Assembly (NCBI GenBank): GCA_003134995.1
Contig: PLDC01000029.1
Location: 186,001-250,000, forward strand
Direction of reading: 5' to 3'
From: Acidobacteriaceae bacterium
GTDB taxonomy: Bacteria; Acidobacteriota; Terriglobia; Terriglobales; Acidobacteriaceae
DNA length: 64,000 bases
How positions within the stretch are numbered: position 1 is the first letter of the stretch; every line of letters starts with the position of its first letter. Under the pieces are notes generated by a model, which worked only from the letters and a program-made list of their open reading frames with translations, did no database searches and was not told where the DNA came from. The position numbers and the translations under genes were made by a program. Shown here one piece after another: positions 1 to 64,000 of this stretch.

Positions 1-2
1 GA

Positions 3-167
3 GAACGCGAAGCCAGGCAAAAGGCGAAGCAGGAGAGAAAGCTGGCACAGGAAAAAGAAAAGCCAACTTCAGAAAAGCCGGCGACGGAATCCGTACCTGA
101 GACAGAGAAGCAGCCAGCAGTCGCAGCAGCGGCCGCAGAGGCTCCGAATCCGGTTTCGCAGACTTAA
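3..167 (+). CDS. infC: Translation initiation factor IF-3, C-terminal tail (partial, 5' end outside window)
   Basis: Open frame 3 from the window edge (EREARQKAKQERKLAQEKEKPTSEKPATESVPETEK...VSQT*) directly upstream of rpmI-rplT; identity rests mainly on conserved infC-rpmI-rplT synteny. Confidence 0.6.
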   Translation, partial: EREARQKAKQERKLAQEKEKPTSEKPATESVPETEKQPAVAAAAAEAPNPVSQT

Positions 168-267
168 CACGTCGCCTGATTGATCTACGAATTCCAGAGC
201 AATTTGAAACTGTAAGAAACTAACTGACGGCTGGCAACTGGCGGCCGGCAGCTGACTCCGAGGAACT

Positions 268-465
268 ATGCCGAAACTAAAAACCCACAAAGGCGCAGCC
301 AAGCGCTTCAAGAAGACTGCCACCGGCAAGGTGAAGCGCGGACACTCGCACCTGCGCCACATCTTGACCTCAAAAGACAAGAAGCGCAAACGCAAATTGG
401 GCAAGGGAACGCTCGTAAGCCACGGCGATCTCCGCAAAGTGTTGCGGATGATTCCATATCAGTAA
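268..465 (+). CDS. rpmI: 50S ribosomal protein L35
   Basis: 65 aa [44 protein letters not shown], canonical L35. Confidence 0.98.
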
Positions 466-471
466 GAGGCA

Positions 472-567
472 TTGTCGATTGTGCGATTTGGCGATTCAGC
501 GATTGAAAATCGCGAGTCGCGCCTCTGGGTTTTTCAATCGCCCAATGGCTCAATCGCCCAATCGACA
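472..567. repeat. Octamer-word hairpin element (CGATTNNN / CAATCGCC)
   Basis: CGATTGTG CGATTTGG CGATTCAG CGATTGAA ... CAATCGCC CAATGGCT CAATCGCC CAATCGAC; 8-nt periodic inverted arms; outer CATTGTCGATTG/CAATCGACAATG. Confidence 0.85.
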
Positions 568-649
568 ATGGTGTCAGGCGCGTGAAGAGGTCACGGCTCT
601 ATACCTTACCTCCAGCCGCCAGTAATCGAAAGCAAAAAGGAGAAAGACA

Positions 650-1006
650 ATGCCACGTGTAAAACGCGGAACCAAACGCCGCGCCAAGCGCAAGAAAATA
701 TTAGACCGCGCCAGCGGTTATTTCCTCACTAAATCGAAACTCTACCGCTCCGCAAAAGAGGCCGTAGAGCGCGGCCTCAAATTCGCATACAGCGGCAGGA
801 AGCAGCGCAAGCGGCAGTACCGCTCGCTATGGATCGTGCGTATCGGCGCAGCCGCGAAGCTGAACGGCTTAAGCTATAACCAGTTTATCCACGGGTTGAA
901 AGTGGCTGGAGTGGAACTGGACCGCAAGATTCTCGCAGACATTGCCGTCAAAGATGCGCCTGCATTCAAGACTCTGGTTGAGCAGGCCAAGGGCGCGCTG
1001 GCGTAG
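650..1006 (+). CDS. rplT: 50S ribosomal protein L20
   Basis: 118 aa [62 protein letters not shown], canonical L20. Confidence 0.98.
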
Positions 1007-1185
1007 GAGCGATCTCCGGCTTTCGGGCTCTGGCTGTCAGACCGAAATTCCTTTGTCATTCCGAGCCGCTCGCAGACGCGCAACGCGCGGAGAGAGCGCG
1101 AGGAATCTTGGTTCGTGCTTGTGCGAAGAAGAACCAAGATCCCTCGCTTCGCTCGGGAAGACAACTTTTTCTTACCTCAAGGTAC

Positions 1186-2307
1186 ATGTCCTACACCGTT
1201 CCCAAACTGACGAACTACTCGGCGGCAGCGCTCGAGAATGCTGCTGCCAAGTGCATCCGTGCGTGCGCAGACGACGCCGCGGCCGTGCGCAACGAAGCAG
1301 AACTGAAAGCGTTTCGCGACCGGTGGATCGGACGCAAGAACGGCGTCCTGACGCAGATCAATGATCTGTGGCTGAAAGGCGCACCCAAGGACGCGAAGCG
1401 GGAAGCCGGAATCCGCGTGAACGAGGTGAAGGCGCGGATTCAGGAACTGGTCGAGGGAGCGCGCGTTGGCGGCGATGAGAGCGTATCTGCTCCGGCGGAG
1501 CGAGTCGATATTTCTCTTCCAGGCGTGCGCCGCCCCATTGGCGCGGAGCATCCCGTCATCAAGACCACGAATGAGATGGTTCGCGTCTTCCAGAAGCTGG
1601 GTTACTCCGTCGCCGATGGGCCTGTGGTCGAGACTGATTATTACAACTTTGAGGCGTTGAATTTTCCGCCGAACCATCCAGCACGCGATACGCAGGATAC
1701 TTTATTCATCGCCGGTCAGCAGGCGAAGCCGCAGCGCGAGCGGTTGCTGCTCCGCACGCATACGTCTCCAGTCCAGATTCGCACCATGGAGAAGATGCGT
1801 CCGCCGATCCGCATTGTGATTCCCGGCACGGTGCATCGCAACGATCCTCCCGACGCGAGCCACTCACCAATGTTTCATCAGATTGAGGGGCTCGCCGTCG
1901 ATACGAACATTACGTTCGGAGACTTGAAGGGCACGCTCGATCATGCCATGAAGGAATTTTTTGGATCGAGCGTGAAGACCAGTTTCCGTCCCTCGTTCTT
2001 CCCGTTCACTGAGCCTAGCGCGGAGATGTTTGTTTCGTGCTTCATCTGTGGCGGCAGCGGCAAGCGCGGCACCGACAACGCGCCGTGCCGTCCGTGCAAG
2101 CAGACAGGGTGGATCGAGATTCTCGGCTGCGGCATGGTTGACCCGAATGTATTCGAGTTTGTAAAAGATAACGGCTATGATCCGCGAAAGGTTTCTGGTT
2201 TTGCCTTTGGCATGGGCGCGGACCGGATCGCCTTGCTGAAATATGGTGTGGATGATCTGCAGTTGTTCTTCAATGGAGATGTGAGGTTCTTGCAGCAATT
2301 TGCGTAA
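1186..2307 (+). CDS. pheS: Phenylalanine--tRNA ligase alpha subunit
   Basis: Class II aaRS motifs (HPARDTQDTLF, LLRTHTSPVQIRTM, GMVDPNVFEFV, GFAFGMGADRIALLKYGVDDLQLFFNGD); start placed at MSYTVPKL, the ORF-track start at 1108 lies in a repeat. Confidence 0.95.
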   Translation: MSYTVPKLTNYSAAALENAAAKCIRACADDAAAVRNEAELKAFRDRWIGRKNGVLTQINDLWLKGAPKDAKREAGIRVNEVKARIQELVEGARVGGDESVSAPAERVDISLPGVRRPIGAEHPVIKTTNEMVRVFQKLGYSVADGPVVETDYYNFEALNFPPNHPARDTQDTLFIAGQQAKPQRERLLLRTHTSPVQIRTMEKMRPPIRIVIPGTVHRNDPPDASHSPMFHQIEGLAVDTNITFGDLKGTLDHAMKEFFGSSVKTSFRPSFFPFTEPSAEMFVSCFICGGSGKRGTDNAPCRPCKQTGWIEILGCGMVDPNVFEFVKDNGYDPRKVSGFAFGMGADRIALLKYGVDDLQLFFNGDVRFLQQFA

Positions 2308-2308
2308 A

Positions 2309-2366
2309 AGCCCTTAGCCATTAGCTCCTGGCCTTTAGCTAGAGGCTAAAAGCTAAGAGCCAAAAG
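2309..2366. repeat. Heptamer-word hairpin element (TTAGCYN / AAAGCTA)
   Basis: TTAGCCA TTAGCTC CTGGCCT TTAGCTA GAGGCTA AAAGCTA AGAGCCA AAAGCTG; fills the pheS-pheT spacer. Confidence 0.8.
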
Positions 2367-2373
2367 CTGATTC

Positions 2374-4563
2374 ATGAAACTTTCTGCACAATGGATTCGT
2401 GACTTCGTCGATCTCACCGTCGATAACCGGCGCCTGGCTGAGGATTTGACTGGCGTCGGGATCGCCGTCGAAGGAATCAGCGGCTCGGGCGCTGATACTG
2501 TCTTCGAGATGGAGATTGGAACGAACCGTCCCGACGCGATGAATCATTACGGGGTCGCGCGCGAGGCGGCTGCGATCTATGATTTGCCGCTGAAGCACCT
2601 GTCAGCTGTCAGTTCTCAGCCGTCAGCAAAATCTTCGCACAATGCGGCCTTCCCGATCACGGTTGAAGAGCCGCAGCTTTGTCCTCGGTTTTCTGCGCGG
2701 GTGATTCGCGGCACCAAAGTTAAACCGTCCTCCGAAAAAATCGCGCACCGCTTGCGACTGCTTGACCAGCGTCCCATCAGCAACGCCGTTGATGCCACCA
2801 ACTATGTGCTCTGGGAGATGGGAAAGCCTACGCACGTTTTCGACATGGACCTTCTCGAAGGCGGCAAACTCATCATTCGTAAAGCTAAGAACGGCGAGAA
2901 GCTGAAAACGCTTGACGGTGTCGAACGCACGCTTACATCTGACGATCTGGTAGTCGCTGATGCGAAGCGCGCTGTGGGCCTCGCCGGAGTGATGGGCGGT
3001 TTCGACACCATGATCACCGGCAAGACGCGGAATATTTTGATCGAGTCGGCATGGTGGGATCCGGTAACGGTGCGCAAGACTTCCCGGCGCCATGGCATTC
3101 ACACCGACGCGTCGCACCGATTTGAGCGCGGCGCGGATTTTGAATCGACGGTGCTGTCTTGTGATCTGGTAGCGGCGCTGATTCTGGAATCGGGCGGCGG
3201 AGAATTGGTTGGCGACGTTATCGATGTGGTGTCGCGACAGATCGACCTGGCTCCAGTGGTGCTGCGGGTTTCGGAGGTGCATCGCATTCTAGGTGGAAGT
3301 TTGGAGACGGGAGAGATTTTTCGCATTCTGAAAAAGCTCGGCTTTACGCTGATCCCCGAAGGACAGGGAGACGCGCAGTTTCGCGTACAAATTCCCAGCT
3401 GGCGATTGGATGTGGAGCGCGAGATCGATGTGATCGAAGAAATCGCGCGACTGCACGGCTACGACAAATTCGGGAATACGTTGCCGGCCTTCAGCGGCGC
3501 GGTGGTGGAGTTGCCGCATGCGGCTGTGGACGCCACTTTGCGCACGCGGGCTTTGGCGTTGGGTTACAACGAAGCGGTTTCGCTTACATTTATTTCCCAT
3601 GCGGACGCGGAGTTGTTTTCTTCCGCCTCGGTGCTGGAGTTGGAGAATCCGCTCAGTGGGGAAGCACGTCTGATGCGGACATCCATGGTGCCGGGCATGC
3701 TGGAAATGTTGGAGCGCAACCTGAACAACGGAACCCAAAATGTTCGCCTGTTCGAGATGGGGAGGATTTACGAACAGTTGGGAGGGAACCCTGTTGAGCC
3801 ACGACGCATGTGTCTGGGCGCGACGCTGGCAGCGGTAAAGGGATCGCTGCCCGTCGGCGAGGTGCTGGATGTAAGCAAGGATGAGCATGCCGCGACGGCG
3901 GAGGCGTTTCGCTGCTTCAAGGGCGACGTGGAGAATCTGCTGGCAGGGTTCGCGTATCGTGAGTTGAGGTTTGATCGGGAGACAACGGAATATTTTCATC
4001 CGGGACGATCAGCGCGGGCGCTGATTGATGACAGGCCGGTAGCTTGGTTTGGGCAGATTCACCCCGAGGTAGCGAAGGTCACGTGGGAGGAAATAAAGGC
4101 GGGCGCTATCCTCCGCGAAACGGGCGCGGGCGCAGTGGCATCGCCCTTGCGCAAGCAGGTGCTGCGCGGCTTACGGCAAGAGGTGTTCGTAGCTGAAATC
4201 GACCTGGACAGACTGCACAGTGTCGGCTTGCGACAAGTTCGGTTCAGGCCGTTGTCGGCATATCCCGCGGTGGAGCGCGACTTTTCGTTCGTGTTTCCAG
4301 ATAAAGTGGAGTTTGAGGCGATGGGGCGGGCGGTGGCGGAGCTCGATATTCGCGAGATAGTTGAATTTAAACCCGTAGAGATTTTTCGTGGAGGGTCGAT
4401 CGAACCGGGACATTATTCCATTCTGCTGCGGGCAAAGCTACAATCCCCCGAGGAGACTTTGCGCGACGACGTCCAGATTGTGGACTGGTGTGAGAAGATA
4501 ATTGGTGCGCTGAAAAGGGTCAAGGGAGTGCAGCGGGTGGGTGGTGGTGCTTCTGCATACTAA
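2374..4563 (+). CDS. pheT: Phenylalanine--tRNA ligase beta subunit
   Basis: 729 aa MKLSAQWIRDFVDL...EIGTNRPDAMNHYGVAREAAAIY...HGYDKFGNTLP; adjacent to pheS. Confidence 0.96.
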   Translation: MKLSAQWIRDFVDLTVDNRRLAEDLTGVGIAVEGISGSGADTVFEMEIGTNRPDAMNHYGVAREAAAIYDLPLKHLSAVSSQPSAKSSHNAAFPITVEEPQLCPRFSARVIRGTKVKPSSEKIAHRLRLLDQRPISNAVDATNYVLWEMGKPTHVFDMDLLEGGKLIIRKAKNGEKLKTLDGVERTLTSDDLVVADAKRAVGLAGVMGGFDTMITGKTRNILIESAWWDPVTVRKTSRRHGIHTDASHRFERGADFESTVLSCDLVAALILESGGGELVGDVIDVVSRQIDLAPVVLRVSEVHRILGGSLETGEIFRILKKLGFTLIPEGQGDAQFRVQIPSWRLDVEREIDVIEEIARLHGYDKFGNTLPAFSGAVVELPHAAVDATLRTRALALGYNEAVSLTFISHADAELFSSASVLELENPLSGEARLMRTSMVPGMLEMLERNLNNGTQNVRLFEMGRIYEQLGGNPVEPRRMCLGATLAAVKGSLPVGEVLDVSKDEHAATAEAFRCFKGDVENLLAGFAYRELRFDRETTEYFHPGRSARALIDDRPVAWFGQIHPEVAKVTWEEIKAGAILRETGAGAVASPLRKQVLRGLRQEVFVAEIDLDRLHSVGLRQVRFRPLSAYPAVERDFSFVFPDKVEFEAMGRAVAELDIREIVEFKPVEIFRGGSIEPGHYSILLRAKLQSPEETLRDDVQIVDWCEKIIGALKRVKGVQRVGGGASAY
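2599..2626. repeat. In-frame heptamer array within pheT
   Basis: CTGTCAG CTGTCAG TTCTCAG CCGTCAG (4x7 nt), translated as part of LSAVSSQPSAKSS. Confidence 0.75.
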
Positions 4564-4721
4564 ACCGCAGCTACCCCGGCGGGCGTAGAGCGCGTACCTC
4601 AGGGGCTGAAGCTCCGACCTCAAGCCGAGACCTAATCGCAGCGCTGGAAGCGCTGCGCCACCTAAAATCCATCGCTCCAAAAGGGTGAACCCATTTTCCT
4701 TCCTGTGCTAATCTGCCACCT

Positions 4722-5927
4722 ATGGCGGACGTAATCTCTCTCTCCAATCAAAAGAAACAATTCCTTAGCGACAAGGTTTCGCAATTTACCGAGTCGGTCA
4801 TCCGGGAGATGACCCGGCAGGCCATGCTTTATGGCGCGGTGAATCTGGCGCAAGGGTTCCCGGATTTCGCGGCTCCAGCGGAGATCAAGCAGGCGGCGCG
4901 GGCGGCGATCGACAGCGATGTAAATCAGTATGCGATTACCTGGGGCGCGAAGAATTTACGCAACGCGATTGCGCGGCAGATGGGCGTCTGGCAGGGAATT
5001 ACAGTTGATCCAGAAAAAGAAGTCACCGTCTGCTGTGGCTCGACCGAGGCGATGATCTCGACCTTGCTGGCGGTCTGCAACGCGGGCGATGAGGTAGTGA
5101 TCTTCGAACCGTTTTATGAAAACTACGGCCCGGATTCTGTATTGAGCGGGGCGCGGCCGCGGTTTGTGAAGTTGCGTCCCCCGACGAGCGGCGCGGGCGA
5201 GTGGGCCTTCGACGAACAAGAATTGCGGGCCGCATTCGACCAGCACACGAAGGCAATTATTCTCAACACCCCGAATAACCCTACCGGCAAGGTCTTCACG
5301 CGCCCGGAACTGGAATTGATTCGCGACCTATGCGTGGAGTTCGATGTGCTCGCGATTACTGACGAGATTTACGAGCACATTTTGTTTGACGGGACCGAAC
5401 ATATCTCAATGGCGTCGCTCGATGGAATGCGCGAGCGGACGGTAACGATCAACGGAATGTCGAAGACCTACAGTGTGACGGGATGGCGCGTGGGATGGGC
5501 GGTTGCGCCGGAGAAAATTACGAATGCGATCCGCAAGGTGCACGATTTTTTGACGGTGGGTGCTCCGGCGCCGTTGCAGGAAGCGGGCGCTGCGGCGTTG
5601 AGTTTGCCGGCGGAATATTACGCGAAGCTTGCGGAGGGATATCGCGTGCGGCGCGACCATTTGATCCCGGCGCTCGAGGGCGCGGGGTTCAAGTGTTTTC
5701 GCCCCCGCGGCGCCTACTACGTGATGACAGATATCTCTGCGTTTGGATTCGACGACGACGTTTCGTTCACGAAATATTTAGTGAAGGACATTGGCGTTGC
5801 CTCGGTGCCGGGGTCGAGTTTCTATCGCGATCCGCGCGATGGCGCGCGGCAAGTGCGGTTTGCGTTCTGCAAGAAGTTGGAAACCTTGGACGCAGCGGCG
5901 GAGAAATTGGCCAAGCTGGCGCGCTGA
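4722..5927 (+). CDS. PLP-dependent aminotransferase class I/II (aspartate/kynurenine aminotransferase-like)
   Basis: NLAQGFPDF, NTPNNPTGKVF, ITDEIYEHI, SKTYSVTGWRVGW motifs of fold-type I aminotransferases. Confidence 0.92.
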   Translation: MADVISLSNQKKQFLSDKVSQFTESVIREMTRQAMLYGAVNLAQGFPDFAAPAEIKQAARAAIDSDVNQYAITWGAKNLRNAIARQMGVWQGITVDPEKEVTVCCGSTEAMISTLLAVCNAGDEVVIFEPFYENYGPDSVLSGARPRFVKLRPPTSGAGEWAFDEQELRAAFDQHTKAIILNTPNNPTGKVFTRPELELIRDLCVEFDVLAITDEIYEHILFDGTEHISMASLDGMRERTVTINGMSKTYSVTGWRVGWAVAPEKITNAIRKVHDFLTVGAPAPLQEAGAAALSLPAEYYAKLAEGYRVRRDHLIPALEGAGFKCFRPRGAYYVMTDISAFGFDDDVSFTKYLVKDIGVASVPGSSFYRDPRDGARQVRFAFCKKLETLDAAAEKLAKLAR

Positions 5928-6015
5928 TTTCGCCATTGCTCTACCATTGCGCAGAACTGCTGCCGGCGAACAGCAGGTTCCTCGCTAAGCTCGGAATGAC
6001 AAATTTATCCGGGTC

Positions 6016-6531
6016 CTACTTCGTAACTACACCGCAAGCGATGCGGTCGCCAGAGTTTCCTGAGGGATCAGTTTTCATGTCATCGGCCTTCGCGTGGATT
6101 ATGATCGCCGTGCCGCCGTTGCTGAAGAGCGAATGCGCATCACTGCTGAGGTTTACGTCTTTATCCTCCAGCTTCGCGTCGGCGTTGCCTTTTGCGTCCA
6201 CCGTGAAGTTCAGCATGTCGCCGGCGTGATGGCCTTCGGGATTCTCCAAGCCGTGCTTTTTCCCGTCAGGATTAAAGTGCGGACCGGCGGATTTAAAATC
6301 CGGGCCATCGCACTTCGGGGTCTGATGAAAGTGGATGGCGTGCTCGCCCGGCGGCAGATCATGCAGATGCAACTGGAGGCCGACGCCTGATCCTTGCTCC
6401 CACAGCATGATGGTGCCTATATTCTTGCCCTGGGCATCTTTGAGTTCGACATTGGTTTTGGCTGCGCTTGGAAGCGAAAAAATGATCAGAGCGACAGCTG
6501 TGGCTAGCGTGGGGAGGATTGTCGGTTTCAT
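6016..6531 (-). CDS. Superoxide dismutase [Cu-Zn] family protein, exported
   Basis: Signal peptide [54 protein letters not shown]..., [12 protein letters not shown] typical of SodC. Confidence 0.85.
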
Positions 6532-6654
6532 GCGGAAGATTATAGCGAATTGTGTGGTGCGAAGGCCACGTGGCATGAGTTAGCCATGCTCGATCCACAG
6601 GGTAGTGGAGTATACTGCCTGGAAGTTTGAAATCTTTTCAGGAAAAGTGCAATC

Positions 6655-6948
6655 ATGGCGTTGGACGCGGTGGAGCAGGTAACGGAGAAGGTTCCGGCGG
6701 ACGATTTTCAGGCGCTGGAAGGGAAAATTTACCGCACTATCGAGATGTACAAAGCGGCGCGACAGGCGCAGGTTGCGGCGGAACGCGATACACAGCGCGT
6801 GCGTCAGCAACTGGAAGAGCGCGATGAAGAGTTGGTTGCCTTGCGGCGCGAGGCGGTGCAACTCCGGAAAGAGCGCGAAGAAATTCGCGGGCGCGTGGAG
6901 AAGATGCTCGAACAGATTGACTCGATTGCGGAGGAGCGAGCGAGTTAG
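6655..6948 (+). CDS. Coiled-coil protein, ZapB-like cell division accessory candidate
   Basis: 97 aa Glu/Arg-rich heptad-like coiled coil immediately upstream of zapA. Confidence 0.55.
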   Translation: MALDAVEQVTEKVPADDFQALEGKIYRTIEMYKAARQAQVAAERDTQRVRQQLEERDEELVALRREAVQLRKEREEIRGRVEKMLEQIDSIAEERAS

Positions 6949-6949
6949 A

Positions 6950-7027
6950 GAAAATTGGGCGATTTGGCGATTTAAGATCCAGCATGGTATTGGCGTTTCA
7001 ATCGCCCAATCATTCAATCCCAATCAC
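6950..7027. repeat. Octamer-word hairpin element between zapB-like and zapA
   Basis: ATTGGGCG ATTTGGCG ATTTAAG ... CAATCGCC CAATCATT CAATCCC AATCAC. Confidence 0.75.
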
Positions 7028-7041
7028 TAAATGGATTACTT

Positions 7042-7377
7042 ATGGCTACGGCTGCTAAAGATTCGACATTGAAGGACGCGCAGAACGGCAGTGTGCGGGT
7101 GGAGATTTTCGATCAGGCTTACAACCTGCGAGGCTCCGATCCGGAATATATTTTGAAGCTGGCCGAGTACGTGGACGCGAAGATGCGCGCCGTGGCCGAG
7201 GCTACGAACACGATTGATACGGTGCGGCTCGCGGTGCTGGCAGCCCTGAATATTGCCGACGAATATCATCTATTAAAGCGGAAGCAGGAGAGCGGGGCAA
7301 CCGATTACCAGAAGCGCGCGCATCTATTAGCAGATGCACTGGATGAAGTGTTGGACGAAGAGCGCAAGGCGGGGTAA
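7042..7377 (+). CDS. zapA: Cell division protein ZapA
   Basis: VRVEIFDQAYNLRGSDPEYILKLAEYVDAKMRAVAEATNTIDTVRLAVLAALNIADEY, ZapA signature. Confidence 0.88.
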   Translation: MATAAKDSTLKDAQNGSVRVEIFDQAYNLRGSDPEYILKLAEYVDAKMRAVAEATNTIDTVRLAVLAALNIADEYHLLKRKQESGATDYQKRAHLLADALDEVLDEERKAG

Positions 7378-7382
7378 TCCCT

Positions 7383-8383
7383 TGGGCTGGGCTCAGTGCA
7401 AACTGAAACGGGCCTGCATATTTCTACTTCTTTTGTTCGCGCTGCCATTCAGTGGCGCTTCCTCCCAGGACACAACCTTCCACAGCCAATCGAATGTAGT
7501 AGTAATCCCCGCGCTGGTCAAAAGCGCGAAGGGCGACGTTGTGTACGGGCTCGAAGCCAAGGATTTTCTTGTTGAAGACGATGGCGTCGAGCAAGTCGTG
7601 CATCTGGATGAGGCCGCGGAAGGATCGCCGGTTTCGCTGGTGGTAGCGATTCAGCGTGGTCGCCGGGCGAACTATGAATTTCCGCGGATGCGCGGGTTAG
7701 GTGCCATGCTCGATCCCATGCTGGAAGCGGGATTGGGAAAAGTAGCGATTGTAGAGTTCGACAGCCACGTCGAGCTGGTTCAGAATTTCACGGGCAACTC
7801 CGAACGAATTGCCGGAACGCTGCGGGAATTGCAGCCTGGCGACGGCGGAGCCGCGATTGTGGATGCCGTGGATTATTCGGTGAAGCTGTTGGAGAAGGTT
7901 CCCAAAGAACGCCAGCGCGTACTGCTGTTGATCAGCGAGACGCGCGACCACGGCAGCCACGAGGCCAAAGTGGAGGATGTGGTGGTTGCGATCGGGCAGA
8001 GCAATACGGCGGTCTATGCGCTGGCATTTTCGCCGTCGCGGTCCAATGTGCTGGATACGATGCGCGGAAACAACACTAACGAGATGCATCCGTCACCGGA
8101 TTTGCTGGCGCCGTTATTCATGGCCGCCGAGGCTATAAAGAAAAATACGCCGAAGGCCGTGGCTTCCATGACCGGGGGCGAGTACGAATTGTTCGCAACC
8201 GGAAAAGGCTTCGAGGCGCGCATGATCGATTTCACCAATCACGTGCACAGTCGTTATTTATTGAGCTTTGAGCCGAAGGGTCCGCATGCGGGTTTGCACC
8301 GTCTTCGAGTGCAGCTGCGCGATCCCGCTGACAAGATCGTGCTGGCTCGCGGCAGCTACTGGGCGGTCGGGACAGAGAAATGA
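7383..8383 (+). CDS. VWFA-related domain protein (Acidobacteria-type), secreted
   Basis: N-terminal hydrophobic segment (CIFLLLLFALPFSGASS), VVVIPALVKSAKGDVVYGLEAKDFLVEDDGVEQ, VALVVAIQ...VAIVEFDS; start uncertain (track start 7334 overlaps zapA; TTG at 7383 possible). Confidence 0.75.
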
Positions 8384-8555
8384 ATCCGTTTGGGAGCGAC
8401 GTTCGGACGGCCGAGGCGGCCGCCCCCCACGTGCTGGGACCAGATTGCAAGTCTGGAACGCTATAGCTTGATTACTTTCGTTGCAAGTGTTCTGCCAACT
8501 ATTTACGGTCTCCCTATTGCTAATTCACCGGCAATTCTCCTAGCATCACAAGTGA

Positions 8556-8757
8556 AAGCCGGCCTGCGGGGTTGGTGATGGCGGTAACCGATTTTTGAAC
8601 CAATGCTGAATGAACGGGGACTCGACTCGAACTAGGATCCGGTGTGCAACGCTCCGCCATGCGGAGATGCCTAAAGGGTCTCGGCGGGTTCCCAACGTCT
8701 ACCTGACGGTTCATTCTCGGCCCGTCACACGGCACAGTGGGTCGGCTTGCTTTTTTC
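8556..8757 (+). ncRNA. Structured ~200-nt RNA candidate, possibly 6S RNA
   Basis: Terminal stem AAGCCGGCC(8556-8564)/GGTCGGCTT(8741-8749), inner helices GTGATGG/CCGTCAC and GAATGAAC/GTTCATTC, apical CTCCG-CCATG-CGGAG hairpin, followed by CTTTTTT; no convincing ORF; located one gene downstream of zapA. Confidence 0.5.
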
Positions 8758-8938
8758 TCCCCGCCGCAACAGACATCCCATAATAGATATTTCAATAATT
8801 TCGCTCTGTCCGATTGTCGTTCCGAACTCGGCGAGAGCTGGGTAAGGAACTCGCTTTTTCTGCGTGGGACAAAAATACTCGTGCGGGGGCAGCCGCCTCG
8901 GCTGCCCAGCGAGCGAAGCGAGCCCGAACCGAAAGCCG

Positions 8939-11900
8939 TCAGAAGATAAGTTTCAGCCCCAACTGAATCTGCCGCGGCGCAAAGGCGGCATTTGGCTTCA
9001 GGAAATTTTGCGGCTGCTGGTAGTAGGCCGGAGTAGGCACTTGATTGACATAAACAGTGTACGGCACGAATGTGGTTGCTTCGGCAGTAAGGCCATCAGA
9101 AGTAATTTCGACGCGCTGGTTGTCGTGGTTGAACAGGTTGAAGGAGTCAACCGTGAACTCGAGGCGATCGCTTTGGCGAATCCGGATTTTGCGCACCAAG
9201 CGTAGGTCCGTAGACGCATAGTCGGGTCCGGTAAAAGCATTGCGGCTGTAGCCGGGCAGGCGGTCGTTGTCGTAATTGCCGTCCTGGTTGGGATCGCCGG
9301 AGACGGTAGCGTTGACAGGCCGTCCGCTGCCAGCCGTGACGATGCTCGAAATTTTCCATTCGTTGAACATGTGGCCGAGAACCGGGTGTTCGCGATGAAA
9401 GGGATGTGGTTCAACCGAAAAAGCCCCCACGAACCGCTGGCGCTGGTCGGTGACGCTGGGCCCGCGCTCGGCGTTGGGCTGGTAGGCATTCTGCACGGTT
9501 GCAGGTTCCCCGGCGACAAGGGCGTCCTGGCCATCGTCGATGGCGTGGGCGTAGGTGTAAGAGAGTCGCAGATAGGTTCCGCGCGGCATCCGGCGGTTAA
9601 TCGAGAGCGTTGCGCCGTTATAAACGCTCGAGGCCGCGCTTTGGAATTCGTCAATGGCGCCGAGTTGCGCAATGGGCCTGCCGAGTGGATTGATGCACGG
9701 CGGAAACGGGCAGGTCAGCGATTGCGTGTATTGCCAGGTCGCAAAGGAATCGACCGTGTAGTATCCGCCCTGAAAAATGGAGCCGGTGGAATCGAATAGC
9801 GGATAGTTCAGCGCGACCGGCTGCGGCAAATTCACATCCAGCGCGCGGATCAGATGCTCGCCGTGCACGTAAAGATAAGAGACCGCGACCGTTGTCTTAC
9901 CGGCAACTTCACGTTCGAGCGTAAGGCTCGTCTGCTGCACGCGCGGGGTCACGAAGTTGGGCGCAAAGGCGGAAACATCGTTCGTAATGCCCTGCGTGAA
10001 TCCCGCGGGAAGCATGCACGATGCCGAAACAACCGGACAACTTACCATCGGGTTGGGATACGTGGGAAAAACCTGGTGGTCGTAATAGTTGGAATTGTCG
10101 AGAAAGAGTTGAGCGTCAGTGATCCCATTATCCGTAGCGATGGCGGAGTTGTAGATCTGCGGAATTCGCACGTAGAAGATCCCATAACCCGCGCGGATGA
10201 CCAGCGGGCGCTCCTTGCCGATAGAGTAGGCCAGCCCGACGCGCGGCGCATAGTTGTTGGGCTTGAAAGGAACTTTGCCCGAAGGCGGAAAAAGAGGGTT
10301 CGAGAGCAATCCCGCAGTAGTAAAAGTTTGCAGATCCCAGCGAACCCCCAGATTGATGGCCAGGTGTTGGGTCATGCGTATCGTATCCTGCGCGAAAGCC
10401 GCATAGTCATTGCTGTTCGGATTCGACGATGATGGCCCGAAGCTCTGCAGATAATATTTCGGCACGGCGTGCGCGTACGCGCGAAGCGGAGTCAGTGGCA
10501 GTCCCGCTTCCATAGGTTCAAACGTAAACGGATCCACCTTGATGGGATCGAAGATATATTCGCCGCTTTGCTGGCTGGGAAAGAAATCGTAATCCCATGT
10601 TATGAGCGTGTCAGCGCCGAACTTCAAAGAATGGTGGCTGGTATCGAAGCTGAGCGTTTCGGCAAGCTGGGCGCGGTGTTCGCGCGTGGCGCGGGGCAGC
10701 AGGTCGGAGCGTCCGATCCCGTCGATAATATCGGTGACTTTGATCAGAGTGTCGTTCGTGTTGGTATAAGACTGGCGCAGATCGCGCGAGAACTGCGCCC
10801 GCAGATGGCTGATGAGCCGCGGAGTCAGGCCTGAGATCAACACTGCCGAACCTGTGTCGGTCGACACATCTTCTGTCCCGTTATCAGAAATGGAATCGTA
10901 GGTGACCGGACTGGCGGGGTCGAGGAAGACGTTGTTCGATCCCCAGTAGCGCGACGAGTTGTAACGCAGCGCCAGTTGGTTGCGCGGCGTGAGATTGATA
11001 TCGACCTTGGCATAAGTAGCGTTGCCGATCTGCGCGGCCGGAAAAGATCCGGCCAAAGTGTTGAGTTGCGCGGCGGCGGCGAACACCAGGGCCTGATCGC
11101 TGGCCTCATAATCGCCCGGAGAGTACGGCCCTGTGCCGGCTTGCGGCACCACCTGCATCGTGCCGTTGAGAAATTCGACTACATCGGGAACATGGAAGTA
11201 GTGCTGATCGAATCCGGCAAAAAAGAAAATCTTATTCTTCTTAATGGGACCGCCGACTGTGCCCCCGCCCTGCTGCTGCCGGCTGTGCGGCTTGAAATCC
11301 AGAAAGGCGTCGGCAGCGCCAAATCCGCTATCGCGAATGTAATACATCCCAGTGCCATGCCAGTGATTAGACCCGGACTTCGTAACGACATTAATGACCG
11401 CGCCACCAGCGCGCCCAAGCTCAGCGCTCGAAGAATTCGAAGAGACGCGGAACTCCTGCACAACTTCATTCGAGAACTGGTAAGGAGCACGATAAAGTCC
11501 GCGCGCCTGCGCGAAAAATGCGTTGTTGAAATCACCGCCATCGACCAGAAAGCTGTTCTGGAACCCGCGTACTCCGCCGAAAGAGAGATCGCCATTCGTG
11601 GAAGAAGTCAGGCCGCGCGGGTCTTGCGTCGCCCCGGGCGAGAGCAGCATCAGATCCGAGAAGCGGCGTCCATTCAGCGGAAGATCGGCAATGGCCCGTT
11701 CATCGACCAAACTGGACACGCCAACAGGTTGCGTCTCGACCAGAGCCGGCGCGCCTGAGACTGTGACTTTTTCCTGCGGGCCGGCGATCGTAAGATGGAA
11801 CGCCAGTTCCGCTGCAGCCCCCACGTCGACATGCAACTGAGGAGTAACTTGTGGCGACATACCCGCGGCAACCACACGAGCCGTGTAGTCGCCCGGCGGC

Positions 11901-12112
11901 AGCAGATCGATCGAGAAGCGCCCCTCAGCGTCCGACGTCGCAGAGTAGCGAACTCCAGTCGCGATGCTGACGACCGCAATGGTCGCGCCAGGAATGCGCA
12001 GATCATTCAAGTCGACAACAGTGCCCCGAATGGCGCCGGTGCCGGAGTCCTGGGCCCGGGCGAGCGGGAGTGCTAGTAAAGCGCAAACAACAACGAGCGC
12101 GGCGCGTGGCAT
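8939..12112 (-). CDS. TonB-dependent receptor with carboxypeptidase-regulatory-like N-terminal domain (Oar-like)
   Basis: Signal peptide MPRAALVVVCALLALPLARAQ, GAIRGTVVDLNDLRIPGATIAVV, plug-like RAGGAVINVVTKSGSNHWHGTG, C-terminal IQLGLKLIF; start set at MPRAAL rather than upstream ORF start. Confidence 0.9.
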   Translation of the reverse strand: MPRAALVVVCALLALPLARAQDSGTGAIRGTVVDLNDLRIPGATIAVVSIATGVRYSATSDAEGRFSIDLLPPGDYTARVVAAGMSPQVTPQLHVDVGAAAELAFHLTIAGPQEKVTVSGAPALVETQPVGVSSLVDERAIADLPLNGRRFSDLMLLSPGATQDPRGLTSSTNGDLSFGGVRGFQNSFLVDGGDFNNAFFAQARGLYRAPYQFSNEVVQEFRVSSNSSSAELGRAGGAVINVVTKSGSNHWHGTGMYYIRDSGFGAADAFLDFKPHSRQQQGGGTVGGPIKKNKIFFFAGFDQHYFHVPDVVEFLNGTMQVVPQAGTGPYSPGDYEASDQALVFAAAAQLNTLAGSFPAAQIGNATYAKVDINLTPRNQLALRYNSSRYWGSNNVFLDPASPVTYDSISDNGTEDVSTDTGSAVLISGLTPRLISHLRAQFSRDLRQSYTNTNDTLIKVTDIIDGIGRSDLLPRATREHRAQLAETLSFDTSHHSLKFGADTLITWDYDFFPSQQSGEYIFDPIKVDPFTFEPMEAGLPLTPLRAYAHAVPKYYLQSFGPSSSNPNSNDYAAFAQDTIRMTQHLAINLGVRWDLQTFTTAGLLSNPLFPPSGKVPFKPNNYAPRVGLAYSIGKERPLVIRAGYGIFYVRIPQIYNSAIATDNGITDAQLFLDNSNYYDHQVFPTYPNPMVSCPVVSASCMLPAGFTQGITNDVSAFAPNFVTPRVQQTSLTLEREVAGKTTVAVSYLYVHGEHLIRALDVNLPQPVALNYPLFDSTGSIFQGGYYTVDSFATWQYTQSLTCPFPPCINPLGRPIAQLGAIDEFQSAASSVYNGATLSINRRMPRGTYLRLSYTYAHAIDDGQDALVAGEPATVQNAYQPNAERGPSVTDQRQRFVGAFSVEPHPFHREHPVLGHMFNEWKISSIVTAGSGRPVNATVSGDPNQDGNYDNDRLPGYSRNAFTGPDYASTDLRLVRKIRIRQSDRLEFTVDSFNLFNHDNQRVEITSDGLTAEATTFVPYTVYVNQVPTPAYYQQPQNFLKPNAAFAPRQIQLGLKLIF

Positions 12113-12432
12113 AGGAGTCCCATCTGTCGTTCGGATGAGACTCGAAGGGATAATTCCCGTAAGCTTTACCGGAAGCCTGACGGGAAAAGTTCTGCGGAAG
12201 AGTGCCGGGATGCGCTCTCTAGGAAGGGCGCAGAACGGAAACTCTTCCGCGGAACCAAGGGAAACCAGTTCTTGTATAGCACGCGTGAAGCGCAGAATGC
12301 TGTGACATCGCAAGTTTCTTATCGGCACCTGTGCCAGAGTGGGAATTCTGCTTTACGCGAAGGTGCCCGCCCATGCTATGTTCAGTGTTCACCGGAGCCG
12401 CTCACCGTGTTCCAGATGAGGCGTAATAGAAG

Positions 12433-12945
12433 ATGATTCGATCCTTTAAAGGCATGAAACCGGTGATTCCGGCGAGTTGTTACGTGGATGACTCCGCGCA
12501 GATTCTCGGTGATGTAGTCCTCGGCGAGCACGCGTCAGTCTGGATGAACGCCGTCCTGCGCGGCGACGTCTACGCAATCCGCATCGGCGCCCACTCCAAC
12601 GTGCAAGATTGCAGCGTCCTCCACGGCATGAAGAATCAATACGGCGTAACCCTCGGCGAGTATGTAACGGTCGGGCATTCAGTAACGTTGCACGGATGCA
12701 CGATCGAAGACCGCTGCCTCATCGGCATGGGTTCGATTATTCTAAACGGCGCGAAAATCGGCGCAGGATCGATTATCGCCGCCGGCACTCTAATACCAGA
12801 GCGCACAGTAGTAGAGCAAGGCTCGCTATGGATGGGCTCTCCAGGCAAGTTCCGCCGAAAGCTGGATGAGAAAGACCATGAATCAATCATGCGCTACGCC
12901 CAGAATTATCTTGGTTATGTAGAGGAGTATTTGCGGGAACGGTGA
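12433..12945 (+). CDS. Gamma-class carbonic anhydrase family / hexapeptide transferase protein
   Basis: Left-handed beta-helix hexapeptide repeats; VLRGDVYAIRIGAHSNVQDCSVLH, TVGHSVTLHGCTIED. Confidence 0.9.
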   Translation: MIRSFKGMKPVIPASCYVDDSAQILGDVVLGEHASVWMNAVLRGDVYAIRIGAHSNVQDCSVLHGMKNQYGVTLGEYVTVGHSVTLHGCTIEDRCLIGMGSIILNGAKIGAGSIIAAGTLIPERTVVEQGSLWMGSPGKFRRKLDEKDHESIMRYAQNYLGYVEEYLRER

Positions 12946-12949
12946 GCAC

Positions 12950-13098
12950 CGAGTACCTAGTACCTAGCAAGCAGCAATTGGCAACTAGCATTTAGCCAAC
13001 ACGCGCCGTTGCTAATCTTCGCAGGCGACTTTGGGCCCGATGCCAATTGCCAACTGCTAATTGCTTTTGGCCAGACGAACGACGAACGACGAACGACC
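12950..13098. repeat. Heptamer-word element upstream of hisS
   Basis: GTACCTA GTACCTA ... GCAATTG GCAACTA GCATTTA GCC ... CCAATTG CCAACTG CTAATTG C ... ACGAACG ACGAACG ACGAACG ACC just before the hisS ATG. Confidence 0.75.
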
Positions 13099-13101
13099 AA
13101 C

Positions 13102-14451
13102 ATGATTAAAGCCGTCCGAGGAACGCGAGACCTTCTGCCGCCGGAAACGGCGCTATGGAATTTTGTCGAGTCGGCGGTGCGCGACGTCTTCCGCGCCTAC
13201 AACTTCCAGGAAATTCGCACGCCGATCTTCGAGGCGACGGAATTATTCGCGCGGGGGGTCGGCGAAGAAACCGACATCGTCAGCAAAGAGATGTTCACCT
13301 GGAATGACCGCGGCCCGCTCGACTCCGGCGACGCTTTCATCCCGGGGCCAACTTTTGACCGCGTACGAGAGCACGCGAGCGCCAAGGAGGAGGAGTCTCG
13401 AAGGCGTGTCCAATCCCTGACCCTTCGTCCTGAGAATACCGCCGGTGTCGTCCGCGCGTACATCCAACACGACCTCGAAAAGCGCGGGCTTAACAAGCTC
13501 TTCTACATCGGGCCGCAGTTTCGGCGGGAGCGGCCGCAGAAGGGCCGGTACCGGCAGTTTTTCCAGATTGGCGCTGAGGTGATTGGGCCTCCCTCGGCGG
13601 GAAGCGAGTCTCCAGCTAGGGACGCGGAAGTCTTGGAGATGCTTGCCACATTGCTCGACCGGCTGGGCATTACGGGTTGGACATTGGAGTTGAATTCTGT
13701 GGGAAGCGCAGCCGATCGCGCGCGGTTTAACGCGGCGCTCCGTGCTTCGCTGGTTCCGGTCCTTGGTCAGATGTGTTCAGACTGCCAGCGCCGCGCGGTA
13801 ACGAATCCCCTCCGCGTGTTCGACTGCAAAGTGCCGGCGGACCAGCCACTGATCGAGACGCTCCCGCGTATCAGCCAGTTTCTCGACAACGACAGCCTCA
13901 GGCACTTTGAGGCAGTCCAGGAAATCCTAACCAAAGTAGGCGTCCCGTTCACGTTGAACGACCGTCTAGTGCGCGGTCTCGATTACTACACGCGCACCGC
14001 ATTCGAATTCACGCACGGAGCGCTCGGAGCGCAGAATGCGATCCTCGGCGGCGGCCGTTATGACGGGCTCTCAGAAGCTCTGGGCGGTCCGCCAGCTCCC
14101 GGCATTGGCTTTGCCATCGGCGAAGATCGCCTCGTGATGTCGCTTCAGGAATCAGCCGAGAGCGTGATGAAGAAGCCAAATGTATATATTGCTCCGCTGG
14201 GCGCAGGCATGAACGCCGAAACAGCCCGACTGGCCCGCGAACTCCGCCGCCACGATCTGATCGTCGACCTCGGAGACGAAAACTTCCGGCTCAAGAAATC
14301 ATTTGAGGCCGCAACCAAAGCCGGAGCAAAATATATTCTGATCGTGGGCGAAAACGAAGTGAAGGCCGATGTATTTTCGCTGAAAAATCTCGCAACAGGC
14401 GAGCAAGTTTCAGTTCCGCGTGCGGAGCTGGCAAAGAAGATACAAGCCTAG
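13102..14451 (+). CDS. hisS: Histidine--tRNA ligase
   Basis: MIKAVRGTRDLLPPETALWNFVE, LRPENTAGVVRAYIQH, RGLDYYTRTAFEF, GGGRYDGL; preceding ORF codons translate repeat DNA. Confidence 0.96.
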   Translation: MIKAVRGTRDLLPPETALWNFVESAVRDVFRAYNFQEIRTPIFEATELFARGVGEETDIVSKEMFTWNDRGPLDSGDAFIPGPTFDRVREHASAKEEESRRRVQSLTLRPENTAGVVRAYIQHDLEKRGLNKLFYIGPQFRRERPQKGRYRQFFQIGAEVIGPPSAGSESPARDAEVLEMLATLLDRLGITGWTLELNSVGSAADRARFNAALRASLVPVLGQMCSDCQRRAVTNPLRVFDCKVPADQPLIETLPRISQFLDNDSLRHFEAVQEILTKVGVPFTLNDRLVRGLDYYTRTAFEFTHGALGAQNAILGGGRYDGLSEALGGPPAPGIGFAIGEDRLVMSLQESAESVMKKPNVYIAPLGAGMNAETARLARELRRHDLIVDLGDENFRLKKSFEAATKAGAKYILIVGENEVKADVFSLKNLATGEQVSVPRAELAKKIQA

Positions 14452-14453
14452 CC

Positions 14454-15002
14454 ATGGGAAAGATTCGTTCTGAAATCGACGATGCTGCCCGCCAATTCAT
14501 CGAGGCGCAGCACGTGTTCTTCGTCGCGTCAGCCCCGCTCGATGCCGCAGGCCACGTCAACCTCTCGCCCAAGGGTCTCGACACGTTTCGCATTCTAGCG
14601 CCGACGAAAGTCGCCTACGTCGATTTCAACGGCAGCGGAGTCGAGACCATCGCGCATCTGAAAGAGAATGGCAGAATCGTTCTAATGTTCTGCGCATTTC
14701 AGGGCCCGCCAAATATTTTTCGCCTGTATGGCCACGGCCGAGTGATTGAGCCGCACGAGCCGCAGTTCGCAACGCTCGCCGAATCCTTCCCCGACCACGA
14801 GAACGCGCGCTCCATCATCGTCGTCGAACTCACGCGCGTCACCGACTCTTGCGGCTACGGCGTCCCTCAATTCAAATACGAAGGTGAGCGAACCCAACTC
14901 CACGCCTGGGCAAGCCATCGCGGCCCTGACGGATTAAAAGCTTACCGCGAGCAGAAAAATCGCCGCAGCATTGACGGCCTCCCGGGAATATCCGGAGAAT
15001 AG
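14454..15002 (+). CDS. Pyridoxamine 5'-phosphate oxidase family protein
   Basis: HVFFVASAPLDAAGHVNLSPKGLDTFRIL...RIVLMFCAFQGPPNIFRLYGHGRVI typical of PPOX-class FMN-binding split-barrel. Confidence 0.85.
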   Translation: MGKIRSEIDDAARQFIEAQHVFFVASAPLDAAGHVNLSPKGLDTFRILAPTKVAYVDFNGSGVETIAHLKENGRIVLMFCAFQGPPNIFRLYGHGRVIEPHEPQFATLAESFPDHENARSIIVVELTRVTDSCGYGVPQFKYEGERTQLHAWASHRGPDGLKAYREQKNRRSIDGLPGISGE

Positions 15003-15027
15003 ATTTCCTATATATAAGGAGACGAGC

Positions 15028-15543
15028 ATGAAACCAGCAAGAATAATTTTGGCCGCATTGATCTTCGCAGGCGCTGCGATCGCACAAACAAAGCCGGGTC
15101 CAGAACTGAAGAAGCTCGACAACTTCGTCGGCACCTGGACCCTGAACGGCAACATGAAAGCGGGAGCCGCGGGCGCCGGCGGAACCATGATCGAGAACAA
15201 CAAATGCGACTGGATGGAGGGCGGCTTTTATCTCGTTTGCCACTCCGATTACAAAGGCACGATGGGCAGCGGCACGGGTTTATCAGTGATGGGATACTCC
15301 GCCGAAGACAAGGCCTATACCTTTCGCGAGTTCGAGAGCGACGGCGAATTCGTCGACTCCAGAGGCAAACTCGACGGCGAAACCTGGACCTGGACCAACG
15401 ACGAGAACATGAACGGCTCAACCGTGAAAGGCCGCTTCACCATCCAGATGACCTCCGGCAGCTCCTACACCTACGCATTCGACATGTCGCAGGACGGAAC
15501 CAAATGGTCCACAGTAATGGAAGGCAAAGCAACGAAGAAGTAG
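15028..15543 (+). CDS. DUF1579-type secreted protein
   Basis: Signal peptide MKPARIILAALIFAGAAIAQ; LKKLDNFVGTWTLNG...GTGLSVMGYSAEDKAYTFREFES. Confidence 0.7.
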   Translation: MKPARIILAALIFAGAAIAQTKPGPELKKLDNFVGTWTLNGNMKAGAAGAGGTMIENNKCDWMEGGFYLVCHSDYKGTMGSGTGLSVMGYSAEDKAYTFREFESDGEFVDSRGKLDGETWTWTNDENMNGSTVKGRFTIQMTSGSSYTYAFDMSQDGTKWSTVMEGKATKK

Positions 15544-15551
15544 GATTTCGG

Positions 15552-15655
15552 CAATCAGCAATCAGCACTCAGCCAACATGAGCCTCAGTGTGCCAACTCT
15601 AACCGCTGAGAACTGAGAACTGAGAGCTGACAGCTGACAGCTGAAAGCTGAGAGC
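15552..15655. repeat. Heptamer-word hairpin element upstream of aspS
   Basis: CAATCAG CAATCAG CACTCAG C ... CTGAGAA CTGAGAA CTGAGAG CTGACAG CTGACAG CTGAAAG CTGAGAG. Confidence 0.85.
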
Positions 15656-15719
15656 GTCCCTCACCATTTATAATCTCTCATCCGGCACGCTGCCGCATTC
15701 CTAACAGTAAGGACACAAC

Positions 15720-17984
15720 TTGCTAGATTTTCTAGGCGACTTACGACGAACGCATATGTGCGGTGCCCTGCGCCCCTCCGACGCCGGCAAAAAGGCCACC
15801 CTCATGGGATGGGTCAACAAGCGGCGCGACCTCGGCAGCCTGATTTTTGTCGACCTGCGCGACCGCACCGGCATAACCCAGGTCGTCATCAACGCCGAGC
15901 GTGACGCCGCGATTCACGAAAAGACTGAGGCTTTGCGCAACGAATACGTAATCGCCGTGACCGGCACGGTGAAGCTGCGCGACGCCAGTACGGTCAACAA
16001 AAACATTGCAACCGGCGAAGTCGAACTCGTCGCTGAAGAACTGCGAATTCTCAACGAGTCCAAGCTGCCGCCGTTCCTGCCATCCGACACAGCTCTAACC
16101 AACGAAGAGACGCGGCTGAAATATCGCTACATCGATCTGCGCCGCGATGTGATGCAATTCAACATCGAACTGCGGCACAAAGTGGCGAAAGCGATCCGCG
16201 ATTATCTATCGGCCCAGGGATTCTTCGAGATCGAAACGCCGTTCATGACGCGCTCCACGCCCGAAGGCGCGCGCGACTATCTTGTACCAAGCCGCGTTCA
16301 GCCGGGGACTTTCTACGCGCTGCCTCAGTCGCCGCAGATGTTCAAGCAGATCCTGATGATCTCCGGCTTCGACAAATATTTTCAGATCGTGCGCTGCTTC
16401 CGCGACGAGGACCTGCGCGCCGACCGCCAGCCGGAATTCACCCAGATCGACTTGGAGATGACATATCCGCAGCCGGAGCGAGTCTGGGAGGTCGTCGAAG
16501 GATTTCTCACGGCAGCGTTCGCCGCCGCCGGATTCGCCATCAATACGCCGTTTCCTCGCATGGATTATGACGAAGCGATCCGCCTGTACGGAATCGATAA
16601 GCCCGACCTGCGCCTGCCCGCATTCACCGACGTGCGCGAATGCTTTGCCGCGGAGAATCTGCAGGAACTCGCAATCAATGCGAGCTTGCCGGTAGTGGCG
16701 ATTCGCACGCCAAAAGTAGGGGAGCTTTCGCGCAAAGAACGCGACGACATCAAGCCGATGTTCCACGCCAAAGGCGGAGCCAAGATCTTCGAAGATTTCA
16801 AACGCATCGGCAACAAATTTCCCGAAGCCGCGGCGGCGATCGCGAAGAAGACCGGCATGGAAGATGGCGATCTGATAGTTCTGGTAGCCGGGTCGGCTCA
16901 GGCCGGGGCATGGCAGGCTGCTTCGTCGCAGGCTCACACGGCGGCCGCGACGAATAAAAAAGTAACGCCGCAAGAACTGGCGATCTACGCCTCAGCAGGA
17001 ACGTTGCGTCTAGCGTTGGCGCAGAAGTATGCCGAGCGCCATGGCATTTTCAAAAAGACTGGCGACGCCGCCAAAGACTTCCGCTTCCTCTGGGTAACAA
17101 ACTTCCCCATGTTCGAGTGGGATGAGGGCGAAAAAACCTGGAACGCAGCACATCACCCATTCACCTCGCCGCATGAAGAAGACATGGCAAAACTAGAGTC
17201 GGGCGTGGAAGCTCTGCACGACCCGCTATCGCCGCTAAGCGCAGTGCGGGCACTCGCGTATGACGTGGTGCTCAACGGCACCGAGCTAGGCTCGGGCTCG
17301 ATCCGTATTCACCGCCAGGACGTGCAAAGCCGAATCTTCCGCGCCTTGGGCATGACCGAAGAAGAAGCGCGAGAGCGCTTCGGATTCTTCCTGGAAGCGC
17401 TAGAATACGGCACGCCCCCACACGGTGGCATAGCGTTAGGCCTAGACCGCATAGTGATGATCCTAGCCGGAGCCGAAAGCTTGCGCGAAGTAATCCCGTT
17501 TCCCAAAACCGCGCGGGCTGTGGACTTGATGGTTGACGCCCCCACCCCAGTTAGCTACAAGCAGTTGAGGGATCTGGGTATCGACGTGTTGAAGTTCGGC
17601 GAGACCTTTAGAAGGAACTGGCTGGAGAAGCTGCCTAAATCGCTGGAGCTTAAGCGGGAACATGGCAGAACTTATCTTAACAAGGTCGGCCGTAGGGTCG
17701 GATTGCCGGCTTCGAGGGAGGTTAAGGCCAACTCCTGGAAGGTCGAACTTCCGGAGCGGTTCGATCATCTCGTTCTGCTTTGTCAGAGCGACGCTGGTAA
17801 AGTCCTCGACTTTGTGTTACCGGGAGATCTTGTGGCGCAGCTTTGGCCAGCGTATCAGCCTAGGCCGGGCCACAGGATCACGACGGTGGTGGTCCGCGAC
17901 GGCGAACGGTACTTCCTGAGGGCAGGGAAGCGCCGACTGGAGATCACCGAGTACTTAGGGAAAACGGACATTCTCCGGGGCTGA
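15720..17984 (+). CDS. aspS: Aspartate--tRNA(Asp/Asn) ligase with a ~130-aa non-canonical C-terminal extension
   Basis: RTHMCGALRPSDAGKKATLMGWVNKRRDLGSLIFVDLRDRTGITQVV ... FEWDEGEKTWNAAHHPFTSP ... GGIALGLDRIVMILAGAESLREVIPFPKTARAVDLMVDAPTPV; residues after ~17585 are not part of canonical AspS. Non-ATG start likely. Confidence 0.93.
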   Translation: MLDFLGDLRRTHMCGALRPSDAGKKATLMGWVNKRRDLGSLIFVDLRDRTGITQVVINAERDAAIHEKTEALRNEYVIAVTGTVKLRDASTVNKNIATGEVELVAEELRILNESKLPPFLPSDTALTNEETRLKYRYIDLRRDVMQFNIELRHKVAKAIRDYLSAQGFFEIETPFMTRSTPEGARDYLVPSRVQPGTFYALPQSPQMFKQILMISGFDKYFQIVRCFRDEDLRADRQPEFTQIDLEMTYPQPERVWEVVEGFLTAAFAAAGFAINTPFPRMDYDEAIRLYGIDKPDLRLPAFTDVRECFAAENLQELAINASLPVVAIRTPKVGELSRKERDDIKPMFHAKGGAKIFEDFKRIGNKFPEAAAAIAKKTGMEDGDLIVLVAGSAQAGAWQAASSQAHTAAATNKKVTPQELAIYASAGTLRLALAQKYAERHGIFKKTGDAAKDFRFLWVTNFPMFEWDEGEKTWNAAHHPFTSPHEEDMAKLESGVEALHDPLSPLSAVRALAYDVVLNGTELGSGSIRIHRQDVQSRIFRALGMTEEEARERFGFFLEALEYGTPPHGGIALGLDRIVMILAGAESLREVIPFPKTARAVDLMVDAPTPVSYKQLRDLGIDVLKFGETFRRNWLEKLPKSLELKREHGRTYLNKVGRRVGLPASREVKANSWKVELPERFDHLVLLCQSDAGKVLDFVLPGDLVAQLWPAYQPRPGHRITTVVVRDGERYFLRAGKRRLEITEYLGKTDILRG

Positions 17985-18000
17985 GCACGCGAGGGTACAC

Positions 18001-19218
18001 ATGTTATTTTCCAAGCAGATCGCGGATCTCACCTGCGAAGACGTCGAGGAGTTCTGCGCGCGATTTCGCGAGGGTCTGCGCGTTGAATACAAATCAACGT
18101 TCGACCCCAACGTGAAAAGGAAGATTCCCCGCGTCGTTTCCTCCTTCGCGAATTCATACGGTGGGATCTTGATCGTAGGAATCAACGCCATCGACGGTGT
18201 TCCCAAGGAACCTTTCGATGGCATCGAGTTCGGTGACCGGGAGCCGCGTCTAACCGTCGAGAACATTTGCAGAGATGGTATTTCCCCTGAGGCAGCAGTT
18301 CTCCAGAACATAGTGCCCTCTCGGGCTTCTGGAAAAGCATTTCTTGTCATCCAGGTCAACGAGCGTCCGAAAGCGCCGCACGCGATCGAGAATAGTACCC
18401 AGGTATATGTTCGGACCGGTGATTCGGCGAACCCGACGTCATTGGCCGATATGGCCCTCGTAGAACGTTTGCTATTGCGCCGCCGGGATGTCTTGGGGAG
18501 GTGGAGCGAATTCTACGAGGAGTCGGGTCAACTCGCAGAGAAGATCGGCCTGAACAAGGACATGTCCTTACTAGAACTGAAGATCGGCCCCCGCTATCCG
18601 ACAGAGATACTTGTTCCTCGCGAGGGAATTTTCGAATTCTTGAGGAATTTCCAGATGCAGCACTCGATCGGCTTCAGGCAGAACACGACGTTGCGTCACC
18701 CGACGGGGGCTCTGCTATCTAGGAGCGACGAAAGTTCGAAGTATCTGAATATCGGCGAGTTTGGCACTATTCACTACATTGAGCCATTGAAATCGACGAC
18801 CTATGGTCGTTTCCTTGGGACCGCACCCCAGCCGGGCGCCCTGGAAACGGTAGTCTATCCGTTCTGGTGGGTGACCAGTCCAATCTTGAGAATACTCAGC
18901 GTAGCTGCCTTCTTTATGTCAGCCAATTCCGTGACCTGTGACCTGCGAATAGAGGCGAGGCTGACCAACGTTTCGGGTCTGCCGTTTGTGCTTGGGCGCA
19001 ATAGGTTCCAATTGTCGCCCTCACACGCCCTGGCGGGTCATCTGCCCGCATCGGCGAGTTGTTCGTCGCAGTCGTTGAACACGTCGCTGCAGCCCGTCAC
19101 GGTGGAATTGCTCTACCAGTTAATTTGGTCGATCGGTGATGAGGAACCGTGCACCAGGGACAAGATCAGTGAGGTCGTCTCCAAGGAGAGCGAATCAGCG
19201 CGGGTGCGCTACCGATAG
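18001..19218 (+). CDS. AlbA_2 / Schlafen-like (divergent AAA-4) domain protein
   Basis: LRVEYKSTFDPNVKRKIPRVVSSFANSYGGILIVGINA...VYVRTGDSANPTS: E.K + F/SFANs.GG.ILIVGI and VRTG motifs of AlbA_2 family. Confidence 0.75.
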   Translation: MLFSKQIADLTCEDVEEFCARFREGLRVEYKSTFDPNVKRKIPRVVSSFANSYGGILIVGINAIDGVPKEPFDGIEFGDREPRLTVENICRDGISPEAAVLQNIVPSRASGKAFLVIQVNERPKAPHAIENSTQVYVRTGDSANPTSLADMALVERLLLRRRDVLGRWSEFYEESGQLAEKIGLNKDMSLLELKIGPRYPTEILVPREGIFEFLRNFQMQHSIGFRQNTTLRHPTGALLSRSDESSKYLNIGEFGTIHYIEPLKSTTYGRFLGTAPQPGALETVVYPFWWVTSPILRILSVAAFFMSANSVTCDLRIEARLTNVSGLPFVLGRNRFQLSPSHALAGHLPASASCSSQSLNTSLQPVTVELLYQLIWSIGDEEPCTRDKISEVVSKESESARVRYR

Positions 19219-19619
19219 ACCCTCGCCTCCGCGCAAGGCCCGCACAAACTAGCCAAGATATCCACAGCCCCATTGTGACATCTGACCTTGCGCCGCAATC
19301 TGAATTCATCCGATAATGAACCCAAATCTCTACTCGCTCTTTGACAACTGAATAGGACCACCTAAGTCCAATCGATCCAGTATTTTACAGCTAAATTATT
19401 TAGATTCAATATTTTAGCCGGATTAAATGTAGATCGACGTCCGCAAGCTGCTCATTCAAAGGATTTTAGGGGATTCGATGCGTAAAATTTTTCATCCGGA
19501 TTTAGAGCCATCAACGACCGCAGACCCGTAGCAGGCTCCAACTATTTTTTGAGCCGAAGCATTGAGCCGCGCGATCAGCCGCGAAGCGGCGCAAGCATGC
19601 AGCCGGAGGCTGTAAGAGT

Positions 19620-19772
19620 CTGTTACAAAACTCTATCGCGATTCGCGAGCTAGAACAATCCATGCTCGAGTCGCGAAGCGACGGCACGTGAAAGCCCGGC
19701 ACGGCAGTGCCGGGAAAGCGAAGGCCGAATAAACAGAGTCCGCTTCAGCGGACGGCACGCATTTCGTAACAG
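19620..19772. repeat. MITE-like palindrome-rich element bounded by inverted CTGTTAC[A/G]AAA
   Basis: CTGTTACAAAA (19620-19630) and TTTCGTAACAG (19762-19772) flank internal hairpins CCCGGCACGGCAGTGCCGGG (19695-19714) and GTCCGCTTCAGCGGAC (19738-19753); no ORF support. Confidence 0.55.
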
Positions 19773-19848
19773 CCCCACAAGTCCAAGTTGAAGGTGGGAA
19801 GAGGAACAGCCTCCAAAGGGAGAAAGAAAAATGGCCCGGCGCAACAGA

Positions 19849-20544
19849 TCATCGCCGCGCAGAAGCGCCCAACTTCTCCCGAGCCAACTCTTCCACGCGC
19901 CCCAGCACTTCCTCTTCACTCAACTGGCTCGAGTCGATCACCACCGCATCCCCCGCAGCCTGCAACGGAGAAGCAGCCCGCGTGCGATCACGATGATCGC
20001 GCTCGCGCAGATCGGCAGCCACGCTGGCAGCGACTTCGCCCTTGATCCTCTGCTGCTCCATGCGGCGCTGCTCGCGCACCACCGGGTCAGCGTCGAGAAA
20101 GATTTTCAAATCGGCGTCGGGAAAAACTTTCGTGCCGATGTCGCGGCCTTCCATCACCACGCCCCCGCCCGCGCCCATTTCGCGCTGCCGCGCCACCATC
20201 CACGCCCGCACGCCGGGATGCACCGACACCCGCGACGCAGCTTCGGTCACATCACGCTCGCGGATGCGCTCTGAAACATCGCGTCCATCGAGCAGCGTGC
20301 GGTTCCCTCCGAGCGTGGGCTCAAGCTGAATGCGCGATTCCTGCGCCAGCTTCACCAGCGCAGCTTCGTCGTCGAGCGAGAGGTCGCGATCGATAGCCTT
20401 CAGCGCCAGCGCCCGGTACATGGCGCCGCTCTCCAGGTTAACGTAGCCAAGCTTGCGCGCCAGCCGCGAAGCAATCGTGCTCTTGCCCGCGCCAGCCGGG
20501 CCGTCAATGGCGATAATCAGTTTGCGCTGCAAGTCGTCGTTCAT
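19849..20544 (-). CDS. cmk: Cytidylate kinase
   Basis: MNDDLQRKLIIAIDGPAGAGKSTIASRLARKLGYVNLESGAMYRALALKA, VVMEGRDIGTKVFPDADLKIFLDA. Confidence 0.95.
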   Translation of the reverse strand: MNDDLQRKLIIAIDGPAGAGKSTIASRLARKLGYVNLESGAMYRALALKAIDRDLSLDDEAALVKLAQESRIQLEPTLGGNRTLLDGRDVSERIRERDVTEAASRVSVHPGVRAWMVARQREMGAGGGVVMEGRDIGTKVFPDADLKIFLDADPVVREQRRMEQQRIKGEVAASVAADLRERDHRDRTRAASPLQAAGDAVVIDSSQLSEEEVLGRVEELAREKLGASARR

Positions 20545-20591
20545 TGGAGGAGCAAACGATTGTACACGGAGAACCGCGACAGGCGCTCGGT

Positions 20592-21275
20592 CTAGGTGAC
20601 AGCTAAATCCAGAGGCGAAGCAATGGACGGCGAGGCCGCATATTCGATGTGGAGAACGCGCCGGTCGGCCTCTGAGCGCGACTTGGAGGAGGAGTGGATA
20701 AGCAGCGGTCTCATCGCCAGGATGCCGCCCGACGGAACCAGACACTCGACCGGAACCATTTGGGTGGCCAGTTCGTGGACTTGTTCATCCTCCAACACTC
20801 CCAGCGTGTGAGTGGTCGGAAGCACTCGCAATGGACCGTTCAACTCGGTCGAGTCGTCAAGATGGATTCGTAATGCGAGAACCTGAGACAGAGCGCTTAC
20901 GGGCGCATGAGCATAAGCGATGCCTTCTTTTGTTGACCATGGCCCCCAGCCGCCTACTTCGTGGCGCTCGCGGAGGGGCAGCGCGGTATCCTGATGCCAA
21001 ACGACGAGCCAGTTGGATTCGGGTGACTTGTCAAAGAGTGTCGCGCGAAAGGGAAACGCTTCTGGGCCAAGCACAGAACGCGCGAGATCCATGACGGTCG
21101 GTCGTCGCGCAAGATTTGAAATCGGACTCAAACTCAGAGCATGGCGTAAGCCAGCTCGGCTGCGTCGAGCATTGCACGCAGCGATTGCTTCTAAGAGATG
21201 ATCGACTTCTGTAAGTGAAAGGAACCTGGGAATGCTAGCGAAACCATCTCTCTCGATGGCATCCCGCAAACTCAA
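20592..21275 (-). CDS. Phytanoyl-CoA dioxygenase (PhyH) family protein
   Basis: FRATLFDKSPESNWLVVWHQDTALPL...ALRIHLDDSTELNGPLRVLPTTH consistent with PhyH 2-OG dioxygenase HxD and R motifs. Confidence 0.75.
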   Translation of the reverse strand: MSLRDAIERDGFASIPRFLSLTEVDHLLEAIAACNARRSRAGLRHALSLSPISNLARRPTVMDLARSVLGPEAFPFRATLFDKSPESNWLVVWHQDTALPLRERHEVGGWGPWSTKEGIAYAHAPVSALSQVLALRIHLDDSTELNGPLRVLPTTHTLGVLEDEQVHELATQMVPVECLVPSGGILAMRPLLIHSSSKSRSEADRRVLHIEYAASPSIASPLDLAVT

Positions 21276-22234
21276 CGGGCTCCTCCGCTCCTCGGCTTCG
21301 GGCGTGAGAACGTACGTGGACGTGCGGACGGACCGGATGAGGAACGCGGGCGCGGAAAGGCACGCGGAGGTTGGATGACTCTGGGCGCGGCTGGCTCCTT
21401 CTCCGGCGTGATGTGCAGCATCGACTTTCCGCTGACGTGGGTGAAACTGAACTCACGTGCTGCGAGCAGCGCGTTCATAGCCTCTTTCACGCGAGAGCGC
21501 GCTACGAAGTTTCCGAAGAAGGTTTCAAGCTCGACTGGCTCGGCGGCGATCACGCAGTCCATGTATTTCGAGAGCAACGCCGAGAGTGCCTGCTGCACCG
21601 ACAGTCCCACGCCCTCGCGAACGGCGTCCGGTGCCCAGCGGTAGAGCACGTCCCAGAACGAGCCTTCGGTGGTTTTGTAATCGACGCGCGTGATTCGCAG
21701 CTTCATTGACAACTCGCCCAGCGCCTTGTCGAGCGCCGCCAGCGAGACGCTGCCGCCCAGCGCCTCCTGCAACTTCTGTTTCGAGATGGGGCCGTCGCGA
21801 TCGATCAACTCATACGCATCGCAAGCCAGCGGCGAGTAAGGAGAACGCGGTCCCTGCCGCGGCGCGAGCTTGGGATTGCGCTCGCCCACCAGCGCATAGA
21901 AATATGGAAACGCCGAAGCCGCGACCAGGAACGCATTGTTCTCGTCAAACAGATTGGCCTCGAATGCCGCGCGCTCGCGCAGCAGTCGCACCATGAGTTC
22001 GGTCGCTGCCAACGCGCGAGGGTCGGAGTAAGCATGCTGCCAAGTGGGCAGGCGATTGTCGGAGCCGACGAATGCTCCAATGAACGTGGGCACCGGCATG
22101 GTCGGCCGCACGGGGTACATCAGGCAGAATCCGACGGCCTCGACAAAGGCGCGCGCCTCTTCAATGGTGCGGATGGGCTTGCCATCGAGCCTCCACTTCT
22201 CGCGACGAAGTTGATGTAGGTCTTGTTCGGTCAT
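21272..22234 (-). CDS. Conserved hypothetical protein, winged-helix-like
   Basis: 320 aa open frame overlapping the PhyH gene start; no clear family recognised; helical DNA-binding-like composition. Confidence 0.55.
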   Translation of the reverse strand: MTEQDLHQLRREKWRLDGKPIRTIEEARAFVEAVGFCLMYPVRPTMPVPTFIGAFVGSDNRLPTWQHAYSDPRALAATELMVRLLRERAAFEANLFDENNAFLVAASAFPYFYALVGERNPKLAPRQGPRSPYSPLACDAYELIDRDGPISKQKLQEALGGSVSLAALDKALGELSMKLRITRVDYKTTEGSFWDVLYRWAPDAVREGVGLSVQQALSALLSKYMDCVIAAEPVELETFFGNFVARSRVKEAMNALLAAREFSFTHVSGKSMLHITPEKEPAAPRVIQPPRAFPRPRSSSGPSARPRTFSRPKPRSGGAR

Positions 22235-22248
22235 AAGCAGCTGTCAGC

Positions 22249-22326
22249 TATCAGCTCTCAGCTTTCAGCCAAGCCCTCGTTCGATGTTGTTTTTGCTGAG
22301 AGCTGAAAGCTGAGAGCTGAGAGCTA
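22249..22326. repeat. Heptamer-word hairpin element (AGCTNTC / GAGAGCT words)
   Basis: AGCTGTC AGCTATC AGCTCTC AGCTTTC AGCC ... GCTGAGA GCTGAAA GCTGAGA GCTGAGA GCTAGA; 7-nt periodic arms, inverted. Confidence 0.85.
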
Positions 22327-24345
22327 GATTCTCTTGAACGCCTTCTGAATGTCCTTTACAGAATACCGCAGGACGACCGGTCTGCCATGCGGGCACGACA
22401 TTGGGTGGTCGGTTTTCGCGAGTTCGGCGAGAAGCCAGTCCATTTTATTTTGTTCGAGCGGCATGTTGACCTTGATGGCGGCGTGGCAGGCGATGGAAGC
22501 GGCAATGCGGCCGCGAATCTTTTCCAGGTTCAGAGACTGCTCCTCGCGCGAGATTTGATCGAGCAGTTCGTGGAGCATGTGCTCGACGGCAGCCGCATCG
22601 ACACCCGCCGGAGCGACCTTCACTGCGACACTGCGCGCGCCGAAGGGCTCAGCTTCGAATCCATTGTGCTGCAGTTCGTCGGCGATCTCGGCAAAGATGG
22701 CTTGCTGCGCTGGAGACAACTCAAGAACAATCGGCATGAGCAGGCGCTGGCTTTCGACTTTCTGCGCTGCGCGCTGCTTTAGGATGCGTTCGAAGAGCAC
22801 GCGCTCGTGGGCCACGTGCTGGTCAACGATCCATAGTCCATCTTCATTCACTGCGAGGATGAATGAATTGCGGATTTGTCCTAATGGTCGAAGCGTGGAG
22901 AGCGCGGCCAGTGTCGAGTCTTCTTCGCTTGCGTTCTCTGAAACATCAAGCGCGGGGGCGCAGCCGTTGTCTGGAATCGTCTCTGGAATTGCTTCGGCGA
23001 AGCTATCCAATCCGCGCGCCACGGGAATCGCAGCATTAGCCTCGACAGCGATTCCGCCTTCGAACTGAAAGCGTGCCGACAAGGCCGGCAGAGACGGCGC
23101 TTGCAGAGCGAAGCCTGCGCCGCCTGCCGGATCGTACAGCGCGCGTGCCGGCGCTCCAGATGCTGTCGCCAGATCGGATGGCGGCTCCCATTCTCTTGCC
23201 CCCGGCGTGAGGCCGGAGCTGGCCGTGGCGTGGGCGCGAATCTCGGTGGTGAACTGCGGCGCGGGGCGAGCCTTCATCAACGCAGCCCGCACGGTATCGC
23301 GGACGAAGTCGTGCATCAAGGTCGGTTGCCGGAAGCGAACTTCTGTTTTCGAGGGATGAACGTTGACATCGACCTCACCCGGCGGCAATTCCAGGAACAA
23401 CAACACCACGGGATAGACAGAAGGCGGAATGATGTTGCGATAGGCTTCGGTCAATCCGTGCTGGATGAGGCGGTCGCGAATCAGGCGGCCGTTCACGAAG
23501 ACATAAATCGAATTGCGATTCAGCTTCTGGATCTCAGGCTTCGAAACGAAGCCATGCAGGCGCATCTTGCCGGGATCGGCGGGTGCGGCCTCATCGTCAC
23601 TTTCATCTTTCTCTACACGCCGCCACGGCGGAGGCTGAGGCAAGCCGACGTGCTCAAGCGCTTGCTCGGCGGCCACGGCAATCAACTGGTCGAGTGTTTC
23701 TTTGCCGAAGACTTGATAGACGCGCTCGCTGTATCCCGCGACCGGCGGGGCGACCAGCATGGCGTTGGTCGCGGAATGCAATTCGAAATGCTTTTCAGGA
23801 TGCGCCAGCGCGTAGTGCGTGACCAGCGAAGCGATGTGCGAGAGTTCGGTCGATTCTGCTTTTAAGAACTTCTTGCGCGCCGGCGTATTGAAGAAGAGAT
23901 CGCGAACCGTGATCGACGTTCCTTCGGGCAGGCCAGCTTCCTCGACTCGCGCTATTTTGCCGCCGTTGATTTCGAGGATGGTTCCGGCTGCGGCACCGGC
24001 ATCGCGCGTTTCTAACCGCAGGCGCGACACGGATGCGATCGAGGGCAGCGCTTCGCCGCGAAAGCCCAGTGTGGCCACGCTTAGCAGGTCTTCGGCATCT
24101 TTGATTTTCGAGGTTGCGTGGCGCTCGAAGGCCAGCATCGCGTCGTCGCGCACCATGCCGCATCCGTTGTCGGTGATCTGGATTAGTTTCTTGCCACCTG
24201 CTTCGACGCTGATCTTGATGCGCGTCGCGCCCGCGTCCAGTGCGTTCTCGAGCAGTTCTTTCACGACGGAAGCAGGACGCTCCACAACCTCGCCGGCGGC
24301 GATCTTGTTGGCGACATGTTCGGGGAGTACGTGAATGCGGCCCAT
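22324..24345 (-). CDS. mutL: DNA mismatch repair protein MutL
   Basis: MGRIHVLPEHVANKIAAGEVVERPASVVKELLENALDAGATRIKI, GFRGEALPSIASVS, C-terminal CPHGRPVVLRYS. Confidence 0.97.
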   Translation of the reverse strand: MGRIHVLPEHVANKIAAGEVVERPASVVKELLENALDAGATRIKISVEAGGKKLIQITDNGCGMVRDDAMLAFERHATSKIKDAEDLLSVATLGFRGEALPSIASVSRLRLETRDAGAAAGTILEINGGKIARVEEAGLPEGTSITVRDLFFNTPARKKFLKAESTELSHIASLVTHYALAHPEKHFELHSATNAMLVAPPVAGYSERVYQVFGKETLDQLIAVAAEQALEHVGLPQPPPWRRVEKDESDDEAAPADPGKMRLHGFVSKPEIQKLNRNSIYVFVNGRLIRDRLIQHGLTEAYRNIIPPSVYPVVLLFLELPPGEVDVNVHPSKTEVRFRQPTLMHDFVRDTVRAALMKARPAPQFTTEIRAHATASSGLTPGAREWEPPSDLATASGAPARALYDPAGGAGFALQAPSLPALSARFQFEGGIAVEANAAIPVARGLDSFAEAIPETIPDNGCAPALDVSENASEEDSTLAALSTLRPLGQIRNSFILAVNEDGLWIVDQHVAHERVLFERILKQRAAQKVESQRLLMPIVLELSPAQQAIFAEIADELQHNGFEAEPFGARSVAVKVAPAGVDAAAVEHMLHELLDQISREEQSLNLEKIRGRIAASIACHAAIKVNMPLEQNKMDWLLAELAKTDHPMSCPHGRPVVLRYSVKDIQKAFKRI

Positions 24346-24386
24346 TGCCAGTTCTCAGTTTCCGGTTCTCAGTTCTCAGTTGCGGT
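24346..24386. repeat. Heptamer array abutting the mutL start codon
   Basis: AGTTCTC AGTTTCC GGTTCTC AGTTCTC AGTTGCG immediately adjacent to the mutL ATG (24343-24345). Confidence 0.75.
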
Positions 24387-24508
24387 GGAGATGAAGCAAG
24401 TTTCGCAGATGGTGGGGTGGAAGGCAAAGCTGAACCGCCCCCCAATGGGACATGTGCGCGATATACAACAGACTGAAGAGGGATTACGAGGACTGGATTG
24501 ATAGACCT

Positions 24509-24832
24509 TTAGGCGCGCGTGTCTGTGGGCTGCCCGTGCACTGCCGAGGCCCTCTGGGCGGCGATACGTGGGAACGGACGCACCTTCGGCATGCGCCTCT
24601 TCTTAGCCAGCCAGAGGTCGCGCTGCAACTGCATCTTAAGCCAGAAGTCAGCAGAAGTCCCCAAGGCAGCCGACAGGCGCAGAGACATGGATGCGGTGAC
24701 GCCCGCATGGCCGTTGAGAATTCGCGAAAGATGCGCCCTCGTTACGCCCAAGCGACTCGCCGCTTCACTGACGGTCATCTCGCCAAGATAATCGCGCAAG
24801 ACCTCGCCGGGGTGTGCTGGATTGAAGATCAT
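24509..24832 (-). CDS. higA: HigA family addiction-module antitoxin (HTH XRE)
   Basis: HPGEVLRDYLGEMTVSEAASRLGVTRAHLSRILNGHAGVTASMSLRLSAALGTSADFWLKMQLQRDLWLAKK. Confidence 0.92.
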   Translation of the reverse strand: MIFNPAHPGEVLRDYLGEMTVSEAASRLGVTRAHLSRILNGHAGVTASMSLRLSAALGTSADFWLKMQLQRDLWLAKKRRMPKVRPFPRIAAQRASAVHGQPTDTRA

Positions 24833-24840
24833 GCTCCTCC

Positions 24841-24882
24841 GTTCAGTGATAAGCGTTCAGTGATATGCATTCAGTGATAATC
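24841..24882. repeat. 14-nt tandem repeat x3 across the higB stop / higA leader
   Basis: GTTCAGTGATAAGC GTTCAGTGATATGC ATTCAGTGATAATC. Confidence 0.85.
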
Positions 24883-25149
24883 CTGGTAGTCGACCAGAAC
24901 CGCATCCTCTCCTTCAAAGGCGAATGTCATCCGCCAGTTGCCACTCACCGTCACCCCCCAATGGCCTTGCAGACTCCCCTTTAACGGATGTAGCCCACTG
25001 CCGGCGGCATTCAAATCTTCGGGTCGGCTAGCCACGTCAAGCGCGGTCAACAGCCGCCTCAGTCTCTCGGCATGCTTTGGCTGAATCCCCGACTTCGAAC
25101 CGGTCTCAGCGAATTTCTTGAGCCCTTTATGCCGGAAGCTGAGTATCAC
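24871..25149 (-). CDS. higB: HigB-type RelE/ParE superfamily toxin
   Basis: VILSFRHKGLKKFAETGSKSGIQPKHAERLRRLLTALDVASRPEDLNAAGSGLHPLKGSLQGHWGVTVSGNWRMTFAFEGEDAVLVDYQDYH; GTG start inferred; upstream of higA. Confidence 0.9.
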   Translation of the reverse strand: MILSFRHKGLKKFAETGSKSGIQPKHAERLRRLLTALDVASRPEDLNAAGSGLHPLKGSLQGHWGVTVSGNWRMTFAFEGEDAVLVDYQDYH

Positions 25150-25156
25150 CCGTACA

Positions 25157-25177
25157 GTGTATAGCTGCAGTATACAC
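25157..25177. promoter_or_regulatory. Candidate higBA operator palindrome
   Basis: GTGTATA-GCTGCAG-TATACAC, perfect 7-bp inverted repeat just upstream of the higB GTG. Confidence 0.65.
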
Positions 25178-25226
25178 CAAGCAATCGGTTTCTTGCGCAA
25201 ACGGCTTTCCGCAAGCGGGTAGCGGC

Positions 25227-26759
25227 TCAGTTCTCCGTGGGCTCGACTTTCACCTTGGGCGGCGGCAAGGACCTGGGCGGCTTTGCCGGATTTGCTGGAG
25301 TTGCCGGAGGCGTGGGCGGCGCCACGGAGGCTCTGGTGGATGCCTTGCGAATCTCGATGCCGTCGTGCTCGTTGTTGAGCACGACATGAGATGCGCCGTT
25401 GCCGACCGTGCCACTGGCCTTGGCCTCGTGCTCATTGCTGTCAATTTTTATTTCCGGGAAGTCTGACTGGATTTCTCCGTCGCGGGTGCGCGCGTCGACG
25501 TGGAATCCGGCCTTGTCGGGCACGCTGAGGTGGATGTCGCCGTTGCGGCTGTCGATCTGCACGTTGCCGAGCGAGCGCATCGACAGTTCAATGCCGCCGT
25601 GTTCATCCTGCAGACGCACGTCGCCGGAAACGTCTTCCAGGCGGATTTCCTTGGAACGTGTGGTCAGCCGCACGGGACCGAATAACTGATCGGCGCGAAG
25701 ATCGTCGGAATCGAGATTGAGGTCGCCATCGATGCGCGAGAATTCCATCTCGGTGCGGGAAGACTTGAAGGCGACGTTCTTGGTGATGTGGCCGAGTTTG
25801 ACGCTCTCCTGGAATTCGCCGTCGAACTGCGCCGAACCTTTGACGTCGGCGACAGAGACTTCGTTGAGGCGGCCGTCGATGTGGACGTCTCCCGTGATCT
25901 GTTCGACCTTGGCGGAACTTTTTTCCAGATGCAGTTTCACGTTGCCGATGACGTCTTCCACGGAAACGTCGCCGTGCTGACTGTTGATCTCGACTTCAGC
26001 GTCGCGGCCGATTACCGAAACATCTCCGCGCCGCGAAGTGATGTGCACTTCCATTTTGCGTGGGATGGAAATATCGAGATCGCTTTGCACGGAGTGGTCA
26101 CCGGAAGCTTGCGTGTGAGCGTCGAGAATGATCACATTGCCGAGAGAGGTGATCGCGGGTACCGCCTGCTTGTTGTATTTGTCGGCGTCATTCTGGCTTT
26201 CCGCGCCGACGCGCTTGCGCACGACCACAGTGATCTTGTTGTCGTTGGCTGCGCTGATCCGGACCGCGCCGTGATCGTCGTTGATGCGCAAGCTGGTGGC
26301 GTTGGCTGGAACGTCCTGTTCGAGGTGGTCGTCGAAGTTGTAGGTCTGGCCGAAGAGGTTATCCAGGTCGCTGTCGTCGATATTCATGTTGTCGCGGATC
26401 TCGCCCCAGTTGAAACGCGAAGCCTGGGTGGCCATGAGTCCAAAGACGACGATGAGGATGACGAGAAAGAATCCGCCAACGCCGATGCCGCGCGCGGGCA
26501 CACCATCGCGCTGCGCCTGCTGATACTCGACCAACTTGATCACGCCCCATAGAATCAGCAGTGCGGGCCAGTAGTGGGCGAACAAAGTTCCCAGCCGCAT
26601 CCACGACAGCATGTGCAGGTTGCCCAGCAGGAAAACGATGCCGAGAATGATCAGCACAACTGGTCCGGCAAACGAGCGGCGGCGATGGCGCGGCGGGGCA
26701 TACTGAACAACCGGCGGTTGAACAGCGGGTGGAACCGGGTTTTGCATTGGACTAGACAT
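25227..26759 (-). CDS. DUF4097 beta-strand-repeat protein with N-terminal LiaI/LiaF-like transmembrane region
   Basis: Hydrophobic N-terminus then repeated DV.V/GDVHI/GDLNLDS type strands (ISAANDNKITVVV...GDVSVIGRDAEVEINSQHGDVSVEDV). Confidence 0.8.
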   Translation of the reverse strand: MSSPMQNPVPPAVQPPVVQYAPPRHRRRSFAGPVVLIILGIVFLLGNLHMLSWMRLGTLFAHYWPALLILWGVIKLVEYQQAQRDGVPARGIGVGGFFLVILIVVFGLMATQASRFNWGEIRDNMNIDDSDLDNLFGQTYNFDDHLEQDVPANATSLRINDDHGAVRISAANDNKITVVVRKRVGAESQNDADKYNKQAVPAITSLGNVIILDAHTQASGDHSVQSDLDISIPRKMEVHITSRRGDVSVIGRDAEVEINSQHGDVSVEDVIGNVKLHLEKSSAKVEQITGDVHIDGRLNEVSVADVKGSAQFDGEFQESVKLGHITKNVAFKSSRTEMEFSRIDGDLNLDSDDLRADQLFGPVRLTTRSKEIRLEDVSGDVRLQDEHGGIELSMRSLGNVQIDSRNGDIHLSVPDKAGFHVDARTRDGEIQSDFPEIKIDSNEHEAKASGTVGNGASHVVLNNEHDGIEIRKASTRASVAPPTPPATPANPAKPPRSLPPPKVKVEPTEN

Positions 26760-27741
26760 TGCGCACCTCCCCGGAAGAAGACGCTGGTGGTTGATTCGAC
26801 GGAGATGGATTGGAGGGTGGCGGCGTAGCCGGTGGCGAGACTGCTGGCGGCGCCCCAGGCAGCGGGCCGACGTGTCCCGCCGACGACGCGCTGCTCTGAA
26901 TCATCTTTACGATACCAACCACTAGAATCCATGCGGGCCAGGTGTGATCCAGTCCGGCATTTCGTATGTCCAGGCTCTGCAACAGCAACAGTACGCCCGT
27001 TGTCAGTACCATTGCCGGGCCCATCAGCCAGCGCGTGCTGCAGCGTCCGCAGGTGCATATTCGTCGGGAACGCTCATACTGGCGGTAGAACATCCAGCCG
27101 CCAAGGGCAACGATCATCAGCGGCCAGAAGCGCCCGAAGCCATATTCCATGATCCCCATCGTGTGCAGCAGAAAGAGCACTCCTAGGCCGATCAGGATCA
27201 CGGCGCCAATGGGCACCTTCGAGGTGTCGAACCTCGCGTCCCCACCGAACGTCTGGGCCAGACCAAAAGGATCGGGAGACGGCTCCCCGGCCTGGATAGC
27301 TTTAGCCGACCGCACGGCGTCGATCAATTGGTAAACGAAGAAGAACATCGCGCCGAGGACAAATACTGTGTTTGCTGCGCCAGACGTTGAGTCCGCTATT
27401 GCGCAGAGCACGGCGAAGATAACGAAATGCGTGAGCCCTTTTGCGTACTGGCCCGAATAGACCGCCCCGACGCCGGGGAACAACGAAAGCAGCCCGGCAA
27501 GAACCGGATTAGGCCCGGAGCCAGTGGGCCGCGGGCCGGATGCGGGCACTACCAGGGGTTGATAAACAGCTTGCGGAGGCACGAACCCCGCTACCGGGGC
27601 GGTGCCTTCGAGACGCGCTGCGAGACAAGGCTCGCAGTAAATCACTCCGCGGACGTCGCGGGTGCAGGTGCCGCAGAGCGGCTTGCCGCAAGTGCGGCAG
27701 AAAGCCACCGCGGCCGTATCCGGGTGCGTGGCGCAGTTCAT
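26752..27741 (-). CDS. B-box zinc-finger/transmembrane protein with LiaI-like segments
   Basis: MNCATHPDTAAVAFCRTCGKPLCGTCTRDVRGVIYCEPC zinc finger followed by several hydrophobic segments; overlaps neighbouring genes. Confidence 0.75.
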   Translation of the reverse strand: MNCATHPDTAAVAFCRTCGKPLCGTCTRDVRGVIYCEPCLAARLEGTAPVAGFVPPQAVYQPLVVPASGPRPTGSGPNPVLAGLLSLFPGVGAVYSGQYAKGLTHFVIFAVLCAIADSTSGAANTVFVLGAMFFFVYQLIDAVRSAKAIQAGEPSPDPFGLAQTFGGDARFDTSKVPIGAVILIGLGVLFLLHTMGIMEYGFGRFWPLMIVALGGWMFYRQYERSRRICTCGRCSTRWLMGPAMVLTTGVLLLLQSLDIRNAGLDHTWPAWILVVGIVKMIQSSASSAGHVGPLPGAPPAVSPPATPPPSNPSPSNQPPASSSGEVRNV

Positions 27742-28598
27742 ACGAACCTCCTGTACGTGGTCACCGACACTACAGGCAGATCCTGATTTAAGGGATCTTG
27801 ATCTCGCTGATCAAGATTCAACGAATCCTGATTCAACGGATCATGATTCAGCGAATCAAAGACAGATGGACCCAGCGGAGCGCACGCCAGAATGAGATGG
27901 GTGTCGTTCTGGCTGTAATTGCGATCCTGCTTCTGCTCGGGCTGTTGTGTTGTGTCGTTCTTGTGGTCTTTCTTTTCTCCTGCCGGCGCGGCTTCGGCGG
28001 GCACGACGTTGCGCTTGAGTTCGCGCACACGCGATTCCACCTCGTAGACGAACCGGATATTTTCGTAATAGCGGACGACGCGGGCTTGCGTATTGTAGTA
28101 CGTGTGCCGTATCGCAGCCGGACGCAGGCTGATCGAGCGCAGGTCGGCGGGTTTCACGCCGAGTACGCTCAAAGCCACCGACAGCGAGAAGAACGCCATG
28201 CCAAACGACATGGCAAAGCGCGGCTGCCGCACTGTGCCCCAGATAGGCTGTATTGCCCCCGAGATGTGGGCTTGCGCACGCTCCCACCACGAAGGGCTGA
28301 AAGAAGAAGCGCCCTGCGAGGCAGATACGTTTACCCGCAGGCGTTGGGTGTCAACGCCCGTTGTGGATGCCAGAATATTCGTGACCAGACTGGCAGGAGG
28401 CTCCACCTCCGTGAGATCCTTCAGCCAGTTGCGGCCCGCCTGCACTTCGGCGAACAGCGGCCCGCACACGGAGCAAGTCCGAGTGTGAGCGTGGAAGGCG
28501 TCGAGCTGAACGCCGGTCAGCACGCCATCAAGCGCGTCGCTGAGCAGGGTGTCAAACTCGTGACACTGCACTCCGTTGCTGGTTTTGTCTGGCATCAC
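27738..28598 (-). CDS. Putative anti-sigma factor (zf-HC2-like) with 5-aa repeats at C-terminus
   Basis: CHEFDTLLSDALDGVLTGVQLDAFHAHTRTCSVCGPLFAEV (HxxxC..C) N-terminus; adjacent, downstream of ECF sigma gene. Confidence 0.75.
   Translation of the reverse strand: MMPDKTSNGVQCHEFDTLLSDALDGVLTGVQLDAFHAHTRTCSVCGPLFAEVQAGRNWLKDLTEVEPPASLVTNILASTTGVDTQRLRVNVSASQGASSFSPSWWERAQAHISGAIQPIWGTVRQPRFAMSFGMAFFSLSVALSVLGVKPADLRSISLRPAAIRHTYYNTQARVVRYYENIRFVYEVESRVRELKRNVVPAEAAPAGEKKDHKNDTTQQPEQKQDRNYSQNDTHLILACAPLGPSVFDSLNHDPLNQDSLNLDQRDQDPLNQDLPVVSVTTYRRFV
27780..27854 (-). repeat. 15-nt in-frame minisatellite at anti-sigma C-terminus
   Basis: Encodes SLNHD PLNQD SLNLD QRDQD PLNQD. Confidence 0.85.
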
Positions 28599-29194
28599 AT
28601 CACCTGCCTATAGGTACGTTGAAGTAGCCGCGCAAGTTCCGCCCGGCCCCGATTTATTCGAGATTTCACAGTTCCCTCCGGCACCTTCAAAACGGTTGCG
28701 ATTTCACGATAGTCAAGATCTTGTAAATCCCTTAGAATCACTGCCTCACGAAGCTCTGGAGATAGCCTGGCGAGGGCGGCATGAACGGTTTCTCCCACCT
28801 CGCGGCTGCGCACGCGGGCGTCGGGCGGGGCAGATTGGTCCTGAATCTGCTCACTCAGGGGTAGTGCATCTTCGTGCGCCGACGTTGCAGCGTCGAGCGA
28901 GTCGGTAATCCGGTCCTGCTTGGTCTTGCGGAAATGGTCGACCAGCAGGTTGCGGGTAATGGTAGTGACCCAGGTAACGAAGGCTCCTTTTGAGCTGTCA
29001 TAGCTTGCGAGGGTGCGATACATCTTGATAAAAACTTCCTGGGCAAGGTCTTCGGCGTCGTCGGCCGACCCTGCAAAGCGATAGCAGATGTTATAGATAC
29101 GCCGGTTGTAGGTCTGGACGATTTCTTCCCAGGCAGCGGCATCGCCGGCTACACAGCGGCGCACCAGCATCGCAACTACCTGAACGTCTTCCAA
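28595..29194 (-). CDS. RNA polymerase sigma factor, ECF/sigma-70 family
   Basis: YNRRIYNICYRFAGSADDAEDLAQEVFIKMYRTL ... LRDLQDLDYREIATVLKVPEGTVKSRINRGRAELARLL. Confidence 0.95.
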   Translation of the reverse strand: MEDVQVVAMLVRRCVAGDAAAWEEIVQTYNRRIYNICYRFAGSADDAEDLAQEVFIKMYRTLASYDSSKGAFVTWVTTITRNLLVDHFRKTKQDRITDSLDAATSAHEDALPLSEQIQDQSAPPDARVRSREVGETVHAALARLSPELREAVILRDLQDLDYREIATVLKVPEGTVKSRINRGRAELARLLQRTYRQVM

Positions 29195-29534
29195 ACCGAA
29201 GCTCCCCGGAAAGCTTAGCGATCTTACTTTACGACTCTGCTTTGAAAGGGCGCGGATTCAAGCTGCGCCGTAGAGCTGGAGGAAGATTGAGACGGCAAGA
29301 ACCCCAAGCCCTACAAGACAGTACGCGGATGGGCTCCCGCAAGTTCGCAGGTTCGAAGCCGCATCCGCAACTTATAGGAAACAGGGCATTGTAGCAGTGG
29401 GGATTAGCGGACGTGACATGCCAAAGTGGAGGCCATCTGCAAGAGTCAACCGCAGACGAATGTGAGCACCCGACTTGCGTCGGGTGCCCAGATGACCAAA
29501 TAGTTTGTTGTGTTTAGTGCGTCTAGCGTTTCCC

Positions 29535-30695
29535 TTATTGTGCCGAACACGTCGGCGGCGGGAAGGTAGCTACAGTCAGCACGCCTTCCTGGGATTGTCC
29601 GGTGCTGAATGGTGTTCCGGGAACCGAGGAGAGCGCGCCGGTCGAGTCGATCGAGCGGCCGTCGACTTGGCCAGAGGTGAAGAACGCCGAGTATAAATAC
29701 GTTCCGGAGTGCGTCACGGCGACGCCGCCAGTCCAGCCTGACGTGGTGAAGGGCGAACCCGCAACCTGAGTCAGCGCTCCATCAGAGCCGACTGCGAGCG
29801 TTGAAACATCGCTTGAGAAAGTATCGGTGACGAACAGGTATTTGCCGTTCGGACTCAGCACCTCGCCGCCACTGGTTTCGGTCGTGCCATTGAAGAACGG
29901 GCCTCCCGATACCAGCGACAGGTTGCCGGCACTCGACATGGAAAACACATCGATGGCCGCATACGATCCGTTATACGATCCGTTATCCGTTACGAAAACC
30001 AAATTTCCCGCGCAGTTGACGGCAACGTTGAATGGGGTGGCGCTCGAGGTGAACGGCGAGCCAGAGACGGCGGCGAGCGTTCCAGTCGAACTGATGCTGT
30101 AGACGCCCACGGCAGTGAGCGAGCCTTCGGCAACCACGAGGAATTGACTATTCGAAGAAACCTTCAATCCGTCCGAATTGGCGCCCGTTTGAAAAGGAGA
30201 TCCCTCGACTTCACTCAGCGCGCCTGCGTTGCCGATTGCATAGACGTGAATATTGGTTGTGCAGTCGCAAGTGGCAAAGAGAAACTTATTGTCCGGGCTC
30301 GTGGCTAGCGCATAGTCGCCGCCGGGAGCGCCATCGGCAAGGAACGGCGATCCTTGAACGTGGGTGAGAGCACCGGTCGTCGAATTGATTTTGAATGCGC
30401 TGATCGTGCCGCTGCCGTCGTTTGCAGCGTACAGAAAGCTAGCATTGTGCGCGGATGCAATGGCGATCTCTTCGGGATCGATACTGTTTCCGCCGCCCGT
30501 ACCTCCAGTTTTGTAAGGAGAGCCTGCGACTGCTGTCAAGGCGCCATTTGTGCCCACCGCAAATGCTGAAACGGTATTCGGCGGCTCGTTAGGCTCACCG
30601 GTGCTCTCGTTGTTGTTGGTGTAGACGAATTGACTCTGCGCCATGGCGGTCGAGGCCAGCAGCAAAGCCAGGCAGGCGGACCCGAAGTACTTCAT
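29535..30695 (-). CDS. Secreted lactonase-like beta-propeller protein
   Basis: Signal peptide MKYFGSACLALLLASTAMAQ; repeated SPF/YVAN-like blades (FLYAANDGSGTISAFKINSTTGALTHVQGSPF). Confidence 0.85.
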   Translation of the reverse strand: MKYFGSACLALLLASTAMAQSQFVYTNNNESTGEPNEPPNTVSAFAVGTNGALTAVAGSPYKTGGTGGGNSIDPEEIAIASAHNASFLYAANDGSGTISAFKINSTTGALTHVQGSPFLADGAPGGDYALATSPDNKFLFATCDCTTNIHVYAIGNAGALSEVEGSPFQTGANSDGLKVSSNSQFLVVAEGSLTAVGVYSISSTGTLAAVSGSPFTSSATPFNVAVNCAGNLVFVTDNGSYNGSYAAIDVFSMSSAGNLSLVSGGPFFNGTTETSGGEVLSPNGKYLFVTDTFSSDVSTLAVGSDGALTQVAGSPFTTSGWTGGVAVTHSGTYLYSAFFTSGQVDGRSIDSTGALSSVPGTPFSTGQSQEGVLTVATFPPPTCSAQ

Positions 30696-30858
30696 GTGGT
30701 ATCTCCAAGTGAGAAGAAGTCCGGCTGGGGCGGTCATGCCGAGGAATCCGCAAGGTCAGGGAACGCAGGTTTCCATAACTAATTTATGAAATGGTCGCCG
30801 CTAGGGCAATGCGGAGTTGTCCGTAAAAAGCCGGCGTTGAAACCGTAGTTCTTGAAAA

Positions 30859-32115
30859 TTATTCTGAGGTGAAGTAGTCGACCGTGACTGGATTCTCGAA
30901 GAGCGAATAGTCGCGGGTGACGACGGTGATACCGCTATCGGTGACGAAGTAGCGCGAGCGGTCAGCTTCGGTGTCATAGCCGATCGTCGTGCCTTCGGGC
31001 AGGTGGACATTGCGGTCGATAATGCAGCGCCGTACGCGGCAATGGCGGCCTACGGCAACGTGCGAGAACAGGATGCTCTGATCGACTTCAGAATAAGAGT
31101 TCACGCGCACATCGGGCGAGAGAATGGAGTTCTTGACCATGCCTCCCGAAACGATGCAGCCGTTCGACACAATGGAGTCGAGAGCGCTGCCCATGCGGTC
31201 TTTTTCCGCGAAGACAAATTTCGCCGGAGGGTACTGGCGCTGGTGTGTGCGGATCGGCCAATCGTGATCGTAAAGGTTGAAGATGGGCGAGACCGAGACG
31301 ATATCCATATTGGCTTCGTAGTAGGCTTCGAGCGTGCCTACATCGCGCCAGTAGAGCGCCTCTTTTTTATTTTCGTCGATGAAGTCGTAGGCGAAGACGC
31401 GATAGTCGTCGACCATCTTGGGCAAAATGTCTTTGCCGAAGTCGTGGCTGGAGGACTGATCTTCGGCGTCTTTCAGCAGGATCGGAATGAGCACGTCGGC
31501 GTTGAATAGATAGACGCCCATCGATCCCGCAACCTTTTGCGGGTTCCACGGAGAGCGCAGCTTGGTTTCCTTCGGCTTCTCTTCAAAGCCATTGATGCGG
31601 CCGTCTTTGTCCACGTCGACCACGCCGAAGCGCGTCGTCTCGTCGAGATCGATCTGGATCGTGGCGAGAGTGATGTCGGCGGCGGAATCCTGGTGCTGCT
31701 TCATCATCTTGCCGTAATCCATTTTGTAAATGTGATCGCCGGAAAGAATGAGGACGTGCTTGGGCTGCTCAGAGCCGATCGAATAAATGTTCTGATACAC
31801 AGCGTCGGCGGTGCCCTGATACCACTGATCGCTGACCCGCTTCATGGGCGGAAGGACTTCGATGAACTCGCCGACTTCGCGTCCCAGAATGTTCCAGCCT
31901 TCGCGGATGTGGCGATTGAGCGAGAGCGCTTTGTATTGCGTGAGAATGTAGACGCGGCGCAGGTCAGAGTTGAGGCAATTCGATAAAGTGATGTCGATGA
32001 TGCGATACATTCCGCCGAAAGTGACGGCAGGCTTGGCGCGGTCGCGTGTGAGCGGATAAAGCCGCTCGCCAGCGCCTCCGGCAAGCAGCACTCCGAGAGT
32101 GTCTTTCATGGACAT
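30859..32115 (-). CDS. glgC: Glucose-1-phosphate adenylyltransferase
   Basis: LGVLLAGGAGERLYPLTRDRAKPAVTFGGMYRIIDITLSNCLNSDLRRVYILTQYKALSLNRHI, VLILSGDHIYKMDY. Confidence 0.95.
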   Translation of the reverse strand: MSMKDTLGVLLAGGAGERLYPLTRDRAKPAVTFGGMYRIIDITLSNCLNSDLRRVYILTQYKALSLNRHIREGWNILGREVGEFIEVLPPMKRVSDQWYQGTADAVYQNIYSIGSEQPKHVLILSGDHIYKMDYGKMMKQHQDSAADITLATIQIDLDETTRFGVVDVDKDGRINGFEEKPKETKLRSPWNPQKVAGSMGVYLFNADVLIPILLKDAEDQSSSHDFGKDILPKMVDDYRVFAYDFIDENKKEALYWRDVGTLEAYYEANMDIVSVSPIFNLYDHDWPIRTHQRQYPPAKFVFAEKDRMGSALDSIVSNGCIVSGGMVKNSILSPDVRVNSYSEVDQSILFSHVAVGRHCRVRRCIIDRNVHLPEGTTIGYDTEADRSRYFVTDSGITVVTRDYSLFENPVTVDYFTSE

Positions 32116-32448
32116 CGATTCACTCCAGAGAAACAGTAGATGGTAGCACAGGCCGGAACGTTGCCGTGTGTTTGCGCAAGATGGGTCTTGTGTTGGAAGT
32201 TTTCTTTTCAGCTTATAGTCGGCGTCATCCTGAGTACAGCCGTTTTTCAGGCGGAACGAAGGATCTCCCGCCGTGGTATCGATGGAGAGATCCCTCACGC
32301 GGCTGAAGTACGCCACGTTTCTCGATCGCGGCCTCGTTAGGCGAAATGAGGATTAAGTTGAGCCAACGGAAACTTGAAACTGGTTCTGCTCTCGATCCGA
32401 CGGGGCCTCGCTCCTGCCGTGACAGCCGAGGCGGCTGTCTCCACACAA

Positions 32449-33690
32449 TTATTCTTGCCCTCCGCGATAGATTGCAATCTGCTGCTTTACTGCGTCGAGC
32501 GCGCCGAAGCCCCACAGGTTTGCCGGTTCGATGTCGTCGTCGGTGTTGGCGTCGAAGCCTTCGTCGGGAGGAACGAACTCGTTGAACTGATGGACCATGA
32601 GAAAGATGGGTTCGAGCTCATTCGCGTACGTCATGAAAGAACTGAAAGTCTCGTACGATCCATTGGTTCCGAAGCGCAAGGCATCATCGGGACAGTAGGG
32701 AAGCGCATTTGAGTTCGGGCATCCCCAGCCGTACGCCCCGGCGGTGGCGATCGAAGCGGTCATGTTCTCCACGCGTGAGCCGTCACTGCTGATTTGGTTG
32801 AAGGTCGGATAGTACGGGCAGTACGGCTGCGCGCAGGATGTTTTCAGGCGGTCGACCCAACTCCAAAAATCATATCCAGGATTAATCTCCTCCGGCCCGT
32901 CGGCCTTGCCTGGATTGAGCCAGAGATAGGGCTGGCTATCGAGATATCCCGCCATCATTCTAAAAGTATATTTCTCGCCGATCTCAGGATGGCTGGTCAG
33001 GAATTTTGTGATTTGAAGCCACAGCGGATTGTCGCTGCGGGATGGGTCCTGCGCCGCGCCCAGGAAGATCAGCATCAGCGGCTTGCCTTCGTAGATCACC
33101 TGGCGGTCGGGATATTGCTGCATGAGCGCGCCAAAATAATCGACTTCCTTTTCGAATGCGGTCTTGCCGTCGAGGTCTTTATACAATTCTGTCTCGTCAC
33201 CGCCACCGAGTAACGGGATGAGCTTGAGGTTGGTGCCGAGCTTCGTCCACGCCGGGTAAAGATTGCCGGTATTGTCGCGGATGGTTTGCATGGACGAGCG
33301 GAAACCGGAAGTGCAATACGGGAGATATTTTTCGGCGAACCAAGGGGTATTGAAGATGCAGCTTACGTTGTTGGTAAGGTCGCTGATGGCGGCGTCGATG
33401 CCCATGTATTCCATCCACGCGACGTGCTGGCGGATGACGTGAGGGTCGGCGCTGTCATAGCCTCCGCCCACGGGTTGCATGTCGGCAGACTGGAGCAGCG
33501 GCATGGCCGCGGTGCCCTGAAAGGTGATGGCGTTTGGACCGAACCAGGCTTCGTATTCCATGACCACAACGTGGCTGTTGTTGCCGACGACGAATGGGCC
33601 GGCCCGGGCGGTAGCGGAGGCCAGCGAGCAGGCGAAGAGAATCCCTAGTACGAATGAAGCAGGCTTGGGAGCGAAAACTCGTCGCCGCAT
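32449..33690 (-). CDS. Secreted GH71/GH99-like glycoside hydrolase candidate
   Basis: Signal peptide; EYEAWFGP, HVAWMEYMGIDAAISD, TKLGTNLKLIPLLGG, EGKPLMLIFLGA pattern of endo-acting GH99-like (beta/alpha)8 proteins. Confidence 0.5.
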   Translation of the reverse strand: MRRRVFAPKPASFVLGILFACSLASATARAGPFVVGNNSHVVVMEYEAWFGPNAITFQGTAAMPLLQSADMQPVGGGYDSADPHVIRQHVAWMEYMGIDAAISDLTNNVSCIFNTPWFAEKYLPYCTSGFRSSMQTIRDNTGNLYPAWTKLGTNLKLIPLLGGGDETELYKDLDGKTAFEKEVDYFGALMQQYPDRQVIYEGKPLMLIFLGAAQDPSRSDNPLWLQITKFLTSHPEIGEKYTFRMMAGYLDSQPYLWLNPGKADGPEEINPGYDFWSWVDRLKTSCAQPYCPYYPTFNQISSDGSRVENMTASIATAGAYGWGCPNSNALPYCPDDALRFGTNGSYETFSSFMTYANELEPIFLMVHQFNEFVPPDEGFDANTDDDIEPANLWGFGALDAVKQQIAIYRGGQE

Positions 33691-33856
33691 GGTCGTTCCA
33701 AACCCCTAGCCGTTAAGGAAGTTTCGGCTAATGGCAATTCACCCCGGGCTGCACTTCGCGGCGACAGAAAAGCAGGTTCCTCACCGCGCTTTCAGCGCGA
33801 TTCAGAATGACAATGTCCAGGGTAGACTCCGCGCACATGGGACCCTGACCGCATCT

Positions 33857-34183
33857 TTACTTTTCTTTTTCTTCTTCAATCTTGATGCGCAAGGACTTCA
33901 GGAACTTCATATCCTGATCGTTGATTTTGAATTCGGGGTTGGTAGAGAGTGTGGTGACAAGGGAAGTCTTGTCAGAGGACTTTTCACCCTGCTTGCTGAC
34001 GCCAATAGTGGCTTCGAGGACGAGGAATATATCGTAGCCGCCCTCTTTAATGCGGGAGACGACTTCGGCGATCTGTTCGGAGTCCGAAAGAGATTCGTTG
34101 ATGGCCTCTCCGAGTTCCTTCATGAGCTGCTTGAGTTGTTGGTCCACGTCTCCCCCGATCGCCGACTGCTCGGAACCTTGCAC
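33857..34183 (-). CDS. Hypothetical protein
   Basis: 108 aa acidic/coiled open frame, plausible codon usage, flanked by intergenic repeats. Confidence 0.5.
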   Translation of the reverse strand: MQGSEQSAIGGDVDQQLKQLMKELGEAINESLSDSEQIAEVVSRIKEGGYDIFLVLEATIGVSKQGEKSSDKTSLVTTLSTNPEFKINDQDMKFLKSLRIKIEEEKEK

Positions 34184-34283
34184 TGCTACCTTAGATGCCT
34201 GCGGCTGGCAAACCGTTTCGCGCGCGCGCAGGTTTGCGTCATTGTAGCGCCTTTGTAAAGCGGGAGGCTGTTAAAATCTAACT

Positions 34284-34622
34284 GTGAGCAAGGTTTCTAC
34301 TGTACGAAAGTTAGGGGTGGTGGCGCGGGTTGCGGGGCAACAGGTCAAGCGCAGCCGGACGGCGCGGGCCGTGACCGGCGCTGTCGCGACCACGGGCCGG
34401 GCTTTTGGACGGGCGGCTCACCAGTTATGGCTCGAGGTTACGGGGCTTGTCTTCCTGGCGATGGCGGGCGCCGGAGGGATTGAGTCGGTGAAAGAATATT
34501 CGAAATATCAGGCAGGGCGCGCAGGGGCCAGAGGCATGGTGGTTGCAATTTGCTTCACGGTTACATTTGCGTGGTTTGGGATTAGTTCGTTCGTGAGGGT
34601 GAAGCCGAAAGGGCGCCGGTGA
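34284..34622 (+). CDS. Small membrane protein, hypothetical
   Basis: 112 aa with two hydrophobic segments (LWLEVTGLVFLAMAGAGGI; GMVVAICFTVTFAWFGISSFV). Confidence 0.55.
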   Translation: MSKVSTVRKLGVVARVAGQQVKRSRTARAVTGAVATTGRAFGRAAHQLWLEVTGLVFLAMAGAGGIESVKEYSKYQAGRAGARGMVVAICFTVTFAWFGISSFVRVKPKGRR

Positions 34623-34711
34623 TGGCGGGCTTGGCGGCGCTGCAATCGACAGCAGGTTCCTCTGCGCTGCGCGCGGCGGAATGACAAGCTTTTTCGGAAA
34701 GAGTGGTGATT

Positions 34712-36331
34712 ATGGCAGATGCAGCTAAGGTAGCGGATCACAGTGTGGCGGCGGAAGTCGAGACTGAATCGCATATTACGGTGAAGGCGCTCTACGGGCC
34801 GGCGGATCTCAAGGGATCCGACTATGAGAGCGAGGTTGGATATCCCGGCGAGTACCCGTTTACGCGGGGCGTGCAAGCGACGATGTACCGAGGGCGGCTC
34901 TGGACCATGCGGCAGTATGCGGGCATGGGTGACGCCGAGGAGTCGAACAAGCGCTACAAATATCTCCTGGCGAATGGGACCACCGGGCTTTCCGTGGCGT
35001 TCGATTTGCCCACGCAGATCGGGATGGATTCGGACCACGCGCTGGCTGCAGGTGAAGTAGGCAAAGTGGGAGTGGCAATTGACTCCATCGAAGATATGGA
35101 GCGGCTGTTTGCGGGCATCGAGCTGACGAAAATTTCTACATCGATGACCATCAATGCAACGGCATCGATTCTGCTGGCGTTATACGTGGCGGTAGCGCGG
35201 CGCCAGGGCGCGGACATCCGCAAACTTTCTGGGACGGTGCAGAACGATGTGCTGAAAGAGTACATCGCGCGCGGGACTTATATTTATCCGCCGCAGCAGG
35301 CGATGCATGTGATTACCGACATGTTTGCCTGGGCGAAGGATAACGTGCCCGATTGGAATACGATTTCGATTTCCGGCTACCACATGCGTGAGGCGGGATC
35401 GACGGCGGTGCAGGAAGTGGCTTTCACGCTGGGCAACGGCATGGCGTATGTGGAAGCGGCGATCAAAGCCGGGATGGATGTCGATAAGTTCGCGCCGAGG
35501 TTGTCATTCTTCTTTAACGCGCACAGCAATTTTCTGGAAGAAGTTGCGAAATACCGCGCGGCGCGGCGAATGTGGGCGCGCATTATGCGGGAGCATTTTA
35601 AGGCGAAGAATCCGAAGTCGTGGATGCTGCGGTTTCATACGCAGACGGCGGGGTCGACACTGACGGCGCAGCAGCCGGAAAACAATATTGTACGGACGGC
35701 GATTCAGGGGCTGGCGGCGGTGCTCGGCGGAACGCAATCGCTGCACACGAATTCTTACGATGAGGCTTTAGCGCTGCCGACGGAAGCTGCGGCGCGCATT
35801 GCTCTGCGAACGCAGCAGGTGATTGCGTATGAGTCGGGAGCGCCGCAGACTGTCGACCCGCTGGCGGGTTCTTATTACATCGAGGCTTTGACCAATGAAA
35901 TCGAGAAGCGCGCGGCGGAGTATTTGGGAAAGATTGAAGTGATGGGCGGCATGCTGAAGGCGATCGAGCGCGGGTTTGTGCAGCAAGAAATTCAAAACGC
36001 GGCGTATGAGTATCAGCAGGCAGTGGATCGCGGGGATGCGGTGGTGGTTGGGGTAAACCGGTTTGGCATCGACGAAGAGAAACCGATTCCGACCCAGAAG
36101 ATCGATCCGGCGCTGGAGCCGAAGCAGATTGAGCGGGTGCGCGCGTTGCGGTCCCGGCGGGATTCGGCTGCGTGGAAGACTGCGTTGGCATCGGTAGAGA
36201 CGGCTGCGCGATCAGCCGAGAACGTTATGCCCCGAATCCTGGCGGCGGTTGAGGCTTACGCCACTGTGGGCGAGATTTCAGATGCGATGCGAAGGGTGTT
36301 TGGGGAGTATCGGGAAGCGGTCGTGATTTAA
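34712..36331 (+). CDS. Methylmalonyl-CoA mutase large subunit (catalytic domain, no B12-binding domain)
   Basis: [62 protein letters not shown] ... [22 protein letters not shown]; ends without a C-terminal cobalamin-binding domain. Confidence 0.93.
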
Positions 36332-36356
36332 AGTGGCTGTGGTTTGTTGATACTGC

Positions 36357-36557
36357 TTAAAACCCTCTGGGATCGCCGTCGGAGGTTTTGTAGTCGCAGG
36401 CCGTACGGCAGGGTACGCAGTACATGAGCCCGTCTTTGCAGATGCGGATATCGAGTTGCGACTGGCAGAGAACGCAAAACTTATCGCACTCGCACTGATC
36501 TTCAATCATCTCGCACTGGCCGCAGCGAAATTTGATGTGAGTGGTTCCAGAGGACAT
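36357..36557 (-). CDS. Small cysteine-rich putative zinc-binding protein
   Basis: 66 aa MSSGTTHIKFRCGQCEMIEDQCECDKFCVLCQSQLDIRICKDGLMYCVPCRTACDYKTSDGDPRGF with multiple CxxC pairs. Confidence 0.6.
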   Translation of the reverse strand: MSSGTTHIKFRCGQCEMIEDQCECDKFCVLCQSQLDIRICKDGLMYCVPCRTACDYKTSDGDPRGF

Positions 36558-36726
36558 GAAACTAATTTAGCGCCGAGCTGATGAGTGGGGAACGTGCCGT
36601 TAGTAACTTCATTGGTGATTTTGATTGACGATGGTTGATTAAAAACTTTTTGTGCGTGCATCTCATTTGTTTATCAACACTCAGCAATCCCTACCGCGCA
36701 GTGCCCGTACCATATAATTCTTAGCA

Positions 36727-38238
36727 ATGACCTTCCAACAGGTGCTGGATGGAGCGGAAGTCCTCGCGCAGAGCGGGGACCCGGCGGTGACCAGTGTCGA
36801 ATACGACTCGCGTCGCGTGAAGCCGGGGTGCTTGTTCGTGGCTATGCGCGGCGAATCGAGTGACGGCAACCAGTTTATCGATCAGGCGATATCGGCGGGA
36901 GCAGTGGCGGTTGTGACGGATTCGACGGCGGAGAAGCCGCGTCCAGCTGTGGCGTGGGCAGTCGTCCCGAATGGGCGGCGGGCGCTGGCGCGCGTTAGCG
37001 CGAACTTTTACAAAAAGCCGGCAGAGCGCATCGCGATCACAGGAATTACCGGGACGAACGGGAAGAGCACTACTGCTTTTCTGCTGGAATCGATTCTAAC
37101 TGCGGCAGGCCGCAAGAGCGCGCTGATCGGGACGATCGAATATCACGTGGCCGGAAAAGTTTTGCCGGCGCCGCACACCACGCCAGAAGCTTTGGAACTG
37201 AATCGCATCTTCAGCGAGGCTCTGGGAAACGGGGCGACCGATGCGGTAATGGAGGTTTCCTCCCACGCTTTGGCGCAGGAGCGCGTGTTTGGCGTGCCCT
37301 TTGATGTGGCCGTGTTCACGAATCTGACGCGCGATCATCTCGATTATCACAAGACAATGGAAGAATACTTCGCGGCCAAGCGGATCCTCTTCGAGGGTTG
37401 CGGCACGGATGCGCCTCGCGCCGTGGTGACGAACATAGATGATGAAGCGGGCGCGAAGCTGGCGGAGTTCAGCCGGAAGCGCAGTTCTGTCGTTCTGAAA
37501 TATGGATGGCAGCGCGGCGACCTGTATGGTGAAAAGGTGGAGATAACCACGCGGGGCACGCGCTTCGATCTGGTGACGCCGGAAGGGAAGATTCCGGTGT
37601 TCTCGCCGCTGATCGGCCGCGTGAATGTGTACAACATCCTGGCAGCAGCGGGAGCAGCATTTGCACGTGGCTGTCCCGCTGCGGCAATTGCCGCGGGCAT
37701 AGACAAACTCGCATGCGTCCCAGGAAGATTTGAGCGCGTGGACTGCGGTCAACCATTTACGGTCGTGGTCGACTATGCGCACACCGACGATGCTTTGCGA
37801 AACCTGACAGCCTTAGCGCGCGAGTTAGTTTCGGGCTCGAAGGGAAGAGTGTTAACGGTGTTTGGATGCGGCGGGGATCGCGACCGGAAGAAACGTCCAA
37901 TGATGGGCGAAGCCGCGGGGCGAGGCAGCGATTTCGTGGTGCTAACTTCGGATAATCCTCGCAGCGAAGATCCGCTGGCGATTATTAACGATGCCGTGGT
38001 GGGTCTGCAAAAAACTGGCGTGAAGTACAGCGTGGAGCCTGACCGGCGGAAGGCTATTTCTTTGGCTATCGGCGAGGCACGGCCGGGAGACATTGTGCTC
38101 TTGGCTGGAAAAGGACACGAGAAGGTGCAGGTGACGCGCGAGGGCGCGGCTCCGTTTGATGATTTGGCAGTAGCGCGCGAAGGGCTGCGAGCGGTCGGCT
38201 TTGAGTGCGAACCCGTTTCAGCGGGAGCGAAGGGATGA
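36727..38238 (+). CDS. murE: UDP-N-acetylmuramoyl-tripeptide synthetase MurE
   Basis: VTSVEYDSRRVKPGCLFVAMRG, ITGITGTNGKSTTAFLLE, YAHTDDALRN, TSDNPRSEDPLAI. Confidence 0.96.
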   Translation: MTFQQVLDGAEVLAQSGDPAVTSVEYDSRRVKPGCLFVAMRGESSDGNQFIDQAISAGAVAVVTDSTAEKPRPAVAWAVVPNGRRALARVSANFYKKPAERIAITGITGTNGKSTTAFLLESILTAAGRKSALIGTIEYHVAGKVLPAPHTTPEALELNRIFSEALGNGATDAVMEVSSHALAQERVFGVPFDVAVFTNLTRDHLDYHKTMEEYFAAKRILFEGCGTDAPRAVVTNIDDEAGAKLAEFSRKRSSVVLKYGWQRGDLYGEKVEITTRGTRFDLVTPEGKIPVFSPLIGRVNVYNILAAAGAAFARGCPAAAIAAGIDKLACVPGRFERVDCGQPFTVVVDYAHTDDALRNLTALARELVSGSKGRVLTVFGCGGDRDRKKRPMMGEAAGRGSDFVVLTSDNPRSEDPLAIINDAVVGLQKTGVKYSVEPDRRKAISLAIGEARPGDIVLLAGKGHEKVQVTREGAAPFDDLAVAREGLRAVGFECEPVSAGAKG

Positions 38239-39608
38239 AACTCACGCTCTCCAGGATTGCCGAGTTCGTTTCCGCCGCCGGCCAGTTCGCGCCGGAAGAC
38301 GTGGCGCAGGGTTACTCGATCGACTCGCGAACGGTGGGTCCAGGCCAGCTTTTCTTTGCGGTGAAAGGCGAGCGGCTGGACGGACATGATTTTGTGGAGT
38401 CGGCGCTGGAGCGCGGAGCCGTAACGGCGGTCGTGCGCAGAGATCAATTGCGACGGTATCGCGAGCAAGCGCGTTTGCTGGCTGTCGAAAATACGCTCGT
38501 CGCGCTGCAGACTCTGGCCATGGCAGTGCGCAAGCTGTGGGGCAAGCCGCTGATCGGCGTAACGGGCTCGATGGGAAAGACGACCACGAAAGAAGCGATT
38601 GCGCATGTGTTGAGTGCGCGATTTCGGGTGCTGAAATCCGAAGGGAACTTCAATAATCATTTTGGTTTGCCGCTGATGCTCCTGAAGTTGGAGCCGGAGC
38701 ATGACGTGGCCGTGATCGAGATGGGAATGTCGCACGCGGGAGAAATCCGCGCGCTGGCGAAGATTGCGCAGCCGGAGATCGGCGTCGTCACCAACGTCGC
38801 TCCGGTGCACTTGGAGTTCTTTGATTCGGTAGCTGGGATTGCTCGAGCGAAATATGAGCTGGTCGAATCGCTGCCGGCGGGTGGAACCGCGGTGCTGAAT
38901 GCCGACGATGAATACGTCTCGCAGTTCGGGCGCGACTTTAAAGGCAAGGTCGTGATGTACGGAACGCGGGCGACGGCCGATGTGCGAGCGGAGAGTGTTC
39001 GGAATCGCGGAGCCGCGGGGTCGGAGTTCGATGTGGTGATCGGAAGTGTTCGCGAGCATGCGACATTGCGGCTGGTGGGGGAACACAATATTTTGAATGC
39101 GCTGGCGGCTGTCGCGGTCGGGCTCGAGCGCGGATTGAAGCCTTCGGAGGCGGTTGGGGCGCTGGCTAATTTGGCTCCGGCGGATAAACGCGGAGAGGTA
39201 CTACGACTGGGTAACATCACCGTGATCAACGATTGCTACAATTGCAATCCGAAAGCGCTGAGTGCGATGGTGGATGCATTGGCGGCAATGCCGGCGCAGC
39301 GCCGCATTGTCGTGGCGGGCGCGATGTTGGAGCTTGGTCCGGCGGGCGAAGACTTGCACCGGCAGGTAGGACAGCATATCGCGGAGAAAAAGATTGATGT
39401 GTTGTTGGGCGTGCACGGTCCGGCAGAGGCGATGGTGGAAGCGGCGCGGCTGGCGGGTATGCGTGCCGAGTTCGCGGCTACGCCGGAAGAAGCCGGTGAG
39501 TGGCTGGCGCGCGAAGCGCGAGACGGGGACGCCGTTCTGATGAAGGCTTCGCGTGGCGTTAAGTTGGAGAAAGCGTTGGAAGTGTGGAAGGCACGGCGGG
39601 AACTGTGA
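38235..39608 (+). CDS. murF: UDP-MurNAc-tripeptide--D-Ala-D-Ala ligase MurF
   Basis: YSIDSRTVGPGQLFFAVKG, VTGSMGKTTTKEAIAHVL, NDCYNCNPKALSAMVDAL; ATG overlaps murE stop (ATGA). Confidence 0.96.
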   Translation: MKLTLSRIAEFVSAAGQFAPEDVAQGYSIDSRTVGPGQLFFAVKGERLDGHDFVESALERGAVTAVVRRDQLRRYREQARLLAVENTLVALQTLAMAVRKLWGKPLIGVTGSMGKTTTKEAIAHVLSARFRVLKSEGNFNNHFGLPLMLLKLEPEHDVAVIEMGMSHAGEIRALAKIAQPEIGVVTNVAPVHLEFFDSVAGIARAKYELVESLPAGGTAVLNADDEYVSQFGRDFKGKVVMYGTRATADVRAESVRNRGAAGSEFDVVIGSVREHATLRLVGEHNILNALAAVAVGLERGLKPSEAVGALANLAPADKRGEVLRLGNITVINDCYNCNPKALSAMVDALAAMPAQRRIVVAGAMLELGPAGEDLHRQVGQHIAEKKIDVLLGVHGPAEAMVEAARLAGMRAEFAATPEEAGEWLAREARDGDAVLMKASRGVKLEKALEVWKARREL

Positions 39609-39733
39609 TTTCTTGCCACGCATTTGCACGGATGTTTCAAGCGCATTGTTTTTATGCGTGTGAATCTGTGAAAATCCGTGGCCGTTGTTGAATAAATATA
39701 AGTAGCCGGATTCTTGGGACGTACGGAGGCTGA

Positions 39734-40867
39734 TTGCTCTACTGGCTGTTGTTCCTGAAGCTCCAGCATTATTTTCCGCCGTTCCGCATCTTCCGTTATC
39801 TAACGTTCCGCACCGCGTTTGCCAGCCTTACCGCACTCTTTACCGCCATGATCGTGGGGCCGCTGGTCATTAACCGGCTGCGGGAATTTCAGATTGGACA
39901 ATACATTCGCGAAGAAGGTCCGAAGGCTCATCAGAAAAAAGCTGGAACGCCGACCATGGGCGGTTTGCTGATCGCCATCGCAATTGTAGTGCCCACTCTG
40001 CTCTGGGCCGATCTTAGCAATCGCTTTGTGTGGATTGCGGTATTTGCCACGTGTGCGTTTGCGGCGATTGGATTTACCGACGATTACACCAAGGTGGTGC
40101 ATCGGCGGAATCTGGGCCTGACAGGCCGGGCGAAGCTGGGATTGCAGATCGCAGCCAGCATCGTGATCGCCGTGATGCTGATCGCCATGCAGACCTATGG
40201 AATGTACTCGACCAAACTGATCGTGCCGTTCATTAAGCAGTTTCATCCCGACCTAGTGGTGCAGAATCTGGAACGGTTTCCTCATCTCTGGCCGCTGGCG
40301 TTTCTGCCATTCATCGCATTCGTGGCGCTGGTTATTGTGGGGTCTAGCAACGCGGTAAATCTTACTGACGGATTGGACGGGCTGGCCATCGGCTGCACCG
40401 TCATTGCGGCGGGCGCGCTGACGGTGCTCACTTATGTGAGCGGGCACGCGACGTTTGCGACCTACCTGGAGATTCCGAAGATGCCGCAGGTGGGCGAGTT
40501 GACGATCTTTTGCGGGGCGATGGTCGGGTCGTCAATTGGATTCTTGTGGTACAACGCGCATCCCGCCGAGGTGTTTATGGGCGACGTGGGATCGCTGGCG
40601 CTGGGCGGGGCAATCGGTACCGTGGCGGTTATCATTAAACAGGAATTGCTGCTGCCATTTATTGGAGGAGTGTTTGTAATCGAAGCGCTGTCGGTGATTC
40701 TGCAGGTCGGATCGTTTAAGCTGCGGAAGAAGCGAATTTTTAAGATGGCGCCGATCCATCATCATTTCGAGCTGATGGGATGGTCGGAGTCGAAAATTAT
40801 CGTGAGGTTCTGGATCGCGTCGCTGGTGTTTGCGTTGTTCGCGCTGACGACTTTGAAGCTGCGCTAA
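39734..40867 (+). CDS. mraY: Phospho-N-acetylmuramoyl-pentapeptide transferase MraY
   Basis: GPKAHQKKAGTPTMGG, GFTDDYTKVVHRRNLGL, NLTDGLDGLAIG, HHHFELMGWSE. Confidence 0.97.
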   Translation: MLYWLLFLKLQHYFPPFRIFRYLTFRTAFASLTALFTAMIVGPLVINRLREFQIGQYIREEGPKAHQKKAGTPTMGGLLIAIAIVVPTLLWADLSNRFVWIAVFATCAFAAIGFTDDYTKVVHRRNLGLTGRAKLGLQIAASIVIAVMLIAMQTYGMYSTKLIVPFIKQFHPDLVVQNLERFPHLWPLAFLPFIAFVALVIVGSSNAVNLTDGLDGLAIGCTVIAAGALTVLTYVSGHATFATYLEIPKMPQVGELTIFCGAMVGSSIGFLWYNAHPAEVFMGDVGSLALGGAIGTVAVIIKQELLLPFIGGVFVIEALSVILQVGSFKLRKKRIFKMAPIHHHFELMGWSESKIIVRFWIASLVFALFALTTLKLR

Positions 40868-40873
40868 GAACGA

Positions 40874-40944
40874 TTCACCACAGAGTCACAGAGAAGACCA
40901 AACAATAATTGGGTTTCTCTGTGTCCCTGTGACTCTGTGGTGAA
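40874..40944. repeat. Inverted-repeat element upstream of murD
   Basis: TTCACCACAGAGTCACAGAGAA ... TTTCTCTGTGTCCCTGTGACTCTGTGGTGAA. Confidence 0.85.
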
Positions 40945-40954
40945 ATGAATTTTA

Positions 40955-42301
40955 ATGGAACTTAAAGATAAACGCGTGCTGGTGGTGGGGCTCGGCAAGT
41001 CCGGGGTGGCGTCGGCACTGTTCTTGAAGGCGCACGGAGCAAAGGTGACTGTTTCCGACACCAAGAGCGGGGATGAGCTGCGCAATGAGATTCCCGCACT
41101 GCTCGATCACGGGATTACGGTCGAGACCGGCGGGCACGGTGAGCGTACGTTTCGCGGGCAGGATCTGATTGTGGTGAGCCCAGGGGTTCCGGTGGATGCG
41201 CCGATGCTGGTGCAGGCCCGCGCCTTGGGTGAGGGGGTCATCGGAGAGATCGAACTGGCGGCGCAGTTTCTGCCGGGACCGATTGTCGCCATCACGGGAT
41301 CGAACGGAAAGACTACAACGACCACGCTCACCGGCGAGATTCTAACGGCGGGCGGACTTTCCGCACTCGTCGGCGGGAACATTGGTACTCCAGCGATTTC
41401 GCTGGCAGAGCGGGCTAAACCGGAGACCGTGATCGTGCTGGAGGTTTCTAGTTTTCAGCTCGAAACCATTCAGACTTTTCGTCCGAAGGTCGCGGTGGTG
41501 TTGAACGTCACGCCCGATCATCTCGACCGGCACCGGACGTTTGAAGTCTACGCAAACGCCAAGGCGCGCATGTTTGAAAATCAGCGCGGCGATGATTTTG
41601 CCGTGCTCAATGAAGACGATCCGACTTGCGTGGCGATGGCGGCGCGGACGATGGCGCAGGTGTTCTGGTTCAGCCGCCAGAAAGAAGTGAAGCAGGGTGC
41701 TTGGGTGCGCGAGGGCAAAATCCTGTTTCGTGATGGGAATCAGCAGCGCGACATTATGCAGGTTTCCGAAATTCCGCTGAAGGGCGCGCACAATCTCGAG
41801 AACGTGCTGGCAGCGGTGTGCGCGGGAGCGCTGATGGGATGCGTGCCAGAGAATATCCGTAAAGCGGTGCGCGACTTCAAGGCGGTCGAGCACCGGCTGG
41901 AGTTTGTGGCAACGATTCGCGGTGTGGATTATTACAACGACTCGAAAGCGACGAACGTGGATGCGACCATCAAGGCACTGGAGTCGTTTCCCGCGAACAT
42001 CCACCTGATTCTCGGCGGCAAGGATAAGGGCAGCGATTACTCTGTGCTCAACGACCTGCTGCGCCAGCGGGTGAAGCGCGTGTACACGATCGGCGCGGCG
42101 GCGGCGAAAATCGAGTCGCAGATAAAAGGTGCTGAAGTTGTGCCCGCCGAGACCTTAGAGAATGCTCTTCGTAAAGCGAATGCTGCTGCGGTTGCGGGTG
42201 ATGTTGTTTTGCTGGCTCCGGCTTGTGCCAGCTTCGATCAGTTCAAGAATTATGAGCAGCGCGGGCAGGTGTTTAAGGAGATTGTGCGCGGGCTGGGGTG
42301 A
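40955..42301 (+). CDS. murD: UDP-N-acetylmuramoylalanine--D-glutamate ligase MurD
   Basis: VLVVGLGKSGVASALFL, AITGSNGKTTTTTLTGEIL, NVTPDHLDRH, NDSKATNVDAT. Confidence 0.97.
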   Translation: MELKDKRVLVVGLGKSGVASALFLKAHGAKVTVSDTKSGDELRNEIPALLDHGITVETGGHGERTFRGQDLIVVSPGVPVDAPMLVQARALGEGVIGEIELAAQFLPGPIVAITGSNGKTTTTTLTGEILTAGGLSALVGGNIGTPAISLAERAKPETVIVLEVSSFQLETIQTFRPKVAVVLNVTPDHLDRHRTFEVYANAKARMFENQRGDDFAVLNEDDPTCVAMAARTMAQVFWFSRQKEVKQGAWVREGKILFRDGNQQRDIMQVSEIPLKGAHNLENVLAAVCAGALMGCVPENIRKAVRDFKAVEHRLEFVATIRGVDYYNDSKATNVDATIKALESFPANIHLILGGKDKGSDYSVLNDLLRQRVKRVYTIGAAAAKIESQIKGAEVVPAETLENALRKANAAAVAGDVVLLAPACASFDQFKNYEQRGQVFKEIVRGLG

Positions 42302-42378
42302 AAGTCTGACTACGGCAGCCTAGAAAATTCCCTTTGAGGCCCACGGCCGTGCAAACTTGCTAGGGATCCTTCGACTAC

Positions 42379-42409
42379 ACAAGAGCTTGCGCTCAGCGCA
42401 AGCTCTTGT
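42379..42409. repeat. Perfect palindrome within a REP-like element
   Basis: ACAAGAGCTTGCGCT-C-AGCGCAAGCTCTTGT, 15-bp arms, flanked by GGATCCTTCGAC ... CCGCTCAGGATGAC. Confidence 0.85.
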
Positions 42410-42540
42410 TCCGCTCAGGATGACAAAACTGGGTTCGGCGGTATCATTTCCCGCACGAACCAAGACAAGCAACAATCAAAATCAACAATCAGCAATTCGT
42501 TCTCGTCGTCTCCGCGACTCCGTGGTGAAATGAATTTCCC

Positions 42541-43632
42541 ATGGCAAAGCGTGTAAGTGTCGATCGCTGGCTATTCACCGTGACCATGCTGTTGGTATTT
42601 GTGGGACTGGTGATGGTGTTTTCGGCGTCGGCGGTGATGGCGCGGGAGCGGTTTGGGTCTCCCTACGCGTTTTTGTTGAAGCAGTTGGTCTGGGCGGCGG
42701 CTGGCCTGGCGGCGATGGTGGTCGCTATGCGGGTGGATTACCGGCGCTACAAGCATCCGGCGCTGGTATTTTCATTCCTGGGCATCACAACACTCTTGTT
42801 GATTTCCGTCTTCTTTCTTGATCGCTCGCACAATACGCATCGCTGGTTCCGCGTAGGCGCGCTTTCTTTTCAGCCTTCGGAGCTGGCTAAGCCAGTACTG
42901 ATTCTCTTCCTCGCATACTTTCTCGAAGCGCGCACGAAAGCCATGGACGACTGGCGCAACACTCTGGCGCCTGCGGCCGCGCCCGTCCTGGTGCTGCTGG
43001 GGCTGATTGTCCTGCAGCCTGATCTTGGCACAGCCATTGCCTGCGCGGGGATTGCGGCCTGCATTCTGTATGTAGCAGGCATGCGGCTCCGGTATTTTGC
43101 CTATGCATTTGGAGCGTCGCTGGTGCCGCTCTATTTTCTGATCTTTCATGTGAGCTGGCGGCGCGACAGGATTCTGGCGTTTCTGAATCCATATGCCGAC
43201 CGGCAGAAGACTGGCTTCCACATTATTCAGTCGCTGATTGCTGTGGGCACCGGCGGCATCACCGGCACCGGCCTGATGGAAGGCAAGCAGAAATTGTTTT
43301 ATCTGCCGGAGCCGCATACCGATTTTATTTTTGCGGTGACTGCAGAAGAGCTCGGATTGCTGGGCGCGCTGTTTGTGGTGACGCTTTTTGCGATCTTTCT
43401 GTGGCGCGGCATGCGAGTGTCTTGGCGGACGGAAGATATTTTCGGGCGCTACCTCGCGGTGGGGATTACGAGCATGGTGGTGTTGCAGGCTTTCATCAAT
43501 ATAAGCGTGGTACTGGGGATGATGCCCACCAAGGGAATTCCGCTGCCGCTGGTCTCGTATGGAGGGTCGTCGATATTCGTGACGCTGGCGTGTGTGGGCG
43601 TGCTGCTGAATATTACAAAGCAGGCGGAGTAA
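42541..43632 (+). CDS. ftsW: Lipid II polymerase / cell division protein FtsW (SEDS)
   Basis: SEDS topology; ILAFLNPYADRQKTGFHIIQSLIAVGTGGITGTGLMEGKQKLFYLPEPHTDFIFAVTAEELG, PLPLVSYGGSS. Confidence 0.95.
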   Translation: MAKRVSVDRWLFTVTMLLVFVGLVMVFSASAVMARERFGSPYAFLLKQLVWAAAGLAAMVVAMRVDYRRYKHPALVFSFLGITTLLLISVFFLDRSHNTHRWFRVGALSFQPSELAKPVLILFLAYFLEARTKAMDDWRNTLAPAAAPVLVLLGLIVLQPDLGTAIACAGIAACILYVAGMRLRYFAYAFGASLVPLYFLIFHVSWRRDRILAFLNPYADRQKTGFHIIQSLIAVGTGGITGTGLMEGKQKLFYLPEPHTDFIFAVTAEELGLLGALFVVTLFAIFLWRGMRVSWRTEDIFGRYLAVGITSMVVLQAFINISVVLGMMPTKGIPLPLVSYGGSSIFVTLACVGVLLNITKQAE

Positions 43633-43635
43633 AGA

Positions 43636-43720
43636 GATTGAGTCATTGAGCGATTGAGTGATTGAGCCATTGGCGATTAGTTCAATCACTCAATGGCGCG
43701 ATCACTCAATCGCTCAATCA
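43636..43720. repeat. Octamer-word hairpin element ftsW-murG
   Basis: GATTGAGT CATTGAGC GATTGAGT GATTGAGC CATTGGCG ATTAG / TTC AATCACTC AATGGCGC GATCACTC AATCGCTC AATCA. Confidence 0.88.
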
Positions 43721-43734
43721 TTTATAGTCACTGC

Positions 43735-44823
43735 ATGCGGGCCATTCTGGCGGGCGGCGGGACGGGTGGGCATGTGATCCCGGCGCTGGCCATCGCCAAC
43801 GAACTCAAGAAAAGCTATGGAGCCGAGGTGCTGTTCATCGGGACGGCGCGCGGGATCGAGAACCGTCTTGTGCCGGCGGCGGGGTATCCGCTGCAACTCG
43901 TGCGGGTGGGGGCGCTGAAGAATGTCAGCCTGTTGATACGTGCCAAGACGGCCTTCGACCTGCCTCGGGCGGTCTGGGATGCAGGCCGCATGTTGAATCA
44001 GTTTGCGCCGGACGTAGTGATTGGCGTGGGCGGTTATGCCTCCGGTCCGGCGATGCTGGCTGCGGTGATGAAGCATATTCCGACGCTGGCGTTTGAGCCG
44101 AATGTTGTTCCGGGATTTGCGAATCGAGTGGTGGCGCGGTTCGTGTCGGGAGCAGCCGTGCACTTTGAAGAGACGGCGAAGTATTTTCGTCATGCGGAAG
44201 TGACCGGTGTGCCGGTGCGGCAGGCGTTTTTTGAAATTCCGGTAAAGCACGGCGGCGTTCCCACCCTGCTGGTGTTTGGCGGGAGCCAGGGGGCGCATGC
44301 CATCAACGAGGCGATGATCCGCTGTTTGCCGGAGTTGCAGCGGCAGGCTCCGGGGATTCGCATCATTCATCAGACGGGCGAGCGTGACTATAATGACGCG
44401 CTGGCGGCATACGCGTCTTTCTCGGGCACGACGGGCGAGTCGGCGCAGGTTTTCAAGTTCATTGAAGACATGCCGGCGGCGTTTGCGCAGGCTGATCTGG
44501 TAGTGTGCCGATCGGGGGCGAGCACGGTTGCGGAAATTACCGCGGCGGGAAAGCCGGCGATCTTTGTGCCGTTTCCACGAGCGGCGGATGATCATCAGCG
44601 GGTGAACGCAGAGGCGCTGGCGCGCGTTGGAGCGGCCGTGGTGGTGGAAGAGTCTAAGCTGGAGGGAGTCTGGCTGGCCGAGACGATTGCGGCATTGCTT
44701 TGCGACGCGCGGCGGTTGCAAGCGATGAGTGAGGCGGCGCGGGAGTTGGCGCATCCGAATGCAGCGAGGGATATCGCGAGGCTTGCGGCGCGTGTGGCAG
44801 GAATTGAAGAGAGCAGGGACTAG
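43735..44823 (+). CDS. murG: UDP-GlcNAc--MurNAc-pentapeptide transferase MurG
   Basis: [69 protein letters not shown]. Confidence 0.97.
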
Positions 44824-44885
44824 GGGTTAGGGAACAGGGGCAAGCAACCAAGTTCGATTTGTTCGCCCCTCGCCCCTAATCCTAA
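44820..44885. repeat. Heptamer-word hairpin element murG-murC
   Basis: TAGGGGT TAGGGAA CAGGGGC ... GCCCCTC GCCCCTA ATCCTAA. Confidence 0.75.
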
Positions 44886-44889
44886 ATTT

Positions 44890-46305
44890 ATGTTTGCCAA
44901 GATTCAGCAGATACATTTCGTGGGCATTGGCGGGATCGGCATGAGCGGGATTGCCGAGGTGTTGCTGAATCTCGGCTATCGCGTTTCGGGATCGGATCTA
45001 AAGAGTTCTGCGGTCACGCAGCGGCTGGTGGGTTTAGGCGCGACTGTTCTTGAAGGGCATCGCGCGGAAAATATTGCTGGAGCCGAAGTGGTGGTGACGA
45101 GTTCGGCGATCGCGACGGAGAATCCCGAGGTGATCGAGGCGCACCGGTTGCATGTGCCGGTGATTCAGCGGGCCGAGATGCTTGCCGAGTTGATGCGGTT
45201 GAAATACGGCATCGCGATCGCCGGGATGCATGGCAAGACGACCACGACCTCGATGGTGGCGGCGGTGCTGGCTGGAGGCGGGCTTGATCCTACCGTGGTG
45301 GTCGGCGGGCGCGTGGATGCGATGGGCTCGAACGCGCGGCTGGGGAAGTCGCAATATCTTGTCGCCGAGGCCGATGAGAGCGACCGGTCTTTTCTGAAAT
45401 TGTCTCCAATTCTTTCTGTCGTGACCAACATCGACCGCGAGCATATGGATTGCTACCGCAACATGCGCGACGTGAAGAAGACGTTTCTCGAGTTCATGGA
45501 TCGCGTTCCGTTCTATGGCATGGTCGTGGTGTGCAATGACGACGCCATGCTGCGGCGGTTGCTGCCGCAAGCGCAGCGGCGCACGGTGACTTATGGGACG
45601 AAGCGCGGGTCGGATTTCCTGATCAAAGTGGAAAATTCAGCGCGGCCTAATGCGCAGAGCGATGGCAAGCCGTTGAGCCGCTTTCGCGTGAGATATCGGG
45701 AGAAGGATTTAGGCGAGTTCACGTTGCACGTGCCGGGATTGCATAACATTCTGAATGCGACGGCGGCGATCGCGGTCGGGGTGGGGCTTGACGTTGCTGT
45801 CGACGCAATCCGCGCGGGGCTGGATCAGTTTCGCGGAGTGGACCGGCGGTTTCAATTGCGCGGTCTAGTGGCGGGTGTAAGCGTGATTGACGATTATGGA
45901 CATCATCCGACGGAGATTAAGGCAACGCTGGCGGCGGCGAGGCAGTGCGGCTTTCGGAAAGTTCATGTGGTTTTTCAGCCGCACCGGTACACCCGCACGC
46001 GCGATCTGATTGATGATTTCGCGAAGGCATTCGGGGACGCGGATTCATTATTTGTGCTCGACATCTATGCAGCGAGCGAGAAGCCGATCGAAGGGACCAG
46101 CGGGGAAGCGTTGGCGCACGCGATTCGCGAGAAAGGCGGACACAGCGCTGAGTATGTGAGTTCGTTCGCGGACGCGGCAAGTTCGGTTGCTGCTGCAGCG
46201 ACTGACGGGGACATGATTCTGACATTGGGCGCGGGCAGTGTTTCGCAGTTGGGGCCGCTGATTCTGGAGAAACTGAGGGAGCGAGCCGTCGGAGCAGGGA
46301 ACTGA
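44890..46305 (+). CDS. murC: UDP-N-acetylmuramate--L-alanine ligase MurC
   Basis: IHFVGIGGIGMSGIAEVLLNLGY, AGMHGKTTTTSMVA, VEADESDRSFL, FQPHRYTRTRDL. Confidence 0.97.
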   Translation: MFAKIQQIHFVGIGGIGMSGIAEVLLNLGYRVSGSDLKSSAVTQRLVGLGATVLEGHRAENIAGAEVVVTSSAIATENPEVIEAHRLHVPVIQRAEMLAELMRLKYGIAIAGMHGKTTTTSMVAAVLAGGGLDPTVVVGGRVDAMGSNARLGKSQYLVAEADESDRSFLKLSPILSVVTNIDREHMDCYRNMRDVKKTFLEFMDRVPFYGMVVVCNDDAMLRRLLPQAQRRTVTYGTKRGSDFLIKVENSARPNAQSDGKPLSRFRVRYREKDLGEFTLHVPGLHNILNATAAIAVGVGLDVAVDAIRAGLDQFRGVDRRFQLRGLVAGVSVIDDYGHHPTEIKATLAAARQCGFRKVHVVFQPHRYTRTRDLIDDFAKAFGDADSLFVLDIYAASEKPIEGTSGEALAHAIREKGGHSAEYVSSFADAASSVAAAATDGDMILTLGAGSVSQLGPLILEKLRERAVGAGN

Positions 46306-46465
46306 TCTTCGGATTTGTAGGCGCGGAAATCAGTCCAGGCCGATAGAGGCCGAGGCGCAGTGGGGGACTGCTGCCCTGTTGTCGCGAAGACGGCTGGAAT
46401 GAGAGTGGGACAGTGAGCGACGGCGTCTCACCGGTACGGCCGCATTTAGGCAGCGGGTGTTCGGC

Positions 46466-46828
46466 TTATAGGCACGTCCCTGTTCTCCTGATGCGAACCT
46501 GCTTTAGAACGTCGTCCGAACTGAACTCCAGTGCTATGTAAACATCCCAACGCTCACATACGACACTATCAGGATCTTGGCCGATCGTGACTTCATACGC
46601 CTCTATTCGACTTCCACCACGCTTGTCCGCAAAATACCGTACATCACGCGAGTCGAGGTATTTCTTGACGTCACCTTTAGGCGTCCCAAGAGGCAGGTCA
46701 CGCTGAAATTGGGAAAGAGCCTTTTGATAGGCAAAGTCACGCCTCGACTGCGCCACCCTGGAGCCAATGAGCCACACCGAAACCAGTGCGACGGCGCCCA
46801 TAGCCGTGAACACGATTACTTTTCTCAT
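46466..46828 (-). CDS. Hypothetical membrane-anchored protein
   Basis: N-terminal hydrophobic segment MRKVIVFTAMGAVALVSVWLIGSRV; no known family recognised. Confidence 0.5.
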   Translation of the reverse strand: MRKVIVFTAMGAVALVSVWLIGSRVAQSRRDFAYQKALSQFQRDLPLGTPKGDVKKYLDSRDVRYFADKRGGSRIEAYEVTIGQDPDSVVCERWDVYIALEFSSDDVLKQVRIRRTGTCL

Positions 46829-47022
46829 CGAGAGCATTCTACAGTTCCAGGTTCCCACAGCACCTTGCTTCCCGGCGCGGCGGGCGAGGACGCCCGCCGA
46901 ACGGCCGCCGGGACGGCGGCGCTACCCTGACACGGCGAAACTAACTTCTCGTCCGTTGCGTATCTTCCATTGCTAACGGATTGGGCCGGGATTCGTCCAA
47001 TCTGCCAGATGGAGATTCGGGA

Positions 47023-47544
47023 ATGAAAACTACACAGGCATGGGCATGGCTGACCGCCGGAGTGCTGGCGTTGGGGTTGAATGGCTTTTATCATGACGGC
47101 GGCGCAGTTTGGGCGCACCGCATTGCCGATCAACTGGCTGAAAAGTCCGAGGCCGTGGCGGATTTGGCTTCGGAGCAGATTGACGGATTCATGGGAACGG
47201 CAAACCTGGTGGCTGCGCGGGACGAGACCGCCTCCTGCCGCTTGGCTGCTGCGATGGCGCGGTTCCAGTCCAAGTTCGCTCAGGTGCACACCACGATGGC
47301 GCACTTCGAAGATATTTCAGCCCGGCGAGAAGTGGCTTTGGCGCGGGCTGAGGTCACTCGGGCTCGGATCGAGGCGCGAGTTGTGCGAATGGCTCCGATT
47401 GCGTTTGATTCGGTGAGTGGTCCGGTTGTGATTTGTCCGCGAGTGCGGGTGAGCGTTCCGCGCATCGAAATTCCGAAGTTGCCAGTGATTCACATTCCGG
47501 CTCCGGTGGTGCATGTTGATCTGCCGGGTAATGGCCCGGTTTAG
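47023..47544 (+). CDS. Hypothetical exported protein
   Basis: Signal-like MKTTQAWAWLTAGVLALGLNGFYHDGGAVWA; followed by strong terminator. Confidence 0.6.
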   Translation: MKTTQAWAWLTAGVLALGLNGFYHDGGAVWAHRIADQLAEKSEAVADLASEQIDGFMGTANLVAARDETASCRLAAAMARFQSKFAQVHTTMAHFEDISARREVALARAEVTRARIEARVVRMAPIAFDSVSGPVVICPRVRVSVPRIEIPKLPVIHIPAPVVHVDLPGNGPV

Positions 47545-47563
47545 GCTTTCTCCTCCTGGAAAA

Positions 47564-47600
47564 GCGGGCGCGGCGAAACTTGCCGCGCCCGCCTTTTTTT
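47564..47600 (+). terminator. Rho-independent terminator
   Basis: GCGGGCGCGGC-gaaactt-GCCGCGCCCGC followed by CTTTTTTT; perfect 11-bp stem. Confidence 0.9.
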
Positions 47601-47629
47601 GTGCGGCCAACGTCGGTGGCAGCACCTGA

Positions 47630-49150
47630 CTACGGCACCTGGAAGGCGACGTTGCTGGTGAGCGTGGTGCCTGTGGACGTCGTCACCTTGACTACGCCGG
47701 TGGTGGCGCCGGTGGGCACTGTGGTGGTGATTTCGGTGCTCGAGGCGACTTTGAACGTAGCCGTCTTGCCGTTAAAGGTAACCTTGGTCGCGCCCGTCAG
47801 ATTGTTTCCCAGAATCTTCACTGCCGACGCGACTTTGCCGGAGGTCGGTAGGGTTTCCACGAACGGGCCGAGACCCACGGACAAGCTGAAGACCGTACCG
47901 TTGCAGGTGGCGCAGGTTTGGTAATTCGCCCCGCCTTCTGGAGTCACCCCGTAGAACGTTCCGCTGGTATCCTGGATGAGCCACGGCCCGGGTGGAAAGT
48001 CTGATGTGACGATGCCGTCGGTGCCGTCGAAGCTGTGCTCCGTGGTCAATGAACCGCTGGGGGTCATCCGGAAGATCGAGCCCAAATCGTTGGCCCCACC
48101 GGCTGCCGTCATGCCATAGAAGTTCCCGTCGGTGGCCAGCATTAGCGCCATGGGATAGTTGCCGTCAGCGCAGCCTGTTAGGTTGCAAAAGCTGTAAAGC
48201 GTGGTCAGCTTGCCGCTCGGGGTGATGGTGAAAAAGGTGCCTCCGCCGCCAAAGGCGCCGGTCCCGTCGGTGCCGGTTGCCCCATAGAGGTTCCCGTCGG
48301 CACCCTGAACCAGCGCCGCGTAGGGATGAGCGCCGTCGGGGCAACCTGAGACGTTGCAAAAGGTGTAAAGCGTCGAAAACTTACCTGCCTCAGTAATTTG
48401 AAAAATCGTGCCGGCGCCGTTAGCCCCGCCATTATGCGTGGCGCCGTAGAGATCTCCGTTCGTGCCTTGAACCAGTGCCGTATAAGGCCCGTTTCCATCC
48501 AGGCAGTCACTTTCCGAGTTCTCGGTTTCGCAAAACGAGTGCAGAATGGTAAACGCACCTCCCAGGGTCATCTTAAAAATCACGCCTTGGCCGTATGCTC
48601 CGTCTGTCTGCGTTGTCCCATAGAGGTCCCCGTTGCTGGCCTGCACCAGCGTCGCTTCGGGGCTCTGGCCGCAGACCGGTGGGTCCGCTGTGTTACAAAG
48701 GCCGGAGTCACCGACGCCAGTGAGAGTGCCGCTGGGAGTGACTTTGTAGACCTCCGTGTCCGCGTTTAGGAACAATGTCCCGTAGAAATCCCCGTTGGTG
48801 GCCAGCGCCAGCGCCGCGTTGTTTCCGCAGCAGGGCGCTGAGGCAGTGTTAAAGTTATCCAGGATCGTTTCCGTCCCGCTGGTGCTGATTTTGAACACTG
48901 TGCCGTAGTAGTCGCCGCCGCCGCCGTCGCCGTTCCCGCCGAACGCCGTGGTCCCGTACAAATATCCGTTGGTACCCTGCACCAGCCCATTGGGGTAGCT
49001 GCCGTCCGGTGGGTCGCCTTGTCCCCCTCCGAACGTGTGCAGCGAGGTAAAGGTTTGAGCCTGGGCCGGAACTGCAATGCCGGCGAGGGCCAGTATGAGC
49101 GCGAGTGTCGCCACCACGCGAATTGCTTTTTGCTGCCGAAAGTTCTTCAT
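47630..49150 (-). CDS. GloVer (choice-of-anchor tandem repeat) secreted protein with C-terminal IPT/TIG-like domain
   Basis: Signal peptide; repeated LVQGTNGxLYGxTxxGGxxGxGTIFxITxxGxxTTLYSF units; C-terminal KILGNNLTGATKVTFNGKTATF. Confidence 0.85.
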   Translation of the reverse strand: MKNFRQQKAIRVVATLALILALAGIAVPAQAQTFTSLHTFGGGQGDPPDGSYPNGLVQGTNGYLYGTTAFGGNGDGGGGDYYGTVFKISTSGTETILDNFNTASAPCCGNNAALALATNGDFYGTLFLNADTEVYKVTPSGTLTGVGDSGLCNTADPPVCGQSPEATLVQASNGDLYGTTQTDGAYGQGVIFKMTLGGAFTILHSFCETENSESDCLDGNGPYTALVQGTNGDLYGATHNGGANGAGTIFQITEAGKFSTLYTFCNVSGCPDGAHPYAALVQGADGNLYGATGTDGTGAFGGGGTFFTITPSGKLTTLYSFCNLTGCADGNYPMALMLATDGNFYGMTAAGGANDLGSIFRMTPSGSLTTEHSFDGTDGIVTSDFPPGPWLIQDTSGTFYGVTPEGGANYQTCATCNGTVFSLSVGLGPFVETLPTSGKVASAVKILGNNLTGATKVTFNGKTATFKVASSTEITTTVPTGATTGVVKVTTSTGTTLTSNVAFQVP

Positions 49151-49466
49151 TGAAGTCTCCTGGGATTACAAGTTCTCGAGTTGTCTGGGATCGGGCTCGG
49201 CGTGGCGGCGCTATTTGCAGACTGCGACGATGTGACTCCGAGCACGGGGGTCACTTTGTCTGAAAGCGGGGTAGGCGTCAATGCTCTGCGGCTCACGCCG
49301 CGCGCCCATGTAGTTCACGCGCTAAATGGTTTATTAGCAGATCGATAGGAGAACATCTCACGCGAAAAAACTGCCACCAACGGGGGATGAACCCGCCCGA
49401 AGGTGGGGGGCTGCGGCGGTTTCTCGCGTGGTAAACTGGCTACCCTCTCTCGGCCAGGCGAGCGAA

Positions 49467-51395
49467 ATGCATCCGACTGCCGCTCAAGACGACGTGGTTC
49501 GCTTCGGGATATTCGAGGCCGATCTGCGCTCGGGCGAGCTGCGGAGGAATGGGATCAAGGTAAAGATTCAGGAGTTGCCCTTCCGCGCCCTGAAGCTGCT
49601 GCTCAGCCGCGCCGGCGAAGTTCTCAGCCGCGAGGAATTCCGCAAGGCGCTTTGGCCGGATGACGTCTTCGTCGATTTCGATCACGGCATCAGCAGCGCC
49701 ATCAATCGGCTGCGGGATGCGCTGGACGACTCAGCTGACAATCCAATTTTCATTGAGACTGTGGAGCGCCGTGGCTATCGCTGGATTGCGCCAGTGCGCG
49801 GCGAGGCTCGGGTCACAGAAGTTTCCGCGAGCATCCCGGAACCGGTTCTGATTCCGGCAAAAAACGCTCCGGTTCAAGGTTCACCTGCACCTTCCCCACG
49901 ATGGAGGTGGGTCTGGGTGCTGTCTGCTTTCGCGTTGTTGCTAGTAGCTTGGACTTTCCGGCAGGGTTCGCGCGCCGCCAAAGCTAGCGCGAGATTGTTT
50001 AACGGCAGAGACTCCAGTGCTGTGTTGAGTCCAATCCGCTCGGTCGCGGTGCTGCCGTTGCAGAATTTCTCCAACGATGGCAGCCAGGAGTACTTCGTCG
50101 ACGGTATGACCGACGAACTGATCACCGATCTGGCGCAGATTCCTGAATTGAAGGTCGTCTCCCGGACTTCAATCATGCAATACAAGGGCGCGCACACACC
50201 ACTGCCGCAAATTGGACACGAACTTGGAGTAGACGCAGTGGTAGAAGGATCGGTGTTGCGGTCGGGCGACCGGGTGAGGATCACGGCCCAGTTGATCCGG
50301 ACGGCCACCGATCGCCACGTCTGGGCGCAAGCCTACGATGGCGACCTCAAAGATGTGCTCGCGCTGCAGGCACGCGTCGCCGAGGCGATTACAAACGAAG
50401 TAAAGCTGAACCTGACGGCTGAGGAAAGTGGCCGCCTGCGGCGTGGGCGTAGCGTGGACCCAGAGGCCTACGACCTTTACCTGCGGGGCCGCTACGCCTG
50501 GAGCCAGAGAAATGTGGAGGGATATGAAAAGGCGGTTGGGTACTTAAGCCAGGCAATCGCTAAGGATCCTAACTTCGCCCTGGCTTACGCCACCCTGGCC
50601 GACTGCCAGACGCTGCTTGGTTTCAACGGAAGCCCGACGGGGATGACTGAGGCCAAGGCAACTGCCGAGAAAGCTTTGCAGCTCGACGACACGCTGGCCG
50701 AGGCGCACACGTCGCTGGCCGTCACAAAGATTCTGCTGGATTGGGATTGGGCGGGGGCCGAGCGCGAGTTCCATCAGGCGCTTCATCTGGATCCTAATTC
50801 CGCGCAGGCCCACCATTGGTACGGCAATCTGCTGCTGGGTCCGGAAGGACGGCATGAGGAAGCGATTGCGGAGCTGCAGAGCGCCCACGAACTGGATCCG
50901 CTCTCAGCGATTATCAGCACTGACACTGGATTCGCTTATTATCTCGCTGGCCGTTACGACGCAGCGCGCGAAACCTACCAGAAAGTTTTGGCCGCGCACC
51001 CCAACTTCCCGCCTGCGCTCTTTTATCTGGGAAAATACTACGATCAGACCGGCCAACGCGACCTGGCCGTCAAAGTGGGCATTCAGAACTCCCGCCTTGC
51101 GGGGCTGCCGGAAGTGGCCCGGCATCTGCAGCAACTCTACGATCAGGGCGGGTACCAGGCCGTTGCGGATGCACAGGCTAAACGCGGGTCGGCCAGCGGG
51201 GCAGGCGTGTGCGAATTGGCCGCGAATAATGCTTTACTTGGCAGAAATGCGGCAGCTCTGGATGCGCTGGAACGATGTAATCGCACGAACGGCAGAGTCG
51301 CGCTCCTCTATCTGAAGGTCGACCCGGCTTGGGCGAACCTACGCTCGGAACCTCGATATCAGGAATTGCTGCGGCGGATGCATTTACAAGAGTGA
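49467..51395 (+). CDS. Winged-helix (OmpR/CadC-type) transcriptional regulator with TM segment and TPR repeats
   Basis: VRFGIFEADLRSGELRRNGIKVKIQELPFRALKLLLSRAGEVLSREEFRKALWP...RRGYRWIAPV; TM WVLSAFALLLVAWTF; VAVLPLQNFSNDGSQEYFVDGMTDELITDLAQI; TPRs. Confidence 0.88.
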   Translation: MHPTAAQDDVVRFGIFEADLRSGELRRNGIKVKIQELPFRALKLLLSRAGEVLSREEFRKALWPDDVFVDFDHGISSAINRLRDALDDSADNPIFIETVERRGYRWIAPVRGEARVTEVSASIPEPVLIPAKNAPVQGSPAPSPRWRWVWVLSAFALLLVAWTFRQGSRAAKASARLFNGRDSSAVLSPIRSVAVLPLQNFSNDGSQEYFVDGMTDELITDLAQIPELKVVSRTSIMQYKGAHTPLPQIGHELGVDAVVEGSVLRSGDRVRITAQLIRTATDRHVWAQAYDGDLKDVLALQARVAEAITNEVKLNLTAEESGRLRRGRSVDPEAYDLYLRGRYAWSQRNVEGYEKAVGYLSQAIAKDPNFALAYATLADCQTLLGFNGSPTGMTEAKATAEKALQLDDTLAEAHTSLAVTKILLDWDWAGAEREFHQALHLDPNSAQAHHWYGNLLLGPEGRHEEAIAELQSAHELDPLSAIISTDTGFAYYLAGRYDAARETYQKVLAAHPNFPPALFYLGKYYDQTGQRDLAVKVGIQNSRLAGLPEVARHLQQLYDQGGYQAVADAQAKRGSASGAGVCELAANNALLGRNAAALDALERCNRTNGRVALLYLKVDPAWANLRSEPRYQELLRRMHLQE

Positions 51396-51547
51396 CCCGT
51401 TCTTACGAACTTAATTCTTACGAACCCTGGTTCTTACGAATCTGGTGCAGCCTGTGCAAAAGAACCAACATTTTGTCTATCTCTCGCCGCGAAAAAAAGT
51501 TATAGTTTGAAAGCTCAGCGATTCCTCTACGACAACTGAACCTACTG

Positions 51548-52852
51548 ATGGCGCGGAAATCGAGCCCCACCATCTTGCAGGAGGAGTTGTACCCACCCAG
51601 CGCTGCGCATTTGCGCGAAGGCGACGCGCGCGAGGATATTGACGACGCGCGTCTGCTCGATCTGGATGCGGATGAGGAATCTCCCTTTTTACGCGGGCAA
51701 AAGCGGGTCTCCGCTCGCCGAAGTACTCTTCCGAAAAAAACCGCGAACAATTTGCTGTGGGCTGCCGTGGCGGCCGGCGCGATCTGCATTGCGGGCTTAG
51801 GCGCCGCATGGCTGTATCACTACGGCGAGCACTCGTGGCGCTTCCGCGTGGAATCGAGCGACAACATTGAAGTCACGGGCATGCAGAACGTGAGCAAGTC
51901 GCAGATCATGGAAGTGATGGGCTCCGACATCGGGCGCAACATCTTTTTCATTCCGCTGGCGCAGCAGAAGGCGCAACTGGAGCAGATTCCGTGGGTGGAA
52001 TCGGCCAGCGTGATGCGCTTCGTTCCCAACCGTCTCAAGGTCGAAATTCATGAGCGCACGCCGGTCGCGTTCGCGCGAGTCGGACCGCGCATGTCGTTGA
52101 TCGACGCCGGTGGAACGCTGATGGAACTGACGCCGAAACATAAATATTCCTTTCCGGTGATTCTGGGAATGAATGCGGGCGAGCCGCTTTCGACGCGGGC
52201 TCCGCGGATGAAAACTTATGCCGAGATGGTGCGCGAACTGGATTCGAGCGGCGGGCGCTATTCGCAGGATCTCAGCGAAGTGGATCTTTCCGATCTGGAA
52301 GATGTGAAAGTGCGAGTGAATGACGCTGCGGGAGACGTTCTCGTGCATCTCGGATCATCGGATTATTTGCGCCGCTACAAAATCTATGTGACCCACGCTC
52401 AGGGCTGGCGGCAGCAATTTCAAAAGCTGGAGTCGGTGGATCTGCGCTACGAAAACCAGATCATCGTGAATCCGGAATTGCAGCGAACCGTGAAGACTAC
52501 TGCGTTGACTCCGGTCGCGGCGAAGGCCGCGGCAGCGGCCGGAGTGAAGCCGGCAGCGCTGGTCACTCGTTTGCCGCCGCATGACCGTACGTTGCCCAAG
52601 CCGGCGTTTGAATTGACGGAGAAAAAACTTGATCCGAAGGCGGGCGCCGTTACGAAGAAAGCAGCGGCCACTAAACCTAAAGTCAAGAAAACCGCGGCTA
52701 AGGGGAAAGCTGCCGCTGGCGCGAAGAAGGCGGCGCAACCAGCGAGGCCGGTGAAATCCGTCGTGGCGAAGAAGTCTTACGCCGGAAGCGCGGGTTCGAA
52801 GCCGAGTGCGGCGGTCGCCAAAACTCAGGCGGCTCAGGGGCCGAGCCAGTGA
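51548..52852 (+). CDS. ftsQ: Cell division protein FtsQ/DivIB with long Lys/Ala-rich C-terminal tail
   Basis: TM segment, POTRA-like FRVESSDNIEVTGMQNVSKSQIMEVMGSDIGRNIFFIPLAQQKAQLEQIPWVESASVMRFVPNRLKVEIHERTPVAFA; upstream of ftsA. Confidence 0.9.
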   Translation: MARKSSPTILQEELYPPSAAHLREGDAREDIDDARLLDLDADEESPFLRGQKRVSARRSTLPKKTANNLLWAAVAAGAICIAGLGAAWLYHYGEHSWRFRVESSDNIEVTGMQNVSKSQIMEVMGSDIGRNIFFIPLAQQKAQLEQIPWVESASVMRFVPNRLKVEIHERTPVAFARVGPRMSLIDAGGTLMELTPKHKYSFPVILGMNAGEPLSTRAPRMKTYAEMVRELDSSGGRYSQDLSEVDLSDLEDVKVRVNDAAGDVLVHLGSSDYLRRYKIYVTHAQGWRQQFQKLESVDLRYENQIIVNPELQRTVKTTALTPVAAKAAAAAGVKPAALVTRLPPHDRTLPKPAFELTEKKLDPKAGAVTKKAAATKPKVKKTAAKGKAAAGAKKAAQPARPVKSVVAKKSYAGSAGSKPSAAVAKTQAAQGPSQ

Positions 52853-52901
52853 AAATTCGATTTTATAACGGCGTAGGGAATTCATTGGGGACTCATAGCT
52901 A

Positions 52902-54113
52902 ATGGCGAATCAGCAGGGAAATTTCTTGACAGCGATTGACGTGGGCAGCGCGAAGACTTGCGCGCTCATGGTAGAGGTTGGCGACGGCGGGCTGCGCTAC
53001 CGCGGGCACGGAGTAGCACCATCGCGCGGCTCGCGCAAAGGCGTGATCGTAGAACTGGACAAGGCAGTCGCGGCCATTCAGAAGGCAGTAGAAGCAGCCG
53101 AAGATGTGGCGGGTGCGGCGGTGGAGCATGCCATTGTGGGCATCGGGGGAGCGCATATTCGTGGAGTGAATAGCCATGGTGGCATCAGCCTGGGCACGCG
53201 TCCGCGGGAGATTGGCCGAGACGAGATCAAGCAGGCAGTGGATCGGGCGCGGGCAATTCCGCTGCCGGCGGATCGCGAAGTTCTGCACCTGCTGCCGCAG
53301 GAATTTATTCTCGACGATCAGGCTGGCGTGCACGATCCGCTGGGCATGATGGCGGCGCGGCTTGAGGTGCGCGTGCATCTGGTGACGGCGGCGACGAGCG
53401 CGGCGCAAAACGTGATAACCGCCGTGAACCGGGCCGGCGTCCACGTGGATGATACTGTCTTCGAACCGCTGGCAGGGGCTGATTCCGTGTTGCGTGCCGA
53501 CGAACGCGAAATGGGAGTTTGCCTCGCTGACATCGGCGCGGGATCGACGGAGCTGGTTGTATTTTTGCTGGGCGCGGTCGCTTTCACGGGAGTGATTCCC
53601 GTAGGCGGCGACCACTTTACCAGCGACTTGTCGGTAGGCATGTGCACGCCGCTGGCGGAAGCAGAAAAAATCAAGAAGGCTCACGGAAACGCGATCGTCA
53701 CGTTGATTCCCGAAGGGAACGAAGTGGAAGTTCCATCTGTGGGCGACCGGCCTTCGCGTTTGCTGCCGCAACGATTGGTGGCGGAAATTCTCGAGCCGCG
53801 CGCGCGAGAGCTGTTCGAAATGATGCGCGAGACTCTTCGTCAGAGCGGCATGTTCGATGCATGTTTAGCGGGCATTGTGCTCAGCGGTGGAGGTTCGCGA
53901 CTGCCGGGAATTTTCGATGTGGCCGAGTCGGTGCTGCGGCGTCCAGTGCGGTTGTCATGGCCGACGCCTCTGGCCAGGATGCCCGCGACTTTGGCTGAGC
54001 CGGAGTATGCGACCGTGCTTGGCATGGCGCATTACGGGCAAAGAGCGCGAGTAGCGCGCGGGTTTCAAGGCGATCGGTGGGGATCGAGATTGAAGGCGAT
54101 GTTAGTGGGATGA
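52902..54113 (+). CDS. ftsA: Cell division protein FtsA
   Basis: FLTAIDVGSAKTCALM, VGIGGAHIRGVNSHG, ADIGAGSTELVVF, IVLSGGGSRLPGI. Confidence 0.95.
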   Translation: MANQQGNFLTAIDVGSAKTCALMVEVGDGGLRYRGHGVAPSRGSRKGVIVELDKAVAAIQKAVEAAEDVAGAAVEHAIVGIGGAHIRGVNSHGGISLGTRPREIGRDEIKQAVDRARAIPLPADREVLHLLPQEFILDDQAGVHDPLGMMAARLEVRVHLVTAATSAAQNVITAVNRAGVHVDDTVFEPLAGADSVLRADEREMGVCLADIGAGSTELVVFLLGAVAFTGVIPVGGDHFTSDLSVGMCTPLAEAEKIKKAHGNAIVTLIPEGNEVEVPSVGDRPSRLLPQRLVAEILEPRARELFEMMRETLRQSGMFDACLAGIVLSGGGSRLPGIFDVAESVLRRPVRLSWPTPLARMPATLAEPEYATVLGMAHYGQRARVARGFQGDRWGSRLKAMLVG

Positions 54114-54115
54114 AG

Positions 54116-54226
54116 CAGTGGTCAGTGATCAGTGGTCAGTGGTCAGCAAAAGTCAAAACCAAGAGCGCGGGCCCAGGTTCTACTGGCCACTGACCACTAG
54201 CGACTGACCACTAGCCACTGACCAGT
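54116..54226. repeat. Heptamer-word hairpin element ftsA-ftsZ
   Basis: AGTGGTC AGTGATC AGTGGTC AGTGGTC AG ... CTGGCCACTGACCACTAGCGACTGACCACTAGCCACTGACCAG. Confidence 0.9.
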
Positions 54227-54278
54227 TCTGTACAAGCGGCACACAGCGGACACGAAATTTATACCAAGGTGGAGAATT

Positions 54279-55586
54279 ATGACAAACGATTCGAGCATTC
54301 GCATCAGCTTCAACGAAGAGCCTCTCAACGATGCCAAGATCAAGGTGATCGGCGTGGGCGGCGGGGGCGGCAACGCAGTCAACCGCATGATCGATGCCGG
54401 CGTGGAGGGCATTGAGTTCATTGTCGCCAACACCGACTTGCAGGCGCTGCGCTTGTCGCGCGCGCCGGTGAAGCTGCAACTCGGCGTGAAGCTCACCAAC
54501 GGGCTGGGTGCGGGCGCGAATCCGGAAGTCGGACGCAAGGCCGCGCTCGAAGACTCCGACAAAATTATCGAAGCGCTCGAGGGCGCCGACATGGTCTTCG
54601 TTACGACGGGCCTTGGCGGCGGCACGGGCACGGGTGCGGCTCCGATTATTGCATCGCTGGCCTGCGAGATGGGAGCGCTCACCGTGGCCGTGGTCACAAA
54701 GCCGTTTTCGTTTGAAGGCAAGCGGCGCATGACGCAGGCAGAAAAAGGCATTGCCGAGCTGATGGAATCGGTGGACACGACGATCGTCATCCCCAATGAA
54801 AAGTTGCTTGCCGTCGCCGAGAACGCGGGATTTTTCGAGTCGTTCCGCATCGCCGACGACATTCTGCGCCAGGGCGTACAGGGAATTTCCGACATCATTA
54901 CGATTCCCGGCATCATCAACCGCGACTTTGCCGACGTGAAAACAATCATGGCGCGCATGGGTTACGCCGTCATGGGCACGGCGACGGCGACGGGCGCGAA
55001 TCGCACGACGGAGGCGGCGCAGCGGGCGATTGCGTCTCCGCTGCTCGAAGCCGGCGCGATCGATGGAGCGCGCGGCATTCTGATCAACATCACCGGCTCG
55101 ACCTCGCTGAAGCTGGCCGAAGTGCAGCAAGCCTGCATGATCATCCAGAGCGCGGCCCATGAGGACGCCAACATTATTTTCGGCGCGGTCATGGACGAGA
55201 AGATGAAAGACTCGGTAAAGATCACGGTGATTGCCACCGGCTTCCGGGAAGTGAGCCGGGCAGGCTTCGATCGGGCACATCAGCGGCCGATCGAAGTCCA
55301 TCACTCATTCTCGGCGTCGCACGAGGATGCGATGGGCTTCGCTGATACGGATTTTCCCGATCCCGTGGGCCCGGCGCCGGCGGCATTTGCCGAGCCCTAT
55401 CATGATGCGACGCCGGACAGAATGATGGAAGAGCCGAGGATGGCAGAATCGTCCACTGCGGCAATGGCTCATTCAGGGGCTGAAGTGATCTCGCTCGACA
55501 CCATGCGAACCGCCATGGTCGCGAACTTCGAGCAGGATGACTTGGACGTTCCCGCATTTATGCGCAAGCGCGGCGAAGTGATGTAA
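54279..55586 (+). CDS. ftsZ: Cell division protein FtsZ
   Basis: [40 protein letters not shown] tubulin signature; C-terminal [13 protein letters not shown] conserved peptide. Confidence 0.98.
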
Positions 55587-55590
55587 AGGC

Positions 55591-55687
55591 AGTGGTCAGT
55601 GATCAGTGGTCAGTGGCCAGTGAAACCGTGTGGGTAACCTTGATCTAATTTTGCTGACCACTGATCACTGAACACTGACCACTGCTT
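55591..55687. repeat. Heptamer-word hairpin element downstream of ftsZ
   Basis: AGTGGTC AGTGATC AGTGGTC AGTGGCC AGTG ... CTGACCACTGATCACTGAACACTGACCACTGCTT. Confidence 0.9.
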
Positions 55688-55909
55688 CAAAGTGGAAAAC
55701 ATTTGCGCCAGTGCGCCGTATCTTTTCAGTAACTAGGTAACGGTTACTGGAGGCTCTGGGCCGAAAGTAATTCCCGTTTAAGTACTTGTTCCGTAATGGG
55801 TTAGATCAAAATTGGCGTTTGCTTCAAGAAAAACTTTGTTATTGCCTCAAACGCTATAAGTCCCGTAATATCGCGAACATGGGCGAGATCGCCGGCCAGA
55901 GCTGGCCAC

Positions 55910-55925
55910 TGGCAGGCTTCTTGCA
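55910..55925 (+). promoter_or_regulatory. Candidate sigma-54 (-24/-12) promoter
   Basis: TGGCAGGCTTCTTGCA with GG-N10-GC spacing matching the TGGCAC-N5-TTGCW consensus, ~43 nt upstream of the first ATG of the transpeptidase gene. Confidence 0.45.
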
Positions 55926-55967
55926 TCGAAGTAGTTAGGAAATCCGGCCAAGCAGGGAACAAACAAG

Positions 55968-57308
55968 TTGGGAACTCACAAGATGTCCAAGTTGGGACCG
56001 CGCTCTCTTCGTCTGCTAGTGATTGTGGGAGGATTGTTCTTTGCGCCTGGAATGTGGGCCGCGCACGTCAACCCGCACACGTTGAATCCTCAGAAATCGA
56101 AATCTACAAAAGTAAGCGAAAGCCAGCGCACGCGGCGGCGCATGCATCATCTTGCGGCCAGCCGCAGCACTGCTGCGCGAAGCACCACCGCGCACAGCAC
56201 GGGCGTCCGCAGCACGACTGTCCACAGCACTGCTGCCCACAGTGCTACTGTCCACAGCACAATCACCAACAAGACTACCTTGAGGCGGACCTCGGCCAGT
56301 TCGTCGCAACACCGATATCGCGAACGCTTTTTCATGAGTTCATTCGCTGAGGGACTCACCGGCGGCGACATCACCGACGGCGAAGACCCGGTCGTTCGCC
56401 AGGCGGCCATTGATGCCCTGGGAAATATGAACGGCACAGTAGTTGCGATTGAGCCGACCAGCGGACGCGTGCTCGCCATGGTGAATCAGAAGCTGGCGCT
56501 CTCAAGCGGAGCGCAGCCTTGCTCAACCATCAAGCTCTCCGTGGCGCTGGCGGCGCTGAACGAAGGCGTGGTTTCAAAAGAAACTGAAGTTCCACTCGGC
56601 GGACGCAGCCGCATGAATCTTACCGAGGCTCTGGCGCACTCCAACAACGCATACTTCGAGGCGCTGGGACGCAAGCTGGGATTTGAAAAAGTTGCTTATT
56701 ATGCTCATCAGTATGGCCTAGGCGAACTGGCTGGCTACGATATTCCGGGCGAAGAGTTAGGGACTTATCCTGAAGAAGTGATTCCGCAGACTCTTGGTGG
56801 CGTGGGCAAGATGTGTTCCTTCGGCGAAGGCATTTCGATGACGCCGTTGCAGTTGGGCGCGATGGTTTCAGCAATCGCCAACGGGGGCACGCTCTATTAC
56901 CTGCAACACCCAACGACGCCGGAAGAGATCACGAATTTTCAGCCGCGCATCAAGCGGCAGCTCGATATCGCACCGCTAATCCCGGAAATTTCCGACGGCA
57001 TGGCAGGCGCGGTGCAATACGGCACGGCGCGCCGCCTCGGGCTCAACTTCAGCGAGGAGTCGATTCTGGGCAAGACCGGGACTTGCTCCCATGCTGGCAC
57101 TCGCTTCGGCTGGTTCGCCTCCTATGCCAATACCAGCAGCGGACGCATTGTGGTTGTGATTTTCCTGCAAGGTGGCCGGCCCACGTTTGGACCCAAGGCG
57201 GCTGAGATTGCCGGACTGATGTACCGGAATCTCTACGATCACAAGTTTTTCGTTGCAGGCACGCCTCTGGACACTACCGCATCGCGACCCACGCCGACCA
57301 CGCCATAG
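55968..57308 (+). CDS. Penicillin-binding protein transpeptidase-domain protein
   Basis: SxxK (CSTIKLSV), SxN (AHSNNAYFEALG), KTG (ILGKTGTCSHAG) motifs; 7x5-aa Ser/Thr repeats after N-terminal signal/TM. Confidence 0.88.
   Translation: MGTHKMSKLGPRSLRLLVIVGGLFFAPGMWAAHVNPHTLNPQKSKSTKVSESQRTRRRMHHLAASRSTAARSTTAHSTGVRSTTVHSTAAHSATVHSTITNKTTLRRTSASSSQHRYRERFFMSSFAEGLTGGDITDGEDPVVRQAAIDALGNMNGTVVAIEPTSGRVLAMVNQKLALSSGAQPCSTIKLSVALAALNEGVVSKETEVPLGGRSRMNLTEALAHSNNAYFEALGRKLGFEKVAYYAHQYGLGELAGYDIPGEELGTYPEEVIPQTLGGVGKMCSFGEGISMTPLQLGAMVSAIANGGTLYYLQHPTTPEEITNFQPRIKRQLDIAPLIPEISDGMAGAVQYGTARRLGLNFSEESILGKTGTCSHAGTRFGWFASYANTSSGRIVVVIFLQGGRPTFGPKAAEIAGLMYRNLYDHKFFVAGTPLDTTASRPTPTTP
56166..56270 (+). 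repeat. 15-nt in-frame minisatellite in transpeptidase gene
   Basis: Encodes STAAR STTAH STGVR STTVH STAAH SATVH STITN. Confidence 0.9.
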
Positions 57309-57555
57309 TCGGCGAACGCGATCCTGAATATTGATTCGCAAAAGCCTCTCAGCCGAGAGGCTTTTCGCTTTGCCGCATCAGTTTCGCCCTGGCTCTAAAT
57401 CAACGGCTGAAGATTAACGCTTCCTAACATGAAAACGGTCAATTCTGCCGATTATGCAGTGTAGGGACTCTGCGCGAGTGTGGCCTTCACCATTGCGCCC
57501 CTGGCTGGCCCGCCACGAATCGTAAGAAGTTGAACTGGAGGGTTGTCGGCCGCAG

Positions 57556-59325
57556 ATGCTTACCATGACCATACTAAGTGGCAGCTACGATTACCGGCTG
57601 GTGGCGCTCTCCATTGCGCTGGCAGGGGTTGCCGCATATTTGGCGTTGCACCTGGCGGGACGCACCAGCCCGAGGCACGCCTGGCTGCGGGTGCTCTGGC
57701 CGAGCGCTGGGCCGGCGGCGTGGGGGATGGGAATCCTGCAGAAAAGCAATCTCAACACCTCCCGGGAACGCGAGCTGTATTTTCAGACCATGGCGGAAGC
57801 GGTTCCTGAGATTATCTGGACCGCCGACCCCAATGGGACAGACGACTACTTCAACCAGAAGTGGTTCGATTACACCGGATTGACGCTGGAGCAAAGCCGG
57901 GGCACGGGGTGGACGGTGGTGGTTCATCCCGATGATTTGGGCTTGTGCGCGCAGAAATGGGAAAACGCCCAGCGTACCGGGCAACCTTACGACGTGGAGT
58001 ACCGTCTGCGCGGGAGAAACGAAACCTATCGCTGGTTCCTATGCCGGGGAAATCCTATCCGCGATGCTGGAGGAGAGATTATCAAATGGTTCGGTACCTG
58101 CACCGACATCGAAGAGCAGAAGAAAAATCAGCAGGTTCTTGAAGAGCAGATTCTGGAACGGACCATGCAATTGGCCGACACCAATACCCGGCTGCAGCAG
58201 GAAATTCTTGAGAAAGATTCCGCCCGCAGGGAATTCGATAAGCACAACGAAGTAATGATGGAAGAACTGAGAAAACGCTCGGAGCGCGCCACTCTGCTGG
58301 CGAAGATGGGCGAACTGCTGCAGAGTTGCGTGAGTTTGGATGAAGTATTCGCGACCGCCCTCGGATTTGCGCCTAAGATATTTCCCACCGCCCGAGGGGC
58401 GATGGCGCTGCTGAATGCTTCGCGGAGCCTGGCCGAGGTGATCGGCTCGTGGACCGGCTGCCAGGTGCCTCTAAGGGAGTTTGAGCCTGTCGACTGCTGG
58501 GCCCTGCGCACGGGGCATCCGCATATGGTGTCGGCGGGCGATTCGAGCGCGCCCTGCGCCCATGCAGCGGGCGTGAAGAACGCGTACTTGTGCATTCCGA
58601 TCCTGGCGCAGGGTGAAACGCTGGGCATCCTGCACCTTCAGGCCACCGATGAGACGCCGCAACTGAACACATCGGAACTCTCATTCAAGACCACTTTCGC
58701 AGCGCAGGTTGGATTATCCATCGCCAACATACGGCTACGCGAAGCCCTGCGAACCCAATCGGTGCGGGATGCTTTGACCGGCCTTTATAACCGTCGCTAT
58801 CTGGAAGAGTTGTTGGAACGCGAGGTTCGCCGCGCGGCGCGAGGGGCGCATTCTCTCGGCGTTCTGATGATCGATCTCGACCATTTCAAGAACTTCAACG
58901 ATACCTACGGCCACGATGCCGGGGATGCTGTATTGCGCGAAACCGGAGTCTCCCTCGCGAGAGGCATTCGAGCGGAGGATTTCGTTTGCCGCTTCGGTGG
59001 CGAGGAATTTGTCGTCATCCTTCCCACCGCGAGCCTGGATGCCGCGTGTGCGCGAGCCGAACGACTGCGCTTAAAAATGAAGGAACTGACCGTCATGCAC
59101 CAGGGCAGGTCAATGGGCATGCTTACGGTCTCAGTTGGCGTGGCAGTGTTTCCGGAGCACGGCCTGTCGCCCAAGGAGTTGATGGCGGCGGCCGATGCTG
59201 CCCTCTATGAGGCCAAACGCCGTGGGCGCGATCAGGTCGTGGTGGCAACTCTCAGGAGCGTCGAAGACTTGACCATGCCTGGCACGGTACCAGCGTCGCA
59301 AAAATCAATCGCCGGCTGGAGCTAG
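57556..59325 (+). CDS. PAS-GAF-GGDEF diguanylate cyclase
   Basis: PAS/PAC (EIIWTADPNGTDDYFNQKWFDYTGLT...WFGTCTDIEEQKK), GAF region, GGDEF domain with DALTGLYNRRYLEE and RFGGEEFVVILP. Confidence 0.93.
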   Translation: MLTMTILSGSYDYRLVALSIALAGVAAYLALHLAGRTSPRHAWLRVLWPSAGPAAWGMGILQKSNLNTSRERELYFQTMAEAVPEIIWTADPNGTDDYFNQKWFDYTGLTLEQSRGTGWTVVVHPDDLGLCAQKWENAQRTGQPYDVEYRLRGRNETYRWFLCRGNPIRDAGGEIIKWFGTCTDIEEQKKNQQVLEEQILERTMQLADTNTRLQQEILEKDSARREFDKHNEVMMEELRKRSERATLLAKMGELLQSCVSLDEVFATALGFAPKIFPTARGAMALLNASRSLAEVIGSWTGCQVPLREFEPVDCWALRTGHPHMVSAGDSSAPCAHAAGVKNAYLCIPILAQGETLGILHLQATDETPQLNTSELSFKTTFAAQVGLSIANIRLREALRTQSVRDALTGLYNRRYLEELLEREVRRAARGAHSLGVLMIDLDHFKNFNDTYGHDAGDAVLRETGVSLARGIRAEDFVCRFGGEEFVVILPTASLDAACARAERLRLKMKELTVMHQGRSMGMLTVSVGVAVFPEHGLSPKELMAAADAALYEAKRRGRDQVVVATLRSVEDLTMPGTVPASQKSIAGWS

Positions 59326-59544
59326 TGGCCCGGAATATTCCGATGCAAGCCGTCATCCCGGCTCAGATCTACCTGCCATCCTGCCTACGCGCTGTCATCC
59401 CGGCTCCGATTGTCATCCCGAGCAACGCGAGGGATCTTGGTTCCTGCCTGCGCTGCCCTTACTGCCGCCGCAGGCAAACACCGAGATCCCTTGCTTCGCT
59501 CGGGACGACAGATCATTAGGATGAACAGGGAAGGCGCTGTTGTC

Positions 59545-60315
59545 TTACTTGCTCTTGCGCTCGTCGCGCTCGACCACTCCGTCCTTGATATTCACGATGC
59601 GGTGAGCGTACTCGGCAATATCATGCTCGTGCGTGACCAGCACAATCGTATTTCCCTCGCTGTGCAGCCGGTCAAACAATGCCATGATCTCGTTTCCGGT
59701 TGCTGAATCGAGGTTGCCGGTAGGTTCGTCTGCCAAAATAATGGAAGGCCGATTCACCAGCGCCCGTGCCACGGCGACGCGTTGGCGCTGGCCGCCGGAA
59801 AGCTCATTGGGTTTGTGCGTCATGCGCGATTCCATGCCGACAGATTTCAACGCGCCCTGGGCGCGCTCGATGCGCTGCGCAGTCGGAACTCCAGCATAGA
59901 TCAGCGGCAGTTCCACATTATGCAGAGCCGTGGCGCGGGCCAGCAGGTTGAAGGTCTGAAACACGAAGCCGATTTCCTTGTTGCGGATGCGTGCCAGTTC
60001 ATCATCATCCAGTTCGCTGACCAAGTGGCCATTGAGCCAGTATTCGCCTTTGGTGGGCGTGTCGAGGCAGCCGATCAGATTCATCAGCGTTGACTTGCCG
60101 GAACCGGAGGGTCCCATGATGGCAACATACTCTCCGCGCTCAATGCGGAGGTTTACTCCGCGCAAGGCATGCACCTGCTGCTCCGACCCCATGTCATAGG
60201 TCTTCCACAGATCCACCGCCGCGATCATGCACGACTCGGGCGGCGCTGCTATCACGGGGGAAGGCATGCTGATTACTTCTGCGGTTGCCATTTTTTTCTC
60301 CTGCTCCGGTGCCAC
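59545..60315 (-). CDS. ABC transporter ATP-binding protein (MacB/LolD-type)
   Basis: Walker [13 protein letters not shown], signature [15 protein letters not shown], Walker [15 protein letters not shown]. Confidence 0.95.
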
Positions 60316-60457
60316 TGGGTTCTCCGAGCTTGAATTCGAATCCGAGAGCTCCGTTGCTATTCAAGACTACCGTTCCAGACCACTGTTAAGACGCGTCTAC
60401 CAACCTTCGTTCCACATCGAGACCCGCTTTCCCTTGGACGGACGAACCCCGCGAAGG

Positions 60458-61861
60458 TTAAGTCTCGTCTTCCTTCTTGGGAGCCGAGTTATCAACTTTC
60501 ACGCCGCTCCCTGAACGCAGCGTGCGCAAAACCTTGTAGCTGCCGGTGATGACCTCATCGCCCTCTTTCAGGCCACTCAGGACTTCCATATCGCTGCTCC
60601 CGGCGACGCCGGTGGTCACAGGCACGAACTCCGCCTTCTTGTTGCGAATGACGAAGACACCAGGCACATCCTCTTTCTCATCTTTATCCCTGTCCTTGCC
60701 TTTAGATGCATCTTTCGACACTGGCGCGGCAGCATGCACGGAGCCAGGGGTAGCTTTCTCCTGCGCCAATTGGGCCTTCGTGCGCATCGACAGAGCCTGA
60801 ATCGGAATGGTCAGAACGCCATTTCGGGAAGCGGTCGTAATCTTGGCGGTGGTTGAGAGTCCCGGACGCAGATCCTCCGGCGGATCGCTCAACGTCACCA
60901 CTACTTTGAAGTCTTTGGCTTCTTCGCTGGTGGAAGCCTGCTGAGAAGTGGCAACTCCGGTGGAGCGCACGATCGCATTGTCTCCGATTTCGGAAACCGT
61001 GCCGTGAAAGACCTTTTTGGGAATAGCGTCGATCGTCACTTCGGCTGGCTGACCCACCCGGACGTTCACAATGTCAGTCTCATCCACTTTCACCTCGGCG
61101 GTGATGACCGACATGTCGGCCAGCGTAAGCAATGTGCTCCCCAGCGCATTCTGAATCCCGATCACCACTGACTCGCCTTCCCGCACGGGCAAGTTCGTAA
61201 CAACTCCGTCGTAAGGAGCGTCGTAGGTAGTTTTCTGCAGCACATCGGCAACCCGCGTGAGATTCGCTCGCGCCTGCGAGACGTGCTTATCGGCGGAATC
61301 TTTCTGAGCTTTGGCCTGTGCGATTCGCGCCTTGGCCTGCGCCAGCCCGGAATCCGCCGTTGCCCATGCATTCTGCCGGCTGTCGAAATCAGATTTCGCG
61401 ATTAACCCATCCTTGAAGAGATTTTGCGCGCGATCCCAATCCAGCTTGTTGCGGGCGTAGTCAGCTTGCGCGCGCTGCAGATCGGCGTCAGACGTCTTGA
61501 GCGCTGCATCTGCCGCAATCGCATCCGTCTCAGCCGCTTGCACCGACGCCTGGTTCGCGCTCACATCCGCCGAGGACTGCACGTTTTCCAGTTGCGCCAG
61601 CAATTGACCCTTCTTTACGTGATCCCCTTCCTTTACGTACAGGTGGGTGATCTTTCCATAAGCATTGGCGCCGATGTTGACGTAGGTCTTAGGCTTGATT
61701 TCGCCCGAGGCGCTCACCACCGACGACAAATCCTCGCGCTGCACCTTCCCGGTCTGCACCGTGACCACATTCTTGCCGCTCTGATAGACCGTGGAGCCGA
61801 CGATGGCGGCCAACACGACTACCGCGCCAACGCCAATCGCAATTTTTTTCCAGAGTTTCAT
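60458..61861 (-). CDS. HlyD/MacA-family efflux periplasmic adaptor subunit
   Basis: N-terminal TM, GEIKPKTYVNIGANAYGKITHLYVKEGDHVKKGQLLAQLE lipoyl-like, coiled coil, YDGVVTNLPVREGESVV. Confidence 0.92.
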   Translation of the reverse strand: MKLWKKIAIGVGAVVVLAAIVGSTVYQSGKNVVTVQTGKVQREDLSSVVSASGEIKPKTYVNIGANAYGKITHLYVKEGDHVKKGQLLAQLENVQSSADVSANQASVQAAETDAIAADAALKTSDADLQRAQADYARNKLDWDRAQNLFKDGLIAKSDFDSRQNAWATADSGLAQAKARIAQAKAQKDSADKHVSQARANLTRVADVLQKTTYDAPYDGVVTNLPVREGESVVIGIQNALGSTLLTLADMSVITAEVKVDETDIVNVRVGQPAEVTIDAIPKKVFHGTVSEIGDNAIVRSTGVATSQQASTSEEAKDFKVVVTLSDPPEDLRPGLSTTAKITTASRNGVLTIPIQALSMRTKAQLAQEKATPGSVHAAAPVSKDASKGKDRDKDEKEDVPGVFVIRNKKAEFVPVTTGVAGSSDMEVLSGLKEGDEVITGSYKVLRTLRSGSGVKVDNSAPKKEDET

Positions 61862-62289
61862 CTTCCCGTCACCATCCAGGCATCTGCTCTCATCGGAACA
61901 CGATTGGCCCCGATTTCAGGCGGCTATCCCAAAGATACCTCGCTGACACCTACTGATCCGCAGTGTGACGAGTCCACATTCAAGGGATACGATCCTGCAG
62001 GCCGGAAAGTTCCAATTCGAATGGGCCGTCAGGACCTCGGGTAATCCGGAGAGTACCACTGCCTCGTCGAATGCAAGATTACAGCGAGCTAAAATTATAA
62101 CTTGACCTTACTCCGGTTTGAAAATATTCGATGGTCCACCGGGCAACTCCTCAGTGCTCTCGCCGCTTCCAATCAAATGGATTGTCTCGGGTCTTCAATC
62201 TATTCTTTTGATGTGACTTAGCCTTGCTTTCGCCCAATTTAGGGCCTAGAATAAAGCGACAGAAGTTCGCCTTGGCAGGAGTCCCTCTC

Positions 62290-64000
62290 ATGGTTCGGGT
62301 TGCTTTACGATATCTTTCGTCTATTTTAGTCTTGGCGGTGGCCGCAGGCTTTGCGGTCCCGGCGGGAGCCCAGAGTGACAAACCGGCTCCTTCCAGCCAG
62401 TCAGCAACCCCCGCGCCCGCATCAAACACGCCAGCAGCCACGACTGATTCTCAGGCGCAACCCGCCAATCAGGGTGATCCGCTCAAGCGCCCGCCCTCCG
62501 ACAAGCAGAAAAAACAGCAGGGGAAAGCTCTGAAGGTCGAACTCAGCCGGGTCTACAAAAAGTGGCTGAACGAAGACGTTGTCTGGATTATCACCGACCA
62601 AGAACGAGCCGCTTTCAAGCAACTATCGAACGACGAAGAACGCGACAACTTTATCGAAGCATTCTGGCAGCGCCGCGATCCCACTCCTGACACCGAAGAG
62701 AACGAATACAAGGAAGAACACTATCGCCGCATCGCCTACGCCAACGAGCATTTTGCGGCGGGAATCCCGGGCTGGAAAACCGACCGCGGCCGTATTTACA
62801 TTATGTACGGTGCTGCCGACGAAGTCGATTCTCATCCTTCTGGTGGCACCTATGAGCGTCCCATGGACGAAGGCGGTGGCGAGACTTCCACGTTCCCCTT
62901 CGAAGATTGGCGCTACCGCTATCTTGAAGGCATTGGCCAGGAAATCATCATCGAATTCGTCGACTCCTGCATGTGCAACGACTACCACATGACCATGGAC
63001 CGGTCGGAGAAGGACGCCCTCAAAATGACGCCCAACGCCGGTCTCTCTCTCTACGAGGGGATGGGCATGGCTCAAAAATCAAGCCGCTTCAATGGAGGCC
63101 TGGAACAACTGCCAACTGGCCCGAACAGCTCCAACCAAACCGCCAAACAATTCGACCGGTTGGAGCAATTCGCCAAGCTGGTGGCGCCGCCTACGGTTAA
63201 ATACAAGGACCTGGAAGAACTCGTCACCACCAAGGTAATCACCAACCTCATGCCCTTCGATGTCCGCACCGACTTTGTGAAGGTCACCGGAGATACGGTG
63301 CTGGTTCCGATCACCATCCAGTTGAAATATCGCGACATCACTTTTGCTAACAAAGATGGAGTGCAGCGCGGCACCGTGAATATCTTCATGCGGGTGACCA
63401 ATTTGACCGGGCGCATTATTCAGACTCAGGAAGAACCGGTACAGGTTGATGTGCCCGCAGAGCTGTTGCCTCGCACCGCGGAGAATTCGGCAGTGTACTG
63501 GAAGGCGCTGCCGCTGCGTCCTGGACGCTACAAAGTTGATATCGCAGTGAAAGACGTGAACGGTGATCGCAAGGGTGTTTGGAGCCGCGGAATTGTGGTT
63601 CCTGAGTACTCCGATGACAAGCTGTCGACTTCTTCGCTGATTGTGGCCGATGTGATGGAGCCGGTGCCGACCAAGGACGTAAGCACAGGCCAGTTCGTAA
63701 TTGGCCTGAATAAAGTTCGTCCGCGCGTGGCTCCAGCCGACGGCAAGCCCGCTCTCTTCAAGCGGAGTCGCGACCAGAAAGTGAACTTCTGGATTCAGGT
63801 CTATAATCTGGGCGTTGACGACAAGACGCACAAGCCGTCCGCAACGTTTGAGTACGATATCGTTAACATCGCAACCAACAAAGCGGTGGTTCAGAAGACG
63901 GAATCCACTGATACGATGGGCAACATAGGCGAACAGGTTACGCTGCAGAAGTCGATTGCCGCAGCCAACCTGCAGCCCGGCGTATATCGAATCGATATTA
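62290..64000 (+). CDS. GWxTD domain-containing protein (partial, runs off window)
   Basis: ATG at 62290: MVRVALRYLSSILVLAVAAGFAVPAGAQSDKPAP...YKKWLNEDVVWIITDQERAAFKQLSNDEERDNFIEAFWQRRDPTPDTEENEYKEEHYRRIAYANEHF; open to window end. Confidence 0.85.
   Translation, partial: MVRVALRYLSSILVLAVAAGFAVPAGAQSDKPAPSSQSATPAPASNTPAATTDSQAQPANQGDPLKRPPSDKQKKQQGKALKVELSRVYKKWLNEDVVWIITDQERAAFKQLSNDEERDNFIEAFWQRRDPTPDTEENEYKEEHYRRIAYANEHFAAGIPGWKTDRGRIYIMYGAADEVDSHPSGGTYERPMDEGGGETSTFPFEDWRYRYLEGIGQEIIIEFVDSCMCNDYHMTMDRSEKDALKMTPNAGLSLYEGMGMAQKSSRFNGGLEQLPTGPNSSNQTAKQFDRLEQFAKLVAPPTVKYKDLEELVTTKVITNLMPFDVRTDFVKVTGDTVLVPITIQLKYRDITFANKDGVQRGTVNIFMRVTNLTGRIIQTQEEPVQVDVPAELLPRTAENSAVYWKALPLRPGRYKVDIAVKDVNGDRKGVWSRGIVVPEYSDDKLSTSSLIVADVMEPVPTKDVSTGQFVIGLNKVRPRVAPADGKPALFKRSRDQKVNFWIQVYNLGVDDKTHKPSATFEYDIVNIATNKAVVQKTESTDTMGNIGEQVTLQKSIAAANLQPGVYRIDI

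Follow-up and report, generated by a model that had tools for sequence, protein, structure and literature searches.

In-frame heptamer repeats in a variable linker of the phenylalanyl-tRNA synthetase beta chain in a genus of soil acidobacteria

Judging by its sequence in related species, the linker that joins the B1 core to the B3/4 domain of PheT, the beta chain of phenylalanyl-tRNA synthetase, is a genus-wide hot spot of repeat turnover. The case analysed here lies in a window of 64,000 nucleotides (G000:C19:186001-250000) from the 5.6 Mb genome of a Ca. Sulfotelmatobacter-like acidobacterium (the host, G000). In this window pheT is an intact open reading frame of 729 codons, encoding 729 residues (2374..4563, plus strand), with the Pfam domains B3_4, CLM, B5 and FDX-ACB. 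Four heptamers of the CTNTCAG type, CTGTCAG CTGTCAG TTCTCAG CCGTCAG, lie in frame within it at 2599..2626 on the plus strand and are translated as residues 76-85, LSAVSSQPSA; sequence and coordinates agree exactly with the original prediction, from which this analysis started. We consider it probable that the segment is a passenger, a single arm of a degenerate heptamer family that sits in a disordered linker and is rewritten by template switching or recombination.

The 7-nucleotide periodicity of the tract exceeds what the peptide requires. When the pheT codons were resampled synonymously under the same peptide, the observed period-7 score was reached in 0.4% of trials (P = 0.004), and among periods 5 to 10 in the linker period 7 alone stood out. 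TCA accounts for 3 of the 43 serine codons in pheT, and two of those three fall inside the tract. If the repeat were a product of chance, a Ser/Ala/Gln-rich linker would simply happen to use codons that resemble it, and a linker that tolerates nearly any composition leaves room for such a coincidence. However, a periodicity confined to seven, which recurs at P ≤ 0.004 in the linkers of 13 further species (14 with the host) while no outgroup falls below 0.07, and the concentration of rare TCA codons in the tract make this explanation extremely improbable; synonymous resampling refutes chance or codon bias as the source of the tract.

The tract is part of a dispersed repeat family, as had been proposed, with about 50 runs of the CTNTCAG family in the host genome. 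In a census of that genome made up of pattern searches and fetched stretches, the 24-nucleotide pattern of three CAGCTNT units plus CAG (at most one mismatch) has 54 matches, against one for the reversed control; within the window, CTGTCAGCTGTCAG (at most one mismatch) occurs five times with 0.01 expected. The 24-nucleotide pattern was found in 36 of the 41 same-genus genomes sampled, and across the class its distribution is patchy (42 of 200 genomes). Two intergenic copies to which the tract had been likened are real, and both fold as hairpins with arms on opposite strands. One spans 15552..15655 and has seven units in its right arm (z = -3.1); the other, previously given as 22249-22326 and here extended to 22238..22326, lies between mutL and the next minus-strand gene (z = -5.7). 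Neither hairpin is assigned a strand, nor is a CAGTTCT array of the wider family just upstream of mutL (24349..24381). The stem of the second copy (22235-22328) consists of six-base blocks with a mismatch at the free position between blocks, and of 53 runs with three or more units in the host-genome stretches that were fetched, 22 have a converging partner no more than 200 nucleotides away. The pheT tract itself is a single arm whose fold is not significant (z = -0.6). Other heptamers were also observed in the window: converging CAGTGGT / ACTGACC arms at 54112-54224 and 55590-55684 (54 matches of the CAGTGGY pattern in the host genome, where its reversed control has no match), and a GACGAAC/GACCAAC array at 13074-13101 that stops right before the hisS start codon (13102). 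The spacers of the rpmI-rplT-pheS-pheT region (222-256, 472-568, 1040-1165 and 2313-2372) each hold a different repeat-like element, some of them built of 7- or 8-mers.

Within the host-genome runs CTNTCAG has a nearly random third base, and arrays span three to seven units, with lengths clustered at three to four. Among the longer simple repeats of bacteria, heptamers are the most frequent, and an origin by slippage has been put forward for them (discussed in PMC4679880), a precedent for the view that local slippage built the array within pheT. The units nevertheless argue against it: neighbours differ at N more than within-tract shuffles do (P = 0.0008) and units two apart agree, which places the structure nearer to a 14-nucleotide alternation than to a slipped 7-mer. 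Tract length is near-constant at three to four units, and one-unit steps would break the frame. Local one-unit slippage is disfavoured by these unit statistics, and slippage as the origin of the pheT array is unlikely. The 14-nucleotide superperiod alternation is seen in host tracts at loci L111-L198.

The genetic code suggests why a single arm would be found within genes. The CTNTCAG strand is stop-free in any frame for any N and reads LSA[FLIV]S[FSYC]Q every 21 nucleotides, whereas its complement carries TGA every 21 nucleotides; only the CTNTCAG arm or orientation would therefore survive in genes, which would also account for a hairpin that is only half-present in PheT. Further in-frame tracts with CTNTCAG on the coding strand were found in the host genome in the tails of ParA, TrpA and a RibH-like protein (identified by eye), in the linker of ParB, within the radical SAM region of MtaB, before the C-terminal tail of NrdJ and in the linker of the N-terminal domain of DnaG; several of these proteins rest on single loci. 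Wherever a gene with recognised domains contains a tract, CTNTCAG reads along the coding strand; the sole exception, L123, is near a doubtful start codon. The N-terminal region of ParB (L111:1791-3014) reads as a mosaic of translated repeats: VSRQPSAVS, QVPRFARNDK, KSPLLAKDARNGAPP and VDMVxPV repeats.

Solved PheRS structures align on both sides of the PheT linker, to the B1 core and to the B3/4 domain. An AF2 model built from 32 sequences (pLDDT 86, compared with 44 for an 11-row alignment) predicts residues 69 to ~94 as mostly coil, and the pLDDT of residues 80-86 falls below 50. This predicted coil, together with genus orthologues that stay in frame despite very different linkers, upholds the earlier suggestion that an essential synthetase apparently tolerates the tract as a linker read in frame. 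Two other features of the chain were noted. When PheT is aligned to solved PheRS, chain residues ~40-152 are passed over, and the host PheT is without the B2 (OB-fold) tRNA-binding domain, residue ~40 joining the equivalent of 153 (window 2374-2520). A second insertion of ~28 residues (KVTWEEIKAGAILRETGAGAVASPLRKQV; ~569-597, window 4078-4161) is of low confidence in AF2 and not obviously repeat DNA; it interrupts the tblastn matches of other members of the genus, and G011 and o15 are without it.

The linker (2596..2649, plus strand) was compared among ~40 genus pheT genes and outgroups, with one genome per species. Genus linkers carry 0 to 67 extra residues, every one in frame, and in most outgroups the linker is short (LKPIEPKLP...), four residues less than in the host. 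Heptamer tracts of the CTNTCAG, GCTTCGG/CAG, GCTTCCG and TGGCCAG types occupy the same four-unit slot, and palindromic inserts also occur in the linkers, among them AGCGGCTAAAGCCGC, GGCACGRCTGAAGYCGTGCC, GACGCGGCGCTGAAGCGCCGC, GGGGCTAAAGCCCC and CCCACTTCTCGC..GCGAGAAGTGGGG. The palindrome GACGCGGCGCTGAAGCGCCGC is present in 42 of 45 genomes, in up to 76 copies, with controls near zero. Contigs end at the linker in G012, in G025 and in a second pheT fragment of G016, as is expected of repeat DNA.

The original prediction took the tract for a strain-specific insertion of 10-15 residues. Measured against outgroup-type sequence, ~16 nucleotides of ancestral linker are replaced and 12 are added, so the net gain is only four residues, and several other species carry the tract. 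That a mobile element entered pheT of the host strain recently would be in keeping with a family that is dispersed and often palindromic, and with the presence in 43 of 45 genus genomes of Y1 transposase-family genes (PF01797), the kind that moves REPs. It would also agree with the closest relative: in a PheT tree built without the linker, the host and G065 are sisters (support 99/91), and G065 has no heptamers, its segment being eight residues longer than the host's and made of other palindromic repeats, including a palindrome pair. The anticipated absence from sister strains thus holds for the tree-sister, but not for G063, G024 and G008, which have the same length with the same tract, and the tract stands at the same codon position in many species of both main clades. 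Moreover, the pheT copy is half an element that replaces rather than adds, and neither a target duplication nor an associated enzyme was seen at it. An insertion specific to the strain is ruled out by the same-genus orthologues, and a recent arrival as a mobile element seems to us improbable. An orthologue of the same length but free of repeat-like DNA, which would have spoken against a repeat origin, was looked for among the PheT orthologues and none was found; same-length orthologues show 7-nucleotide periodicity, weak in G032 (P = 0.026).

A single ancient gain before the split of the two main clades, followed by many losses or allele exchanges and by no repeated gain, is possible, though we doubt it. 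G000 and G063 belong to different clades, and yet they have near-identical linkers (LSAVSSQPSAK..H.A) with the same left junction; this likeness may stem from inheritance with losses or from horizontal exchange between species, rather than from independent gains. Against a single gain, tract-free lineages keep an ancestral LPSAAKAA-type sequence that simple deletion could not recover, and unit type varies between species at a constant length of four units. On the PheT tree without the linker there are at least five changes of heptamer state, and G004 and G016, which are separated by very short branches, have wholly different linkers. GCTTCGG-type units are found in pheT of G010, G013 and G029 although they are rare in those genomes (the reversed-pattern control is invalid for GCTTCRG, since its reversal is nearly a rotation of the same pattern), and with this rarity recent ectopic copying gains no support in these species. 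The abundance of donors in a species' own genome was considered as a predictor of the unit type in pheT and fails for these three GCTTCGG carriers.

Retention of the repeat over deep divergence could also reflect a selected function, with the tract acting as a DNA or mRNA binding site or as a functional PheT peptide. TAACTGA repeats have been suggested to regulate translation (PMC4679880), and heptamers end directly before the start of hisS in the window. However, there are orthologues without the tract or with unrelated repeats in the same slot, and no residue of the linker is conserved among orthologues, which makes a selected function very unlikely. We infer that the tract is neutral for PheT function.

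For a passenger arm that is rewritten in place, which is the reading we favour, the disordered linker would tolerate translated repeat, and its length would be free to change only by multiples of three. The rewriting most probably proceeds by template switching during replication, between repeat arms or copies, together with recombination between related strains; the comparison behind this view is between species, one genome each, which differ by many changes. A change of type at constant length would fit these two processes; whole-element transposition and single-unit slippage would fit it less well. The pheT tract is without a second arm, so that arm-to-arm switching cannot act locally on it. 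DnaG has a variable, largely repeat-built linker in every species read, and many of these linkers form a full hairpin, with both arms of one heptamer type and the type varying among species. Left and right DnaG arms match better within than across species (14.1 versus 12.7 of 21; 0 of 20000 permutations, relatedness ignored), and with that same proviso they change together as template switching would have it. In MtaB, different heptamer types occupy the same site across species, and both arms are present twice. Non-complementary pairs were observed as well: left CTNTCAG with right ACCAACG arms in DnaG linkers (L297-L326) of G000, G019, G021, G002 and G018, and the same pairing in NrdJ (L183) and in MtaB of G018 and G067. 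More broadly, and only tentatively, we propose that a templated process keeps rewriting heptads in place, as whole arrays and both hairpin arms at near-constant length, and that the linkers of PheT, DnaG and MtaB might evolve mainly by genome-repeat replacement and not by point mutation.

In this genus, genome repeats serve as raw material for the linkers of PheT and a few other essential proteins. With this finding, the range of repeats inside genes widens from obligate intracellular bacteria to a soil lineage with large genomes, in which unrelated repeat families fill one essential-gene linker, species after species. Two questions become testable: how degenerate heptamer arrays originate and are homogenised at unchanged length, and what share of protein linkers is supplied by genome repeats. 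Caution is also called for in reading linker peptides such as LSAVSSQPSA, RPTTNDQRPTT and SPKPESRSPKP, which are translated repeat DNA and not conserved motifs.

A search of the open-access literature on Sulfotelmatobacter and repeats returned no paper on these heptamer elements, and several known systems offer points of comparison. Template switching between the arms of inverted repeats is known to make the arms alike, also within genes (PMC8604942, PMC8794818), with homogenisation of arms inside genes described in yeast (PMC8604942), and in Nematomorpha mitochondria coding palindromes are kept in frame (PMC6649704). These cases concern yeast, RNA hairpin histories and animal mitochondria, and their abstracts do not describe heptad register or a change of unit type. 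The G-rich heptamer arrays of Xanthomonas and Nostoc are dispersed and prefer four units (PMC4692102); unlike the CTNTCAG family, they form G-quadruplexes and are under-represented in coding DNA. REPs (GTAG/CGTC) are short palindromes that occur inside ORFs too. Many of the genes concerned act in replication and repair, some encode tRNA synthetases, and at roughly one and the same site in recB two Xanthomonas species carry different REPs (PMC3733652). REPs, however, are palindromes of 20-40 bp with a GTAG or CGTC tag at one end, whereas the heptamers in pheT are repeated directly and form no palindromic stem, and the pheT linker differs in its heptad architecture and in a turnover of types across the whole genus. 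The palindromic elements of Rickettsia (RPEs) and of Wolbachia are found in intergenic DNA as well as in exposed regions of unrelated conserved genes, where they keep the reading frame; orthologues carry inserts at the same place, hence the suspicion of hot spots (PMC3767692, PMC10969869). The heptamer family is likewise both intergenic and in frame in conserved genes. AF2 predicts the PheT segment as a low-confidence coil between domains. RPEs, in contrast, are palindromes of 100-150 bp, where the pheT tract is a lone arm of 28 nucleotides that does not fold significantly, and the one PheT linker is home to several unrelated repeat families. The TAACTGA repeats of Beggiatoaceae, cyanobacteria and Bacteroidetes are direct heptamer repeats of 2-6 units, mostly intergenic, which inside ORFs take the stop-free orientation and give LSVISYQ (PMC4679880), a peptide close to the LSA.S.Q of the pheT family. 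CTNTCAG tracts are similarly short direct arrays in the stop-free orientation within genes, and the TAACTGA repeats of Beggiatoaceae often end just before start codons, like the hisS array. The exact TAACTGA / TCAGTTA unit is not the one found here, where the consensus is CTNTCAG with a nearly free third position; the TAACTGA system has a fixed unit and similar heptamers are rare as repeats in it, whereas here unit types are many and hairpin pairs common. By analogy with these systems, the heptamer tract appears to work like RPEs and in-gene REPs, but is built from degenerate heptamers.
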